Assembly (NCBI RefSeq): GCF_009905375.1
Contig: NC_133648.1
Span: forward strand, 23,243,884 to 23,307,883
Length of the DNA stretch: 64,000 bases
Source: Apium graveolens
Lineage: Eukaryota; Streptophyta; Magnoliopsida; Apiales; Apiaceae
Direction: 5' to 3'
Each line of letters opens with the position of its first letter. Position 1 is the first letter of the stretch. A program made the position numbers and the translations under genes. This document shows positions 1 to 64,000 of the stretch, in pieces. The notes beneath the pieces are model-generated. The model searched no databases, had not been told where the DNA came from, and saw only the letters and a list, made by a program, of their open reading frames with translations.

Positions 1-307
1 CAGGTGGAACAGATGGTACGTGCGTCTGTACTACAGGTGTATGCACACCAGTAGGCACCGCAGGTATGATCGGAGGAGTGAATCCAACCGATATCTGTCC
101 AAGAGGAACACTAAACTGTCCAATGATAGTGTGTCCCACAGGCACATGTCCTGAAGGCACATGTCCAACAGGCGTTTGACCCCCATCAGATCGTACGATC
201 CGTGCATTAGGGTTAATCGGCTGCTGGTGAACCCCATTAGATCCAGTGATCTATGCGTTGGGATCAGCCGTCATGTTCATCGAATCGTTCATAGTTTGGT
301 TCTCTAT
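1..307 (-). pseudogene. copia gag N-terminus, partial, start codon lost
   Basis: The minus strand encodes the low-complexity Gly/Pro/Val/His-rich N-terminal arm of gag, with repeats of the type PxGHVPxGH, matching the first ~100 residues of the element 1 gag. In element 1 the first ATG is at 11507. The equivalent codon here reads ATA (about 303-305), so the normal start is gone. The gag forms the particle that packages element RNA. The capsid, zinc knuckle and pol lie outside the window, so integrity beyond this point is unknown. Confidence 0.7.
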
Positions 308-368
308 CGATCTGTTACTCAACAAAACAAGCAAATACAGATGTATCAGTCACAAATGTATATGAAAT

Positions 369-520
369 AAATAGCTTTAAGATTGTGAATACAATCTGCG
401 ATTAATACATATAAATCAAATAAGTGTGTGTGTGAGTAAACGAAATCAAACAGAGAAAGGAAGAATATAACCAAATGGAAATCCTCGAGTCCAGTTGAAA
501 CTGTCTCCTTAAAGCTATTT
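369..520 (-). promoter_or_regulatory. Primer-binding region complementary to own LTR (element 0)
   Basis: The internal sequence next to the LTR (369-381, aaatagctttaag) is the exact reverse complement of 508-520 (cttaaagctattt) inside the LTR. It is the same 13-nt pair as in element 1. No TGGTATCAGAGC tRNA-type site is present next to the LTR. Confidence 0.6.
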
Positions 521-1044
521 CGCCTCTCACCGTATGTGCGAGTCGATAGCCTCCCAGGATAAAATGAGATACCAGTATAATCGATAGATCGAATATACTC
601 TCAGCGAACTTGAACTAAGCCCGAGAACTATCACCGGAGTATTGGAAAATTTAAGACTAAAGAGACCGAGAATGAAAGAGAGGACTCTTATTTCCTTTAC
701 TTAATAAAACTGATGCCCTAAGACTCTATTTATAAAGAGAGGTTTGAAAGGACTTGTTTTTCTTTTTCGATGTGGTACATGGTATTTATAAGAAAAACTA
801 AGGAATAGGTTTGTGCTACTCTCGATGTGGTACAAAACCACTTTTCATATTAAAAGGTAAAACTTTGGAACATCAGTTCTCATTCACCTTTTACTCATTT
901 TGAGCGTGTAAATATGCGTTGGAATCCCCTCGAAGAGGAGAATATGTTCCAATAAATACACACCACTAACACATAATGTGTCTCACTCATATAGAATCTC
1001 AAAATGATTCATAACTTAGTCTAAAATACTAAGTTTGTCCAACA
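384..1044 (-). repeat. 5' LTR of element 0
   Basis: It starts TGTGAATACAATC and ends GTCCAACA on the plus strand, giving the TG...CA ends of an LTR. The left ~330 bp (U5/R side) align with the element 1 LTR (11584-11900) and share the CTTAAAGCTATTT and CAGGATAAAA blocks. The right half does not align well. The LTR is 661 bp, against 640-642 bp in element 1. Confidence 0.8.
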
Positions 1045-1092
1045 GGGTTTTCTGTTAATAATCATATGAAATTTTATATACTCATAGGTTTG

Positions 1093-1545
1093 AGAACAGA
1101 GATATAAAAGTATTGAAACAGTCATCAAAGAGAAAAGAGGGAATTCAGTAGCGGTTGTGTGCATTCGGGCAGTCTTGACGGTGCTTCTTCTCCCTATTTA
1201 TTATCCTTAATAACACAATGTCGGGTCACTAATGGGACTCTGATTTTAAATACTTCTTCTGACAATTGGCTACTGTCTACTGATATTGCAAATACACAAA
1301 ATCTCTGTTGAGTCATGTGCCATCTCAGAGAAGCATCCGGGATGCGCAAAAGGCTCTAGCCCTGCCAGCTGCACTAAGATAGCTCGGTGAACTGACGTGT
1401 GCTGAGATGATGTGCACTAAATAGGTTGTATCCTGGTTCAAGTTCTAGGTTATTAATTTGATTTTAACTTTTCATCTTCAGCCGATTATACATGTTAGAC
1501 GGCTCAGTGGCGGATTCAGAAGAAGTTCTCAGTGGGGCCAGGTTA
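1093..1545. repeat. Dispersed duplicated segment, copy 1
   Basis: From 'gagaacagagatataaaag' to 'ttctcagtgggg' this segment is closely repeated at 29649-30165, with a few indels. I see no recognisable protein in either copy. Both copies run into the same hAT-like end (CAGTGGYGGATT), so the duplicated unit already carried that MITE end. The 48 bp between the element 0 LTR and this segment hold nothing I recognise. Confidence 0.75.
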
Positions 1546-1549
1546 AATT

Positions 1550-1719
1550 TAAGATTCCGAGTTTTAGTTTCTTAGATAATATTTTTAGATTTTTAAAAAT
1601 TTATCTACTATTTATTTTTATTTAAATCAAATAAAATAATAAAAATATTAAATATAAATACTCAATAAATTTTTAAAAATCTAACAATATTATCTAAAAT
1701 ATTAGAACTCAGAACCTTT
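1550..1719. repeat. Foldback / MITE-like inverted repeat
   Basis: The arms 1550-1603 and 1666-1719 are imperfect inverted repeats of about 54 bp around an AT-rich loop. The inner 32 bp (1572-1603 against 1666-1697) pair with about two mismatches. No coding content. It lies just inside the hAT-like end at 1504. Confidence 0.6.
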
Positions 1720-2747
1720 CATTTGGATGCAATATTATTCATAAAAAATGTGTGAAACTCAATATATAATATTTTTAAGTATTTCGACTAACGATGGAGT
1801 GATATTTTTTCTACAAGTTTTTAAATGAGTGACTCATTTGAGTCAGTTTTGTAATGACTCACTTGATACATTTGGACGCCTACTTGATAATTAACCCAAA
1901 TCAAAACTATTGGATGAAATCATTTTATAAAATATTAGTAGCTAATTATAAATGCATATCTTGCTATCTATATTGGTCAAAATTATTTCATACATATCGC
2001 TTCAACTTCATATTTGAGTCATTCAATGAAAGTATATATCATGCGATTTTATTGGAGATCCGAGTGATAAGTTTTAATTGGTCAAAAGCATTTTGTGCGG
2101 ATTGCTCTTGCATCATATCTGAGTCGTTCATTGAAATTGAAATTGCTTATCATGTGTTCTATATATTCGTGGACAGCGATCCGCGTGATAAGCTTTTATT
2201 GGTCAAAATCATTTTGTGCAGATCGCTTTTACATCTTGCATATCAAGCGGTCCATATTATGGTCCATGTTCAATTCTGATCTTAACTATTCGTTGATTTT
2301 TATCATCGGAAAGAAGCACAACGCATGTTACTCCTATAAATTACTCATCTTGTTATCCTCGTTTAGAACTTGTATCTTAACTCTTTTTCTCTCCTCATGC
2401 TTCCCATTTAACACATCTCTTTAATATTTTCGGTGAACTTTCCATATCCTTCTACAAGTTTACCGTTAAATATACAAATGTACTCTCAAAAATCATGCAT
2501 CCTGTATTTTTAAACAATATTTATCCCTCAAAATTTGAGTAAAAAAAAGAGGATTGTTTATGATACATCAAAAAAATTGTCTAGGTGGAGAATGACATTG
2601 GGGGAGGTGGTGTTCGATTCTTCCTCCAATGCTTCTTGGCCTAAACGCGCTTCCCTTGATAACATATATCTTCTCAGGTGCCCGATCTTCCTCAATCCCT
2701 TGATAGCATTTGTCAGTGGATGAGTTGCGGATTTTTCTGCTGTAGAT

Positions 2748-2849
2748 ATGGCTGATGGTTCAGGTAGCTAGCCCAGCTAGTGGAAGTCATGAAAGTAGAG
2801 GAGATCAGAGTCCAAGGTCAAATGTCAGGGAGCAAGATAGGTTCCTACC
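2748..2849 (+). pseudogene. NF-YB (CCAAT-binding factor subunit B) N-terminal fragment
   Basis: After an ATG at 2748 (MADGSGS) and a one-base frameshift, the plus strand encodes ASPASGSHESRGDQSPRSN followed by VREQDRFLP. This is the conserved lead-in to the NF-YB histone fold. Similarity stops at 2849, before the residues that normally follow (the ANISRIMKK stretch). NF-YB pairs with NF-YC and NF-YA to bind CCAAT boxes. This copy lacks the fold and is frameshifted, so it cannot work. Unit D carries other parts of the same gene. Confidence 0.75.
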
Positions 2850-2981
2850 AAAAGGAGGCCATTATATCTCAGGTAATCTAGCTCAATTGTTTTCATAATA
2901 TGTGTGTTTTTGTTAAGGCTATAGCTCGCAGTTGCTCACCCCTTCAGCTGGTTCATTTTTCCGTTCTTTCTAATGTAGGAG

Positions 2982-3698
2982 TGATAACTCCGGTGAGCGG
3001 GCGGCTCCGTCTGACGCAGTTCCTGGACCTTCTGGGTATAAGTGAGGTGTAGCTGCTGGTTGGGCGCCTGCAAAACAACACCGGAAGGGGGTTTGGCTCC
3101 CACGGCGCCTCCGGTGTAAAAATAAGAACAGGGTTTTGGAGAAGATGAAGATGTATGTATGTAATGGGAAGGTTGCTGTGTGTGTGTGTGAATATATGAG
3201 AGAGAGTGAGTGTGCAAGAGTGTATATTTTTCTAACCCCTAAACCCTTCAGCCTTGAGGGTATATATAGCCCAAAGGTAGGGTTTGGGGGTAGTTACCTC
3301 TAAATCAGGGCCGTTGGATCTTGGGAGCAGAGGACGCCTGACTTGGATGAATTGCTTACACGTGTCCAGGGGAGGACCACCTCCAGAGTGTCCTAACGGC
3401 CTTCTGACACGCGCTGTGCTTGTCTGGTGTGTTGATTGTTGATAGCTGTCATAGTCACGTGCCCACGTACCCTTCCTTGGCGGGTTATGGGATGTGCATG
3501 TGTTTGCTGGGACCTCCCTCATGGTGGTCTTAGCCCTGATCCGAATCCGGGTATGCAGGTGGATCTGGGTCATAGGATAGACCCGGGCCTGGTCTCTCCA
3601 TTTGATTGTTCTAGGAGAGGGGGGTCCTGGTCTATCGATCAAGCCTGGTATCCTTTAGATCCAGGTTGATTCCTAACCGGGTCTCTTATACCCTATCA
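2982..3698 (-). repeat. Solo LTR with 5-bp target-site duplication
   Basis: A 717-bp block, more GC-rich than its surroundings, bounded by TGATA...TATCA and flanked on both sides by aggag (2977-2981 and 3699-3703). It has no PBS, polypurine tract or coding sequence, as expected after LTR-LTR recombination. On the minus strand a TATA-like TATATATACC near 3260 suggests transcription leftward. It contains a TG microsatellite (about 3176-3191). ORFs called inside it are chance. The parent family is not identified. Confidence 0.8.
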
Positions 3699-3739
3699 AG
3701 GAGGTTTCATAAAGAAGTGAAACCGAGGCATGGTTCTGT

Positions 3740-3854
3740 CTCTTGCAAGGTCCAAGGAGAGAGAGGAATTTTAGAGCATTTTGGGCAATTATCGCTGGGT
3801 TGAGTACAATCTGGTAGAGTTGGAGAAGGAAAAAGATGCCAACTTGCTTGTGAT
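3740..3854 (+). pseudogene. Coiled-coil gene fragment, copy A
   Basis: Plus-strand match to the unit B fragment at 12878-13138: SCKVQGER..., HFG(K/Q)LS, VEYNLVE(F/L)EKEKDAN. The composition is rich in Glu/Lys with heptad-like spacing. It is broken by substitutions and indels and abuts the antisense cyclin fragment directly. The parent gene is not recognised. Confidence 0.5.
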
Positions 3855-3856
3855 AC

Positions 3857-3980
3857 CAGGAAGCTGGAGCTTTTTACGTACCACAGGGTGAATGGCCAAG
3901 AACCTATCAATTAGATTCACAGTCAAGTACAAGGTCTCCTGCATCAGCTCGAACTTAAAGTGGACCTGCTCATTCCATGA
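3857..3980 (-). pseudogene. B2-type cyclin fragment, copy A
   Basis: The minus strand reads [20 protein letters not shown] then [15 protein letters not shown], part of the cyclin box of mitotic B2-type cyclins (family pattern: [17 protein letters not shown]...[10 protein letters not shown]). A splice-acceptor-like CAG lies just before VHFK. Upstream minus-strand sequence (about 3981-4060) matches the intron relic of the other copies. Only a fraction of one box is present, so no CDK-binding protein can be made. Confidence 0.8.
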
Positions 3981-4257
3981 TAAAGTTAACAATGTTTGCT
4001 GCATAGTACTTCAAATTGTAAAAGACAATAATGTTTAACACCAACCTCAACTGAATAGTAAATTGCAGTATTTACTTGTATGGTAGTTTCGTGGTACTTA
4101 CATTTTTTTTTTATGTTTTCATGTAACTATTTTCATAGGACTTTCCATTTCAATTATGTATTTTTTTCAACACCAAATGTGAACCCAAGGGCTAAGGGGT
4201 AAGGCCTGGCTGCTGCTGATATTCTTCCAAACATATTTCTTTGACAAAGTTCCCAAA

Positions 4258-4654
4258 TCTATATTATACTATAATAATCGAAATGAGTATAATTTGGTTC
4301 AATGGTTATTGTCTAATTTTAGTTAGTAAAATAAATAAATAAATAATGTTATATATCTTTTAAATTATTAAATTATTACACACATAGTCTACTTATCCTA
4401 CTAAACTACAATCACACTTTATCCTATTATTAAAAAAAACAGTGTTATATATCCGCTAAACTACTAAATTGTTAAACTACTAGATATATTATACTTATCC
4501 TACTAAACTACGAGCACAAGTTATCCTATTATTTTTATTATAAATTTATAATTATTATATATTTATATAAATATATTAAAATTATAATATGACTGAATAA
4601 ATATTTTTTTTAAATATTAACGGAAATCCGTGCATTGCACAGAATTTAAGCTAA
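4258..4654 (+). mobile_element. Non-autonomous Helitron
   Basis: The 397-bp insert begins TCTATATTATACTATAATAA and ends with CTAA. A short hairpin (CCGTGC-ATT-GCACAG, 4628-4642) lies about 10 bp before the end. It sits between A and T with no target duplication. Units B (near 13655), C (near 26258) and D (near 48752) carry the uninterrupted site cccaaatttcttgt. TC...CTRR ends, a 3' hairpin and A/T insertion are the Helitron hallmarks. It contains no ORF, so it needs RepHel supplied in trans. Confidence 0.85.
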
Positions 4655-4768
4655 TTTCTTGTGAAACATAAATTTTTTGTAAACAGTTAAAGTATATGGT
4701 CCCTAGTTGTTACCTATGCAATTCTTTATTGCAGATATAACTGTCCTTTGCAATTATTGACAGGTAAA

Positions 4769-5147
4769 CACTACAACAAATCGGCATTTACGACGACCAA
4801 CTTACGACGGAAAAAAATGCGCGCCGAACTTACGACGGAATATTACGTTCGTCGTAATTACTTACGACGAAAACGATAATCCGTCGTAAATTTCTTATTT
4901 TAATATTAAAATCTACTGTCAAATGAATAAAAAACGTAACGATGGGTCCCGCAGGAGTGTAAATCTTACGACAAAAATTTAGGTTCATCGTAAGTTAAAT
5001 ATTTTATTATTATTACATAATAAAATTTAATTACAAAAAAAAAATGAAAGCTTAATATGATAGAACGACATCGTTTAACTGTAATTTACGACGAAAACAT
5101 ATTTCGTCGTAAGTTTACCCGAACAGTAATTTCGTGAGCATAAAATT
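4769..5147. mobile_element. CACTA-like non-autonomous element, one end lost
   Basis: Begins CACTACAACAAATCGG, a typical CACTA end, followed by about ten TACGACG-type subterminal motifs in both orientations (for example near 4788, 4832, 5089 and, reversed, near 4853, 4890, 5105). Such arrays bind the transposase in En/Spm-type elements. The matching CACTA end at the right is missing. The block falls between sequences that are contiguous in unit B. Confidence 0.65.
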
Positions 5148-5431
5148 GTGTACCCTAAATGAATGAGCATATAATTGTGTTTCCGTGTTACATTAGGCAA
5201 TGATAAATGCAGATTTGGTAACATAGATGTGCATATAATTGTGCTTCTCTATTTGTAATTATTGACTAGTGAATATTTTTATTTACAAGTATATTTCTTG
5301 AAAAGATTTAAGCATATAATTACGTAATATTAGCAAAATCACTTGTAAAAAAGTTGCAATTATTTTAAAAATTGATAATACCCTTCAAGATAATCGTTCG
5401 TCTAACTGGTAGCAACTCAATTGATTCAATG

Positions 5432-5461
5432 TGTTATGTTTAATAACGATTAAACATAACA
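5432..5461. repeat. 11-bp palindrome at the unit A/B junction
   Basis: tgttatgttta (5432-5442) and taaacataaca (5451-5461) are perfect inverted repeats around an 8-bp loop. They lie where similarity of unit A to the 3' half of unit B stops and the upstream part of unit B begins. Confidence 0.5.
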
Positions 5462-5978
5462 TATTGAATTTGATTTAAATTTTAATATCAATATGTTATA
5501 AAATCTATTACAATTTTAATATACATTTTTTATTACTCCTCTGATTTCATGTTAGTAATTTCATCATGTGCTTTAAATATGATTCGTTAAAATAATTGAT
5601 ATACTATTTATTAAGAGTTAAAATTACATATTTAAAAATAAATATAATATCAAATAAATTAATTAGTTGCAAGATAAAATCTTTGACATGATATATTTTA
5701 AACTTATAATACAAATCATTTGTTAACAATTAATTTAGTATATAAGTTGAAAATCGTATGAATTAAAACTAAGATTGAAATCATTTTATATAATATGAGT
5801 CGCTAGTTATAAATGCATATATTGCTATCCATATTGGTCAAAATCATTTCGCGCAAATCGCTTCAACTTCATATCGGAGTCGTTTATTGAAAGTACATGC
5901 GGTTCACATAAGTTTTAATTGGTTTAAAAGCATTTTGTGTATATCATAGTCGTTCACAGAAAGTGCTCATCATGCAAG

Positions 5979-5983
5979 TGCTC
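5979..5983. repeat. Target-site duplication of element 1 (left)
   Basis: tgctc, repeated at 12224-12228 directly after the other LTR. Confidence 0.85.
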
Positions 5984-6625
5984 TGTGAAAACAATCTGCG
6001 ATTAATACAAATAATCAAACAAGTGTGTGCGTGAGTAAACGAAATCAAACGGAGGAAGAAAAGATATAAACAGAAGAGAGATCCTCGAGTCCAGTTGAAA
6101 CTGTCTCCTTAAAGCTATTTCGCCTCTCACCGTATGTGCGAGTCGATAGCCTCCCAGGATAAAACGAGGTAGCGGCGGCGTTACGGATAACGAGCACCTT
6201 CAGCGAGCTTGAACGGGCACGAAACTATCACCGAGAGAGAGAGATTTGTGTTTAGAGGCGAATATGTTTTTGGTGTGTCTAACCCTAACGCCTTAGAGGT
6301 GTTTATATAGGTGTAGATAGACTTGTGCGCTACTCTTTTCCATAATTAAATATCATTAATTATGGAATCGGTGTAATACTTGCAAGCTACTCTATTCCAT
6401 AAATAATCTGAAACAGAATCAGATTAAATATATCAAGACATACACCATATCAATTAATCTGAAACAAAATCAAATTAATTTATGCCATAATATTTGAGCC
6501 AAATTCTAATGGAAAATAATAATTTCCATTATTAAGAGAATATCATCATATCTCACACATCTTTTAGTCATAATGCTCAAAAATATGACTTACCAATATG
6601 GGACTTATACCCATATTTTCCAACA
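5984..6625 (-). repeat. 3' LTR of element 1
   Basis: 642 bp, TGTGAAAACAATC...TTTTCCAACA on the plus strand. Next to it inside the element is a purine tract on the minus strand (plus 6626-6640, atcccccacatgggt), the polypurine primer for plus-strand synthesis. The copy of the PBS-complementary segment lies at 6108-6120. Confidence 0.92.
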
Positions 6626-6640
6626 ATCCCCCACATGGGT

Positions 6641-7253
6641 GAGATTGGTGATCTTAGTAGCACACACCAGACAGACAGACAGACAGACACGGAGTTTGAC
6701 TTGGTGATAGTTTCTTCGATCAGATATAGCATACGATAGGTAGAGAATGCTCCTTGAACCTTCGCTCGAGTAAGCATACCGACTTTACTGGTAGACAGTA
6801 GACGTGCTTGTCCTTGAACTGTTCGACCGTTTATGTAAACGATGATATACTTATCACTATATCGTTTCTGACTCGTTCAGCTCTCATGAGTATGTCCATT
6901 TTGGCCATGGAACATCGTCCTGGTTCTGCAGAAGTTTCTAAAGAATTGTGCCTCGCAATTCTCCTTTGAAGCGGCCCCACTTCTCTCCCACATAGGTGAT
7001 CTTTATCTTATAGAGTAACCCGCGTTTACTCAACTGAATTCCATGCGTTCACTCCTGAGCTCCATGTATTCATCAAAGATCATTAAAGGCTCAAAGCTTA
7101 ACCTCGTACCTTACGGGTCTCACTGTTTCCTCATCATAGGAACAGGCCAGGGGTTACCCCCACAGTGATTTGGTCATCATGATTTAGTTGTCCCATTGAA
7201 CCAAGTTCTTGGGATCTCCAGTCAGCAATGGTTGGGTGTCCACCATGATGCCG
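6641..7253. other. Untranslated 3' region of element 1
   Basis: Between the polypurine tract and the end of pol. It contains a (CAGA)n microsatellite at about 6668-6691. I see no gene in it. Confidence 0.6.
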
Positions 7254-10200
7254 TTAAGCAATAGGCTTAAGGCCCATCCCTCTCGATGATTTCTCAACCA
7301 CTTCTCTTGATAACCCTTTGGTTAGTGGATCCGCGATATTATCCTTTGACGGTATATAGTCAATAGTGATAATTCCGGTTGAGATCAATTGTCTAATGGA
7401 ACTGTGTCGTCGTCGTATATGACGAGACTTTCCATTATACATCGTGCTCTGTGCTCTGCCAATAGCGGATTGACTATCACAGTGAATCCCTATTGCAGTT
7501 ACAGGCTTTGGCCATCTTGGAATATCCTCCAGAAACTGACGTAGATATTCAGCCTCTTCGGCGCATTTATCTAGTGCCACAAACTCAGCTTCCATCGTGG
7601 AATGAGTTATCACCGTTTGTTTTGAGGATTTCCATGATATTGCCGCTCCAGCTAATGTAAACACATAGCCACTCGTAGACTTAAGTGCTTTCTTGCTAGA
7701 TATCCAATTTGCGTCAGTATATCCTTCTAATACTGCTGGGTATCTGCCATAGTGCAGTCCATAGTCTCGAGTTCCCCTCAAGTACCTTAGTACCCTTATA
7801 ATCGCTTTCCAGTGATCAGCTCCCGGATTACTCGTAAACCTACTCAACTTGCTAATTGAGTATGCAATGTTTGGTCTTGTACAACTCATGAGGTACATCA
7901 GACTACCAATTATCCTCGAGTATTCCAATTGGGAAATAGCTACACCTTTGTTCTTGGATAGTTGCAAAGTCATATCCACAGGTGTCCTAGCTTTCTCAAA
8001 GTCATCCTTAAGAAACTTCTCAAGGATCTTGTCAACATAATGTGGTTGACTTAATGCGAGACCCTCTGATGTTCTAAAAATTTGAATTCCCAGAATTACA
8101 TTTGCTAGTCCCATATCTTTCATGTCGAACCTTGATTTCAACATGTCCTTTGTAGATTTGATAACTTTATCATTGCTTCCAGCAATAAGTAGATCATCTA
8201 CATATAGTGTCATCATGACATAGCCATTGTCATTCTCCTTGACATAGTTGTTCTATTTATCCTTGTAATAGGCACAACTATCACATTCATTGATTTTGAA
8301 ACCATTGGCCAGCACGACCTCATCAAATTTTTCATGCCATTTCATAGGCGTTTGTTTCAAACCATACAATGATTTCACCAATCTACACACTTTCCTTTCT
8401 TGTCCTGGGACAACAAACCCTTCAGGTTGTTCCATATAGATTTCTTCATCTATGTCTCCATTTAGGAAAGCTGTTTTCATATCCATTTGATGTACAGTTA
8501 GATTACGCATTGCAGCAATAGCAAACATCATCCTTATGGACGTTATTCTCGTTACAGGAGAATATGTATCAAAGTAATCAAGGCCTTTTTGTTGCTTGTA
8601 TCCTTTAATTACAAGTCTGGCCTTATACTTATCAATAGTGCAATCAGTTTTCAACTTCTTCTTGAAAACCCACTTGCTACCTAATGGTTTGCAACCAGTT
8701 GGCAAGTCCACTAATTCCCAAGTATGATTTTGCATAATTGAATCAACTTCATTCTTGATGGCCTCTTTCCACATAGGCCCATCAGGTGAGGTAACCGCCT
8801 CCTTATAAGTTTTTGGGTCACCTTCTTCGAGCAAATAGGTCATAAAATCAGACCCATAGGATTTCTCCGTTCGTTGTCTTTTGCTCCTTCTCACTACCCC
8901 CACATTTTCGTCTTCACTTTCGTCACTCTCATTATCGTCATCTACAGACTCATGAGATCGTTTAGACGTCGTAGGTTGTTGGTTTCCTGGATTACAGGGA
9001 AACATCGTCTCAAAAAATGAGGCATTCCTTGATTCCATAATGGTATTATTTTGAATATCAGGAATCTTGGATTCATGAACAAGAAACCGATATGCAGTGC
9101 TGTGTGGAGGATATCCGATGAAGACACAATCCACAGTCTTAGGACCTATCTTCACCTTCTTCGGTGTAGGGATCAGTACCTTTGCAAGGCACCCCCACAC
9201 TTTCAGGTGTTGGTAACTTGGTTTCTTTTTCTTCCACATTTCATAAGGACTTACATCCTTATTCTTGCGCATCGTAATATTTAAAATATTATTTGCGCTT
9301 AAGATGGCTTCTCCCCACATCGATTGTGGGAGCCCAGAGCTTAACAACATCACATTCATCATCTCTTTCAGAGTGCGATTCTTCCTTTCAGCCACACCAT
9401 TTGACTGAGGGGAGTATGGTGCAGTGACCTCATGGATTATACCATGTTGTGAACAGAATTCCCCAAACGGTTCAACATATTCACCTCCACGATCACTTCG
9501 TATCGTTTTGATTTTCTCAGTTTGTTGTGTCTCAACTTCTTCCTTATAGATTTTAAATTTATATATAGCTTCGTCTTTGCTTTTCAACAAATATACATAG
9601 CAGTATTTTGTACAATCATCAATGAATGTAATAAAATACTTGTTTCCTCCTCTTGTTGGAGCGAATTTTAAATCACATATGTCGCTATGTATTAGGTCTA
9701 GCACTTTGGTGTTCCTTTCCACACGTTTAAATAATGATCTCGTTAATTTTTCCTCAACACAAGTCTCACACTTATGTTTTGGATCGATAGTAAGTTTAGG
9801 TATGTATTCTTTTGCACTTAAACGTCGTAAAGTGTCATAATTTACATGTCCTAATCTAGCATGCCATAAATTAGGAGACTCAAGCAAGTAAGCAGAAGAA
9901 TTCTTCATTTCATCATCGTCCTTAACGGACATTACATTGAGCTTAAAAAGCCCATCAGTTAAATAACCCTTGCCTACAAACATACCACTCTTAGACAAAA
10001 TAACTTTATCTGACTCTATTACAATGCGAAAGCCATGCTTATTCAACAGAGAACCAGACACAAGGTTCTTGCGAATATTAGGCACATAAAGTACATTCTT
10101 CAAAGTTAGATTCTTCCCAGAGGTCATCTTCAGGATCACCGTGCCTTCACCCTCAATGGTAGAAGTTGCTGAATTCCCCATGTAGAGCTTCTCACCAGCA

Positions 10201-11507
10201 TCAGAAGCTTTGAGGCTAGATAAAACCGCCTTGTCTGAGCCAACATGCCTAGTAGCACCAGTATCAATCCACCATTCACGTGGATTAGAACCGACCAGGT
10301 TCACTTCAGAGACCGTAGCACAGAGGTCTATGTCACCCATCTCCTTGGAGATATTCTCTACCATGTTTGCTTCTTTCTTCTTGTTGGGCTTCTTGGGCTT
10401 CTTGCAGTCAGAAGACCTATGACCAACTTTATCACAGTTGTAGCACTTCCCTTGAAATTTCGACTTCGAAATCCCTCCCTTGGGTGCCAGCTTTGCCCCT
10501 TTACCAGAATTAGCCTTCTTGGGCTTGGAGCTTTGAGCATGCTCCACCATGTTTGCCTTCTCAGTGGCAACATTAACTTTCTTCTCGGACCCTCTGTTGT
10601 CTTCTTCAATACGAAGTCTAACAATAAGATCCTCCATAGACATCTCCTTTCGCTTGTGCTTAAGGTAGTTCTTGAAATCTTTCCATCCAGGTGGAAGCTT
10701 TTCAATAACAGCAGCAACTCGGAAAGACTCACTTATGACCATTCCCTCAGCATGAATGTCATGAATGATCACCTGCAGTTCCTGCACCTGACTGACCACA
10801 GTCTTAGAGTCTGTCATCTTATAATCAAGAAAGCGGCCAACAATCCACTTCTTTGCCCCAGCGTCCTCGGTTTTATACTTATGGTCAAGTGACTCCCATA
10901 AGACCTTAGCTGTTGGCTTCGCGCTATATACGTTATACAACGAGTCAGACAAACAATTTAACACATAGTTCCGATAGATGTAGTCGGAGTGCTTCCAAGC
11001 ATCAGCAGCATACACAGTCTGCATGTTACTCTCAGCAGTGAGCAACGGTGGTTCTTCCTTAAGGAATCGATCCATATGCAACGTGGTCAGATAAAAGTGC
11101 ATCTTTTGTTGCCAACGTTTGAAGTTCGTTCCGTTGAACTTCTCAGGTTTTTCAGCATGTGCAGCAGGCACAGTTGGCATAACAGGTGCAGCAGGCACCA
11201 CGGGTGGAACAGATGTTACGTGCGTCTGTACTACAGGTGTATGCACACCAGTAGGCACCGCAGGTATGATCGGAGGAGTGAATCCTGCCGATATCTGTCC
11301 AAGAGGAACACTAAACTGTCCAATGACAGTGTGTCCCACAGGCACATGTCCCGAAGGCACATGTCCAACAGGCGTTTGACCCCCATCAGATCGTACGATC
11401 CGTGCGTTAGGGTTAATCGCCTGCTGGTGAACCCCATCAGATCCAGTGATCTGTGCGTTGGGATCAGCCGTCATGTTCATCAAATCGTTCACAGTTTGGT
11501 TCTCCAT
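7254..11507 (-). pseudogene. Element 1 gag-pol polyprotein, one in-frame TAG
   Basis: Reads from ATG at 11507 (an in-frame TTG lies upstream) to 7254, about 1,418 codons. Order: Pro/Gly/Val-rich N-terminus; capsid-like region; zinc knuckle CYNCDKVGHRSSDC (about 10408-10449); aspartic protease WIDTGATRHV (about 10250-10279); pre-integrase LWHARLGH; integrase D-D-E with RSDRGGEY and SNGVAERKNR (9380-9700); reverse transcriptase with KARLVIKG and YVDD (about 8200); RNase H with [16 protein letters not shown] (about 7600). A TAG at 8253-8255, before YVDD, is the only break; the frame continues either side. A CAG or TGG codon one substitution away could be the ancestral state. Without readthrough no complete RT or RNase H is made. 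Confidence 0.92.
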
Positions 11508-11568
11508 CGATCTGTTACTCAACAAAACAAGCAGATACAGATGTATCAGTCACAGATGTATATAAAAT

Positions 11569-11720
11569 AAATAGCTTTAAGATTGTGAAAACAATCTGCG
11601 ATTAATACAAATAATCAAACAAGTGTGTGCGTGAGTAAACGAAATCAAACGGAGGAAGAAAAGATATAAACAGAAGAGAGATCCTCGAGTCCAGTTGAAA
11701 CTGTCTCCTTAAAGCTATTT
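11569..11720 (-). promoter_or_regulatory. Non-tRNA primer-binding region pairing with LTR (element 1)
   Basis: The 13 nt 11569-11581 (aaatagctttaag), 2 nt inside the 5' LTR, are the exact reverse complement of 11708-11720 (cttaaagctattt) inside that LTR. In the sense RNA the LTR segment would pair with the primer-binding position across a loop of about 126 nt. A TATA-like TATATAAAC (plus about 11898-11907) puts the pairing segment roughly 150 nt after the expected transcript start. Confidence 0.65.
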
Positions 11721-12223
11721 CGCCTCTCACCGTATGTGCGAGTCGATAGCCTCCCAGGATAAAACGAGGTAGCGGCGGCGTTACGGATAACGAGCACCTT
11801 CAGCGAGCTTGAACGGGCACGAAACTATCACCGAGAGAGAGATTTGTGTTTAGAGGCGAATATGTTTTTGGTGTGTCTAACCCTAACGCCTTAGAGGTGT
11901 TTATATAGGTGTAGATAGACTTGTGCGCTACTCTTTTCCATAATTAAATATCATTAATTATGGAATCGGTGTAATACTTGCAAGCTACTCTATTCCATAA
12001 ATAATCTGAAACAGAATCAGATTAAATATATCAAGACATACACCATGTCAATTAATCTGAAACAAAATCAAATTAATTTATGCCATAATATTTGAGCCAA
12101 ATTCTAATGGAAAACAATAATTTCCATTATTAAGAGAATATCATCATATCTCACACATCTTTTAGTCATAATGCTCAAAAATATGACTTACCAATATGGG
12201 ACTTATACCCATATTTTCCAACT
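11584..12223 (-). repeat. 5' LTR of element 1
   Basis: 640 bp, nearly identical to 5984-6625; the last base is T instead of A. A TATA-like box reads TATATAAAC on the minus strand near 11900, so transcription runs left into gag. Confidence 0.92.
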
Positions 12224-12877
12224 TGCTCATCATGCGGTCCATATATTCGTGGACAACAATCCGCATGATGAACTTTTATTGGTCAAAATTATTTTGCGCA
12301 AATCACTTTTGCATCTTGCATATCAAGCGGTCCATATTTGTGATCCACGTTCAATTATGATCTTAACTGTTGGTTGTTTTTTATCATCGGAAAGAAGCAA
12401 AACACATGTTACACCTATAAATTATTCATCTTGGTATCCTCATTTACAACTTGTATCTTTACTCTTTTTTCTCTCCCCCGCTTCCCATTTAACACATCTC
12501 TTTATTCTTTTTGGTGAATTTGCCATATCCTTCTACCAAGTTTACAATTAAATTTTCGAACTTCCTCTAAAAAATCATGCACCTGTAATTTTAAACACTA
12601 TTTATCACTCAAAATTTGAGTAGAAAAAAGAGGATTGTTTATGATACATCAAAAAAATAAAAATTGTCTAGGGGGAGAAAGACTTTAAGGGAGCGGTATC
12701 CGATTCGTCCTCCAATGCTTCTTGGCCTAAACGCACTTCCCTTGATAACATATTTCTTCTCAGGCACCCGATCTTCCAAATTACTCTCCCTTTGAACCCC
12801 TGCCAAATACCAAATTTCCCTTATTTCTCACCGCCCTTTCAAGGTCTCTCCTTTTTCTCACTAGAAATTGTCTGAGG

Positions 12878-13138
12878 ATGAGTTGCAAGGTCCAAGGAGA
12901 GAGGGAGGAGTTAAAAGAGCATTTTGGGAAATTATCGCCAGCGCAGGTTGAGTATAATCTGGTAGAGTTCGAGAAAGAGAAAGATGCCAACTGGGTTGTG
13001 ATAGCTAGGCTTGTGGAGCAAATAAAAGATCATAACTTGGATTAACAAGTTTGCTGAAGAAGCCAAGGCGTCACACAACGATGCCACTGCTCAAAATTAT
13101 AAAATAAAACACTTTGAGGCTATGAGAGCAGAGCTGTG
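12878..13138 (+). pseudogene. Coiled-coil gene fragment, copy B
   Basis: From ATG 12878 the plus strand reads MSCKVQGEREELKEHFGKLS, then PAQVEYNLVEFEKEKDANWV and VIARLVEQIKDHNLD before a TAA. After a frameshift it continues EEAKASHNDATAQNYKIKHF EAMRAEL. The charged heptad-like pattern suggests a coiled coil. I do not recognise the parent gene. It lies head-to-head against the antisense cyclin fragment, so the two came from different genes. Confidence 0.55.
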
Positions 13139-13149
13139 ATCTTCTAGTG

Positions 13150-13420
13150 TATGCCCTGTCAGAAATCATTATTGAGATATTCGACAACTGGGACCGCACC
13201 TTCTTCATACTTGCATGCCAGAAGGAAAGCTGTGATCCCAACTAGCTGGAGCTTTTTACGTACCACAGGGTGAATGACCAAGAACCTATTAATTAGATTC
13301 ACAGTCAAGTACAGGGTCTCCTGCATCAGCTCAAACTTGTAGTGGACCTGCACATTCCATGGTAAACTTCAAATTGTAAAGGACAAGAATGTTTAACACC
13401 AACCTCAACTAAATAGTAAA
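13150..13420 (-). pseudogene. B2-type cyclin fragment, copy B, with intron relic
   Basis: The minus strand gives [40 protein letters not shown] and [18 protein letters not shown], a solid part of the cyclin box (CKYEE and VPVVE are family marks). Upstream on the minus strand an exon end LVEV is followed by GTTGGTG...CAG. This matches the usual [12 protein letters not shown] junction with the intron kept (about 13353-13405). Retained intron sequence argues for DNA-level duplication rather than retroposition. The N-terminus and second cyclin fold are missing. Confidence 0.85.
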
Positions 13421-14371
13421 TTGCAGTATTTACTAGTATGGTAGTTTCGTGGTTCTTATATTTTTTTTTCTATGTTTTCATGAAACAATTTTAATAGGAC
13501 TTTCCATTTCAATTGTGTATTTTTTCAACACCAGTAATAGATAATGTGAACCCAAGGGCTAAGGGGTAAGGCCTTGCTCCTGTTGATATTTTTACCTGGT
13601 GGTGACATTGCTGAGCTGATATTCTTCTAAACATATTTCTTTGACAAAGTTCCCAAATTTCTTGTAAAGTATAAAATTTTTGTAAACAGTTCAAGTATAA
13701 TCTGCACATGTATACATAAAGTTATTTGATCTCTAGTTGTTACATATGCAATTCTTTATTGCAGATATAACTGTCCCTCTTTGCAATTATTGACAGGTAG
13801 AGTTGTAATTAATTAGTATACATAAAAGAAATAACAGATGAAGATTTTGTACGCTAAATGAATGAGCATATAATTGTGTTTCCATGTTAAATTAGGCGAT
13901 GATAAATGCAGATTTCGTACAATGGATGTACATATAATTGCGCTTTCCTATTTATAATTATTGACTACTGAATATTTTTATTTACAAGTACATTCGTGAA
14001 AAAAATTAAGCATATAATTAAGTAATATTAGCAAAATCACTTGTTAACAAGTTGCAATTAATTTGAAAATTGATAATACCCTTCAAGATAATTAGTTATC
14101 TAACTGGTAGCAATTCGATTGATTACATGATCTATAATAACGTATTGATAATGATAACATGGACAAGTACAATGCTAATATATCTAAAAACCAAATGTCG
14201 TATTGATAGGTAAATTCTAATAAATCTCAAAACAGAGGTCAAGTAACTAACCCAGAGTTCTTTTTTTTACCCAGTAACTAACACAATGTTAATATAATAT
14301 AAAAACAGCCACAAATTACACGTAAGGGTTCCTAATTTCACTGTAATAAAATTAAATCCCAACAAAATTTC

Positions 14372-14929
14372 CTATCGAACAGTAATTAGTACAGCGATTA
14401 GCGATTTAACAATACTGAGAACTTCTTTTTGATTCTCACCATGCTGAATATAACGTTTAGCCAGCTCTAACCTATCCTTGTACTCGGGTTTTTTATCGGC
14501 CATGTTGCTTAGCAGGCGATTTATCTTTTCCCGTATATATGGTGAGCGTACTGTGTTAAACTCATATTCCACAGCATTACCCTTCTTTTTTGTAATCTTT
14601 AAGTTTTCTCGCATGCCCGATTTAACCAAAGCATAACGAAATCGATACTGGCTAATTCTTACTGCTGGAGTAAGGATGGAAGACGGGTCTTGAAAACGAA
14701 AGCAGATGGAAGGCTTACCGCATGTTCCATAGTAGTGTCCGAGAAGAGTGCGTAAATTGACAAGGCTTCATGATTCTTCTAGGGTTATTTTTGGGCTTGG
14801 CATGACAGGTTTCGAAGTGTTGGTGCTCTCGCTTATAGTGAGGTTCATTAAGGCATTGATGGGAGGGCTAAAAGAATCTGTTATTGTGAGTTTTTCGAAA
14901 GCTGCGATGGCAGGAGCTACGTAATCCAT
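14372..14929 (-). pseudogene. Broken copy of the unknown 178-aa gene (unit B)
   Basis: Aligned with the intact copy at 26973-27509 from the same ATG (14929). It has a nonsense change (TGC to TGA in ...EES-C-SLV, about 14770) and, near the end, a 7-bp tandem duplication (agcgattagcgatt, about 14397-14410) that shifts the last codons and replaces KSLY with a longer tail. The remaining frame is otherwise conserved, including KSGMRENLKITKKKGNAVEY and PEYKDRLELAKRYIQ. A TATA-like stretch is kept upstream (about 14990). Confidence 0.75.
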
Positions 14930-15130
14930 CTAGAATGAACTCGATAGATGCTCAGAATTTACTTGATGATGTACGATCAAGGCTTCATACAATATATATT
15001 TATAGAGACTTTTAATAGTCCGACTATGCTTAGGAATCAGGCTCCTCCTGTCCTGTGTTTACCCATCGATCTATGGTTTGGATTTAACATTTAACTAACG
15101 TAAAAACCTGTGCTTGGCCCGGGTCTCTAT

Positions 15131-15400
15131 TTTTATCGAAATATTATGTCGAACGAATTTACGTCTATGATAAATTAATTTTTGAATACAAGAAATGATT
15201 ATTTTAACTTTATTTTATATTTATACATCAATTACGTAATAATGAATGATATATTTTTATAAATTTAATTACATTTCATAAAAATTTAAATAAATAAATA
15301 TGCAATGAAAATGAGATGACATAAAAGTCATAAAATCTTGGACATATTATATATTAAACTTACAAAACAATTTATTTGTTAACAACTAATTTAGTTTATA
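15131..15400. other. AT-rich spacer between units B and C
   Basis: No ORF, repeat or regulatory motif that I can support. It merges into the AT-rich upstream part of unit C. Confidence 0.5.
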
Positions 15401-15791
15401 AGTTGAAAATCGTATGAATCAAAACTATTGGTTGAAATCATTTTATAAAATATGAGTAGCTAGTTATAAATGCATATCTTGTAATCTATATTGGTCAAAA
15501 TCATTTCGTTCATATCGCTTAACCTCATATTTGAGTCGTTGAAAGTATTTATCATGCGGTTCATATTGGCGATCCACGTGATAAGTTTTAATTGGTCAAA
15601 AGCATTTTGTGCGGATTGCTCTTGCATCATATCTGAGTTATTCATTAAAATTGCTTATCATGTGGTCCATATATTCGTGGACAACGATCCGCGTGATAAT
15701 CTTTTATTGGTCAAAATTGTTTTGTGCGGATCGCTTTTGCATCTTGCATATCAAGCGATCCATATTCGTGGTACACGTTCAATTCTGATCT

Positions 15792-15850
15792 TAACCGTTG
15801 GTTGATTTTTGTTATCGGAAAGAAGCACAACTCATATTACTCCTATAAAT
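15792..15850 (+). promoter_or_regulatory. Promoter-like block: MSA-like motif and TATA box (unit C)
   Basis: 15792-15802 is ACCAACGGTTA on the minus strand, 10 of 11 positions of the mitosis-specific activator consensus YCYAACGGYYA found in plant B-type cyclin and other G2/M promoters. A TATA box TATAAAT lies at 15844-15850, about 45 bp downstream on the plus strand. The block is conserved in position in units A, B and D, with the MSA core decayed in A and B. Confidence 0.5.
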
Positions 15851-15949
15851 TACTCATCTTGTTATCCTCGTGTAGAACTTGTATCTTAACTCTTTTTCTC
15901 TCCCCCTACTTCCCATTTAACACATCTCTTTAATTTTTTCGATGAACTT

Positions 15950-16932
15950 TGAAATACGATGGCTCGATAGATAAAATAATATTCCAACTGTCAAGGCAAA
16001 TGGGACAGTCTCTTATGCGAACGGGACAGTCCCTTTACAAATGAGACAGGGTATGGGACAGTCTCAATTACATTGCAGAAAATAAATAACAGAAATAAAA
16101 TGCAGAATGCTGAAAACTGAAAAGTAAAAACACCAGAAGTTTTCACTTGGTTCGGCCCCTACACCTAGTCTATGGCCTACATCCAAGTCCCCATGCCAAC
16201 TAGCATAGAGAATGTATTATATCAACTTTAATAAAAGAACTTACAGTCTTTTCCTTGATTACAAATATAACACCTGAAAGAAACCCTTTCCCAAGCTACC
16301 TTGCTACCTAGCCCACTGCTATTCCTTAGCCTTCTAGCTATCTTGCTATACTTTGAAATCAAGCTTGCCACAACCCGGTACAAAGTTGATATGAATACAA
16401 AAGTACAAGAATAAACAAATTGATTACAACTCAAACTAGGTTTCTTATTTTTCTGGATATAAATATCTCGGGTATGAAACAAGAAAATGATTTCCGATGA
16501 TGAAAGATTCTCGTGAAAGTGTTAGCTACAAATCTGAAATGAAGAGTTGTATTTATAAGCAAAGTTCTAACAGATTTATTTTCAAACACAAGATAAGGTT
16601 GGAAGATAAGTTTGTTTGAAAATATTTAAATAAAACTTTGAAACTAATCTGTTAGTACGTTTGAAAAAGATAAATCAAGTAAAGATAAGGCTTGAGAGAT
16701 TTAAACTTGATTTATAAGATAAGGTGGTAGGTTTGTTTGAGATAAGGTTTATCCAGATAAACAAGATTTACACAAACCCTAACAACCTAATACTAAACCT
16801 GCGGGATAGACTTCCAGGAAGATTGAACAAACTGCATTCTGATAAACATTGCTGAGATCTCGGATGATTCCAATCTGATGTCTTCATTCTGTTGCTAAGA
16901 ACTCTTATCATCATAAACACTTGAATTAACAT
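15950..16932 (-). repeat. 3' LTR of element 2
   Basis: 983 bp, TGAAATACGATGG...GAATTAACA. It carries a cluster of GGGACAGTCTC/GGGACAGTCCC words at about 16003-16065. On its inner side lies the polypurine tract (plus 16933-16945, ttctcccccttttat). Confidence 0.93.
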
Positions 16933-16945
16933 TCTCCCCCTTTTA

Positions 16946-17373
16946 TGATGATGACAAAGAAAGCATAAATGCTCCCCCTATCAAAAACACTAAAGGCCTG
17001 TAAAACAAAGTTAGAACCAACAGAATATATTGCAGTTTATGATACATGCAATCAATATGAGAATGAGACAACTAAAGACTGAATGAGACACAAGATCAAT
17101 ATGTATAAAAGAGACAGTCTCAATCAATAAATACTTAAAACATAACAACCCATCCCTAAACCAGGATGTCCAGTTGTTAAAGAAAATCACATTATCAATT
17201 CAATCCAGGAAATATATCAGATAAACATACACATAAATCATCCATAAAAATATTAAGTTCAAACACCAACACACCAGCCAAAAACATAGTCTTAAACACC
17301 CAAAAGAAGAAACATCGTCTTAAAACACATAACATCATAACAATTTCTCCCCCTTCATCATAAAAAGGGGACT
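16946..17373. other. Untranslated 3' region of element 2
   Basis: No gene seen. It contains further ATGAGACA / GAGACAGTCTC words at about 17060-17130, the same family word that occurs in the LTR. Confidence 0.6.
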
Positions 17374-19017
17374 CTAATCAGAATCGTCATCAACATGAAC
17401 TGGAGCTTTGCCCTTGCCTGAACCAGAAGCCTTGTTCTGGGATGAAGGAAACACTGGAGCCGAGCCATACTCTGAAAATAACTTGTCAAAAGCTTCCTGA
17501 GCTGGTGCCTTTCCATCCCTTTCACGAAGCCAGTCAAAAATCTTTGCCTTGTATTCTTCTCTGGTCATACCAAAAACTGAAGGTGGAGGAATGGCATGGA
17601 GTGGCAGAGGAGCAGTGACTTCTTCTAAAGTACAATCTCCAATCCAGTCTCGTTTCTTGTGCCAATACATCTTGCTCTTGTCTTGCATGGCTGACAACTG
17701 CTGAGATAAAAACTTAGTCTCTGATCCAAGCTTAAAAAACAACTTAACAAACTCCTTTTCCCATGCCTTAGCAGAGGAAACCATCCCTTCCTGTAGAGTC
17801 CCAAACTCAAAGTCTATGGTCTTAGACAACTTGACATCAGAAGTATGCAATACAGAGAGTTTGGCATTGATATCATCCAACGATGAACAGACATACTTCC
17901 TAAACAACTCAAAAGAAGCATTTAGAATACTAACTTCAGAAGTTAGTGATCCGAGAGTTTTGACAGAAGCAAAATGCTGATTAAGATTAGCCAAAGCAGC
18001 AAAATTTTCATTTAATTTGATCAACAGAGAATTAAGAAGAGTATTGGTAGGCTGATCAAAGGGGTCTGAGGCATAATTAGGAGACTTAGGAATACCACCA
18101 ACATTCCTAGAAGCATCATCAAAAACTAACTCATTGGACTCAGAGACAACTAAACCATTTAAGGTTAATATTGACGAGTCAAAAACTACGGAAATCTTAT
18201 CAGACACAGAAGCAGGGGTCAAGGCACAAAAATATTCAAATACTTGAGACAAAAGGCCAGGGTATGGTAAGTACATAGAACCATGCTTGGCACAGTGACC
18301 CATATTGGATATAATCAAGGAAGCAACATTGCACTGAATCTTTTTAACAAAAACAGACATAAGAATACAATCTTGGAAAGTGACTCTATCACGACCGGAT
18401 TTATGAGGCATAACATTCGTATGAAATAAGCGAAACAAAACAAGAGAAACTGGGGTTAAATCATTTACCGAAGGTTTGACTGACACCGAAACAAAATTGT
18501 CACCAAGAATGACCTTGAGCTGTTCCTCGTACTGGAGACCAGGAATGTCTTGAAACGCTTGATGAGTTGTCGACGGACAAACTCCCTTGTCAGAAACACC
18601 AGTAAGCCATGCCAGAAGATCGGCCTTAAAACAAACAGGATTCCCTTGGACTTCTGAGAACACAATATTTCCATCCAAAATTCGCAGCTTGGCGTAGAAT
18701 TCTTTCACTAACTCGGGATAAATAATCTCCGGGGGCGACAACAATGACGAACAACCAACTGAATCAAACAAGCCTACAATACCGATTTTCTTCAGAAGAT
18801 CCAGATCACACAGGCGTTCCTTCAGAATCAACTTTGACATCACTTTCGTCGAAGTAGTCTCCTTTGTATGTCGCTCAAAAGAACTATCAGATGTTCCGCT
18901 TGATACTTTCGGTTCAAAATTACCGACCCGTTGACGCTTGGAACCTGAAGCCGCATCAGTTGGGGTACGATGAGCGGTAGATCGAGAACGGGTGAAAGGG
19001 GTAGATTTGTGTGCCAT
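17374..19017 (-). CDS. Extra ORF of SIRE-type element (plant transposon-protein type), 547 aa
   Basis: Complete ORF from ATG 19017 to 17374. The basic Ser/Thr-rich N-terminus holds a nuclear-localisation-like GSKRQRV (about residues 26-32). The middle (about 100-270) has the pattern of the family annotated as putative plant transposon protein: YPELVKEFYAKL, ADLLAWLTGVSDKGVCP, PVSLVLFRLFHTNVMPHKSG. The C-terminal half is predicted helical (coiled-coil-like, about 320-430), ending in an acidic DDDSD tail. I see no signal peptide or membrane span, so an envelope role is not supported. Its function is unknown. It is open while the neighbouring pol has several stops. Confidence 0.75.
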   Translation of the reverse strand: MAHKSTPFTRSRSTAHRTPTDAASGSKRQRVGNFEPKVSSGTSDSSFERHTKETTSTKVMSKLILKERLCDLDLLKKIGIVGLFDSVGCSSLLSPPEIIYPELVKEFYAKLRILDGNIVFSEVQGNPVCFKADLLAWLTGVSDKGVCPSTTHQAFQDIPGLQYEEQLKVILGDNFVSVSVKPSVNDLTPVSLVLFRLFHTNVMPHKSGRDRVTFQDCILMSVFVKKIQCNVASLIISNMGHCAKHGSMYLPYPGLLSQVFEYFCALTPASVSDKISVVFDSSILTLNGLVVSESNELVFDDASRNVGGIPKSPNYASDPFDQPTNTLLNSLLIKLNENFAALANLNQHFASVKTLGSLTSEVSILNASFELFRKYVCSSLDDINAKLSVLHTSDVKLSKTIDFEFGTLQEGMVSSAKAWEKEFVKLFFKLGSETKFLSQQLSAMQDKSKMYWHKKRDWIGDCTLEEVTAPLPLHAIPPPSVFGMTREEYKAKIFDWLRERDGKAPAQEAFDKLFSEYGSAPVFPSSQNKASGSGKGKAPVHVDDDSD

Positions 19018-19420
19018 GGATAGAGGTGAGAAAGTAGAAAAGAAATGGAGAAATGTTTTTTTGATTGTGTTTAAGAGAGAGAAGGTGAATAGGAAACTGA
19101 AAGGGTTAAGAAGATGAGTTTAAATAAAAAGTGAGAATTGAAGAGATAGAGATTAAAAAGAAGTCGAAGAGATGCAAGACTGAAGTTATGTACTGAAAGA
19201 GTAATACATGCACGAGTTTCAAGGATATGAAAAATCTAATCAAGAGATCTACAAAATCTAATACTATTTACACGCAAAAACACACAGACAAATAAAAACA
19301 AATTAAATACAAACTCATAAACAGACCTAATTACTCAAATAATAAATACCCAACATATATTTAAGTATTATGACATAATTCATATTTAAACACATAAATT
19401 ACATAAAATCACATAATAAA
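19018..19420. other. Spacer between pol and extra ORF (element 2)
   Basis: AT-rich, no coding capacity. It may hold the leader for the extra ORF. I see no clear TATA box or splice acceptor. Confidence 0.5.
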
Positions 19421-22400
19421 TTACAGAGAACACATACCTAATTCACGGCGCATTTTACAAAATCTATCTTCAGCTAAAGGCTTAGTGAAGATATCTGCAC
19501 GCTGTTTCTCAGTAGAAATATAAATAAGCTCAATATTACCTTCAGAAACATTATCTCGTAAAAAATGGTGACGAACATCAATATGCTTAGTACGAGAATG
19601 CATAACAGGATTTTTAGAGATATTAATTGCAGAGGTATTATCACAATATATAGGAATATTTGAGTAAGAAATACCAAAATCCTGCAATGTTTGTTGCATC
19701 CACAAAATTTGAGCACAGCAACTTCCAGCTGCAATGTACTCTCCTTCAGCGGTAGAAAGAGCTACTGAAGTTTGCTTTTTACTATGCTATGCAACTAAAC
19801 AATCTCCTAAAAATTCACAAGCACCACTTGTGCTTTTTCTATCAACCTGAGACCCTGCATAGTCAGCATCTGAAAAACCAATTAAGTCAAAGGAAGAGGA
19901 GCTTGGATAAAATAATCCCAAGTCACTCGTACCTTTCAAATATTTAAAAATACGTTTAACGGCATTCAAATGAGATTCTTTAGGTTGAGATTGAAAACGA
20001 GCACACAAACATACACTATACATAATGTCAGGTCGTGAGGCAGTTAAATATAATAATGAACCAATCATACCTCGAAATTTAGTGACATCTACAGGTGTAC
20101 CTTGTTCATCCTTAGTAAGCTTAACTGAAGTACTCATCGGAGTTGATTTAGGTGTGACATGATCAAGTGCAAACCTTTTGAGTAAATCCTTTATGTACTT
20201 GCCTTGGTGAATAAATATTCCTGCATTAGACTGATTAATTTGCAAACCTAGAAAGTACTGCAATTCACCCATCAAACGCATATCGAATTCCTTATGCATG
20301 CAATCAGAAAACCACTTACACAAAGATTCATTAGAAGATCCAAAAACTATATCATCAACATAAACTTGAACTAAAAGAAAGTTATCACGTTTATGAAAAA
20401 TAAAGAGAGTTGGATCGAGTGTACCACGAATGAAACCATTGTTCACAAGAAATTGACTGAGACGCTCGTACCAACAACGAGGGGACTGTCTCAATCCATA
20501 GACAGATTTCTTGAGCTTGTAAACATAGTTAGGGTACTTCTCGTGAATGAAACCTGGAGGCTGCTTCACGTAGACTTCTTCCTTGAGATAGCCATTTAGA
20601 AATGCGCTTTTGATGTCCATCTGATAGAGCTTGAACTTCTTGTGAGCTGCAAAGGCCATTAAGATTCGAATAGCTTCTGAACGAGCTACTGGAGCATATG
20701 TCTCGTCGTAATCGATTCCTTCTTGTTGGTTGTATCCCTGAGCAACCAAACGAGCTTTATTTCGAATGATATTTCCATCTTCATCTTTATTATTCTTGAA
20801 AACCCAAAGAGTACCAATGATCTTGGCATCCTGAGGAGATGGGACGAGTTCCCAAACATCACAACGCTCGAACTGGTTCAATTCCTCCTGCATTGCAACA
20901 AACCAATGTTCGTCTGCAACTGCTTCTTGAGCGTTCTTTGGTTCGAACTCAGCAACAAAAGCACAGAATACACATATATTATGAAGTCTGCTTCGAGTAG
21001 AAATCCCTTGATCTAAATCAGTGAGAAGATTATCTGGTGGATGATTCTTCACAGTCCTAGAAGACTTAGGAAGTTGAATATTACTCATTTCTTCCTCATT
21101 AGAATTATCTGCCTGGAAATGAATAGAAGTTGTCTCATTCAAAAGAGACTGCCTCATTTCCGCTTGTGAAGATTTATCCAGAGGAGTAACAGAATTCATA
21201 TTTGAAACACTATCGGGAGTCTTTGGAGAGCCAGAAGATTCATCTGAAGCTTGAGTAGATCCTGAAGAATTATCAGAAGACTGAGATGGACCTGGAGAGT
21301 CTTGACTGTTTGATTTGTCAGAATGAGACTGACTCTTTTCAGAATGAGACTGTCTCATTTGGGAATGAGACGATAGATCCGCAGTGTCTTCATCAATTTG
21401 AGATATATTCCTTGAGGATTCATTGAACGTAATATTGATGGATTCTTCTACTTTGTTCTTGACAGAATTATAACCACGATAAGCTTTGCTTGTTGTAGAA
21501 TATCCCAAGAAGATTCCTTCCGTAGATTTCGCATCGAACTTGCCTCGATTATTTTGAGTATCTAAAATAAAACACTTGGAACCAAATACTCGAAAATAAC
21601 TAATATTAGGAGTCCTTTTCTTAAGCAATTCATACGGTGTTTTAAGCAAAATAGGACGAATAAGTACTCTATTTAAAACATAACAGGAAGTGTGTACCGC
21701 TTCAGCCCAAAATTTTTTTGGAAGCTTACTCTCATGCAGTAGAGTTCTGGCAGTTTCCTGTAGGGTTCTGTTCTTGCGTTCTACTACTCCGTTCTGCTGA
21801 GGAGTTCGAGGAGCTGAGAATTCATGAGTGATTCCTCTTAATTTACAGAAGGTTATGAAATCCTTCTCAAATTCACCTTCATGATCACTACGAATAGTCT
21901 TGAGCTTAAATGAATACTTAGTCTCAAGGTTAGTAATAAGATCCTTAAACTCAACAAAAGCTTCATCCTTTGTTCGTAAAAATAATACCCAAGTAAAACG
22001 AGAATAATCATCAACTATAACAAAAGCATAATTCTTACCTCCCAAACTTACATACCTTTCTGGACCGAAAAGATCTAAATGAAGAAGCTGCAAAGGAACA
22101 GAAGTTGATACTTTATTCTTAGCAGTAAAGGAAGTTTTCACCTGTTTTCCAAGTTGGCAAGCTGAACAAGGTTCTATTTTCTTGTACTTCAGCTTTGGTA
22201 AACCTCGAACTAACTCATGAGAAGATATCTTCCGAAGAAGATCCATATGAACATGACCAAGATGCCTATGCCACAGATCTTGTTGTTATTGAAAGGTAGC
22301 TAGAAAAATTTCTTCTTGCTGCTCATCAAAATCTAACACAAAAATATTTCCTTTCCTTTTGGCAACTAAAGCAAACTCGTTAGACTTAGTGCCAATATAA

Positions 22401-22693
22401 CATACATCTTTATCGAACTTAACCTTATGACCAGCATCAGTAAGTTGACTTACACTAATGAGATTATATTTCAAACCATCAACTAAACGAACATTAGAAA
22501 TGGCAAACCTGTCATTACCAATGGTGCATTTTCCAATAATTCTAACAGTGTTTGAATCTCCAAGAGTAACTAAACCACCTTCCTTGGCAACTAGAGATAG
22601 AAACTTGGATTTATCACCTGTCATGTGACGTGAACAACCACTGTCGATGATCCATTTATTTCGCGGAACATGGACCTTCAAACAAACTTGCAA
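19421..22693 (-). pseudogene. Element 2 pol (PR-INT-RT-RNase H), decayed
   Basis: Order on the minus strand: protease WIIDSGCSRHMTG (about 22620-22655); pre-integrase [16 protein letters not shown]; integrase with [28 protein letters not shown] and [15 protein letters not shown]; Ser-rich hinge (about 21180-21400); RT with [17 protein letters not shown] and YVDDIVFGS (about 20350); RNase H STAEGEYIAAGSCCAQILW. Stops: TAA between PR and INT (about 22283-22285) and TAG in RNase H where the family has TGG for Trp (about 19784-19786). Gag and pol are also out of frame with each other. In the integrase the usual RSDHG(G)EF is intact. No functional pol can be made. Confidence 0.9.
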
Positions 22694-22974
22694 GAATTTC
22701 TTTATCCCTTAGGTACCCACTTAACCTTGGGTCCTGGTTGGTTAGTATCACAAATCTTATATAAATGTCTATCTGATTTCTTAATCTACATCTGAACAAT
22801 ATTAACAGAAGTATTAGCAGATTTATATCTAGTAGACGATTTATAAGATGAGTTAGAGAAGTGGTCCTTGATACCACATAATCTAGATTCAGCTGTAGGG
22901 TGGCCAGCTTTACCACAATCTCGACATTTCTCATAAGGCATCTTATATTTCATAGGAGCTCGCTTATAACCGCC
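22694..22974 (-). pseudogene. gag-pol junction with second CCHC-like motif (element 2)
   Basis: Read through the gag stop, the same frame gives MPYEKCRDCGKAGHPTAES, a second zinc-knuckle-like motif. Two more stops follow (near 22787 and 22703), then a frame change into the protease. Confidence 0.6.
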
Positions 22975-24483
22975 TTAAAATGCACATTTCTTGATTGACT
23001 CACATCCTAAACCTCCTTTATCAAGAGAAGATTTTTGTTCACCAAGAAGAGCATTCAAAGTTCCTTCTCCATGAAAACATTTAGCTAAATCCTGTTCAAG
23101 CTGTTTGACTTTCTGCTTTAATTCTGGAACCAGGGGATCAGGAGCACTGTCTTCTTTAACGGTTTCTGGATCAACAGATATTGATTCTTTCTTCAAAGCT
23201 TCAAGGCATACATCCTTCATCTCAATCTCATTTTTGAGATATTGATTTTCTTCAGTAAGTTTTGAAACCCTTTCAAGCAATGATCTGTTCTCAGCAACTA
23301 GGGCTTCTTCCTTCATGGGGTCATCCATTTCACTAAGAGCTTCACTTAAAGCTTGCTTTAAATAAGCATTCTTTTCTTTCAACTTCTTAACCTGGACCTG
23401 CAAATTTAAAATAGACGAAGATATATTTGAATTATACTTAATATTCTGTACCTCATCATTATCACTGGAGTTGTCCTCTATTCCAGCAAAGCAAAGTTGA
23501 GCAACTTCATCGTCTGAATCGATCTCCACATCAGATTCATCATCACTCCAGGTAATTAATGCCTTCTTTTTGTTCTTCAGCTTGTAGCAGTCCTTTTTTA
23601 AGTGCCCTTTCTTTCCACACTCAAAACAAGTATCCTTGCTTTGATTCAGTTTGACCTCCTTGCTCGAATTAGATTTGAAGTCCTTCTTCGGAAACTGTGA
23701 CTTCATAGGTCGTTTGGAAACATTCCGTTTGGCAAGAAATTTATGAAACTTCTTTGTTAGAAGAGCAATCTCTTCATCAGAATCATCAGGAGACTCATCT
23801 GCACCTGTATTAAGTGTAAGAGTTTTCTTACGAGGAGCTTCATCCTCTTCATCATATCTACGTAGCTGGTTTTCGAATTCTTCCAATTCACTGAATAGTG
23901 TTAGAGTATCCATAGTCGAAAGCAGTGTTGAATCCTGCAGAATGGTAACCTTTGGAGCAAACTTCTTTGACATTGCTCTGAGGATTTTCCTATTAATCTC
24001 AGATTGAGGAATGATCCTTTCCAGAAGTGAGATGGAGTTCATCAATGTCAGAAACCTCCCTTGAGCATCTCGCACGCTTTCATCTCTTTCCAACCTGAAA
24101 CCTTCATAGTCACTCATTAGCATACTTAATTTTACTTCACGTACCTTAGACATGCCTTCATGGCTGACTTTGATCGTATCCCAAATCTGCTTGGCAGTAG
24201 TACATGCTGAAACTTTTCTTAATTCTGTAGCTACCATGCCATTGAGAAGTGAGTTCATAGCTTTAGCATTGGAATTCATTGCGTTCACTTCTTCGGGAGA
24301 GAGATCCTTGAGAGATTTTGGCTTCCCTTCTTTCATAGGAATTGTGAAACCATTTTCTACAGCATCCCATTCAAATGCATCACGCTGGAGAAAGATTTTC
24401 ATCCGAAACTTCCAGTCATTGTAGTTTTCAGCACCATGAAGCAGTGGTGGATAATTATTTGAATACCTATCTGGTTGAGCCAT
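22975..24483 (-). CDS. Element 2 gag, 502 aa
   Basis: From ATG 24483 (MAQPDRYSNNYPPLLHGAEN). Residues about 15-240 are the copia capsid region (NDWKFRMKIFL; EEVNAMNSNAKAMNSLLNGM; YEGFRLERDESVRDAQGRF). A zinc knuckle CFECGKKGHLKKDC lies near residue 285, followed by an acidic stretch and a long coiled coil (about 360-480; LKEKNAYLKQALSEALSEM). The frame ends in a TAA (22975-22977) that interrupts a longer gag-pol. It would form the retrotransposon particle and bind RNA. Open in full, unlike pol. Confidence 0.88.
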   Translation of the reverse strand: MAQPDRYSNNYPPLLHGAENYNDWKFRMKIFLQRDAFEWDAVENGFTIPMKEGKPKSLKDLSPEEVNAMNSNAKAMNSLLNGMVATELRKVSACTTAKQIWDTIKVSHEGMSKVREVKLSMLMSDYEGFRLERDESVRDAQGRFLTLMNSISLLERIIPQSEINRKILRAMSKKFAPKVTILQDSTLLSTMDTLTLFSELEEFENQLRRYDEEDEAPRKKTLTLNTGADESPDDSDEEIALLTKKFHKFLAKRNVSKRPMKSQFPKKDFKSNSSKEVKLNQSKDTCFECGKKGHLKKDCYKLKNKKKALITWSDDESDVEIDSDDEVAQLCFAGIEDNSSDNDEVQNIKYNSNISSSILNLQVQVKKLKEKNAYLKQALSEALSEMDDPMKEEALVAENRSLLERVSKLTEENQYLKNEIEMKDVCLEALKKESISVDPETVKEDSAPDPLVPELKQKVKQLEQDLAKCFHGEGTLNALLGEQKSSLDKGGLGCESIKKCAF

Positions 24484-24528
24484 GGATCGCTAGCAAAATA
24501 AACACTAAAAAGAGAATTAAATGCACCT

Positions 24529-24540
24529 GCTCTGATACCA
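24529..24540 (-). promoter_or_regulatory. Primer-binding site of element 2
   Basis: TGGTATCAGAGC on the minus strand, 2 nt inside the 5' LTR. Complementary to the 3' end of initiator-Met tRNA, the usual copia primer. Confidence 0.9.
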
Positions 24541-24542
24541 AA

Positions 24543-25524
24543 TGAAATACGATGGCTCGATAGATAAAATAATATTCTAACTGTCAAGGAGAATGGGACA
24601 GTCTCTTATGCAAATGGGACAGTCCCTTTACAAATGAGACAGGGTATGGGACAGTCTCAATTACACTGCAGAAAATAAATAACAGAAATAAAATACAGAA
24701 TGCTGAAAATTGAAAAGTAAAAACACCAGAAGTTTTCACTTGGTTCGGCCCCTACACCTAGTCTATGGCCTACATCCAAGTCCCCATGCCAACTAGCATA
24801 GAGAATGTATTATATCAACTTTCATAAAAGAACTTACAGTCTTTTCCTTGATTACAAATATAGCACCTGAAAGAAACCCTTTCCCAAGCTACCTTGCTAC
24901 CTAGCCCACTGCTATTCCTTAGCCTTCTAGCTACCTTGCTATACTTTGAAATCAAGCTTGCCACAACCCGGCACAAGGTTGATATGAATACAAAAGTACA
25001 AGAATAAACAAATTGATTACAACTCAAACTAGGTTTCTTGTTTTTCTGGATATGAATATCTCGGGTATGAAACAAGAAAATGATTTCAGATGATGAAAGA
25101 TTCTCGTGAAAATGTTAGCTACAAATCTGAAATGAAGAGTTGTATTTATAAGCAAAGTTCTAACAGATTTATTTTCAAACACAAGATAAGGTTGGAAGAT
25201 AAGTTTGTTTGAAAATATTTGAATAAAACTTTGAAACTAATCTGTTAGTACGTTTGAAAAAGATAAATCAAGTAAAGTTAAGGCTTGAGAGATTTAAACT
25301 TGATTTATAAGATAAGGTGGTAGGTTTGTTTGAGATAAGGTTTATCCAGATAAACAAGATTTACACAAACCCTAACAACCTAATACTAAACCTGCGGGAT
25401 AGACTTCTAGGAAGATTGAACAAACTGCATTCTGATAAACATTGCTGAGATCTCGGATGATTCAAATATGATGTCTTCATTCTGTTGCTAAGAACTCTTA
25501 TCATCATAAACACTTGAATTAACA
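24543..25524 (-). repeat. 5' LTR of element 2
   Basis: 982 bp, aligned end to end with 15950-16932. It carries the same GGGACAGTCTC cluster (about 24594-24660). Confidence 0.93.
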
Positions 25525-25670
25525 AACTTTCCATATCCTTCTACAAGTTTACTGTTAAATCTTCAAACGTACTCTCAAAAATCATACATCCTGTAATTTT
25601 AAACACTATTTATCCCTCAAAATTTGAGTAGAAAAAAGAGGATTGTTTATGATACATCAAAAAAAAAATT

Positions 25671-25998
25671 CTAGGTGGAGAAAGACTTTGAGGGAGCGGT
25701 ATCCAATTCTTCCTCCAATGCTTCTTGGACTAAACGCACTTCCCTTGATAACATATTTCTTCTAGTGTACGCCCTGTCAGAAATCACTATTGAGATTTTC
25801 GACAACTGGGACTGGGACTGCAACTTCTTCATACTTACATGCCATAAGCAGAGCTGTGATCCCAACTAGCTGGAGCTTTTTACGTACCACAGGGTGAATG
25901 GCCAAGAACCTATCAATTAGATTCACAGTCAAGTACAGGGTCTCCTGCATCAGCTCGAACTTGAAGTGGATCTGCTCATTCCATGATATAGTTAACAA
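25671..25998 (-). pseudogene. B2-type cyclin fragment, copy C
   Basis: The minus strand gives [60 protein letters not shown]. After a frameshift it continues [13 protein letters not shown], matching the family order PVVEDL...ISDKAYTR. The extra VP is a small duplication. After AYTR the sequence diverges into NMLSREVRLVQEALEEELDT, which I cannot assign and which recurs in units A and B. A relic intron follows upstream. This copy reaches furthest into the cyclin box. Confidence 0.85.
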
Positions 25999-26972
25999 TG
26001 TTTGCTGTATAGTACTTCAAATTGTAAAAGACAATAATGTTTAACACCAACCTCAATTGAATAGTAAATTGCAGTATTTACTTGTAAGGTAGTTTCATGG
26101 TTCTTATATTTTTTTTTTATGTTTTCATGTAACTATTTTCATATAAAGGAGGACTTTCCATTTCAATTGTGTAGTTTTTCAACACCAGTTATGCCGTGCT
26201 CTTGCTGATATTGACATCACTGCTATTCTTCCAAACATATTTCGCTGATAAAGTTCCCAAATTTCTTGTTCAACATAATAATTTTGTAAACAGTTTAAGT
26301 ATAATCTGCACATGTATACATACAGGTATTTTTGATCTCTTGTTGCTACATATGCAAATTTTATTACAGATATCCTGTCCCTCTTTGCAATTATGACTAA
26401 TACACATGTAATTAGTATACATAAAGAAATAACAATTATAGATACATATAACATTAAAAGATGACAAATGCAGATTTCCTACGCCGGATGCACATATAAT
26501 TGTGCTTCCTTATTTGTAATTATTCAACGGTCAATATTTTTAATTACAAAGTACATTCGTGAAAAGATTTAAGCATGTTACTAAGAAATATTAGCAAATT
26601 TACTTGTAAACAAGTTGCAATTACTTTGAAAATTGATAATACCTATCAAGATATGTAATCTTACGTTTAACTGATAGCAACTCAATTAATTACATAAACT
26701 ATTTCAACGTATTGATAATGATAACCAATAAGTATAATGCTAATAGATCTAAAAACTAAAGACATGTCGAGAATTACATGAACCCGTATTAATAGGTAAA
26801 TACTAATAAATCCAAAAAAAGAGGTCAAGTAACTAAGACAAAGTTATTTTTTTTTGCCCAGTAATTAACACAATGTTAATATAATATAAAAACAGCCACA
26901 AAGTACATGTAAGAGTTCCTAATTTCGCTGTAATAAAATCAAATCCCAACAAATTTTCCTATCGCACAGTAA

Positions 26973-27509
26973 TTAGTACAGCGATTTAACAATACTAAGA
27001 ACTTCTTCTTGATTCTCACCCTGCTGAATATAACGTTTAGCCAACTCTAACCTATCCCTGTACTCGGGTTTTTTCTCGGCCATGTTGCTTAGCAGGCGAT
27101 TTATCTTTTCCCATATATATGGCGAGCGTACTGTGTTAAACTCATATTCAACAGCATTACCCTTCTTTTTTGTAATCTTTAAGTTTTCTCGCATGCCCGA
27201 TTTAACCAAAGCATAACGAAATCGATACTGGCTAATTCTTACCGCTGGAGTAAGGATGGAAGACGGGTCTTGAAAGCGAAAGCAGATGGAAGGCTTACAG
27301 CATGTTCCATAGTAGTGTCCGAGAAGAGTGCGTAAATTGACAAGGCTGCATGATTCTTCTGGGGTTATTTTTGGGCTTGGCATGACAGGTTTTGAAGTGT
27401 TGGTGCTCTCGCTTATAGTGAGGTTCATTAAGGCATTGATGGGAGGGCTAAAAGAATCTGTTATTGTGAGTTTTTCGAAAGCTGCGATGGCAGGAGCTAC
27501 GTAATCCAT
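26973..27509 (-). CDS. Unrecognised intact 178-aa protein
   Basis: ATG at 27509 (MDYVAPAIAAFEKLTITDSF) to TAA. I do not recognise the family. The N-terminal ~65 residues are Ser/Thr/Pro-rich. A middle part contains LLGHYYGTCCKPSICFRFQD, and a basic C-terminal part (KSGMRENLKITKKKGNAVEY ... INRLLSNMAEKKPEYRDRLE) looks helical. No signal peptide or membrane span. A TATA-like CTATAAATATATATT lies at 27571-27585, about 65 bp upstream. Unit B has a nonsense-plus-frameshift copy and unit D only the 3' end, so this may be the surviving member, or simply a copy not yet hit. Whether it is expressed is unknown. Confidence 0.6.
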   Translation of the reverse strand: MDYVAPAIAAFEKLTITDSFSPPINALMNLTISESTNTSKPVMPSPKITPEESCSLVNLRTLLGHYYGTCCKPSICFRFQDPSSILTPAVRISQYRFRYALVKSGMRENLKITKKKGNAVEYEFNTVRSPYIWEKINRLLSNMAEKKPEYRDRLELAKRYIQQGENQEEVLSIVKSLY

Positions 27510-27570
27510 CTAGAATGAACTCAATAGATGCTCAGAATTTACTTGATGATGTACGATCAAGGCTTCATAC

Positions 27571-27585
27571 AATATATATTTATAG
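27571..27585 (-). promoter_or_regulatory. TATA-like box upstream of the 178-aa ORF
   Basis: CTATAAATATATATT on the minus strand, 62-76 bp before the ATG at 27509, conserved in unit B (about 14990). Confidence 0.45.
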
Positions 27586-27650
27586 AGACTTTTAATAGTC
27601 CGACTATGCTTGGGAATCAGGCTCCTCCTGTCCTGTGTTTATCGATCCAT

Positions 27651-27864
27651 CTATTATGTTATCATAAATTGAAACTTTAATTAATATTAAATAAATTTAA
27701 TAAATTTGCTTGAATTAGACAAACTTTAAATGTTAAATCTATTAATATTATGTTTATCGATCCATCTATGGTTTGGATTTAATATTTAAAGTTTGTCTAA
27801 TTCAAGCGAATTTATTAAATTTATTTAATATTAATTAAAGTTTCAATTTATGATAACATAATAG
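27651..27864. mobile_element. MITE / foldback with ~85-bp inverted arms
   Basis: ctattatgttatcataaatt... (27651-27738) and its near-perfect reverse complement (27778-27864) flank a 40-bp loop. The loop repeats a piece of the flanking host sequence (gtttatcgatccatctat at about 27637 and 27752). It has no ORF. The exact superfamily cannot be told. Confidence 0.7.
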
Positions 27865-28690
27865 AATGTTTTTTTGGTAATTACCTTTAGGAATTAAAGT
27901 TTTGATCTCATACTTTATATCAATAGATAAAAGCAATACAAAAAAAATCCCGGATTATATATAAAATTAAATATTCTATTACATTTAAATAAATTTTAAT
28001 TACTTTTATTTTATAAGAATAATGTATTTCTTTTTTAAAAATAGTTTCAAAAACAATTTTTTATAAACAATTTTTGCAATGGTAAAAATAATTTTCCTTT
28101 TTTGTAAGATTGTAACTTTTTTTGAATAATTAGGCTAATACATAAGTGTTTTAATAAATTTAGGGATGAACATGAATAAAGCAATCCAGTACAATTCAAT
28201 ATATGTTGAGAAATAATTTTTTTAACAAATATGAATGATAACCTTACAAATGAGTTACCTCTCTTAAAAAAATTCAAAGTTTTCGAGGAGCGAGAGTGGA
28301 ATTTAGAATTTGGGACGACATATAATAAACTTTTAACTATTTGAGTTATTTAACCGGACTCGGAGCTAAGAAATAATTTAGTTAAAGAATTAATCGTAAA
28401 TTTGTATTTGGTAATAAAAATGCGCAAAAATTTTATCGGTTCAGATTTTATTTAATTCTTAAAAAGTTCAATTTTTTTAAATAAATAGGGTCAGACTTTT
28501 TTAAAATAGGGTCGGGTCGACTTCCTCTCAAGTATGAGATCTATTTTAGGTTCGTGAGTCAGGCCGGATTGGGCCTGATTTTATCCGTATTTTTCTTATT
28601 TATATATTAAATGTTATTTATTAATTTTCACCTTGATCTATGCATAATTTAGATACCGAACAATATAATATATTAAATTATAAAAGAGAG
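27865..28690. other. AT-rich intergenic stretch
   Basis: No supported gene, repeat end or array. A short run (about 28500-28590) of GGGTCGGG/GGGCCTGA words suggests an old repeat I cannot classify. Confidence 0.5.
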
Positions 28691-29648
28691 TAATATTGAT
28701 ACCGAAACAAAAGAAATTTATTTTTTTAAAAGCAAACAGAAAGTTCATCCATGAACTGTCTGGAAATGTTACGCCCAGATCTCCTTCAGATTGCGAGAAC
28801 AACCTTCGGCCTAACATGAACTGTCTTCGGCGGCTACCTGAAAGGGAAGAGAATGCGAGTGATAGTCCCCCCGATTCAACTACGGTGTGAGAATTAAAAT
28901 CTGGATGTAGAGTGGATGTTGAGAATACAAGAAAGCAGTATTAGAGAGAATGAATGTAGAATTGTCTTTGCCTTACTTTCCCGGGGGTTTTATACCCAAA
29001 CTCGCCATGAATGCTCATCCGTTACATCTGAGTAATGAAGAGCAGTGAAAATGGGGCGTTATGATTGTATAATACCAACGGTTGGAGGAGTAATGAGCCT
29101 CGGCCTGTGGAGCTCTCTGGGCCTTCGGTCTGTGGTCACGTTGGGCCTTCAGCCCAGTAGTATGGTCGTCTAATGGACCTTTGTTCGTTGGGCCTTATTG
29201 GGCTCATAGTTAACATACTGTGCTTCATCAGTGGGCCTTCCAGTAACAAGACCACCCACACATACTGGTGCTTCACCAGCGGGCCGAAGCTTGCCGAGTT
29301 TTCGGTCTGGTATGAGGTCAATGCTTCGGCGCTTCTGATGCCGAACTTGAGTGAGGAGGAAAAGGACCTGTACACGGCCTTGGTGGATGCGAAGGTAAAC
29401 AAGCTGGGTCCCGAGAATTCTGAGACAAGGATTGCCTCAGTTTGTGGGGGTGGGGTTAACATCCTTTTCCTTCGTCTATCCTTCATTTATAGTTTGTCAT
29501 ATAACTGTTTTCTTTTTATGTTCGTTCTGTCTTTTCTTCCTTCTGTCTTCATGCATTGTATACTTAGCGTTTTGTGATACTTGCTTAGACCGACCTTTCT
29601 TCTGTCTTCCTTTATTATTCAGTATCTTCCAGGGAGGCCCTTATTGAG
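28690..29648 (-). repeat. Unclassified GC-richer repeat, probable LTR relic
   Basis: The composition changes sharply from the AT-rich flank. On the minus strand a TATA box (GGGTATAAAACCCC, about 28984-28997) is followed by leader-like sequence. To the right are repeated GGGCCTTCGGYCTG-type words (about 29095-29300), common in plant LTRs. I could not find matching ends or a target duplication. ORFs called inside are not convincing. Confidence 0.4.
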
Positions 29649-30165
29649 AACATAGATATAAAAGTGTCGAAATATTCATCAAAGAGAAAAGAGGTAATTC
29701 GATAGCGGTTGTGCGCATTCGGGCAGTCTTGACGGTGCTTCTTCTCCCTATTTATTTTCCTTCAGTATAACACAAGTTAGACGTGCCATCAGTAACACAA
29801 TGTCGGGTCACTAATGGGACTCTGATTTTAAATAATTCTTCTGACAATTGGCTTTGGCTACTGATATTGCAGATACACAAAAACTTTGTTGCGTCATGTG
29901 CCATCTCAGAGAAGCATCCGGGATGCGCCAAAAGGCTCTAGCTCTACCAGCTGCACTAAGATAGCTCGGTGAACTACTGTAAAAGGGCGAATGAAGATGA
30001 CGTGTGTTGAGAACACGAGTCTTGCTGGCCTATATACAGTAAAAAGGTTTGTATCCTGGTACAAATTCTAGGTTATTAATTTGATTATAACTTTTGATCT
30101 TCAGCTGATTATACATGTTAGAAGGCTCAGTGGTGGATTGAGAAGAAGTTCTCAGTGGGGGCACT
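29649..30165. repeat. Dispersed duplicated segment, copy 2
   Basis: Matches 1093-1545, with extra bases at about 29763-29790 and 29985-30040. No protein recognised. Ends inside the hAT-like MITE. Confidence 0.75.
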
Positions 30166-30448
30166 ATGTATATACAAGAAAGTTATGTCACTATTTGTAG
30201 GTTCAATTGTCGCTAAGATCGATTTTTTTTTGTCTTTTTAGATATCTATTTTTAATTTTTTAGATCTCCAATCATTCTATCTTCATTCCACACAATATAA
30301 AACAAACCATATAGGGGCATTTAACTTTTATTGTGGGGGCACTTGAGAAAATATAGGTATTTATATGATAAATTACTAATAAAAAATTATTCAAAAAATC
30401 TTCGATTGAGCACGTGTCTCTGTAGGCCTCTACTTAGATCCGCCCTTG
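30128..30448. mobile_element. hAT-like MITE
   Basis: Begins CAGTGGTGGATTGAG and ends ATCCGCCCTTG, whose reverse complement CAAGGGCGGAT resembles the start. It holds GTGGGGGCAC words near both ends (30155, 30343). The left end recurs at 1504. I did not find a convincing 8-bp target duplication, so the call is tentative. Confidence 0.5.
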
Positions 30449-31330
30449 GACCTGCTGATGCATTGGATGTTCATTTCTTCTTTTAAATGTTACATGTATG
30501 TATTTGTTTTTTATGTAATATTGTTGTACAATAACAATTAAACAATTCAGGTCAATTAAATTGTAATTGCCAACTTTATGGAGGATTCACACTCTTTGAA
30601 ATTTGACCTCTCTTGGCTGTCTACCATTTGGCAGAGTTTTGATTTCTAAATATTATAGAACTAAAGAATAGATATACTGTTCCTGTGTTCCTAATTCCTT
30701 ACATTGTATAGATGCTATATAATGCTACATTGTTACTCATTTAATATGATAAAAACTGAAAGGGAAATGCTAGATTTTTAAAAACCGTTCCCAAACATGC
30801 TTCGTTTTAAATGACATTTCATATAGATGTTGTATGCTGGATGTACTTATAGTTATGCTCTTCATATTTACAGTTATTAACTAATGAACTCACAGATTGG
30901 TGATTTATTTATTATATGGATCTTGACGCGGAGGAGTAGGAAGACATTCAGAGAGTTGCTGTTTTGTTTTTTGTAGTTATATGTATTTAAGTAATATGTA
31001 TATATACTCAAGTGCCTATATCTGACCATCTTTTTATCCTTCATCTCAATAGTTCATTGTGGCTACATCTTAATTTTCTAAATGATCTATTGCATTTCAT
31101 GTTACTCAAATTCCTCCAAAAATATTATTTTGGTATCAGCTGTAGCTTTTGATACCTTGATGTTCCATCTTCAAGAGTTTGTGTATGTTTTATTATTAGA
31201 TGAGGTCTGATCCACAGCCCAACATGTCAAGCTGCTGGTGAGTGTCTGAACTTTGTTTGACGTCTGGTGAGTGTTTGCAAAATAACATAGAAGGGGAGTT
31301 TGAGCCCTGCAATTACCTTAAATCACTAGA
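30449..31330. other. Intergenic stretch, nothing identified
   Basis: AT-rich. Scattered reading frames are short and have no recognisable similarity to a family I know. Confidence 0.5.
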
Positions 31331-31369
31331 GGTCACTACAAAAAAACTAGCAATTTGATACACATTAGT

Positions 31370-31705
31370 TATTTACTTGTATCTATAAAGGCCTCAAATA
31401 AACTCTTATTCATATTATAAAGGCCTCAAATAAACTCTTATTCATATCGATGTGGGATGTTACAAACATCTCCTCTTATAAGGTCGACAAGGTCGACGTC
31501 CTCGTCAAACCCACATACAGAACCCGTTCCGGCCGGGCAGAGCTCTGATACCATATGTGAAATGGTCCAAATGCAGCCAATTTAGGTAAACGACAAGCAC
31601 ACCACCCAAAATATCATGATTTATTTGTGCACATAATAGTAGTATTTTTCTCTATAAACTAAATAGGGATACCAAATTTTATCGATATGGGACTGGTGTG
31701 TTACA
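31370..31705 (-). mobile_element. TRIM (miniature LTR retrotransposon)
   Basis: Right LTR 31556-31705 (150 bp; on the minus strand TGTAACACACC...TTTCACA). The PBS TGGTATCAGAGCTC follows at 31540-31553. The internal part is only ~75 bp. The left LTR ends at 31464 (minus strand TGTAACATCCCACATCGATA). The LTR wording (TGTAACAYCCCA, ATCGATA, GAGGCCTTTATA) is typical of plant TRIMs. The left LTR is altered by a tandem copy of ataaaggcctcaaataaact (about 31385-31447), and its outer end is unclear. No ORF: it moves only with trans-acting proteins. Confidence 0.7.
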
Positions 31706-31818
31706 AAGGAGGACGTCTCGCACTCGTAAATGCTTTACACGTGTTTAAGTGAATATCATGGAGGAGTGTGCCAAGGATACTCTAGCATGCCTTGATCATT
31801 CTCATGCCACGATGGATA

Positions 31819-32723
31819 TGTTGGGTATAATTCTAACTATAAAGACTGTAATTGACAAAGAAAGTAAAGAAAATTTATCTCTTATCGCTTTCCAAATTCT
31901 GATAAGAAGAAGAACACAACAGCTGAGTCGCCAAAGCCTTCAAGAGGACTTGACTATTCTTGAAGAGATTATTGCTCCCCACTTAAGCTGTGATGGAATG
32001 CAGCAATATCGCTTCCAGGATAAAACAACAACAGATCAATCTTGCCATAGAACCAACAATGATCAACGGCGACTCGCACCTCAGTTTGCCCAAAAAACCT
32101 ATGCAACTCATATATATTTGCGAGGTAGGCATCGAGACTTGTGTCATTTTAATCTCAAGTATACCTCTCAATATATAGGCATCTCAAGTTGCTCTTCTTC
32201 TATTTTACTCGATGTGGTACACCAAGTAACAAAACATAAAAAGTAAACAAAATGGGTTTTCCTTATTATTTATATTATATCCTGATTAATTAATATTAAT
32301 ATTACAAAATATATTCAGAGTATGATTAAAATAATCCTTACTCAATATATTTTATATCAATAATTAAATAATCAATATAAATAATTAAACTTGTAATAAA
32401 AAAGAAAAATATAAGAGTTCCTACTAGCACTAGGCCACACAAACATTCCACTTATGCTAGTAGTTGTAAACAATACTAACAGAAGATGCTATATAAACTC
32501 AATATATTTCTTTTACAATACCAGTGTGGGACAAAATCCCCATAACCCATTTCAAACAAGCAACTTTGTCTCAATATATTCATGGATTCCACTAAGAAAA
32601 TGTCTTAGATCCAAATATGAAAGTTTAAGTCCTCATGTCAAGGAAAAACCTCCAAGTGTTAGCTTCCGGAAATCATATCAAGAACATATATAAAATATGC
32701 CTCAAACTTTCCATTTTCTAACA
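31819..32723 (-). repeat. 3' LTR of element 3
   Basis: 905 bp, TGTTGGGTATAATTC...TTTTCTAACA. The inner flank atccacaaatcc gives a weak polypurine tract on the minus strand. Its copy of the PBS-pairing segment (TCTTGAAGAGATTAT) is near 31958-31972. Confidence 0.9.
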
Positions 32724-33250
32724 ATCCACAAATCCATATTCAAATTGCATACCATATTTTATACATGACATGTTTTTCAGAGTCGGTACCCTTCCGGATT
32801 TGAACCCTCCTAAGTCCTCTACTTCGATGGCTACCGGATACAGATGGAATGTTTCACCTTGAATCTTTATCCGTTGGGTGTAACCACACTCCATAGACGA
32901 CGACAAGTCAAAGGCTATGGTGTCAATCTACGGCTTTGAGACGTTAATAGTCATGTCTCAATCCTGTTCGTCGAATGTTTCGAGGAATAACCCTTTCCTC
33001 TAATTGCCACCACACAATTACATTCGCTTAGCTGGGCATCTCCAGAGATGTACTGCTATCATCTCGTCAAACGACTTGACCCCATTCAGAGTTCAAATAA
33101 CTCTTGCTAACTAGCAGTTCAAGTATCTCTTAAGGTTTATAGGGAATAAACTCAGATACATAAGTATCTAAATATATACGGTAGAGGTACTACCAATTCA
33201 TCCTTATAACTTGTTATTACCACATTGAATACACTTCGAGGGATCTCCTC
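32724..33250. other. 3' untranslated region of element 3
   Basis: No gene. Close relative of 53764-54297 in element 5 (shared GAGTCGGTAC...TTGAACCCTCCTAAGTCC block). Confidence 0.7.
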
Positions 33251-36200
33251 TCAGGTGTATTGGGTTCCTGCTGTTGATGAATTATTATGGGTTACCAGTC
33301 CCATCCACAACCTCGACTTAAGGACTATAGCATGCTTAATCCCTTTAGTCAGCGGATCAGCTATATTATCCCGAGTTCCTATGAACTCTATAGCAATAAT
33401 CCTATCAGACACAAGACCCCTTATAGACTTTAGTCTAACTTGGATGTGTCTCTTTGTTTTAGCATTATACTTTACACTTCTGACTTTGTCAATAGTTGTA
33501 CGGCTATCACAATGAACAGAAATGGCAGGAAGCGGCTTGCTTACTACAGGTAACATACTCATGAGTCCATGTAACCATTCAGCCTCCGTCCCCGTGGCAT
33601 CAAGTGCACATAACTCAGCCTCAAAAGTAGACCGAGTAATCAAAGTCTGTCTAGAAGACTTTCAGGACACTGCTTTGCGGGTAAACACATATCCAGTCAC
33701 TCCATTGGAACCAGATTTCTTAGCTATCCAACTTGCATCACTGTACCCCTCGAGTACCCCGGAAATCTCCGGTAATGCAAGCCAAGGGAAATAGTTCCCT
33801 TCATATATCTAAGAACTTTATCCAGTGCCTCCCAATGAGTCTTGTTTGGACAGCTTGTATATCTAGCCAACTTAGACACAGAATAAGAAATATCTGGCCT
33901 AGTCACATTAGCAAGATATTGCAAACTCCCAATAATCTGAGAATACCTTAACTGAGACACAGGAACTCCTGAACTATTCTTGACTTAAGTAACTTTTGAA
34001 TCATATGATGTACTAGCGATTCTACAATTTGAATAACCGTACTTCTCAAGTATAGATTTCTCTATATAATGAGACTGTGACAAAGTTATTCCATCAGTTG
34101 AATGAGCAACTTGATCCCAAGAATCACACTAGCCTCACCCATATCCTTCATCTCAAAGTGCCTCTTCAAGAAACTCTTTGTCTCGTTAATAATCTCAATA
34201 TTGGTTCCAAACAACAAGATATCATCTACATACAAGCACACGATCACACAATCATTACCTCTAACCTTATAGTAGACACACTTGTCACTTTCATTAACTA
34301 AAAAATTCGAAGTCTAAAACAGTTTCATAACACTTTTTATGCCAGTCTATAGGTGCTTGTTTAAGGCCATAGATGGACTTGACTAGTCTACATACTTTCC
34401 TCTCATTACCAGAAGCAACAAATCCCTCAGGCTGATCCATATAAATCTCTTCTTCAAGGTCATCATGAAGAAAAGCTGTCTTTACATCCATTTGATGGAT
34501 GATCAGACCATGTACAGAAGCCAATGCAATAAGCATTCTGATTGTTGTCATTCGGGCAACTGGAGAATATGTATCAAAATAATCAATGTCTTCCCTTTGC
34601 CTAAAGCCCTTAGAAAATAGCCTAGCCTTGTACTTATTTATTGAGCCATCAGGGTTTAGCTTCCTCTTGAAGATCCATTTACATCCAATAGTAGAACACC
34701 CTGGAGGGAGATCAACTAACTCCCATGTTCTGTTTGAAACAATTGAGTCAATTTTACTCTTTACAGCGCCTTTCCAATGCCTTAACTCCGAAGAATCCTT
34801 GGATTGACGGAAAGTTAAAGGCTCATCCTCGACATTGTAAGTGATAAAGTCACTTCCAAAGTCCTTGACTACCTTTGCACGCTTACTCCTTCTAGGTTCC
34901 TCTACTTTGTTAGGAGTAGAGCTACTACCAGGATCCACCCCCACATTTGTCATCTTTTCCATATGATCAGGAATGGAAGTCGATGTGTGAGTGGGATCAT
35001 CCTCAGAACTACCCAAAGGTATACCAGTCTTCAGTAGGAATACTTCCTCAAAGAAAGTTGCATCACGAAACTCAACTATCGTATTCGCCACAATACCATC
35101 TATGTTAGATTTTAATACTAAAAAATTTATAGCAGTTGTGGTTTCAAGATAGCCCAGAAAGATACAATCAACAGTTTTCGGACCTAGTTTCTTTCTCTTG
35201 TGTTCAGGGACAAGCACCTTAGCAAGGCACCCCCACACACAAAGATAACTCAAACTTGTCCTACGCTTTCTTCATAATTCATATGGTGTCTTGTCCATAT
35301 GTTTCAGAGGGACTCTATTCAGAATATGGCAAGCCGTATTCAGAGCCTCTCCCCACATGTACTTAGGCAACCCAGAAATAATTAGCATACTGTTAATCAT
35401 GTATTTAAAAGTTCTGTTCTTTCATTCTGCCACCCCATTAGACTCAGGTGTGTATGGTGGAGTAACCTCATGAACTATACCATTGTTTGCGCAAAATTCA
35501 TTAAACAAGGTACTCGTATACTCACCACCTCTATCAGACCTCAAACGTTTAAGTACTTTGCCAATTTGTGTTTCAGCTTCATTTTTATACATAATGAATT
35601 TATCTAGTGCTTCATACTTATGTTTAAGCAAATAAACATAACAATATCTACTACAATCATCTATAAAGATAATGAAATATCTACAGTGATCCTCAGTCAA
35701 CACACCACCAAATTCACTTATGTCTGAGTGCACTTAATCTAACAAGTCTGAATCCCTAACAACATTATGAAAAGGTGTCCTTGTTTGTTTAGCAGTTACA
35801 CACACTTGACACTTAGATTTCTTATCAATGGCGTACTTTGGAATCAACTCTAAATTCAACATATTCTTTAGAGCACCAAGATTTAAATGACCAAGTCGTA
35901 AGTGCCACAAATCAGATGATTCTACACAATAAACAGAAGGTGCAACACTATCATTAATAAAACCACCCAAAACGGGTTCAACATTTATTAAAAACAAACC
36001 ATTAGACAAGTAACCCTTGCCAAATAATGTACCAGTATGAGTAATAACTACTTTATTACACTTCAAAGAAAGTTCAAAGCCATTTTTAACTAAACAACTT
36101 CCACTTATAATATTTCTACGAATAGAGGGAACATGATACACTCTAGTGAGAGATAGAATTTTCCCGGAAGCAAACTTCAGGTCCACGTTTCCTATTCCAA

Positions 36201-37361
36201 GCACTTGTGCAACACTAGCATTCCCCATCGTCACTGTCACTCCATGACTGTTGATAAGATACAAACAAGCTAATATCAGCACAAATATGTACATTAGCTC
36301 CAGTATCAATCAACCACTCATGTGACAGATAAGTGGAAAGTAGTACAGAGTTGTAAGTAACATACCCGTCATCGGTTCCAGAGGCAACAACCTCACCAAT
36401 GACCATGTTAGCTACTGGCCTACTCGTGGTTCCAAATCCAAGCATAGTATTTGCTTGAGCTACCACTCCAGCTTTCTTAGCTTTCTTACTTGGACATTTC
36501 TTGCTCCAATGACCAACCCGTCCACGAGACCAACATGGTTTGTTCGCCTTTGGCTTCTTAGCCTTGTTCTTGTCAGGTTTAGTGTTAGCCTTCTTAGTGA
36601 CTACCTTTCTTTTCTATCCTATAGTCACTACATTCACCTTCGAGCTTCCATGTTCCACAGGCAACACATGTCCCTGTTTGGACTTGTGCTGCTCCTTTAC
36701 TGAGATGTCCAACATCAAGTTAGTCCATGTGATCTCTCCTTTCTGTCTTTTCAGGGAGAGAGCAAACTCTTCCCAAGACTTAGGGAGCTTTTCAATCACA
36801 GAAATCACTCGAAACTTCTCAAGCAAGACCATATCGGACTCACCCAAAGCATGAACCAAAATCTCAAACTCATGAACCTGTTCAGTCATGGATTTTCCAT
36901 CCACCAGCTTAAAATCAAGAAACCTAGCCACGAAATACTTCTCAAATCCTTGAGAATCAGTATTATGGGTTTGGTCCAGCTTATCCCATAAGACTTTAGC
37001 AGTATAGGCATCTGATGAATAAACATCGAACAAGGTGTTCTCCAAGGATGCCAAAATTGGCTGCCCTAGCCACCCCATCCTTCTCAGCCCATAAAACATA
37101 AACCTTAACAGATTCAGCTTTCTCTTGATCCAACCCAGGAGGATCATACTGTACCACTAACAATAGACCCTTAACCGTTAACCATAGCTTCATCTTTTTC
37201 TGCCGACGAGAAAAAGAAACTCCACCACCGAATTTATCAGGCATACCCGATAAATCAATTGGCTGGGGAAAACGGTACGTGGTCCAGTCAATGGTAGTAG
37301 TACCACCAGAACCAAAACCAATCTCAAAAATTTTAGGAACATCAGCAGTTTCGTTAACCAT
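33251..37361 (-). pseudogene. Element 3 gag-pol, many frameshifts
   Basis: From ATG 37361. Gag capsid region (36614-37361, two frames); zinc knuckle CWSRGRVGHWSKKC (about 36490-36535), in which the second Cys of CX2C is lost; protease EWLIDTGANVHIC (about 36280-36320); pre-integrase DLWHLRLGH (about 35890); integrase YFIIFIDDCSRYCYVYLLK and RSDRGGEY (35422-35733); RT KWIFKRKL and FDTYSPVARMTT (34294-35253), then after a frameshift LYVDDILLFGTN (about 34215-34250); RNase H MITRSTFEAELCALDAT (33251-33643). At least five frame changes or stops are needed to read through it. No functional protein. Confidence 0.9.
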
Positions 37362-37385
37362 CTTGCTAATTAACTATATATAACT

Positions 37386-37555
37386 ATAATCTCTTCAAGA
37401 TTGTTGGGTATAATTCTAACTATAAAGACTGTAATTGACAAAGAAAGTAAAGAAAGCTTATCTCTTATCGCTTTCCAAATTCTGATAAGAAGAAGAACAC
37501 AACAGCTGAGTCGCCAAACCCTTCAAGAGGACTTGACTGTTCTTGAAGAGATTAT
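37386..37555 (-). promoter_or_regulatory. Non-tRNA primer-binding region pairing with LTR (element 3)
   Basis: 37386-37400 (ataatctcttcaaga), 1 nt inside the 5' LTR, is the exact reverse complement of 37541-37555 (tcttgaagagattat) in the LTR: 15 nt with no mismatch. The sequence is unrelated to the 13-nt pair in element 1, but the position is the same. A TATA-like box (TATATATTGA on the minus strand, about 37752-37761) lies about 200 bp upstream of the LTR segment. Confidence 0.65.
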
Positions 37556-38240
37556 TGCTCCCCACTTAAGCTGTGATGGAATGCAGCAATATTGCTTCCA
37601 GGATAAAACAGCAACAGATCAATCTGGCCACAGAACCAACAATGATCAACGGCGACTCGCAACTCAGTTTGCCCAAAAAACCTATGCAACTCATATATGT
37701 TTGGGAGGTAGGCACCGAGACTTGTGTCATTTTAATCTCAAGTATACCTCTCAATATATAGGTATCTCAAGTTGCTCTTCTTCTATTTTACTCGATGTGG
37801 TACACCAAGTAACAAAACAGAAAAAGTAAACAAAATGGGTTTTCCTTATTATTTATATTATATCCTGATTAATTAATATTAATATTACAAAATATATTCA
37901 GAGTATGATTAAAATAATCCTTACTCAATATATTTTATATTAATAATTAAATAATCAATATAAATAATTAAACTTGTAATAGAAAAGAAAAATATAAGAG
38001 TTCCCACTAACACTAGGCCACACAAACATTCCACTTATGCTAGTAGTTGTAAACAAAACTAACACAAGATGCTATATAAACTCAATATCTTTCTTTTACA
38101 ATACCAATGTGGGACAAAATCTCCATAACTCATTTTAAACAAGCAACTTTGTCTCAATATATTGATGGATTCCACTAAGAAAATGTCTTAGATCCAAATA
38201 TGAAAGTTTAAGTCCTCATGTCAAGGAAAAACCTCCAAGT
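37402..38240 (-). repeat. 5' LTR of element 3, main part
   Basis: Aligns closely with 31819-32660. Cut at caagt by element 4 and resumes at 46226. Confidence 0.9.
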
Positions 38241-39915
38241 TGAAAGGAATATGTCCTAAGTCCAATCATGTATGAGGATTTAGCAATAACTTTTATGAAT
38301 CTGTTTTGATTTCATTGATATCAATAAAAGACTTGTTTTGTTTTTATTACGGGCTTTATCTATTTAAGTGTTTAAATAAGATATACCATAGTTTAGAGTA
38401 AAACTTTTTATGGATTATGATGAGATCATAATAGCGAGACCTAAAAAGATGATAACTCTAAACTTAAATAGTTCCTGGTCATAGGATTACTAACTGGTAA
38501 TTAATAATCCGCAAAGATCGGTACATACTATGCTTGCTTCATTATGAAGGATGTCTGTTCTCATAGACATTTGTGTGGTGACACTATAGCTAGTATGTAG
38601 GTGCTTATTATAGAATAAGTTCACTGAACATGACTCGCACAGCTGAACAACTGATGGAGTTCACTCACGTGTCAGCAGTTGTTCACATAGTGATAGTTGT
38701 ACAAGTATCCTTAGACTTGAGGTCATCATAGTCATCTTGTGTACACTGAACTATGCTTTGGTTTAGTTCTTAGTCTCCAGGGATAATTATTAGGGCTCTA
38801 CTAGGTATAGGAATTTGTACACGAAGATAGTGTATGATCAATAAAGGATCTACCCCTTCCAGTGAAGGAAGCGAATGTTCAAGGCTGATCCACTTATGCT
38901 AGTTCAGGAATCTCTGGCCAGAGTGAATGAAATTAGAAAGGAGTTTCTAATTTGCATAGAACTAAGCATAGTAAATGGTAAGCAAGTGATTGAATTAGAT
39001 AGGCTTGACACGAGATCCATGCCTTGTATTTAATCGGGACATTGTAGGGTAGAAGGAGTTTATTGTACGGTAACTATTCACTGAATAGGTTCTTGGTATT
39101 CTAAGCAGTGAATTCATATTATCCAGATAGTCGTGATATGCTGAGAAGTATCCCTCACGATGTAGAATAAATGTGATTAATTAATTAATCATATTTAATA
39201 AATTAGAGAATTTATATAAATAATGATAAAATAGTTTTATTATTATTTATTTCTACTACCGGCTTAATATTGAACCTACAGGGTCACACCATAAAAAGAG
39301 AATAATTTAATGGTGGAGGAATTAATTAATAATGGCTAAATAATTATTTATTTGTGAAATAAATAATTAATTGGCAAATTTAATAATTGATTAAATGAGA
39401 TTTAATTGATTATAAATTAATTAAGAAAAGTTCTTAATATTATTAATTAAGGATTTAATTTTTGGAAATTAAATCAAGAGAGAGAACTATTTCTAGAGTG
39501 TTTAGAAAAAGGATTAATAATTAAAAGGTGTTTTAATTATTAATGAGAATAATAAATGGGATAATAATAATATTATTTATGGGAAAATTTCAGCTGAAAA
39601 TTATGCCTATAAATACACTATTATAGACCCTATTTTTATTCTAACCCACATTCTAACCCGAAAACCCAAAAAGTTTGGAAAATCCAATTCACTCCACCTT
39701 CTTCCTCCTCCTTAACATCGTTTTCTTGGTGGATACCGGTGGAGTGCTTCACACTTGAGGAGCAACTGCTAAGGATCTCTGATCGTTGTCTCCGAATTAT
39801 TTTAAAAGGTTAGATTCGATCCCTCGAATTTTTATTCACGATTTATATGCTTTTATTTGGATTTTGTATGTGTAAAAGTGTTTTGCTATGCCCCCGCTGC
39901 GTTAAAAATCCAACA
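38241..39915 (+). repeat. 5' LTR of element 4
   Basis: 1,675 bp, TGAAAGGAATATGTCC...AAAATCCAACA. A TATA-like CTATAAATA is at about 39608-39617. Confidence 0.93.
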
Positions 39916-39916
39916 A

Positions 39917-39928
39917 TGGTATCAGAGC
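39917..39928 (+). promoter_or_regulatory. Primer-binding site of element 4
   Basis: TGGTATCAGAGC, 1 nt after the LTR; initiator-Met tRNA type. Confidence 0.92.
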
Positions 39929-40352
39929 GTAGGTTGTACGCATATAGATCTGTGGTAAAAATTTCAGAATTTTATGTGCTTGTATGAATTAATTATGATT
40001 TTTACAAGTTATATCATGGATTAATTTTGTCTGATGAGAAATCGTTTCTCATAATAATTTTGAATGTTGATCTGGGTTCTACAAGTGTTGTAGATCGTCT
40101 GGGTATTTTTTTCATAATTTTAGGATGTATAGATTTTTTATTATGAATTTTTGAAGTTGTTGCAATTAAATTCGTAATTAAATAAACATATATATATATT
40201 ATTTGTTAGTATGTATATATATATAGATCTGTACTGTTGTCTGCTGCTGTCTTGTCTGTCTGGGATGTACGACTGTCAGGTCAGGCACGACGTTCGAGGA
40301 GGTAAGCTGTCGGCGGTTGCAAATAAAAAAAAATAAAAATAAAAAAATAGGG

Positions 40353-40475
40353 GTGTAACGCATTCCGGGAATGCGTTACACACCTGTGGCGCATTCACGG
40401 AATGCGTTACACCCTTGTAACGCATCACCGAAAGGCGTTACAGGGCTTGTAACGCGTTCCTGTAATGCGTTATAG
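40353..40475 (+). repeat. Four tandem hairpin-forming repeats in the leader of element 4
   Basis: The first hairpin is a perfect palindrome with 14-bp arms around one base (40353-40381; arm GTGTAACGCATTCC). Three looser copies follow: GCGCATTCACGGAATGCG, TGTAACGCATCACCGAAAGG, TGTAACGCGTTCCTGTAATG. All have the theme GTAACGC...GCGTTAC and a spacing of about 30 bp. Confidence 0.8.
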
Positions 40476-41180
40476 CCCGTTTGTTGATTTTAAAATTGAT
40501 TTTCTGGGAGTTTCGTAACTCCGTTTTGGGCGTGCAATATACCGTTGGATTCATTTTTCCGAGATGGATCTAATGGAGTGATCAATTTTAGTTTATATAA
40601 AATTTTTGAACTATTTATATTCCATGAAGTGTTTTAAAGCTGTTTTTGATCGTTTGAATTGATTTTAAATGCTTCATGTGATAGATAGAGATGTATATTG
40701 CTTAGAACAATGTGCTAGATGATGTAACATGCCTACCTTGATGTTTATTTATATTGATATATGTGATATATGCTTAGTTTATCATGCGATGATAGATTTA
40801 GGTGAACTTGAATGAACATAAGGTGTTTGTTAGACAACCAGTATAGTGAAATTGTTTCATAACCTTAATAACAATATTATGAATACAATCATGAGATTCT
40901 TGTGTTTATGAAACACGTAATTGAATATGAATTTTCAATATGAGAGAAAGGATGATTCTGTCAACAACAGATTTCTATCTGTAAGAAAGGGTTATTAAGT
41001 GACGCCTCTTGACAATGCTCCACCCGATCTGGGAATCATCTGATTATTGATTATTGATTTGAAATATTTAATTTAAAAGGAAGAATCTCTTTATAATATG
41101 ATTATGATTGTAACGTAATATAATCCCTCTAAAATTAAATAATATCAAGTAGTAATTGGCCAATGACACAACGGGCTTGT

Positions 41181-41536
41181 GTCGGTCATAGCCTTCCAAC
41201 ATGATAGAAAATTAGTTCTTATTTTTGAATCATTGTCGGTTCGTGCTACAGCCGAGGGCTTTGATTTCAAAATAAGAAATACTTGTCTATTACATAGAGA
41301 TGTGTACATTGAATAAGAATCTAAAGGTCGGTACGTGCTACAGCCGTGGGCCTTTGGGGACTGATTCAACTGTACGGAATGTTGGGTTAGACTTGACTTA
41401 GAATATTGAGTTTGTCGTGCTACAGCCGAGACTCAATTATTCAAGAGGCTAAAGTATGATTAGGGAATAACATGAGATGTAATTGACAAGAGTTGTATGC
41501 CTATTGAACATTACATGGCGGTTCGTGCTACAGCCG
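41181..41536 (+). repeat. Interspersed GTGCTACAGCCG motif in the leader of element 4
   Basis: Exact 12-mers at 41243-41254, 41335-41346, 41417-41428 and 41525-41536, most preceded by YCGGT(T/A)C. A degenerate version is near 41181. The spacing is 80-110 bp, all upstream of gag. Confidence 0.85.
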
Positions 41537-41739
41537 GGGTCGTGTAATGGAATGTAGGATCCCTATTCCCACTAGCATTATGAATGCTTAATTTTTCACG
41601 TAGGGGGTTGAATAAATTAGGAAAACTAGTGGGAGCCACTTATGAATAAAGACCCAATTCATATAGTATTTTGAAATGAAATCGAATATTTGCTAAGTGT
41701 TATTATGTGTTTATCATTTACAGATTTACTTTGTACGTT

Positions 41740-44500
41740 ATGTCTTCTGCACTATCACTCAGGAGCATACTAGAGGCTCACAAATTGACTGGTCCTAATT
41801 ATGCTGACTGGCTTCGAAACTTGAGAATTGTTCTCAGGATTGAGAAGCTGGAATATATGATTGACTCACCTAAGCCTACTGAACCTGCTAGTGATGCACA
41901 TAATGATGAAGATGTTGTGTATCGTGAGTGGATAGATGATGCAAATGTTGCTCAATGCATCATGCTAGCTTCCATGAACATTGAGCTACAGAAGCAACAT
42001 GAGCATATGGATGCTCACACTATCTTCATGCATCTACAAGAGTTGTATGATGTGGTGGGGAGGACAGCTCGATATGAGATATCGAAGGAGTTGTTCGGTT
42101 GTAGGATGTCTGAGGGATCATCTGTGAATGACCATGTACTTAAGATGATCAATTTGATTAAACGTCTTGGAAAACTTGGTTTTGCCATGGATGGGGAGCT
42201 GAGCCAAGACTTGGTCTTGCAATCGCTTTTGAGTTCGTTCTCGCAGTTTGTTGTGAACTTTCACATGAATAAGTTAGATGTCAGCCTGCCTGAACTCCAC
42301 AACATGTTGAAGACTGCGGAATCGAATTTTCCCCCTAAGAAGAGTTCTGTTCTTCTAATTGGTGAAGGTTCCAATCCTAAGAAAAGGAAGAGGAACCCTT
42401 CCAAGAAGAAGAAAGTAGGTGAGAAAATGCTGGTTCCACCAAAAGCTGAAGATCCCGAGAGCAAAGTTGTTTGCTTTCACTATAACAAGGTGGGGCACTG
42501 GAAGAGGAACTGCAAGGTTTACCTTGCAGAATTGAAGAAGAAGAAGGGTAGTGAGACTACCGCTTCTGATTCAGGTATGTTCATGATAGAAGTGAATATG
42601 TCATTAAATCAAATTTCTACTTGGGTATTAGATACCGCCTGTGGTTCTCATATCTGCAATTGTTGCAGGGACCAAGGAGAAGTAGGACTCTTGAGGAAGG
42701 GGAGGTGATTTTACTGATGGGAAATGGAGCAAGAGTTGCTGCTGAAGATGTAGAATCATTTCATTTACATATGCCTACGGGCAAGACTATTGTTTTAAAT
42801 AAGTGTTATTTTATTCCCTTGATTGTGAGGAATATTATTCCCATGTTAGACTTGGCTGGATTTTCATTTATTATTGAGAATAATGAATGTTCTATTCTTA
42901 GAGATAATATTCTTTATGGACGTGGTGCTTTAAATAATGGTCTGTATGAATGTGACATAATTTGCTTCAGATTGAACAAACTAATAAAAGAAAAGGGATG
43001 ATGAAAATCTCACTTTATAGTGGCACTGCAGTCTCCATTTAGTAGACATGGAGAGAGGACTGCAAATTTGCTAGGAATGGTACACAAAGATGTATGTGGA
43101 CCGATGTCTACGCAAGCCATGGGTGGATTTTCATACTTCATTACTTTCATAGATGATAGATCTGGATTCGGATATGTGTTTGATGAAACACAAGTCTAAG
43201 GCCTTTGAAAAGTTCAAAGAATATAAGTATGAAGTGGAGAAACAACCAAACATAGTATTATAACTCTTCGATCAGATCGAGGTGGTGAATACTTTAATGG
43301 AGTGTTTCTAGATTATCTCAAAGTAAATGGTATAGTCTCCCAGTGGACGCCTCCAGATTGGTATCTGAAAGGAGAAATTGAACTTTGTTAGACATAGTTC
43401 GGTCCATGATGAGCTATGCAAATCTTCCAGTATTCCTATGGGGTTATGCATTGGAAACCTCAGCATATTTACTGAATAAGGTGTCTTCCAAATCTGTTCC
43501 TCAAACTTCATATGAGATATGGAAAGTAAGGAAACCGAGTCTTAAACACGTTAAGATTTGGGGATGTCCAGCTTATGTCAAGTAAGTTGACCCAGATAAG
43601 CTGGAATATCGATCCGTAAAATGTAGTTTTGTGGGATATCCTAAAGAGACTTTAGGGTATTACTTTTACACCAATCATCGGGTGTTTGTCTCCAGACATG
43701 CTACCTTCTTGGAAAAGGAGTTTATCCTAGAAGGAAACAGTGGGAGCAAAATTGAACTTGATGAAGTTCAAGAAGCACAAACTACTACGTATCAAGTGGA
43801 AACACCTGTTCTGACTGAACAACCTTTTGTGGAATAGCCCATTCATAGATCAGGGAGAGTGTCTCGCCAACCTGAGAGGTAATATGGCCTTTTCATTGAG
43901 AATGACAATGAGTTGTCGATCATTAATGATGACGACCCTGTGACCTATAATGAGGCTATGAGTAGTGTTGACTCAGAGAAATGGCATAGTGCCATGAAAT
44001 CCGGAATGGAATCTATGTATACGGTATACGAAAGAATGATTAGAGCAGATGGCCAGGTGGAGACCTTTAAGGCCAGGCTTGTGGCAAAAGGATTCAAACA
44101 AAGGCAATGGATTGACTTTGATGAAACCTTTTACCTGTAGCCCTGTTAAAATCAGTTCGGATTTTGATTGCGATTGCTGCTTACTATGACTATGAGATCT
44201 GGCAATTAGCCAGATGGTTTTCTTTCCAAGAGAAATGAAAACCTAGTGTGTAAGCTACTGCGAACCATAAGTGGTTTAAAGCAAGCTTCTCGTAGATGGA
44301 ACATACGTTTTGATGAGATAATCAAAGAGTTTGATTTTATCAAAAACGAAGATGAACCATGCGTCTACAAAAGGGTTAGTGGGAGCGCGGTAACATTTCT
44401 TGTATTGTATTGAATTAGAGTTGACACACATAACAACATAGCAGACCCACTCACAAAGCTACTTTATGAAAGTCACTTTGATCGTCATAAAGACTAGATG
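41740..44500 (+). pseudogene. Element 4 gag-pol, frameshifted and RT-deleted
   Basis: Gag from ATG 41740 (MSSALSLRSILEAHKLTGPN) stays open to about 42690. The zinc knuckle CFHYNKVGHWKRNC (42472-42513) has Tyr in place of the second Cys, and the protease motif is DTAC for DTGC (about 42633). After a frameshift come the rest of PR (to about 43001), then integrase pieces GGFSYFITFIDDRSGFGYVF and RSDRGGEYFNG (about 43120-43300) and a post-integrase part (43385-43837). Of RT only the start remains (FKARLVAKGFKQRQ, about 44065), then a fragment, then the RNase H end [11 protein letters not shown] (about 44425). The RT core with YVDD is deleted. It cannot mobilise itself. Confidence 0.88.
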
Positions 44501-44543
44501 GGTATTAGATACTAGAGTGATCGGCTTTAGTACAAGTGGGAGA

Positions 44544-46220
44544 TTGAAAGGAATATGTCCTAAGTCCAATCATGTATGAGGATTTAGGAATAACTTTTAT
44601 GAATCTGTTTTGATTTCAAGGATATCAATAAAAGACTTGTTTTGTTTTTATTACGGGCTTTATCTATTTAAGTGTTTAAATAAGATATACCATAGTTTAG
44701 AGTAAAGCTTTTTATGGATTATGATGAGATCATAATAGTGAGACCTAAAAAGATGATAACTCTAAACTTAAATAGTTCCTGATCATAGGATTACTAACTG
44801 GTAATTAATAATCCGCAAAGATCGGTACATATTATGCTTGCTTCATTATGAAGGATATCTGTTCTCATAGACATTTGTGTGGTGACACTATAGCTAGTAT
44901 GTAGGTGCTTATTATAGAATAAGTTCACTGAACATGACTCGCACAGCTGAACAACTGATGGAGTTCACTCACGTGTCAGCAGTTGTTCACATAGTGATAG
45001 TTGTACAAGTATCCTTAGACTTGAGGTCATCATAGTCATCTTGTGTACACTGAACTATGCTTTGGTTTAGTTCTTAGTCTCCAGGGACAATTATTAGGGC
45101 TCTACTGGGTATAGGAATTTGTACACAAAGATAGTGTATGATCAATAAAGGATCTACCCCTTCTAGTGAAGGAAGCGAATGTTCAAGGCTGGTCCACTTA
45201 TGCTAGTTCAGGAATCTCTGGCCAGAGTGAATGAAATTAGTAAGGAGTTTCTAATTTGCATAGAACTAAGCATAGTAAATGGTAAGCAAGTGATTGAATT
45301 AGATAGGCTTGACAAGAGATCCATGCCTTGTATTTAATCGGGACATTGTAGGGTAGAAGGAGTTTATTGTACGGTAACTATTCACTGATTAGGTTCTTGG
45401 TATTCTAAGCAGTGAATTCATATTATCCGGATAGTCGCGATATGCTGAGAAGTATCCCTCACGATGTAGAATAAATGTGATTAATTAATTAATCATATTT
45501 AATAAATTAGAGAATTTATATAAATAATGATAAAATAGTTTTATTATTATTTATTTCTACTACCGGCTTAATATTGAACCTACAGGGTCACACCATAAAA
45601 AGAGAATGATTTAATAGTGGAGTAATTAATTAATAATGGCTAAATAATTATTTATTTGTGAAATAAATAATTAATTGGAAAATTTAATAATTGATTAAAT
45701 GAGATTTAATTGATTATAAATTAATTAAGAAAAGTTCTTAATATTATTAATTAAGGATTTAATTTTTGGAAATTAAATCAAGAGAGAGAATTATTTCTAG
45801 AGTGTTTAGAAAAAAGGATTACTAATTATAAGGTGTTTTAATTATTAATGAGAATAATAAATGGGATAATAATAATATTATTTATGGGAAAATTTCAGCT
45901 GAAAATTATGCCTATAAATACACTATTATAGACCCTATTTTTATTCTAACCCACATTCTAACCCGAAAACCCAAAAAGTTTGGAAAACCCAATTCACTCC
46001 ACCTTCTTCCTCCTCCTTAACATCGTTTTCTTGGTGGATACCGGTAGAGTGCATCACACTTGAGGAGCAACTGCTAAGGATCTCTGATCGTTGTCTCCGA
46101 ATTATTTTAAAAGGTTAGATTCGATCCCTCGAATTTTTATTCACGATTTATATGCTTTTATTTGGATTTTGTATGTGTAAAAGTATTTTACAATGCCCCC
46201 GCTGCGTTAAAAATCCAACA
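44544..46220 (+). repeat. 3' LTR of element 4
   Basis: 1,677 bp. Preceded by the polypurine tract AAGTGGGAGAT (44533-44543). Confidence 0.93.
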
Positions 46221-46225
46221 CAAGT

Positions 46226-46288
46226 GTTAGCTTCCGGAAATCATATCAAGAACATATATAAAATATGCCTCAAACTTTCCATTTTACA
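46226..46288 (-). repeat. 5' LTR of element 3, outer remnant
   Basis: Aligns with 32658-32723, ending TTTTACA. It completes the LTR interrupted by element 4; 46221-46225 is the duplicated caagt. Confidence 0.85.
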
Positions 46289-47099
46289 GGGTATATTTGG
46301 GTATGGTCCGTCGAACTGGGCTGAGTCAGATTGAATCGAGACTAAATCCTGGCTCAACGAGTCCCGAATCATTTGTATCCTATCAATTTCTTTTTTTTTT
46401 AATTACAAAATGTAGGTAATTAAGATTAAATAGAAAATGTTTATTTACCATTAAACCAAACATATTTAATCTGATTTAAAATCTCATTTAAATTTAAATA
46501 TCATTTTAAACTGTTACAATTTTAATATTAATTTTTGATTACTCCTGTAATTGCATGTTATTTTCAACACATGTGTTAAATATGATTCATTAAATGATTG
46601 ATATAATATTTATTAAAATATATAAAATTACAATTAAAAAAAAATAAAGTAACAAATAAATAAATTAGCTGCAAGATAAAATCTTCGACATATAATATAT
46701 TACACTTATATTACAAATTATTTGTTAACAATTAATTTAGTATATAATTTGAAAATTTTTATGAACCAAAACTATTGGTCGAAATCATTATATAATATGA
46801 GCCGCTCGTTGAAAATGAATATTATGTGATTTACAATGGCGATCCACGTGATAAGTTTTAATTGGTCAAAATTATTTTAGGAAGATCGCTTTAACTTCAT
46901 ATCTAAGCCGTTCATTGAAAGAACATATTATGCGGTTCACATAAGCGGTCCATGTGATGAGCTTTAATTGGTCAAAATCATTTTGTTCGTACCGCTCTTA
47001 CATCATATCCAGAGTCGTTTATATTGAAACCGCCTATCATGCGGTCCATATTCGTGATCCACGTGAGAGTAGTAACAGGTCGTCTAAGAATTATAATCT

Positions 47100-47157
47100 T
47101 AGCCGTTGGTTGATTTATCATCGGACAGAAGCAGAACGCATGTTACTCCTATATATT
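47100..47157 (+). promoter_or_regulatory. Promoter-like block: MSA-like motif and TATA (unit D)
   Basis: 47100-47110 is ACCAACGGCTA on the minus strand (10 of 11 to the MSA consensus YCYAACGGYYA). A TATA-like TATATATT is at 47150-47157. Same spacing as in unit C. Confidence 0.45.
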
Positions 47158-47470
47158 ACTCATCCTGTTATCCTCATTTGCAATTTACATCTTAACACAC
47201 TCTCTCTCTCTCATTTTTCAAGTGTATTTACCATATCTTCCTACCGAGTTAACCGTTAAATTCTCGAACCTTACTCTCAAAAATCATGCTTCTTGTAATT
47301 CTGAACACAATTGATCCCTCAAAATTTGAGTAGAAAAAAAGAGGATTGTTTATGATACATCAGAATAAGATTGTCTGGATGGGAAGGATGACTTTCGGAG
47401 AGGTGATGTTGGATTCTTCCTCACATGATTCTTGGACCAAACGTGCTTCGTTGATATCATGTTTCTTCTG

Positions 47471-47575
47471 AAGAGTCCGAGGTCAAATGTGAGGGAGCAA
47501 GAAAGCCTTGCCTGCTAATGGTAAGATTGCTAAGGATGCTAATTTCAGGAATCTGTTTCTGAATTTATCAGCTTC
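47471..47575 (+). pseudogene. NF-YB fragment, first part (unit D)
   Basis: Plus strand: SPRSNVREQ joined directly to KALPANGKIAKDA and, after a small indel, an SEFISF-like stretch. In NF-YB these segments are separated by the ANISRIMKK stretch, which is missing. This is the first helix region of the histone fold used for pairing with NF-YC. It runs straight into antisense cyclin sequence at about 47580. Confidence 0.75.
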
Positions 47576-47579
47576 ATCA

Positions 47580-47725
47580 CTGTTAGGTACAAGGTCTCCT
47601 GCATCAATTTGAATGTATAGTACTTCAAATTGTAGAAGACAATAATATTTAAAACCAATCTCAATCAGCCAGTCGACTAGAATCCCTCTTATTCCGTCAT
47701 TAATATCAAATTGCGTGGACATGTA
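47580..47725 (-). pseudogene. B2-type cyclin fragment, copy D (upstream exon)
   Basis: The minus strand from about 47722 reads [21 protein letters not shown], the start of the cyclin box (family: QxDINxxMRxILxDWLIEV). Intron-like sequence follows, then LMQETLYL (about 47581-47605). It supplies the exon missing from copies A-C. It sits inside NF-YB sequence of the opposite strand. Confidence 0.8.
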
Positions 47726-47778
47726 ATCCGGTGGAACACAGCTAGAAGTGAATTAGGTGTTACATTGAGTAGGGAAAA

Positions 47779-47851
47779 TGACAAATGTCGGAAAGAGAAG
47801 AGGAAGACTATTAATGGGGATGATTTGCTTTGGGCAATGGCTACTTTATGT
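47779..47851 (+). pseudogene. NF-YB fragment, second part (unit D)
   Basis: Plus strand: [23 protein letters not shown], the signature centre of the NF-YB histone fold ([25 protein letters not shown]). After ATL the similarity stops. A pyrimidine tract and CAG (about 47877) follow. Confidence 0.9.
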
Positions 47852-49509
47852 TATTGTTTTACTTTGTTTGCACTTTCCAGTACTCACTTGTATGGTGCTT
47901 TATGTTTTCATGGAACTCTTATCTTACAAAGGAGGACTTTCCATATTATTGTGAACCCAACCTGTAGGCAATTGTGACACATTTAATACTTAAGCCTTGC
48001 TCTTGTTAATATTCTTACATGGTGACACAGAAATTGAATATGTATCAGTCTATGTTCCTCGAAATATATTTTTTTGATAAAATGTTCTCAAATTTCTTGT
48101 CAAACATACCATAAAAAATTTATATAAAGTTTAAGTGTAATCTGCACATGTATATACATAATCCAAGATGTTTTAGGTGATCTCTAGTTGCTATATTTAC
48201 CAATTTTATTACAAATAGAATTGTCTCTCTCTGCAATTTATTGAGGGGTATACATAGAGAAATGATAGATGTAGATTTTGTAAGAGCATATAATTGTGCT
48301 TTCCTGTTACATTAAAGATGACAAATGCAAATTTTGTAGATGCATATAAATGTGCTTCCCTATCTGTAGTTATTGACCAGTGAATATTTTTATTTTCAAG
48401 TAACATTTGTGGAAAAGATCTAGGCCTAATAAGCAATATTAGCAAAATCACTTGCAAACAATTTGCAACTACTTTGAAAATTAATAATACCCTTCAAGAT
48501 ATGTAAACCGTCTAACTGGTATCCAAAACCATAGGAATATCAAGAATTACATGAACTCGTATCCATAGATACAATACTAATAAATCCAAAAACAGAGGTC
48601 AAGTAACTAACACAATATTGAAATAACACCAGTAATAGATAATGTGAACCCAAGGGGTAAGGGGTAAGGCCTTGCTCCTGCTGATATTTTTACCTGGTGT
48701 TGACATTGCTGAGCTGATATTCTTCCAAACATATTTCTTTGTCAAAGTTCCCAAATTTCTTGTAAAGCATAATTTTTTTTAAACAGTTTAAGTATAATCC
48801 ACACATGTATACATAAAGTTATTTGATCTCTAGTTGTTACCTATGTAATTTTTTGTTGGAGATATAACTGTCCCTCTTTGCAATTATTGACAGGTAAATT
48901 GTAATTAGTATACATAAAAAATGACAGATATAGATTTTGTAAGCTAAATGAATGAGAATATAATTGTGTTTTCATGTTAAATTAGGTGATGACAAATGCA
49001 GATTTCGTACGATGGATGTACATATAATTATGCTTCCCTATTTATAATTATTGATTAGTGAATATTTTTATTTACAAGTACATTCGTGAAAAGATTTAAG
49101 CATATAATTAAGCAATATTAGCAAAATCACTTGTAAACAAGTTGCAATTACTTTGAAAATTGATAATACCCTTCAAGATAATCCATTGTCTAACTAGTAG
49201 CAATTCAGTTGATTACATGAACTATATTAACGTATCGATAATGATAACATGGACAAATATAGTGCTAATAAATCCAAAAACCAAAAGCATATCGAGAATT
49301 ACATGAACTCGTATTGATAGGTAAATTCTAATAAATCCAAAAATAGAGGTCAAGTAACTAACACAAAGTTCTTCTCTTTTTTTTCCTAGTAACTAACACA
49401 ATGTTGATATAATATATAAGCAGCCACAAATTACATGTAAGAGTTTCTAATTTCACAGTAATAAAAGCAAGTCCCCATAAATTTTTCTATCAAATAGTAA
49501 TTAGTACAG

Positions 49510-49608
49510 TGATTTAATGATACTAAGAACTTCTTCTTGTTTCTCACCCTGATGGATGTAACGTTTAGCACGCTCTAACCAATACCTGTACTCAAGTTTT
49601 TTCTCAGG
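49510..49608 (-). pseudogene. 3' end fragment of the unknown 178-aa gene (unit D)
   Basis: Matches the last ~33 codons of 26973-27509 (EKKLEYRYWLERAKRYIHQG-like, then EEVLSII). It stops abruptly at about 49608, where unrelated sequence begins. Confidence 0.65.
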
Positions 49609-49689
49609 AAAAATCAAATAAATAATTCAGCAACACATAACAGAATTGTCAATCAATTGCTATTGACCCAATTTCAAACAACAAAATGC

Positions 49690-50365
49690 TACATTGCAGA
49701 AATAATTATCAGTTGCTCTATATGTCAGTGTAAAGATAATTAAGTCTAGTTTCTTTCAAAATGGACGGCTCACAATTTTGATTTTTGTACAGGGAGTTTT
49801 GGTTATTTTTAGTGTAGGCTTGTCAGTTTCAGAAAATGCGGAATCTGTTATGACCTAAGTTTGCAGAATAAACTTCTACATTGTAAAATTGTGTTGCACC
49901 TGTTTTATACATCATTAGAAAGATAATTAAGTCTTTTAACTTATGAAATCAACGGTTTGTTATTTAAATTTTTCTACCGGGAGATAAGTCATTTTTAGTG
50001 AAGGGTGGTTAGAATTTTGAAATGCTGAATTTGCAAAACTTCCGGCGTGAGCTGAATTAAATGCTCTAATGTAGAAGGATATAACCCGTGATTTATATTT
50101 TGTTATAAAGATAATTAAGTAGTTTTGAACAAAATTAACGGTTGGTTCATTGAATTTTTTTACAAGGAGATAAGTCATTTTTAGTGAAGTGTTGACTGTT
50201 TCGTCAAATGCTGAATCGGCTAATGACCAACTTTTAAGAATAATATGCTACAATCTAAAAGGATATAACAGCTATTCCCTATATCATTAGAAAGATAAAT
50301 AAGTCTAGTTTTATCCAAAATTAACGGTTCGGCATTTGAAATTCGACAAACCACGATATTGATAG
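49690..50365. repeat. Tandem array, ~187-bp period, four partial copies
   Basis: The marker AAAGATAAWTAAGT recurs near 49733, 49920, 50108 and 50292 (intervals about 187, 188, 184). Each copy has GAGATAAGTCATTTTTAGTG-like and AAATGCTGAATC-like blocks. Copies differ considerably, so the array is old. No ORF. Confidence 0.75.
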
Positions 50366-50589
50366 TGCATAGAATAGTGTTAATTATTACCTGCTAAAGC
50401 CAATTTTTATCTCTTCTTCTGATAGTACCAAGTCATTATTTTTAAAAACATTTTGTTGTATCCAATTTATGTCATCAGTAAAATCTTAAATGTGATCATA
50501 CCATAGCTCTAATGGATTACTAACATGTAATTGAGCAAAAATATTTTCAGAAGGATAAGTAAAACATTCAATAGAATCATACTATAACT

Positions 50590-51770
50590 TGGATGGAGTA
50601 CTAACCTGACAGTTTACCAAAATGTGTATAAAAAGTTGACGCAATTGTGACGCTGTAGCATTGATGGGAATTCTCAGTGACTGCTTCGTGCCACTCGTTA
50701 TCATTTTCCAAGAGTCCTAATACATTGCAAGCATCTTTAAATGTAGAATACACTTGACCATTGACTGTTCGAAGGTTAGCAAAAGACGTTGCTCCTTTAA
50801 ATCTGGTAAGAATAATTCTGAAGTAAAATAAATCTCTAGATGAGGCATATGTAGAATGCAACCTGCGAACAACCAAGCCTAGTTTTCTAGGTGTTCATTG
50901 ACAACTCCTACCACCCCACACAAATTTAGCATTAAACTCTTGATATGATAAGTTTCTTCCCCAACGATATTTTTTATTAGCTTCAAACCATGCTTGCAAC
51001 TTTCTTTTGCGAAATAATGAACAATTTTCAACATTTGTAAAAGACACATTACCGTTGAAGGTTATTGTCCAGCATCCTATAAGTGAACCTGGAGGCGTTC
51101 CACAGAGTCCTTTAGTGGATACTGAATCCATAAGTACGCCAAACTGCTTCCTCTAGACAAACATAACGTCGATCTAAATATTGGTTGATTTCATCAATTG
51201 GGGCAGCTTTAACAGGCTCATAACTGGATTGATCTATTTTTTGCTTTGACCAATAGCATAATAGCTATATCGTGTCCTTTCATGCAATATATAAAAATAT
51301 ATTTTTGGCTTCTTGCATGGTTGCATATTTCAATATTGATATGACACTGAAACATGACTAATAGTTCTCTGTTGTTGGGGACAACCCATCGATTCATTCT
51401 TTCGAACATTATGATTGGTTTCCCTATACACAGGAAATTTACTATTATCAAATGATATTTTCATATAGTACCTAGAACATGTATGAAATACAAAATTGTT
51501 AATACTGTATACTTTTTTGGAAGTGATGCGTGCAAGTTTTGCGATCTGAATCCATACACAGAGTTAACTTGTGTGATTCACCACACGATCCATGTATCAA
51601 AAATTGCTTAACGGCGTCATATCCGTGAAGATCTTGTTGTTTGTCAGGAATCACGACAGAAATCATTCGGTCAACTTGTTAAATGGTCTTAGGTTTGCTA
51701 TCAGGATGCAACCAAATCACCATGTGTGCATGAGGCAATCCGCGCTTTTGAAATTCTAACACATTTAAAG
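50590..51770 (-). pseudogene. Autonomous Helitron RepHel relic (Rep domain and linker)
   Basis: In order on the minus strand: VLEFQKRGLPHAHMVIWLHP (about 51705-51765), the Helitron Rep N-terminal region with its HUH-type HAH motif; PDKQQDLHGYDAVKQFLIHG; then VVPNNRELLVMFQCHINIEI C and SQKYIFIYCMKGHD (51218-51451), the second Rep region; then LSYQEFNAKFVW (about 50930) and RRLHSTYASSRDLFYFRIIL ... GQVYSTFKDACNVLGLLEND (50601-50876), the region before the PIF1-like helicase. Stops and frameshifts separate the pieces, and the helicase core with Walker A is absent. RepHel nicks DNA and drives rolling-circle transposition. This copy is dead. Confidence 0.85.
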
Positions 51771-52503
51771 CTAAAATACAAAAGAAAAAAAATTGTCTCA
51801 AAATTTAAGTAATTATATGTGATCCACGGAATGTAGTATGTAATGAAAAGTGATTTAATTGATTTGAGATTAGATCAAATGCATCTATTTCAAATACAAC
51901 AACATGCAATCTAAGCAAATTTTATATAATCATGTGTAAAAAAGTAAAATACTTACATAATAAAGCATAATTTACATAGTATATGGAAGTAAATACCTCC
52001 AATACAGCGACCAAATAAATTTTATTTCTTGATGACAATGCAACAATTGATCTAATTTCAACTTAAAAGCTCCAGCAATTACATCTGGTGCATCATTTGC
52101 AGGCCAGGCAATTTAGTTTTAGTTGTCATAGTTAAAAATATGCATGGATGTCCCATAGCACGTCATATGTCAAGAGAATCAAGAAAGTTTTAATTATGTA
52201 TCGTCTCGAACTCGTAAACGATGTCGGTAGAATATAAGACTTGCCTATAGGATTGAGATCTTCGTCTCCTCTTCTTACATGATCACATATGCCAGTAGAA
52301 TATTTTATATTTTGTTTATGATTGGTTAAAAATAATAAAAAGATTGTTGATTTATATATTGTAGATTTGTTAGTAATGAGGAAATCCAAAATTGTAGATT
52401 TGTAAATTACACTCAAATATCAAATTAATATGAGTTGATTATGATGTAGAATTATTTATTTACAGACAAAAAATAGTTGTCAACATTAATTACATGCAAT
52501 TTT
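51771..52503. other. AT-rich stretch, possibly outer Helitron sequence
   Basis: Lies upstream (minus sense) of the Rep relic. I see no conserved motif or Helitron end. Confidence 0.4.
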
Positions 52504-52872
52504 TGTTGGAAGTATTAACTATTACAGCAACATAGAGGCAATTATGTAACATATTTAACAAGCCAAGGCCAAGATAATAATTAACAATACAAAACATGTA
52601 GGTAAATAACATTCATATAAGTAACTGGAAGAACAAAGAAAGACCAGAAAGTGTACCATAGCTTTAACACATTGAAAAGAAACAGAAAAAACCGTGGTAG
52701 AAAACAGGTAAAATGTAACAAGAAAATGATTAGCTGAGTCGCCAGGCCTTGCTCAAAGCCCTGACTGATCTTGAAGAGAGAATTACCCCCACCTGCTGAG
52801 TTGGATTGCTTGCATTGCCTCCTCTAGGATAAAACAGCTCAGGACTTCATGTTGACAGCAACAACATATTCA

Positions 52873-53022
52873 ACTCCGACTAGCACCTCTGTCGCCGGAA
52901 AAATCAGCAGCTCATAGAATAGTGTTTGGGAGAGAAGAGAATCTAAATTCACCTCCGACTAGCACCTCAGTCGCCGGAAAAATCAGCAGCTCACAGAATA
53001 ATGTTTGGGAGAGAAGAGAATG
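52873..53022. repeat. Tandem duplication (~75 bp x 2) in the element 5 LTR
   Basis: CTCCGACTAGCACCTCWGTC...GGGAGAGAAGAGAAT occurs twice, at about 52873-52947 and 52951-53022, with few differences. Confidence 0.85.
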
Positions 53023-53430
53023 CAGAGAGAAGAAGAGAATGTAGGTATAGTGTGAAAAACTCAGCAACTTAGTCCTCTATTTATACTAGAAGCTAAGTGT
53101 AACTGGCCTCCCTGAATTAATTTCAGTGAATTTTGAGTTTAAATAAAATGTAACAGCTTTACATTTATCTCACACATTATAATCAGCTTTAATATTTAAT
53201 TTGAATATATTATCAGTTACAAGTTATTTATCAAATGTCTAGGTTCAATGAATCTGACTAAGCCCACTTACAAAGTGACTCAGCCCAAACTGATAAATAA
53301 ATTCTAATTAAAATATTAAATCATAAATAAATAAAATCCTCGCCTAGTTCGCCTCGCGTACGCGAGACACCAAGACATTCGCCCAAATTGCCCTTCGACC
53401 CGGTCCGGTGCGTGGCGTGGCGGGGCGGCG

Positions 53431-53453
53431 ACGCGTGTGTGTGCGCGCGCGTG
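53431..53453. other. Alternating purine-pyrimidine run (Z-DNA prone)
   Basis: 23 bp of perfect alternation (acgcgtgtgtgtgcgcgcgc plus gtg), inside a CG-dense patch (53336-53455) unlike the AT-rich surroundings. Confidence 0.7.
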
Positions 53454-53763
53454 AAGCACACAAGAAGATAATGCACTATCACACACCTTAGTAGTTGTAC
53501 ACTACCCATGTCTGTGATACAATATGAAGCCTACACTCCCATTATTTATTTCTAATGTGGGACAAAATACATTCTCAGTTTTTTTCAAGCTCTTTTAAGC
53601 TAACTTCAACTCTAATTCTCTATGGATTTCATTAAGAAAAATTCTTAAAACCATACATGAAAGTTTAAGTTCATATATCATGGAATAACTTCCAATTATT
53701 AGATTTTAGGATTATTATCAAGAACATAATAAAAATTATGATCTAAAAACCATTTTTCTAACA

Positions 53764-54297
53764 ATCCCCTACAAATCCATACAAAAATACGATCAGGTTT
53801 TTCATCATGACTTATTTTTCAGAGTCGGTACACCCTTCCGGGTTTGAACCCTCCTAAGTCCTCTACTTCATTGGCTACCGAATTCAGATGGATTGTTTCA
53901 CCTTGAATCTTAATCCGTTTAGTATAACCATGTTCCATAGACGACGATAAGTCAACGACTATGGTGCCAATCTACGGCTTTGAGACATTAATGGTCTTGT
54001 CTCGAGTTCGTCGAATGCTTCAAGGAATAACCATTTCCTCTAATTGCGACCACACAATTCCATTCGCTTAGCTGGGCATCTTCAGAGACATACTGCTTCT
54101 ATCTCGTCAAATGACTTGAACCCATTCAGAGTTTTAACACTCTTGCTTTTCTAGCAGTGTCAGTACCTTCTAGGTTTACAGGGCATAGACTCAGATACAA
54201 TAGTATCACAATAATATCATCTATGTAGCAAAGGTACTATTAATTCATCCTTACATCTTGTTATTACCACATTGAATACACTTCGAGGGATCTCCTC
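53764..54297. other. 3' untranslated region of element 5
   Basis: No gene. Parallel to 32724-33250 of element 3. Confidence 0.7.
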
Positions 54298-54891
54298 TCA
54301 TGTGTATTGGGTTCCCACTGTTGATGAATTATGATGGGTTGACAGTCCCATCCCCAACCTTGACTTGAGGACCACTGCAGGTTCCAGTCCCTTAGTCAAA
54401 GGATCGGCTATATTATTCTGAGTTCCTATGAACTCTATAGCTATAATCCTATCAGACACTAAACCCCTTATAGACTTGAGTCTAACTTGGATGTGTCTCT
54501 TTGTTTTAGCATTATGCTTTTTGCTGCTAATCTTGTCGATAGTTGTTTGACTATCACAATGAATAACAATAGCAGGAAGCGGTGTGCTTACTACAGTTAT
54601 CACAGATATAAGTCCGTGTAACCATTCAGCCTCCGTCCTCGTGGAATTTAGTGCACACAACTCAGCCTCAAATGTAGACCGAGTCACTATAGTCTATCTG
54701 CTTGACTTCCAGGATATTGCTCCACCAGCCAAGGTGAACACATATCCAGTCACTTCATTGGAACCAGACTTTTTAGCTATCCAACTTGCATCACTGTACC
54801 CTTCAAGTACACCAGGAAATCTCTTGTAGTGTAAATTAAGGTACATTATGCCTTTTAGATATCTAAGTACTCTATCAAGAGTGTTGTGCAT
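54298..54891 (-). pseudogene. Copia RNase H fragment (element 5)
   Basis: The minus strand reads [58 protein letters not shown]. After a stop and frame change it continues MTRSTFEAELCALNST and [12 protein letters not shown]. This is the RNase H domain closing copia pol, close to 33251-33960 in element 3. It degrades the RNA of RNA:DNA hybrids in intact elements. Truncated on the upstream side at 54891. Confidence 0.85.
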
Positions 54892-55139
54892 ATGTTGTGT
54901 ACTTGATGATTTCATAAACAAAACATCTAAGTAGATTTTACTTAGTGAAATTATGTAGCACTTGACGGATAAGAATTATAGTCCCGACGGATGATTAACT
55001 TATTATCCATCGAGTGAGTAGCTTATATAATAATAAGTTTGTAGCACAGTTATGTATGCACCTTTGTATAGAATCTGTAGTAGCATATAAGTCATGTTGA
55101 CTTTAACTAGATATGCAGAATAGGTTGATTAATTATACA
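54892..55139 (+). repeat. Inverted LTR-end fragment
   Basis: TGTTGTGCATATGTTGTG... matches the reverse complement of 57464 down to about 57200, and of 61817 down to about 61550. Homology ends near 55130-55140, where gag sequence of the opposite strand begins. Confidence 0.85.
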
Positions 55140-56382
55140 TGTCATTTATTGCATCATTACACTCAGCTTTAGATAAATGTGCAAGGTTTGTAGTAATTAC
55201 CTGATTGCTTGAGGAACTTGTCTCTGTTTCATCAGATTTGGCCATAAGGGCTAGATTGACATAGCTGACATCCTCATCTTCATCCAAACCATCAGCTGCC
55301 CAGTCATTCTCTTGTGTAATAAAAGCCCTTTCCTTCTGTTTGAGTAGATCAAAGTATTTTTGCTTATAATCCACAGACTCAAATCTCTTCTTACTGGAAT
55401 CTGACTTTCTACACTCATTTGCAAAATGCCCTGCCAAGCCACATTTGAAACACTTGAATTTTGACTTATCCACCATGTTTCTATTTGGCTTGGCAGCTCC
55501 AAAGTTCTTCTTGAACTTGAGCTTGGCAAATCTTCTTGAAAGGAATGCTAGGTGCTCATCAATGTCGTCCATGTCATCTTGACTCAAAGAATCTTCACTT
55601 TCTGCAGCTAGCCCTTTACCCTTGCTTTAATAGGCCTTTGAAGTTGATTCCACAGCTTCCATCTTCACTTCCTTCTCCTTTTCCAGTTCAGCCACTAGTG
55701 CAATGGATCCTCCTTTCTTCTTTCCTCTCTCCATTCTTTCATCCTGCTCTATTTCAAGCTCATAGGTCTTCAGAATGCCATACAGTCTCTCCAAAGTAAA
55801 CTCCTTATAATCTTGAGAGTTTCTCAATAAGACTGTCATTGGTTTCCATTCCTTTGGAAGAGATCTGAGAAATTTCAGATTGGAGTCTTTAGTCTGATAG
55901 ACTCTTCCATGCAATTTAAGAGCATTTAGTAGCTTTTGGAATCTACTAAAAATGTCAGTGAGTGACTCACTTTCTTCATCGTGAAAATGCCCATATTGCT
56001 GAATCAGGAGTTGCATTTTATTTTCTCTTACTTGCTCAGTACCATCACAGATTATCTGTATTGTGTCCCAAACTTCCTTGGCAGTCTTGCAGTTGATGAT
56101 GTTATCAAACATATCTGCATCAACACCATTGAACAGAATGTTCATGGCCTTTTTATCTTTCCTGACTTGTTTAAGATCAGGTTCAGACCATTCATGCCTT
56201 GGCTTTGGAACAGATGGTTCATTTCCTGTTGCAGCTCTCATTAGAATATGAGGGCCTCTTTCTATGCAGTCCACATAGGCCTCATCTTGAGAAAGCATAT
56301 GAAGATGCATCTTTACCTTCCAATGATGGTAATTATCTTTATCAAGAAAAGGAATCTTGACTCCAACATCTTTCTTGTTCAT
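55129..56382 (-). pseudogene. Element 6 gag, one in-frame stop
   Basis: From ATG 56382 (MNKKDVGVKIPFLDKDNYHH WKVKMHLHML). Capsid region to about residue 235 (KAMNILFNGVDADMFDNI; AKEVWDTIQIICDGTEQVRE; SLTDIFSRFQKLLNALKLHG). A TAA follows at about 55627 (after TSKAY), then the frame goes on to the zinc knuckle CFKCGLAGHFANEC (about 55420-55460) and an acidic tail. It ends in NDMYN-stop, right at the junction with the inverted LTR piece. It would assemble the particle and bind RNA if the stop were absent. No protease or polymerase follows. Confidence 0.88.
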
Positions 56383-56429
56383 CTTGCTGTATTGTTTTGA
56401 TCTTTAAACTCTTTGTATATTAAGAGCCT

Positions 56430-56441
56430 GCTCTGATACCA
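56430..56441 (-). promoter_or_regulatory. Primer-binding site of element 6
   Basis: TGGTATCAGAGC on the minus strand, 2 nt from the LTR. Confidence 0.9.
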
Positions 56442-56443
56442 AT

Positions 56444-57464
56444 TGTTAGTCCCTTAACAATATAGCAAGAATTACAGAAGGGGGGTTGAATGGAATTCTT
56501 GAACTTTTTCTTGAAATAAAAATGTTCAACTCAATTATAGATATATTTGTTTTGATTAGCACAATGCGGAATATAAACTTTAATGAATCAAAACAAGAGT
56601 AATTAAAAAAACAAGAGTCTTTAAAAAACTTTTTGGTGGATTTAAACAATTCCACCAGAGATATATTTAATATATCAAGAGGACTCTGTGTACAGAAATG
56701 CTCACAGCTGCTTATACAAAGATTTCTAAGAACACAGGAAATGCTAAAGATAGTGCTTACAAAGATTTCTCTGTGTTTGTTTCTTAGCTCTCTTAGTTAT
56801 TTTTCTATTTGCTACTCTCTTGGTTTATATATTACCAAGATTACAAAGTCAAAAGAACTAAATAAATATAAAATCTAACAGTCTTGATCTTTGCTGCTTT
56901 TCGTCCTCTATTACCCAGTCAATGGGCTTCTACAGTGTGTTTGTATCCAACTCGACGGCTGTGTGACAGCTTTCACTGTTCAACTGATGTTTGAATCTTG
57001 ATATGATCATCCGTCGACTTTCAGATCATCCGTCGATGACTTACTTGATCATCCGTCGACTGCTATTTTAAACATCCGTTGAAAGTCATTTGATCATCCG
57101 TCGAAGCTTTGTTAAGCATCCGTTGATAACTATTTTGGCACTTGACTTCATTTCACTTATACAGAATTACAAGACATTGCTTATGTACAGTTAATCAACC
57201 TATTCTGCATATCTAGTTAAAGTCAACATGACTTATATATTACTACAGATTCTATACAAAGGTGCATACAACACTGTGCTACAAACTTATTATTACATAA
57301 GCTACTCACTCGATGGATAATAAGTTACTCATCCGTCGGGACTGAAACGAGTTATCCGTCGGGACTATAATTCTTATCCGTCGAGTGCTACATTATTTCA
57401 CTAAGTAAAATTTACTTAAATGTTTTGTTTAGGTAATCATCAAGTACACAACATATTCACAACA
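56444..57464 (-). repeat. 5' LTR of element 6
   Basis: 1,021 bp, TGTTAGTCCCTTAACAAT...TTCACAACA. Closely matches 60786-61817. Contains about ten RTCCGTYGR words (57008-57385). Confidence 0.92.
57008..57385. repeat. ATCCGTCGA word array in the LTR
   Basis: CATCCGTCGA/CATCCGTTGA recurs at about 57010, 57027, 57051, 57072, 57093 and 57117, with further ATCCGTCGG/A copies at about 57329, 57352 and 57377. The same array is in the second LTR (61370-61740) and partly in the inverted piece. Confidence 0.85.
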
Positions 57465-57896
57465 GAAGCTCCATTCCCTCCTGATATGAGCCCGTTTCAA
57501 CTGCCCAAGCTTTGCCAAACTCTGTTCATACCCCAAACTGACCATTAACTTCTGAAGAGCTGATTCCTCTGGAATTGAAAAAGTACATCCTTCTGGGAGA
57601 TGTAGAGCCTTGCGTATTGTACCAGGAGTGACTGCATATGGAGAATCACCCACTTCGAAAACAATACTAGGAGTACCATTTTGACCACCATTATCAAAGT
57701 TTCCAGTCCTCCAAAGTGTCAGAACTTGTTGGCTTGAGAAGACTGAAGGTTGGGTCAATGCATACCCGATTTCACTGTGTGCAAGAAGATCTTGCACAAA
57801 ATGCAATTCAGACGGAGTTTCAGCATTATCAAGAATTGCAGCATAGTTGTTTGGAACAAATTTAGCTCCATCAATGATTAAATCCTTAGGTGCCAT
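57465..57896 (-). pseudogene. Extra ORF N-terminus of element 7, truncated by insertion
   Basis: ATG 57896: MAPKDLIIDGAKFVPNNYAA ... HSEIGYALTQPSVFSSQQVL. The pattern FVPNN..A.L...HF....L..S.I.YALT.SP is the start of the long extra ORF found after pol in SIRE-type elements of many dicots. The frame is open for 144 codons, then runs into the inserted LTR. Function unknown. It differs from the extra ORF of element 2. The C-terminal part of such an ORF can be seen in element 8. Confidence 0.7.
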
Positions 57897-58658
57897 GAAA
57901 TTAATCGAGATTGATAAGTGCCTGTTAGGTGTTTGATAAAATGTCTATATGAAAAACCAACGTAAGAAGAAGAAAGAGAGTAAGAGCAAATAGAGAGAAA
58001 AAATATAAAAGTGAATAAAAGATTAAAAAATCCTCTCTCTGTCTTATACTTTTGAAAAAAAATGTAACCGTTGGACACCTGTCAGACATGCAGTAATAAC
58101 GGATAGTTAATGGGCACGAGAAAACAGTAATCATTACTTACCCACTTGCAGTTTTTCAAGGAAAAACCGTTCCACTTACCCAGTTATTCCATTAATCAAG
58201 GTGAATCAGTTTTAATTCAAAATTGAAACTGTTCCCACTTATTTAATTATTTTTCACTATAACATCAATATTCTGAAAAAAATCGAGGGAAAATGACCAT
58301 AATAAATCAGATGAGCAAGTACTGATAAAGTAAAATCAGAACTTAAGTTAAAACAGAATTTATATAGTCATCAGAATATGAATATGTATCAGGATTTATC
58401 AATGCATTACAATATATCTCAGAGACAAGATCTTGAAACAAAAACAAATTTCATTAATATATCAAGAGAATACATTCATGAAATTTAAATTACATCAGAA
58501 CTTTTTACAAGATTGCCCTAAGCTGCTAAACCTAACGTCAACAGCCTTTGTCCTAGCTCAAGAAGCAGGGCAAGGCTGATGATGAAGAAAAATAGGAAGA
58601 AGAAAATAAATCATTTCTTCTTCCTACTCTCGACAAACAGAATAGCGAGTCGTATGAT

Positions 58659-58880
58659 TCACTCTTGCTGGCGGAGAGCTTCCCGCCTTTCCTCCTCCAA
58701 TCGCTCCAGATGGCGATGGTAGTCCATGTAGAAGAACAGGAGGTGGGTGAGTACCTCCTGGGGAACGAAGTCCCATATCTCATCAGGAATGGCAGTAACG
58801 TGCCATTCCTGCTGCCAATCGGCACAGCTCAGTTCCATGTTGAATGTTTCATAGTTCAAAAACATGTTGTAATTGACCAT
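58659..58880 (-). CDS. Small ORF of element 7 (73 aa), tentative
   Basis: ATG 58880: MVNYNMFLNYETFNMELSCA ... IPDEIWDFVPQEVLTHLLFF, then a charged helical tail HLERLEEERREALRQQE. It lies between pol and the extra ORF of a SIRE-type element. The composition looks protein-like, with Trp and aromatic residues and a coiled-coil-like tail. I do not know a function. It could be an accessory ORF of the family or a remnant of a longer one. Confidence 0.4.
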   Translation of the reverse strand: MVNYNMFLNYETFNMELSCADWQQEWHVTAIPDEIWDFVPQEVLTHLLFFYMDYHRHLERLEEERREALRQQE

Positions 58881-60317
58881 GGTGTTTTTGATAGAAAGAG
58901 TATGAAGGTGAGTTTGTGATAAAAGATTTGATGGGAAGGCTGATGTGAAGTGGTTGTTTATATAGGCAAGAGAATGCCAGGAGACGCAAAGTTATTGAAT
59001 GCTGACAGGTAGAATTAATTCTACCTCGTCTCCCCAGACTTGGAAAAGAAAAAAAATAGTCATTGGAAAGGTAAAACATGGTTTAATGCGCACAGGTAGC
59101 AAGTAAAAATTAAGTGTGCATGTACGAGTACCACTATCCCTAAATGTAGTGACTGTTAATCTTCCACTTCAACATATTCAGGTTTAAACTGAGACTGTTT
59201 TTTAAATTTTATCCACAAATAAGTCAAGTAAAGAATCGGACTTTAATATCAGAACTTAGACTTATATCATAACTTAACGATCATTAGAACATAATTTCTT
59301 AACTCGAAAAATGAATGCCTATCTTAGTAAGTCCTCATAAAATTCTGATTTATATTCTTCAGAACTTAATCATCAGAACATGCAATCAGAACTTGTCCTC
59401 AGAATTTGTGCAATGTGACACAATGACTGTTCATCTAAAACAACATAGATCACCACAGTGATTTTCATCATTCATATGGAGTGTTTAGTGTGTGCATTAA
59501 GCTAAATATCAGACAAGGAGTAAAGTCTGATTCACTTCAGTACATCTTAGAAATAAGGTATAACTAAAACTTTACTAAAGAGCTGTCATTATTCTGAAAC
59601 CTATCGTTGAATGAGTTCATGCTTGAGTCCACGTCAACTATTTTGTGCTAATTTTGTGCATCTTTTTAAATTCCATTTTACAGTGGCTTCTCAGTGTAAG
59701 TGAGTCAAGACTGCTTATCAGAATTTTTGCTATTATCAGAGTATTTCTCCAGTAATCATAGAGTGTGAAAAGTCACCAAGAAAATATTTTGCTTTTCTAA
59801 TGCATATTTACTTAATACCAGCCATGTACTTGGGTCGTCCCTTCCACATTTTTTACTCTAGATCTCAAAGGAGTACCTGATTTTAATCCATGATTATTTT
59901 CTTTTTCTTTTTTTGATAAGAGAGGTTTATCAGCACTTAGTACATTCAACAGATTTACTAGCATCAGAACTTAACAGATGAGAAGCAATATTCTAGTTTG
60001 TGACTTAGTAATAAGATAGACAAAGTACACTCAACTAAGCTCAATTATCAGAATTTGCTTGTGTCAATAGATTTCCACAGAAATAATTACTTCTTACATG
60101 GGATCCCTTGTTTATTGAAGACTACTAGGTCAGCATCTAGCACAGTTATCCTCATAGAATTGAATAGTTACCTAAGCAGACATATCACTATCAGAGTTTA
60201 GAAACATTTATCAGACAACAGTCAGTACTCAAGCACATTTTTCAACTAAGCACAAAATACACAAGGAGAGTAAATTCTGTAAATGCTGATCATAAAGTCT
60301 GATGCATCAAAACAAAA
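58881..60317. other. Non-coding 3' part of element 7 with recurrent ATCAGAACTTA word
   Basis: AT-rich. The word (A)TCAGAACTT(A) and close variants recur (58336, 58495, 59248, 59358, 59372, 59387, 59970 and others). No gene seen. Confidence 0.6.
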
Positions 60318-60785
60318 CTAAGCAGATTTAGAGAAAGAACCTGAAACCATGCCAAGTTCATTTACCAATCTTGTAAAAGTAGCTTCACACAATGGTTTTG
60401 TGAAGAAATCTGCTAGTTGTTGATCTGTTGGAACAAAGTGCAATTCCACTATACCTTCATCCACATGTTCCCTGATGAAGTGGTACCTGATGCTGATGTG
60501 CTTTGTCATAGAGTGTTGAACTAGATTACCTGTCATAGCAATAGCACTTTGATTATCACAGTAAATAAGGATTTTGAAATATGTTAACCCATAATCCAGT
60601 AACTGATTCTTCATCCAAAGAATTTGTGCACAACAGCTTCCTGCAGCAATATATTCTGCTTCTGCAGTTGATGTGGAAATTGACTTTTGTTTCTTGCTAA
60701 ACCAAGAAACCAATCTGCCTCCAAGAAATTGGCAGCTTCCACTTGTGCTTTTCCTGTCAATTTTGCAACCTGCAAAATCTGTATC
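60318..60785 (-). pseudogene. Copia RNase H, 3' end of element 7 pol
   Basis: The minus strand is open from the insertion point: TDFAGCKIDRKSTSGSCQFL GGRLVSWFSKKQKSISTSTA, EAEYIAAGSCCAQILWMKNQ, IYCDNQSAIAMTGN, QQLADFFTKPL, ending GMVSGSFSKSA-stop. The catalytic acidic residues of the domain (D in TDFAG, E in EAEYIA, D in YCDNQSA) are visible. No stop within the fragment, but it is cut off from the rest of pol by the element 8 LTR. Confidence 0.9.
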
Positions 60786-61817
60786 TGTTAGTCCCTTAAC
60801 AATATAACAAGAATTACAGAAGGGGGGTTGAATGGAATTCTTTATCTTTTTCTTGAAATAAAAATGTTCAACTTGATTATAGATATATCTGTTTTGATTT
60901 GCACAATGCGGAATATAAACTTTAATGAATCAAAAAAAGAGTAATTAAAAACAAGAGTCTTTAAAAACTTTTTGGTGGATTTAAACAATTCCACCAGAGA
61001 TATATATTAATATATCGAGAGAACTCTGTGTGCAGAAATGCTCACAGCTGCTTTTACAAGATAGAAAAACTAAGAACACGGGAAATGCTAAAGATAGTGC
61101 TTACAAAGATTTCTCTGTGTTTGTTTCTAAGCTCACTTAGTTTTCTTAGTTATTTTTATTTGCTACTCTCTTGGTTTATATATATTACCAAGATTAAAAA
61201 GTCAAAAGAACTGAATAAATATAAAATCTAACAGTCTTGATCTTTGCTGCTTTTCGTCCTCTATTACCCAGTTAATGGGCTTCCACAGTGTTTGTATCCA
61301 ATCTCGACGGTTGTGTGTCAGCTTTCACTGTTCAACTGATGTTTGAATCTTGATATTATCATCCATCGACTTTCAGATCATCCGTCGATGACTTACTTGA
61401 TCATCCGTCGACTGCTATTTTGAACATCTGTTGAAAGTCATTTGATCATCCGTCGAAGCTTTGTTAAGCATCCGTTGATAGCTATTTTGGCACTTGACTT
61501 CATTTCACTTATACAGAATTACAAGACATTGCTTATGTACAGTTAATCAACCTATTCTGCATATCTAGTTAAAGTCAACATGACTTATATGCTACTACAG
61601 ATTCTATACAAAGGTGCATACAACACTGTGCTACAAACTTATCATTATATAAGCTACTCACTCGATGGATAATAAATTACTCATCCGTCGGTACTTAAAC
61701 TGAGTTATCCGTCGGGACTATAATTCTTATCCGTCGAGTGCTACATTATTTCACTAAGTAAAATCTACTTAGATGTTTTGTTTAGGTAATCATCAAGTGC
61801 ACAACATATTCACAACA
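60786..61817 (-). repeat. 3' LTR of element 8
   Basis: 1,032 bp, aligned end to end with 56444-57464. The polypurine tract on the minus strand is AAATTGGGGGAGAT (plus 61818-61831). Confidence 0.92.
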
Positions 61818-61831
61818 ATCTCCCCCAATTT

Positions 61832-62119
61832 ATGTCTACTGGAATTGTAGCCATAAATTAAGAGACACTTGATGATAACAAAACATCCTAAACATATATC
61901 TTTAAAGATAAGTAGATAAAACTGAAAGTGCTTCAATTTAAACAAGGTATACAAGGTTTGGCTCACAGTCAATTCAAGATGCTCCTCTAGCCTGAGCAGA
62001 TTTTTCTAGTTTCTTGAAGGTCTGGATCTTCTTCCAAGCTTTCTGTTGTTTTCTTCAATTTGATTCTGGAGCTCTCTATGGAATTCTAATTCATCAGATT
62101 CTGAGAGATCTAACATTTC
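61832..62119. other. Spacer between polypurine tract and extra ORF (element 8)
   Basis: No gene seen. Contains a second copy of ACTTGATGATAACAAAACAT-like wording related to the LTR end (about 61867-61887). Confidence 0.5.
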
Positions 62120-64000
62120 TTACATTTCCAAAATAGTCTCATTGCTAGAGATACTCAATTGGTCTTCTAGTCTGAAGAATCTTCTCACACCCTTGTCATC
62201 CATGAATTCCATCAGCCAGTAGGGCCTTAGATGCACTCTTCTCCCTGTGTATGGGATGATAAGAGTTTTGGGTAGTGCATCTTTGGCTCTAACACTCCTT
62301 AGCTCTTCAATCTTCTTCAATACTAATCTTCTTGCAGTTACATTAAACCCAAAGTTTTTCTTGAAAGATGAATAGACTTTGATCAACACAGCTTGGCTTT
62401 CTTGAAGTATCCTGTGAAGAGGCCACTAAATCTCCCTTTCTCCTTTGTACTTGAATACCAACCTTTCAGGTAGGTTTCTGTATGCATCAATTGCCCTTAC
62501 CTCATCCAGCTCCTCCAGATAAAGGTTTAGGTCTGAAAATTCCTTGATGTCACACAAGTACAAGTAGTCTTCCTTGTTGATCTTGGGTTGAGCTTTGACT
62601 ACTGCCTTGGATTTGAGAGGTGATAGCTTCACTTTCTTGACTGCCCTTGATTTTGTCCTTCTTGGCTTGGTGAGAATTGGCAAGTTGAAGTCAGGAATTG
62701 GTAATTTATCCCACTCTATTGGCTTATCCTTTGGCACAATAGGCTCTCCATGTATGTTCCTGTAGGGGTCTACCAGCCTTATGTCTTCAAATACCACAGA
62801 GGGCTTTGATGCTTGAGTTTCAGCTTTAGTGGATTCCATTGAAAATTGATCTTCCAATTCCTTGTTAACAATATTCAACTTTCTTTTTGTTCTTTTAGCC
62901 AATTCTTTCTTTCTTGGAGATTTCTTCTGTTCTTCAATCTTCTTCTTTGATCCAGTAGCTTGAGTTGGTTGAGAGGGAATTTGTTGAGAAGAGTTCACAG
63001 CCTGTAGCTTGGTCAAGATAGCAAACTGTTCTTTCTTTTGTTTAGACTTCTTTGCATCTAGAGCAGCTTGCCTCTTTTCCTGCTTCAATCTGGCTTTTTC
63101 TTCTTCCTTTGCTTGAGCAAATTATGGATGTCCAGCTACCACACAAATTTCCTTCCCATTTCTGAATATCTTTGCAATTCTGTCTCTTGAGGCTGAATCA
63201 GCTGGATCTTTGTAGAGAAGAATAGATCTTGACAGAAGCTTCTTTTCATCAGGCTTGGGTGACTCATACACAGTATCCATAGGGTTCTTCAAAGATGACT
63301 TTGGATAGTTTGCCCTTGGTTTAAGAATCATCTCAGCCTTTGTAGTCTTGATGTAGGAAGATTGTCCTTTCTCCAGATAGTTCATGCTCATCTCATTCAC
63401 ATTGATTGGCTTGACATGAGAGTGATGGATTGCTGACTGATCTGGTTCCTTGACTAATTGAAACTTTCTCTGTATTTCCTCATCAATCTTTTTCCAGTTG
63501 ATCAGAGTCAACTCTTCTTTATCAGCATCTTTCAAACTTGTTGCTGCTGCATTTATAAGATCTATACCATCTGCAACTGGTGGCTTGGAGATAGTAATTG
63601 AAGGTACAATTACTTTGCTGATTTGAACTACAATGTTCTCCCCCTTAGTTGGTCCTTTCTCCCCCTTACTTGATTCTCTCTCCCCCTTTTTGTTATCATC
63701 AAGTGAAGGAGTTAGGCCTTGTGCTTTAGCCAGTTACATGAGAAGATTTGTCTGAGTCTGTTGATTTTGAAGAAGTAGGGCCACTGAATTCTCAATAACC
63801 TGAACTCTGGTCTCCAGCTTGGCTATCTTCTTTTCAGAATCTGATTCTCTTCTCAACCTTTATAATAAATCATGCATGGTACCATATGGCATTATTGAAT
63901 CCAGTTTCTCAGAGTTGTATGTCTTTAAGTCAGCTATCTCCTTTTTCAATTCATCCACACTGATATTCTGTCTGGAGTGTTGGATCTTCATTAAGTGCAA
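62120..64000 (-). pseudogene. Extra ORF of SIRE-type element 8, C-terminal part, stops
   Basis: One reading frame with a few in-frame stops (about 62426, 63122, 63733, 63863). Upstream: a coiled-coil-like region (KIAKLETRVQVIENSVALLL), a linker, then EELTLINWKKIDEEIQRKFQ. The middle is a Lys/Gln-rich coiled coil (63000-63110). Next a conserved stretch PIEWDKLPIPDFNLPILTKP RRTKSRAVKKVKLSP and YLYLCDIKEFSDLNLYLEEL. The end is IKVYSSFKKNFGFNVTARR ... YTGRRVHLRPYWLMEF ... LEDQLSISSNETILEM. I know this C-terminal wording only from uncharacterised proteins of plant retroelements. Function unknown. No membrane span seen, so not envelope-like. Confidence 0.75.

What the first reader, a model, noticed from the sequence alone, without database searches (positions are those of the whole stretch)
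37386..37555. LTR-PBS self-complementarity that co-varies between two copia families: possible self-priming
In element 3 the 15 nt next to the 5' LTR (37386-37400) are the perfect reverse complement of 37541-37555 inside the LTR. In element 1 a different 13-nt pair (11569-11581 with 11708-11720) has the same geometry, and element 0 repeats it (369-381 with 508-520). None of the three has the tRNA-Met PBS that elements 2, 4, 6 and the TRIM carry. Two unrelated sequences keeping the pairing is covariation-type evidence. Known parallel: Tf1-type elements prime reverse transcription with their own RNA. There the primer is the extreme 5' end, whereas here the segment lies some 150-200 nt past a TATA box. 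It could also be a U5-PBS regulatory helix.
Basis: partly seen in the sequence, partly recalled or inferred. Interest (0 to 1): 0.88.

Follow-up and report, generated by a model that had tools for sequence, protein, structure and literature searches.

The report
Plant retrotransposon primer site mirrors LTR
Three related families of a plant jumping gene carry, just after their first long terminal repeat, a short site that matches the reverse complement of a stretch inside that repeat, which suggests that the element's own RNA rather than a cell tRNA starts its copying, as has been predicted before for one lineage of plant copia elements.

Summary
Element 3 has a 15-nt and elements 0 and 1 a 13-nt perfect reverse complement between the LTR-adjacent site and the LTR; four tRNA-Met elements of the window show only background. 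It is kept in the host genome: 18 of 20 fetched element-3-family copies keep both 15-mers; 16 of 18 low-ranked element-1-family copies keep all 13 pairs. In a third family (element 5 type), 5 of 12 fetched LTR copies adjoin a different site that matches their own LTR over 14-16 nt. In the element 3 family the site hardly varies (0.6% pairwise) while the next 8 nt differ by 40% (ungapped, few types). This fits a site copied from the primer, as in self-priming, better than a helix kept only by selection. Self-priming was already predicted for the plant Ty1/copia TAR lineage with this same criterion (PMC6317226). So this is a new member of a known, here untested kind. The families are related, not 'unrelated'. 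Open: the segment lies 187-214 nt past the nearest TATA box, unlike Tf1, and leader folds are mixed. tRNA matching and TAR membership by phylogeny could not be tested.

The parts
37386..37400 (-). Element 3 primer-binding site, TCTTGAAGAGATTAT in the sense of the element; 1-nt spacer at 37401
   Evidence: exact in 19 of 20 fetched family copies
37541..37555 (-). Element 3 LTR segment (putative self-primer), ATAATCTCTTCAAGA in the sense of the element
   Evidence: exact in 19 of 20 fetched family copies
37402..38240 (-). Element 3 5' LTR, U5-side part; interrupted by the nested element 4 and continued after 46220
31958..31972 (-). Same segment in the 3' LTR of element 3
11569..11581 (-). Element 1 primer-binding site, CTTAAAGCTATTT; 2-nt spacer 11582-11583
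11708..11720 (-). Element 1 LTR segment, AAATAGCTTTAAG
   Evidence: family copies
11584..12223 (-). Element 1 5' LTR (3' LTR at 5984-6625)
6108..6120 (-). Same segment in the 3' LTR of element 1
369..381 (-). Element 0 primer-binding site (same sequence as element 1)
508..520 (-). Element 0 LTR segment (same sequence as element 1)
52769..52783 (-). Diverged copy of the LTR segment (2 mismatches) in a third family, element 5, whose LTR starts at 52505; its own primer site was not found in the window
   Evidence: family copies
37598..37609 (-). CCAGGATAAAAC motif shared by the LTRs of both families, just upstream (in sense) of the segment; also 32015-32026, 11754-11765, 6154-6165, and with 1 mismatch 554-565 and 52824-52835

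Best explanation
The site next to the 5' LTR is a primer-binding site for the element's own RNA. A stretch of the LTR transcript (13-16 nt) anneals to it, in cis or from a second packaged RNA; its 3' end is set free by cleavage, and reverse transcriptase extends it into U5. Because the primer is then copied, the site in the progeny is rewritten from the LTR segment, which keeps the two in step and gives a sharp edge. Shown here: the complementarity, its conservation within three related families, the paired change between families, the edge at the outer end of the site. Inferred: annealing, cleavage, extension and copying.
For: Complementarity far above chance and absent from the four tRNA-Met elements tested. 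Right position: starts 1-2 nt after the LTR, where other elements of the window have the tRNA-Met site. Element 3 family: both 15-mers exact in 18 of 20 copies. Element 1 family: 30 of 30 near-identical loci, one of them the window itself (not independent); 26 of 30 (3 have one difference in the site, 1 could not be aligned; some loci are the same insertions as); 16 of 18 low-ranked copies. Element 5 family: site TCTTGAAGAGATAATT matches the own LTR segment AATTATCTCTTCAAGA over 16 nt in L108, L109 and L110, 15 nt in L115, 14 nt in L116; of the other 7 fetched LTRs, 5 adjoin other sequence and in 2 the LTR end was not recognised. Own pairs are more stable (-19.1, -14.8, -20.0 kcal/mol) than the 4 of 6 possible swaps computed (-16.8, -16.3, -8.4, -2.4). 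Edge: 0.0063 differences per site in the 15 nt of the site, 0.40 in the next 8 (21 of 21 sequences).
Against: No RNA or cDNA evidence. The segment lies 187-214 nt downstream of the nearest TATA box, not at the RNA 5' end as in Tf1. Leader folds are mixed: from the TATA-based start the helix is predicted in element 1 (0.26-0.98 per pair) but not in element 3 (0.02-0.03) or element 0 (0.01); from 60 nt before the segment it is predicted in element 3 (0.79-0.94) but not in element 1 (0.02-0.04) or element 0 (0.00); only from the segment onward is it predicted in all three; the element 1 stretch again folds otherwise. The edge exists on the site side only: the 15 nt after the LTR segment do not vary at all (0.000) and the 15 nt before it by 0.056. 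The variable stretch after the site is only about 10 nt and has few types, the count is ungapped and so inflated by indels, and beyond it the sequence is conserved again. L061, L064 and L076 have one difference in the outer part of the site, L091 two and L094 one. My written prediction of the element 5 site from the window's own copy was wrong in letters; only the match to each copy's own LTR held.
Confidence: 0.75

Rival explanations
1. A U5-PBS regulatory helix: the pairing controls packaging, dimerisation or the start of copying, while an unidentified tRNA or tRNA fragment is the primer.
For: Position in the R-U5 part of the LTR and the retroviral precedent (recalled). The helix can form in some of the leader folds. 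The core CTT(G/C)AAG is nearly palindromic, so it could also pair between two RNAs.
Against: No TGG at the LTR end, so no ordinary whole-tRNA 3' end fits. In the element 3 family variation starts at the outer end of the complement, and a wobble pair was seen in 1 of 20 copies (L020), which a copied site predicts and a selected helix does not require.
Confidence: 0.15
2. Priming by a half-tRNA or another host small RNA whose sequence also happens to be in the LTR.
For: Half-tRNA primers are reported for the Bianca, Osser, Bryco and part of the Gymco-II copia lineages (PMC6317226, passages). The genome's tRNAs could not be compared (one search did not complete).
Against: The site differs between families as their LTRs differ. 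A single host RNA would not follow that.
Confidence: 0.07
3. Chance or shared ancestry without function.
For: The families are related and share the core CTT(G/A)AAG, so part of the agreement is inherited; copies of one family are not independent.
Against: 0, 0 and 2 of 2000 shuffles. Paired changes on both sides between families, and a nearly constant site next to variable sequence.
Confidence: 0.03

Closest known systems
TAR lineage of plant Ty1/copia (includes Houba and Osr-1), predicted self-priming; Neumann et al. 2019, PMC6317226
   Same: Ty1/copia element of a flowering plant; no tRNA-Met site; region of at least 10 bp starting 0-5 bp after the 5' LTR complementary to that LTR, which is the paper's own criterion.
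   Different: Lineage by reverse transcriptase tree not tested here. The passages seen give no primer position for TAR, no edge analysis and no paired changes between families; its supplements were not open to me.
Tf1/sushi chromoviruses (Tf1, Tf2, Tj1)
   Same: Primer-binding site complementary to the element's own 5' LTR RNA instead of a tRNA (PMC7175516, PMC4600332, PMC10085805; passages).
   Different: Those are Ty3/gypsy with the primer at the extreme 5' end of the RNA (first 11 nt in Tf1), a chromodomain and a three-duplex 'pretzel'. Here: Ty1/copia, 13-16 nt, and the segment is 187-214 nt past the nearest TATA box.
Fungal GalEa copia elements with a Conserved Hairpin Site
   Same: Copia elements without a tRNA site; near-palindromic sequence right after the LTR (PMC5445492, passages).
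   Different: There no LTR complement was found; here it is the main feature.

Membership tests
TAR lineage (REXdb) | Complement of at least 10 bp in the 5' LTR, starting 0-5 bp after the LTR | tested here: met
   15 nt at offset 1 (element 3), 13 nt at offset 2 (elements 0, 1); criterion
TAR lineage (REXdb) | No tRNA-Met primer site | tested here: met
TAR lineage (REXdb) | Groups with TAR reference elements in RT, RH and INT trees | not testable with these tools
   no lineage-labelled reference sequences came up; the names among the listed protein hits are generic
Ty1/copia superfamily | Integrase before reverse transcriptase, copia-type gag | tested here: met
   Pfam order in element 1, 8253-11525: Retrotran_gag_2, rve, RVT_2
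Tf1/sushi group | Ty3/gypsy chromovirus with chromodomain | tested here: not met
   copia domain order in element 1 and no chromodomain hit at E 0.001 in the 8 ORFs scanned; of element 3 only one 319-aa ORF was scanned
Tf1/sushi group | Primer is the extreme 5' end of the RNA | tested here: inconclusive
   nearest TATA box 205, 187 and 214 nt upstream of the segment in elements 3, 1 and 0; the RNA 5' end was not mapped
Tf1/sushi group | Three-duplex 'pretzel' leader | tested here: inconclusive
   elements 1 and 0 can form a short hairpin AGATTGT/ACAATCT across the LTR end, seen in the sequence; I saw none at that place in element 3; folds are mixed

The most novel reading that the evidence does not exclude
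In this copia clade the primer is an internal piece of the LTR transcript, cut out some 155-180 nt from the RNA 5' end (TATA-based estimate), and the primer-binding site is rewritten from it in each round, so that LTR and site evolve in concert. That would be a self-priming mode different from Tf1, visible from sequence change alone.
Probability: 0.35. Interest if true: 0.65.

Novelty: new member of a known kind. Interest (0 to 1): 0.42.

Why it matters
Self-priming in plant copia elements has been predicted by complementarity; the passages I saw report no bench test of it in plants. The paired change between related families and the edge of conservation at the site are further evidence than complementarity alone, and they give a simple test that can be run on every TAR family in sequenced plants. 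The position of the segment raises a concrete open question: how the primer is released if it does not lie at the RNA end.

Tried and rejected
External relatives: viral contigs gave no relative in 2 scans; genome contigs gave 1 locus, a 4.35-kb contig of a Robertmurraya kyonggiensis assembly whose match starts at base 64, so it holds no LTR; plasmids gave 12 records, all under 60% identity. Distant gag query (P0071) to reach other families: answered, but many of its 150 places were already; I fetched none of it, so it added no new family. Literature: searches (open-licence library only). Ten papers were opened, passages only except one section and the outline of PMC6317226; among them only PMC6317226 was seen to link plant copia to self-priming, itself citing Capy 2005 for Houba and Osr-1. 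PMC2206039 and PMC4659654 were false leads (the term occurs in the title of a PCR method). PMC3601003, PMC5006619 and PMC2864245 (passages) gave background only; in PMC2864245 neither tRNA- nor self-priming was found for one Tcn1 element.

I considered a TATA-less start right at the segment, since CA or CG precedes it. It cannot be excluded, but TATA boxes upstream make it less likely. I dropped copy L029 as a proof of mosaic origin: its LTR is 99% element-3 type with the element-3 site, and its spacer base and next bases look like element 5, but over 70 nt after the site it is 81% like L010 and 85% like L108, while L010 and L108 are themselves 84% alike.

Selection effects: the 20 element 3 copies were all those, besides the window, whose hits covered both the LTR and the internal start (40 candidates scored of 1951); element 1 copies are mostly near-identical; one search took 18 of the 150 places, mainly low-ranked ones; one search took 12 of the 40 places. 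In one search sequences were found by the site string itself; all 21 given passed, so none was lost.

Full report
The window lies in a 3.33-Gb genome, G000:C2:23243884-23307883.

Observation. Three minus-strand copia elements matter. Element 1: LTRs 5984-6625 and 11584-12223, 5-bp target duplication TGCTC. Element 3: LTRs from 31819 and 37402; its 5' LTR is interrupted by element 4, with duplication CAAGT. Element 0: partial, LTR from 384. Against 2000 dinucleotide shuffles of the LTR, 0, 0 and 2 reach the observed length for elements 3, 1 and 0; four tRNA-Met elements stay at 5-7 nt. With up to one mismatch the tRNA-Met site occurs at four places, all in other elements.

Conservation. In 20 element-3-family copies, the segment is exact in 19, the site in 19, both in 18; L020 has one change that leaves a G-U pair, L016 one change at the last base. 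Among 21 sequences (window included), pairwise difference is 0.0063 per site in the 15 nt of the site, 0.40 in the next 8 and 0.036 in the last 15 nt of U5; around the LTR segment it is 0.056 before, 0.0063 in it and 0.000 after, so the edge shows on the site side only. The variable stretch is about 10 nt long and has few types; beyond it the sequence is conserved again. In the element 1 family, 30 of 30 loci cut are exact but near-identical, one being the window; of 30 loci, some the same insertions, 26 are exact, L061, L064 and L076 have one difference in the outer part of the site, and L065 could not be aligned; of 18 low-ranked copies 16 are exact, L094 has 12 and L091 11 of 13 pairs.

Third family. 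An LTR at 52505 onward, 70% like that of element 3 over 195 aligned positions, carries the segment with two differences. I wrote down the expected site beforehand. Of 12 LTR copies fetched, 5 adjoin a site: L108, L109 and L110 pair over 16 nt with their own LTR, L115 over 15, L116 over 14; 5 adjoin other sequence, as 3' or solo LTRs would, and in L114 and L118 the LTR end was not recognised. The letters differ from my prediction because the window copy's segment differs from its family; the rule that the site follows its own LTR holds. Compared with element 3, one pair has changed on both sides (T-A to A-T). Compared with element 1, a G-C pair in the core has become A-T and several outer pairs differ. 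Own pairs are more stable than the four swaps computed.

Mechanism. A site that is a copy of the primer must match it over the primer length and be free to differ beyond; that is the pattern seen. In tRNA-primed elements the site is known to be rewritten from the tRNA (recalled). A helix kept by selection alone would allow wobble pairs and gives no reason for an edge. These are inferences from sequence; no RNA was seen.

Where the primer lies. The nearest TATA boxes are 205, 187 and 214 nt upstream of the segment in elements 3, 1 and 0. With a usual 30-nt spacing (recalled), the RNA would start some 155-180 nt upstream, so the primer would be internal. In Tf1 it is the first 11 nt, cut by RNase H (PMC7175516, passages). 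Leader folds do not settle it: in the long leader the helix is predicted for element 1 only, from 60 nt before the segment for element 3 only, and from the segment onward for all three; it is predicted for element 3 and L109 but not for element 1.

Known or new. Neumann et al. 2019 (PMC6317226; passages, section 20) predicted self-priming for 12% of plant LTR elements, naming the TAR and Tcn1 lineages, by a complement of at least 10 bp starting 0-5 bp after the 5' LTR. Elements 0, 1 and 3 meet that criterion. Membership in TAR by phylogeny could not be tested, since no labelled references came up. What is added here is evidence from sequence change, not the idea.

Noticed in passing
38240-46220 within 37402-46285: Element 4 (LTRs 98% alike over the aligned 1677 nt) is inserted into the 5' LTR of element 3, with duplication CAAGT.
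   Followed up: partly
37402-37555 against L010-L029: The window copy of element 3 lacks about 90 nt of U5 that the 20 fetched family copies have.
   Followed up: partly
L030-L089: The element 1 family has many near-identical copies, and many of the places have open frames over 1400 aa: probably a recent burst.
   Followed up: no
L001: A plant-like copia fragment in a Robertmurraya kyonggiensis assembly (coverage 0.3 in its title): probably contamination.
   Followed up: no
NZ_CP115454.1, NZ_CP115302.1 (plasmid collection): Two 4.6-5.2 kb 'plasmid' records of rhizosphere actinomycetes encode copia-like polymerase (36% identity): perhaps misassembled eukaryotic DNA.
   Followed up: no
27650-27865 and 1545-1724: Two inverted repeats (90 nt, 98% complementary; 76 nt, 83%), possibly small DNA transposons.
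   Followed up: no
37386-37400 and 11569-11581: The core CTT(G/A)AAG is palindromic except for its centre, so the segment and the site also resemble each other directly.
   Followed up: no
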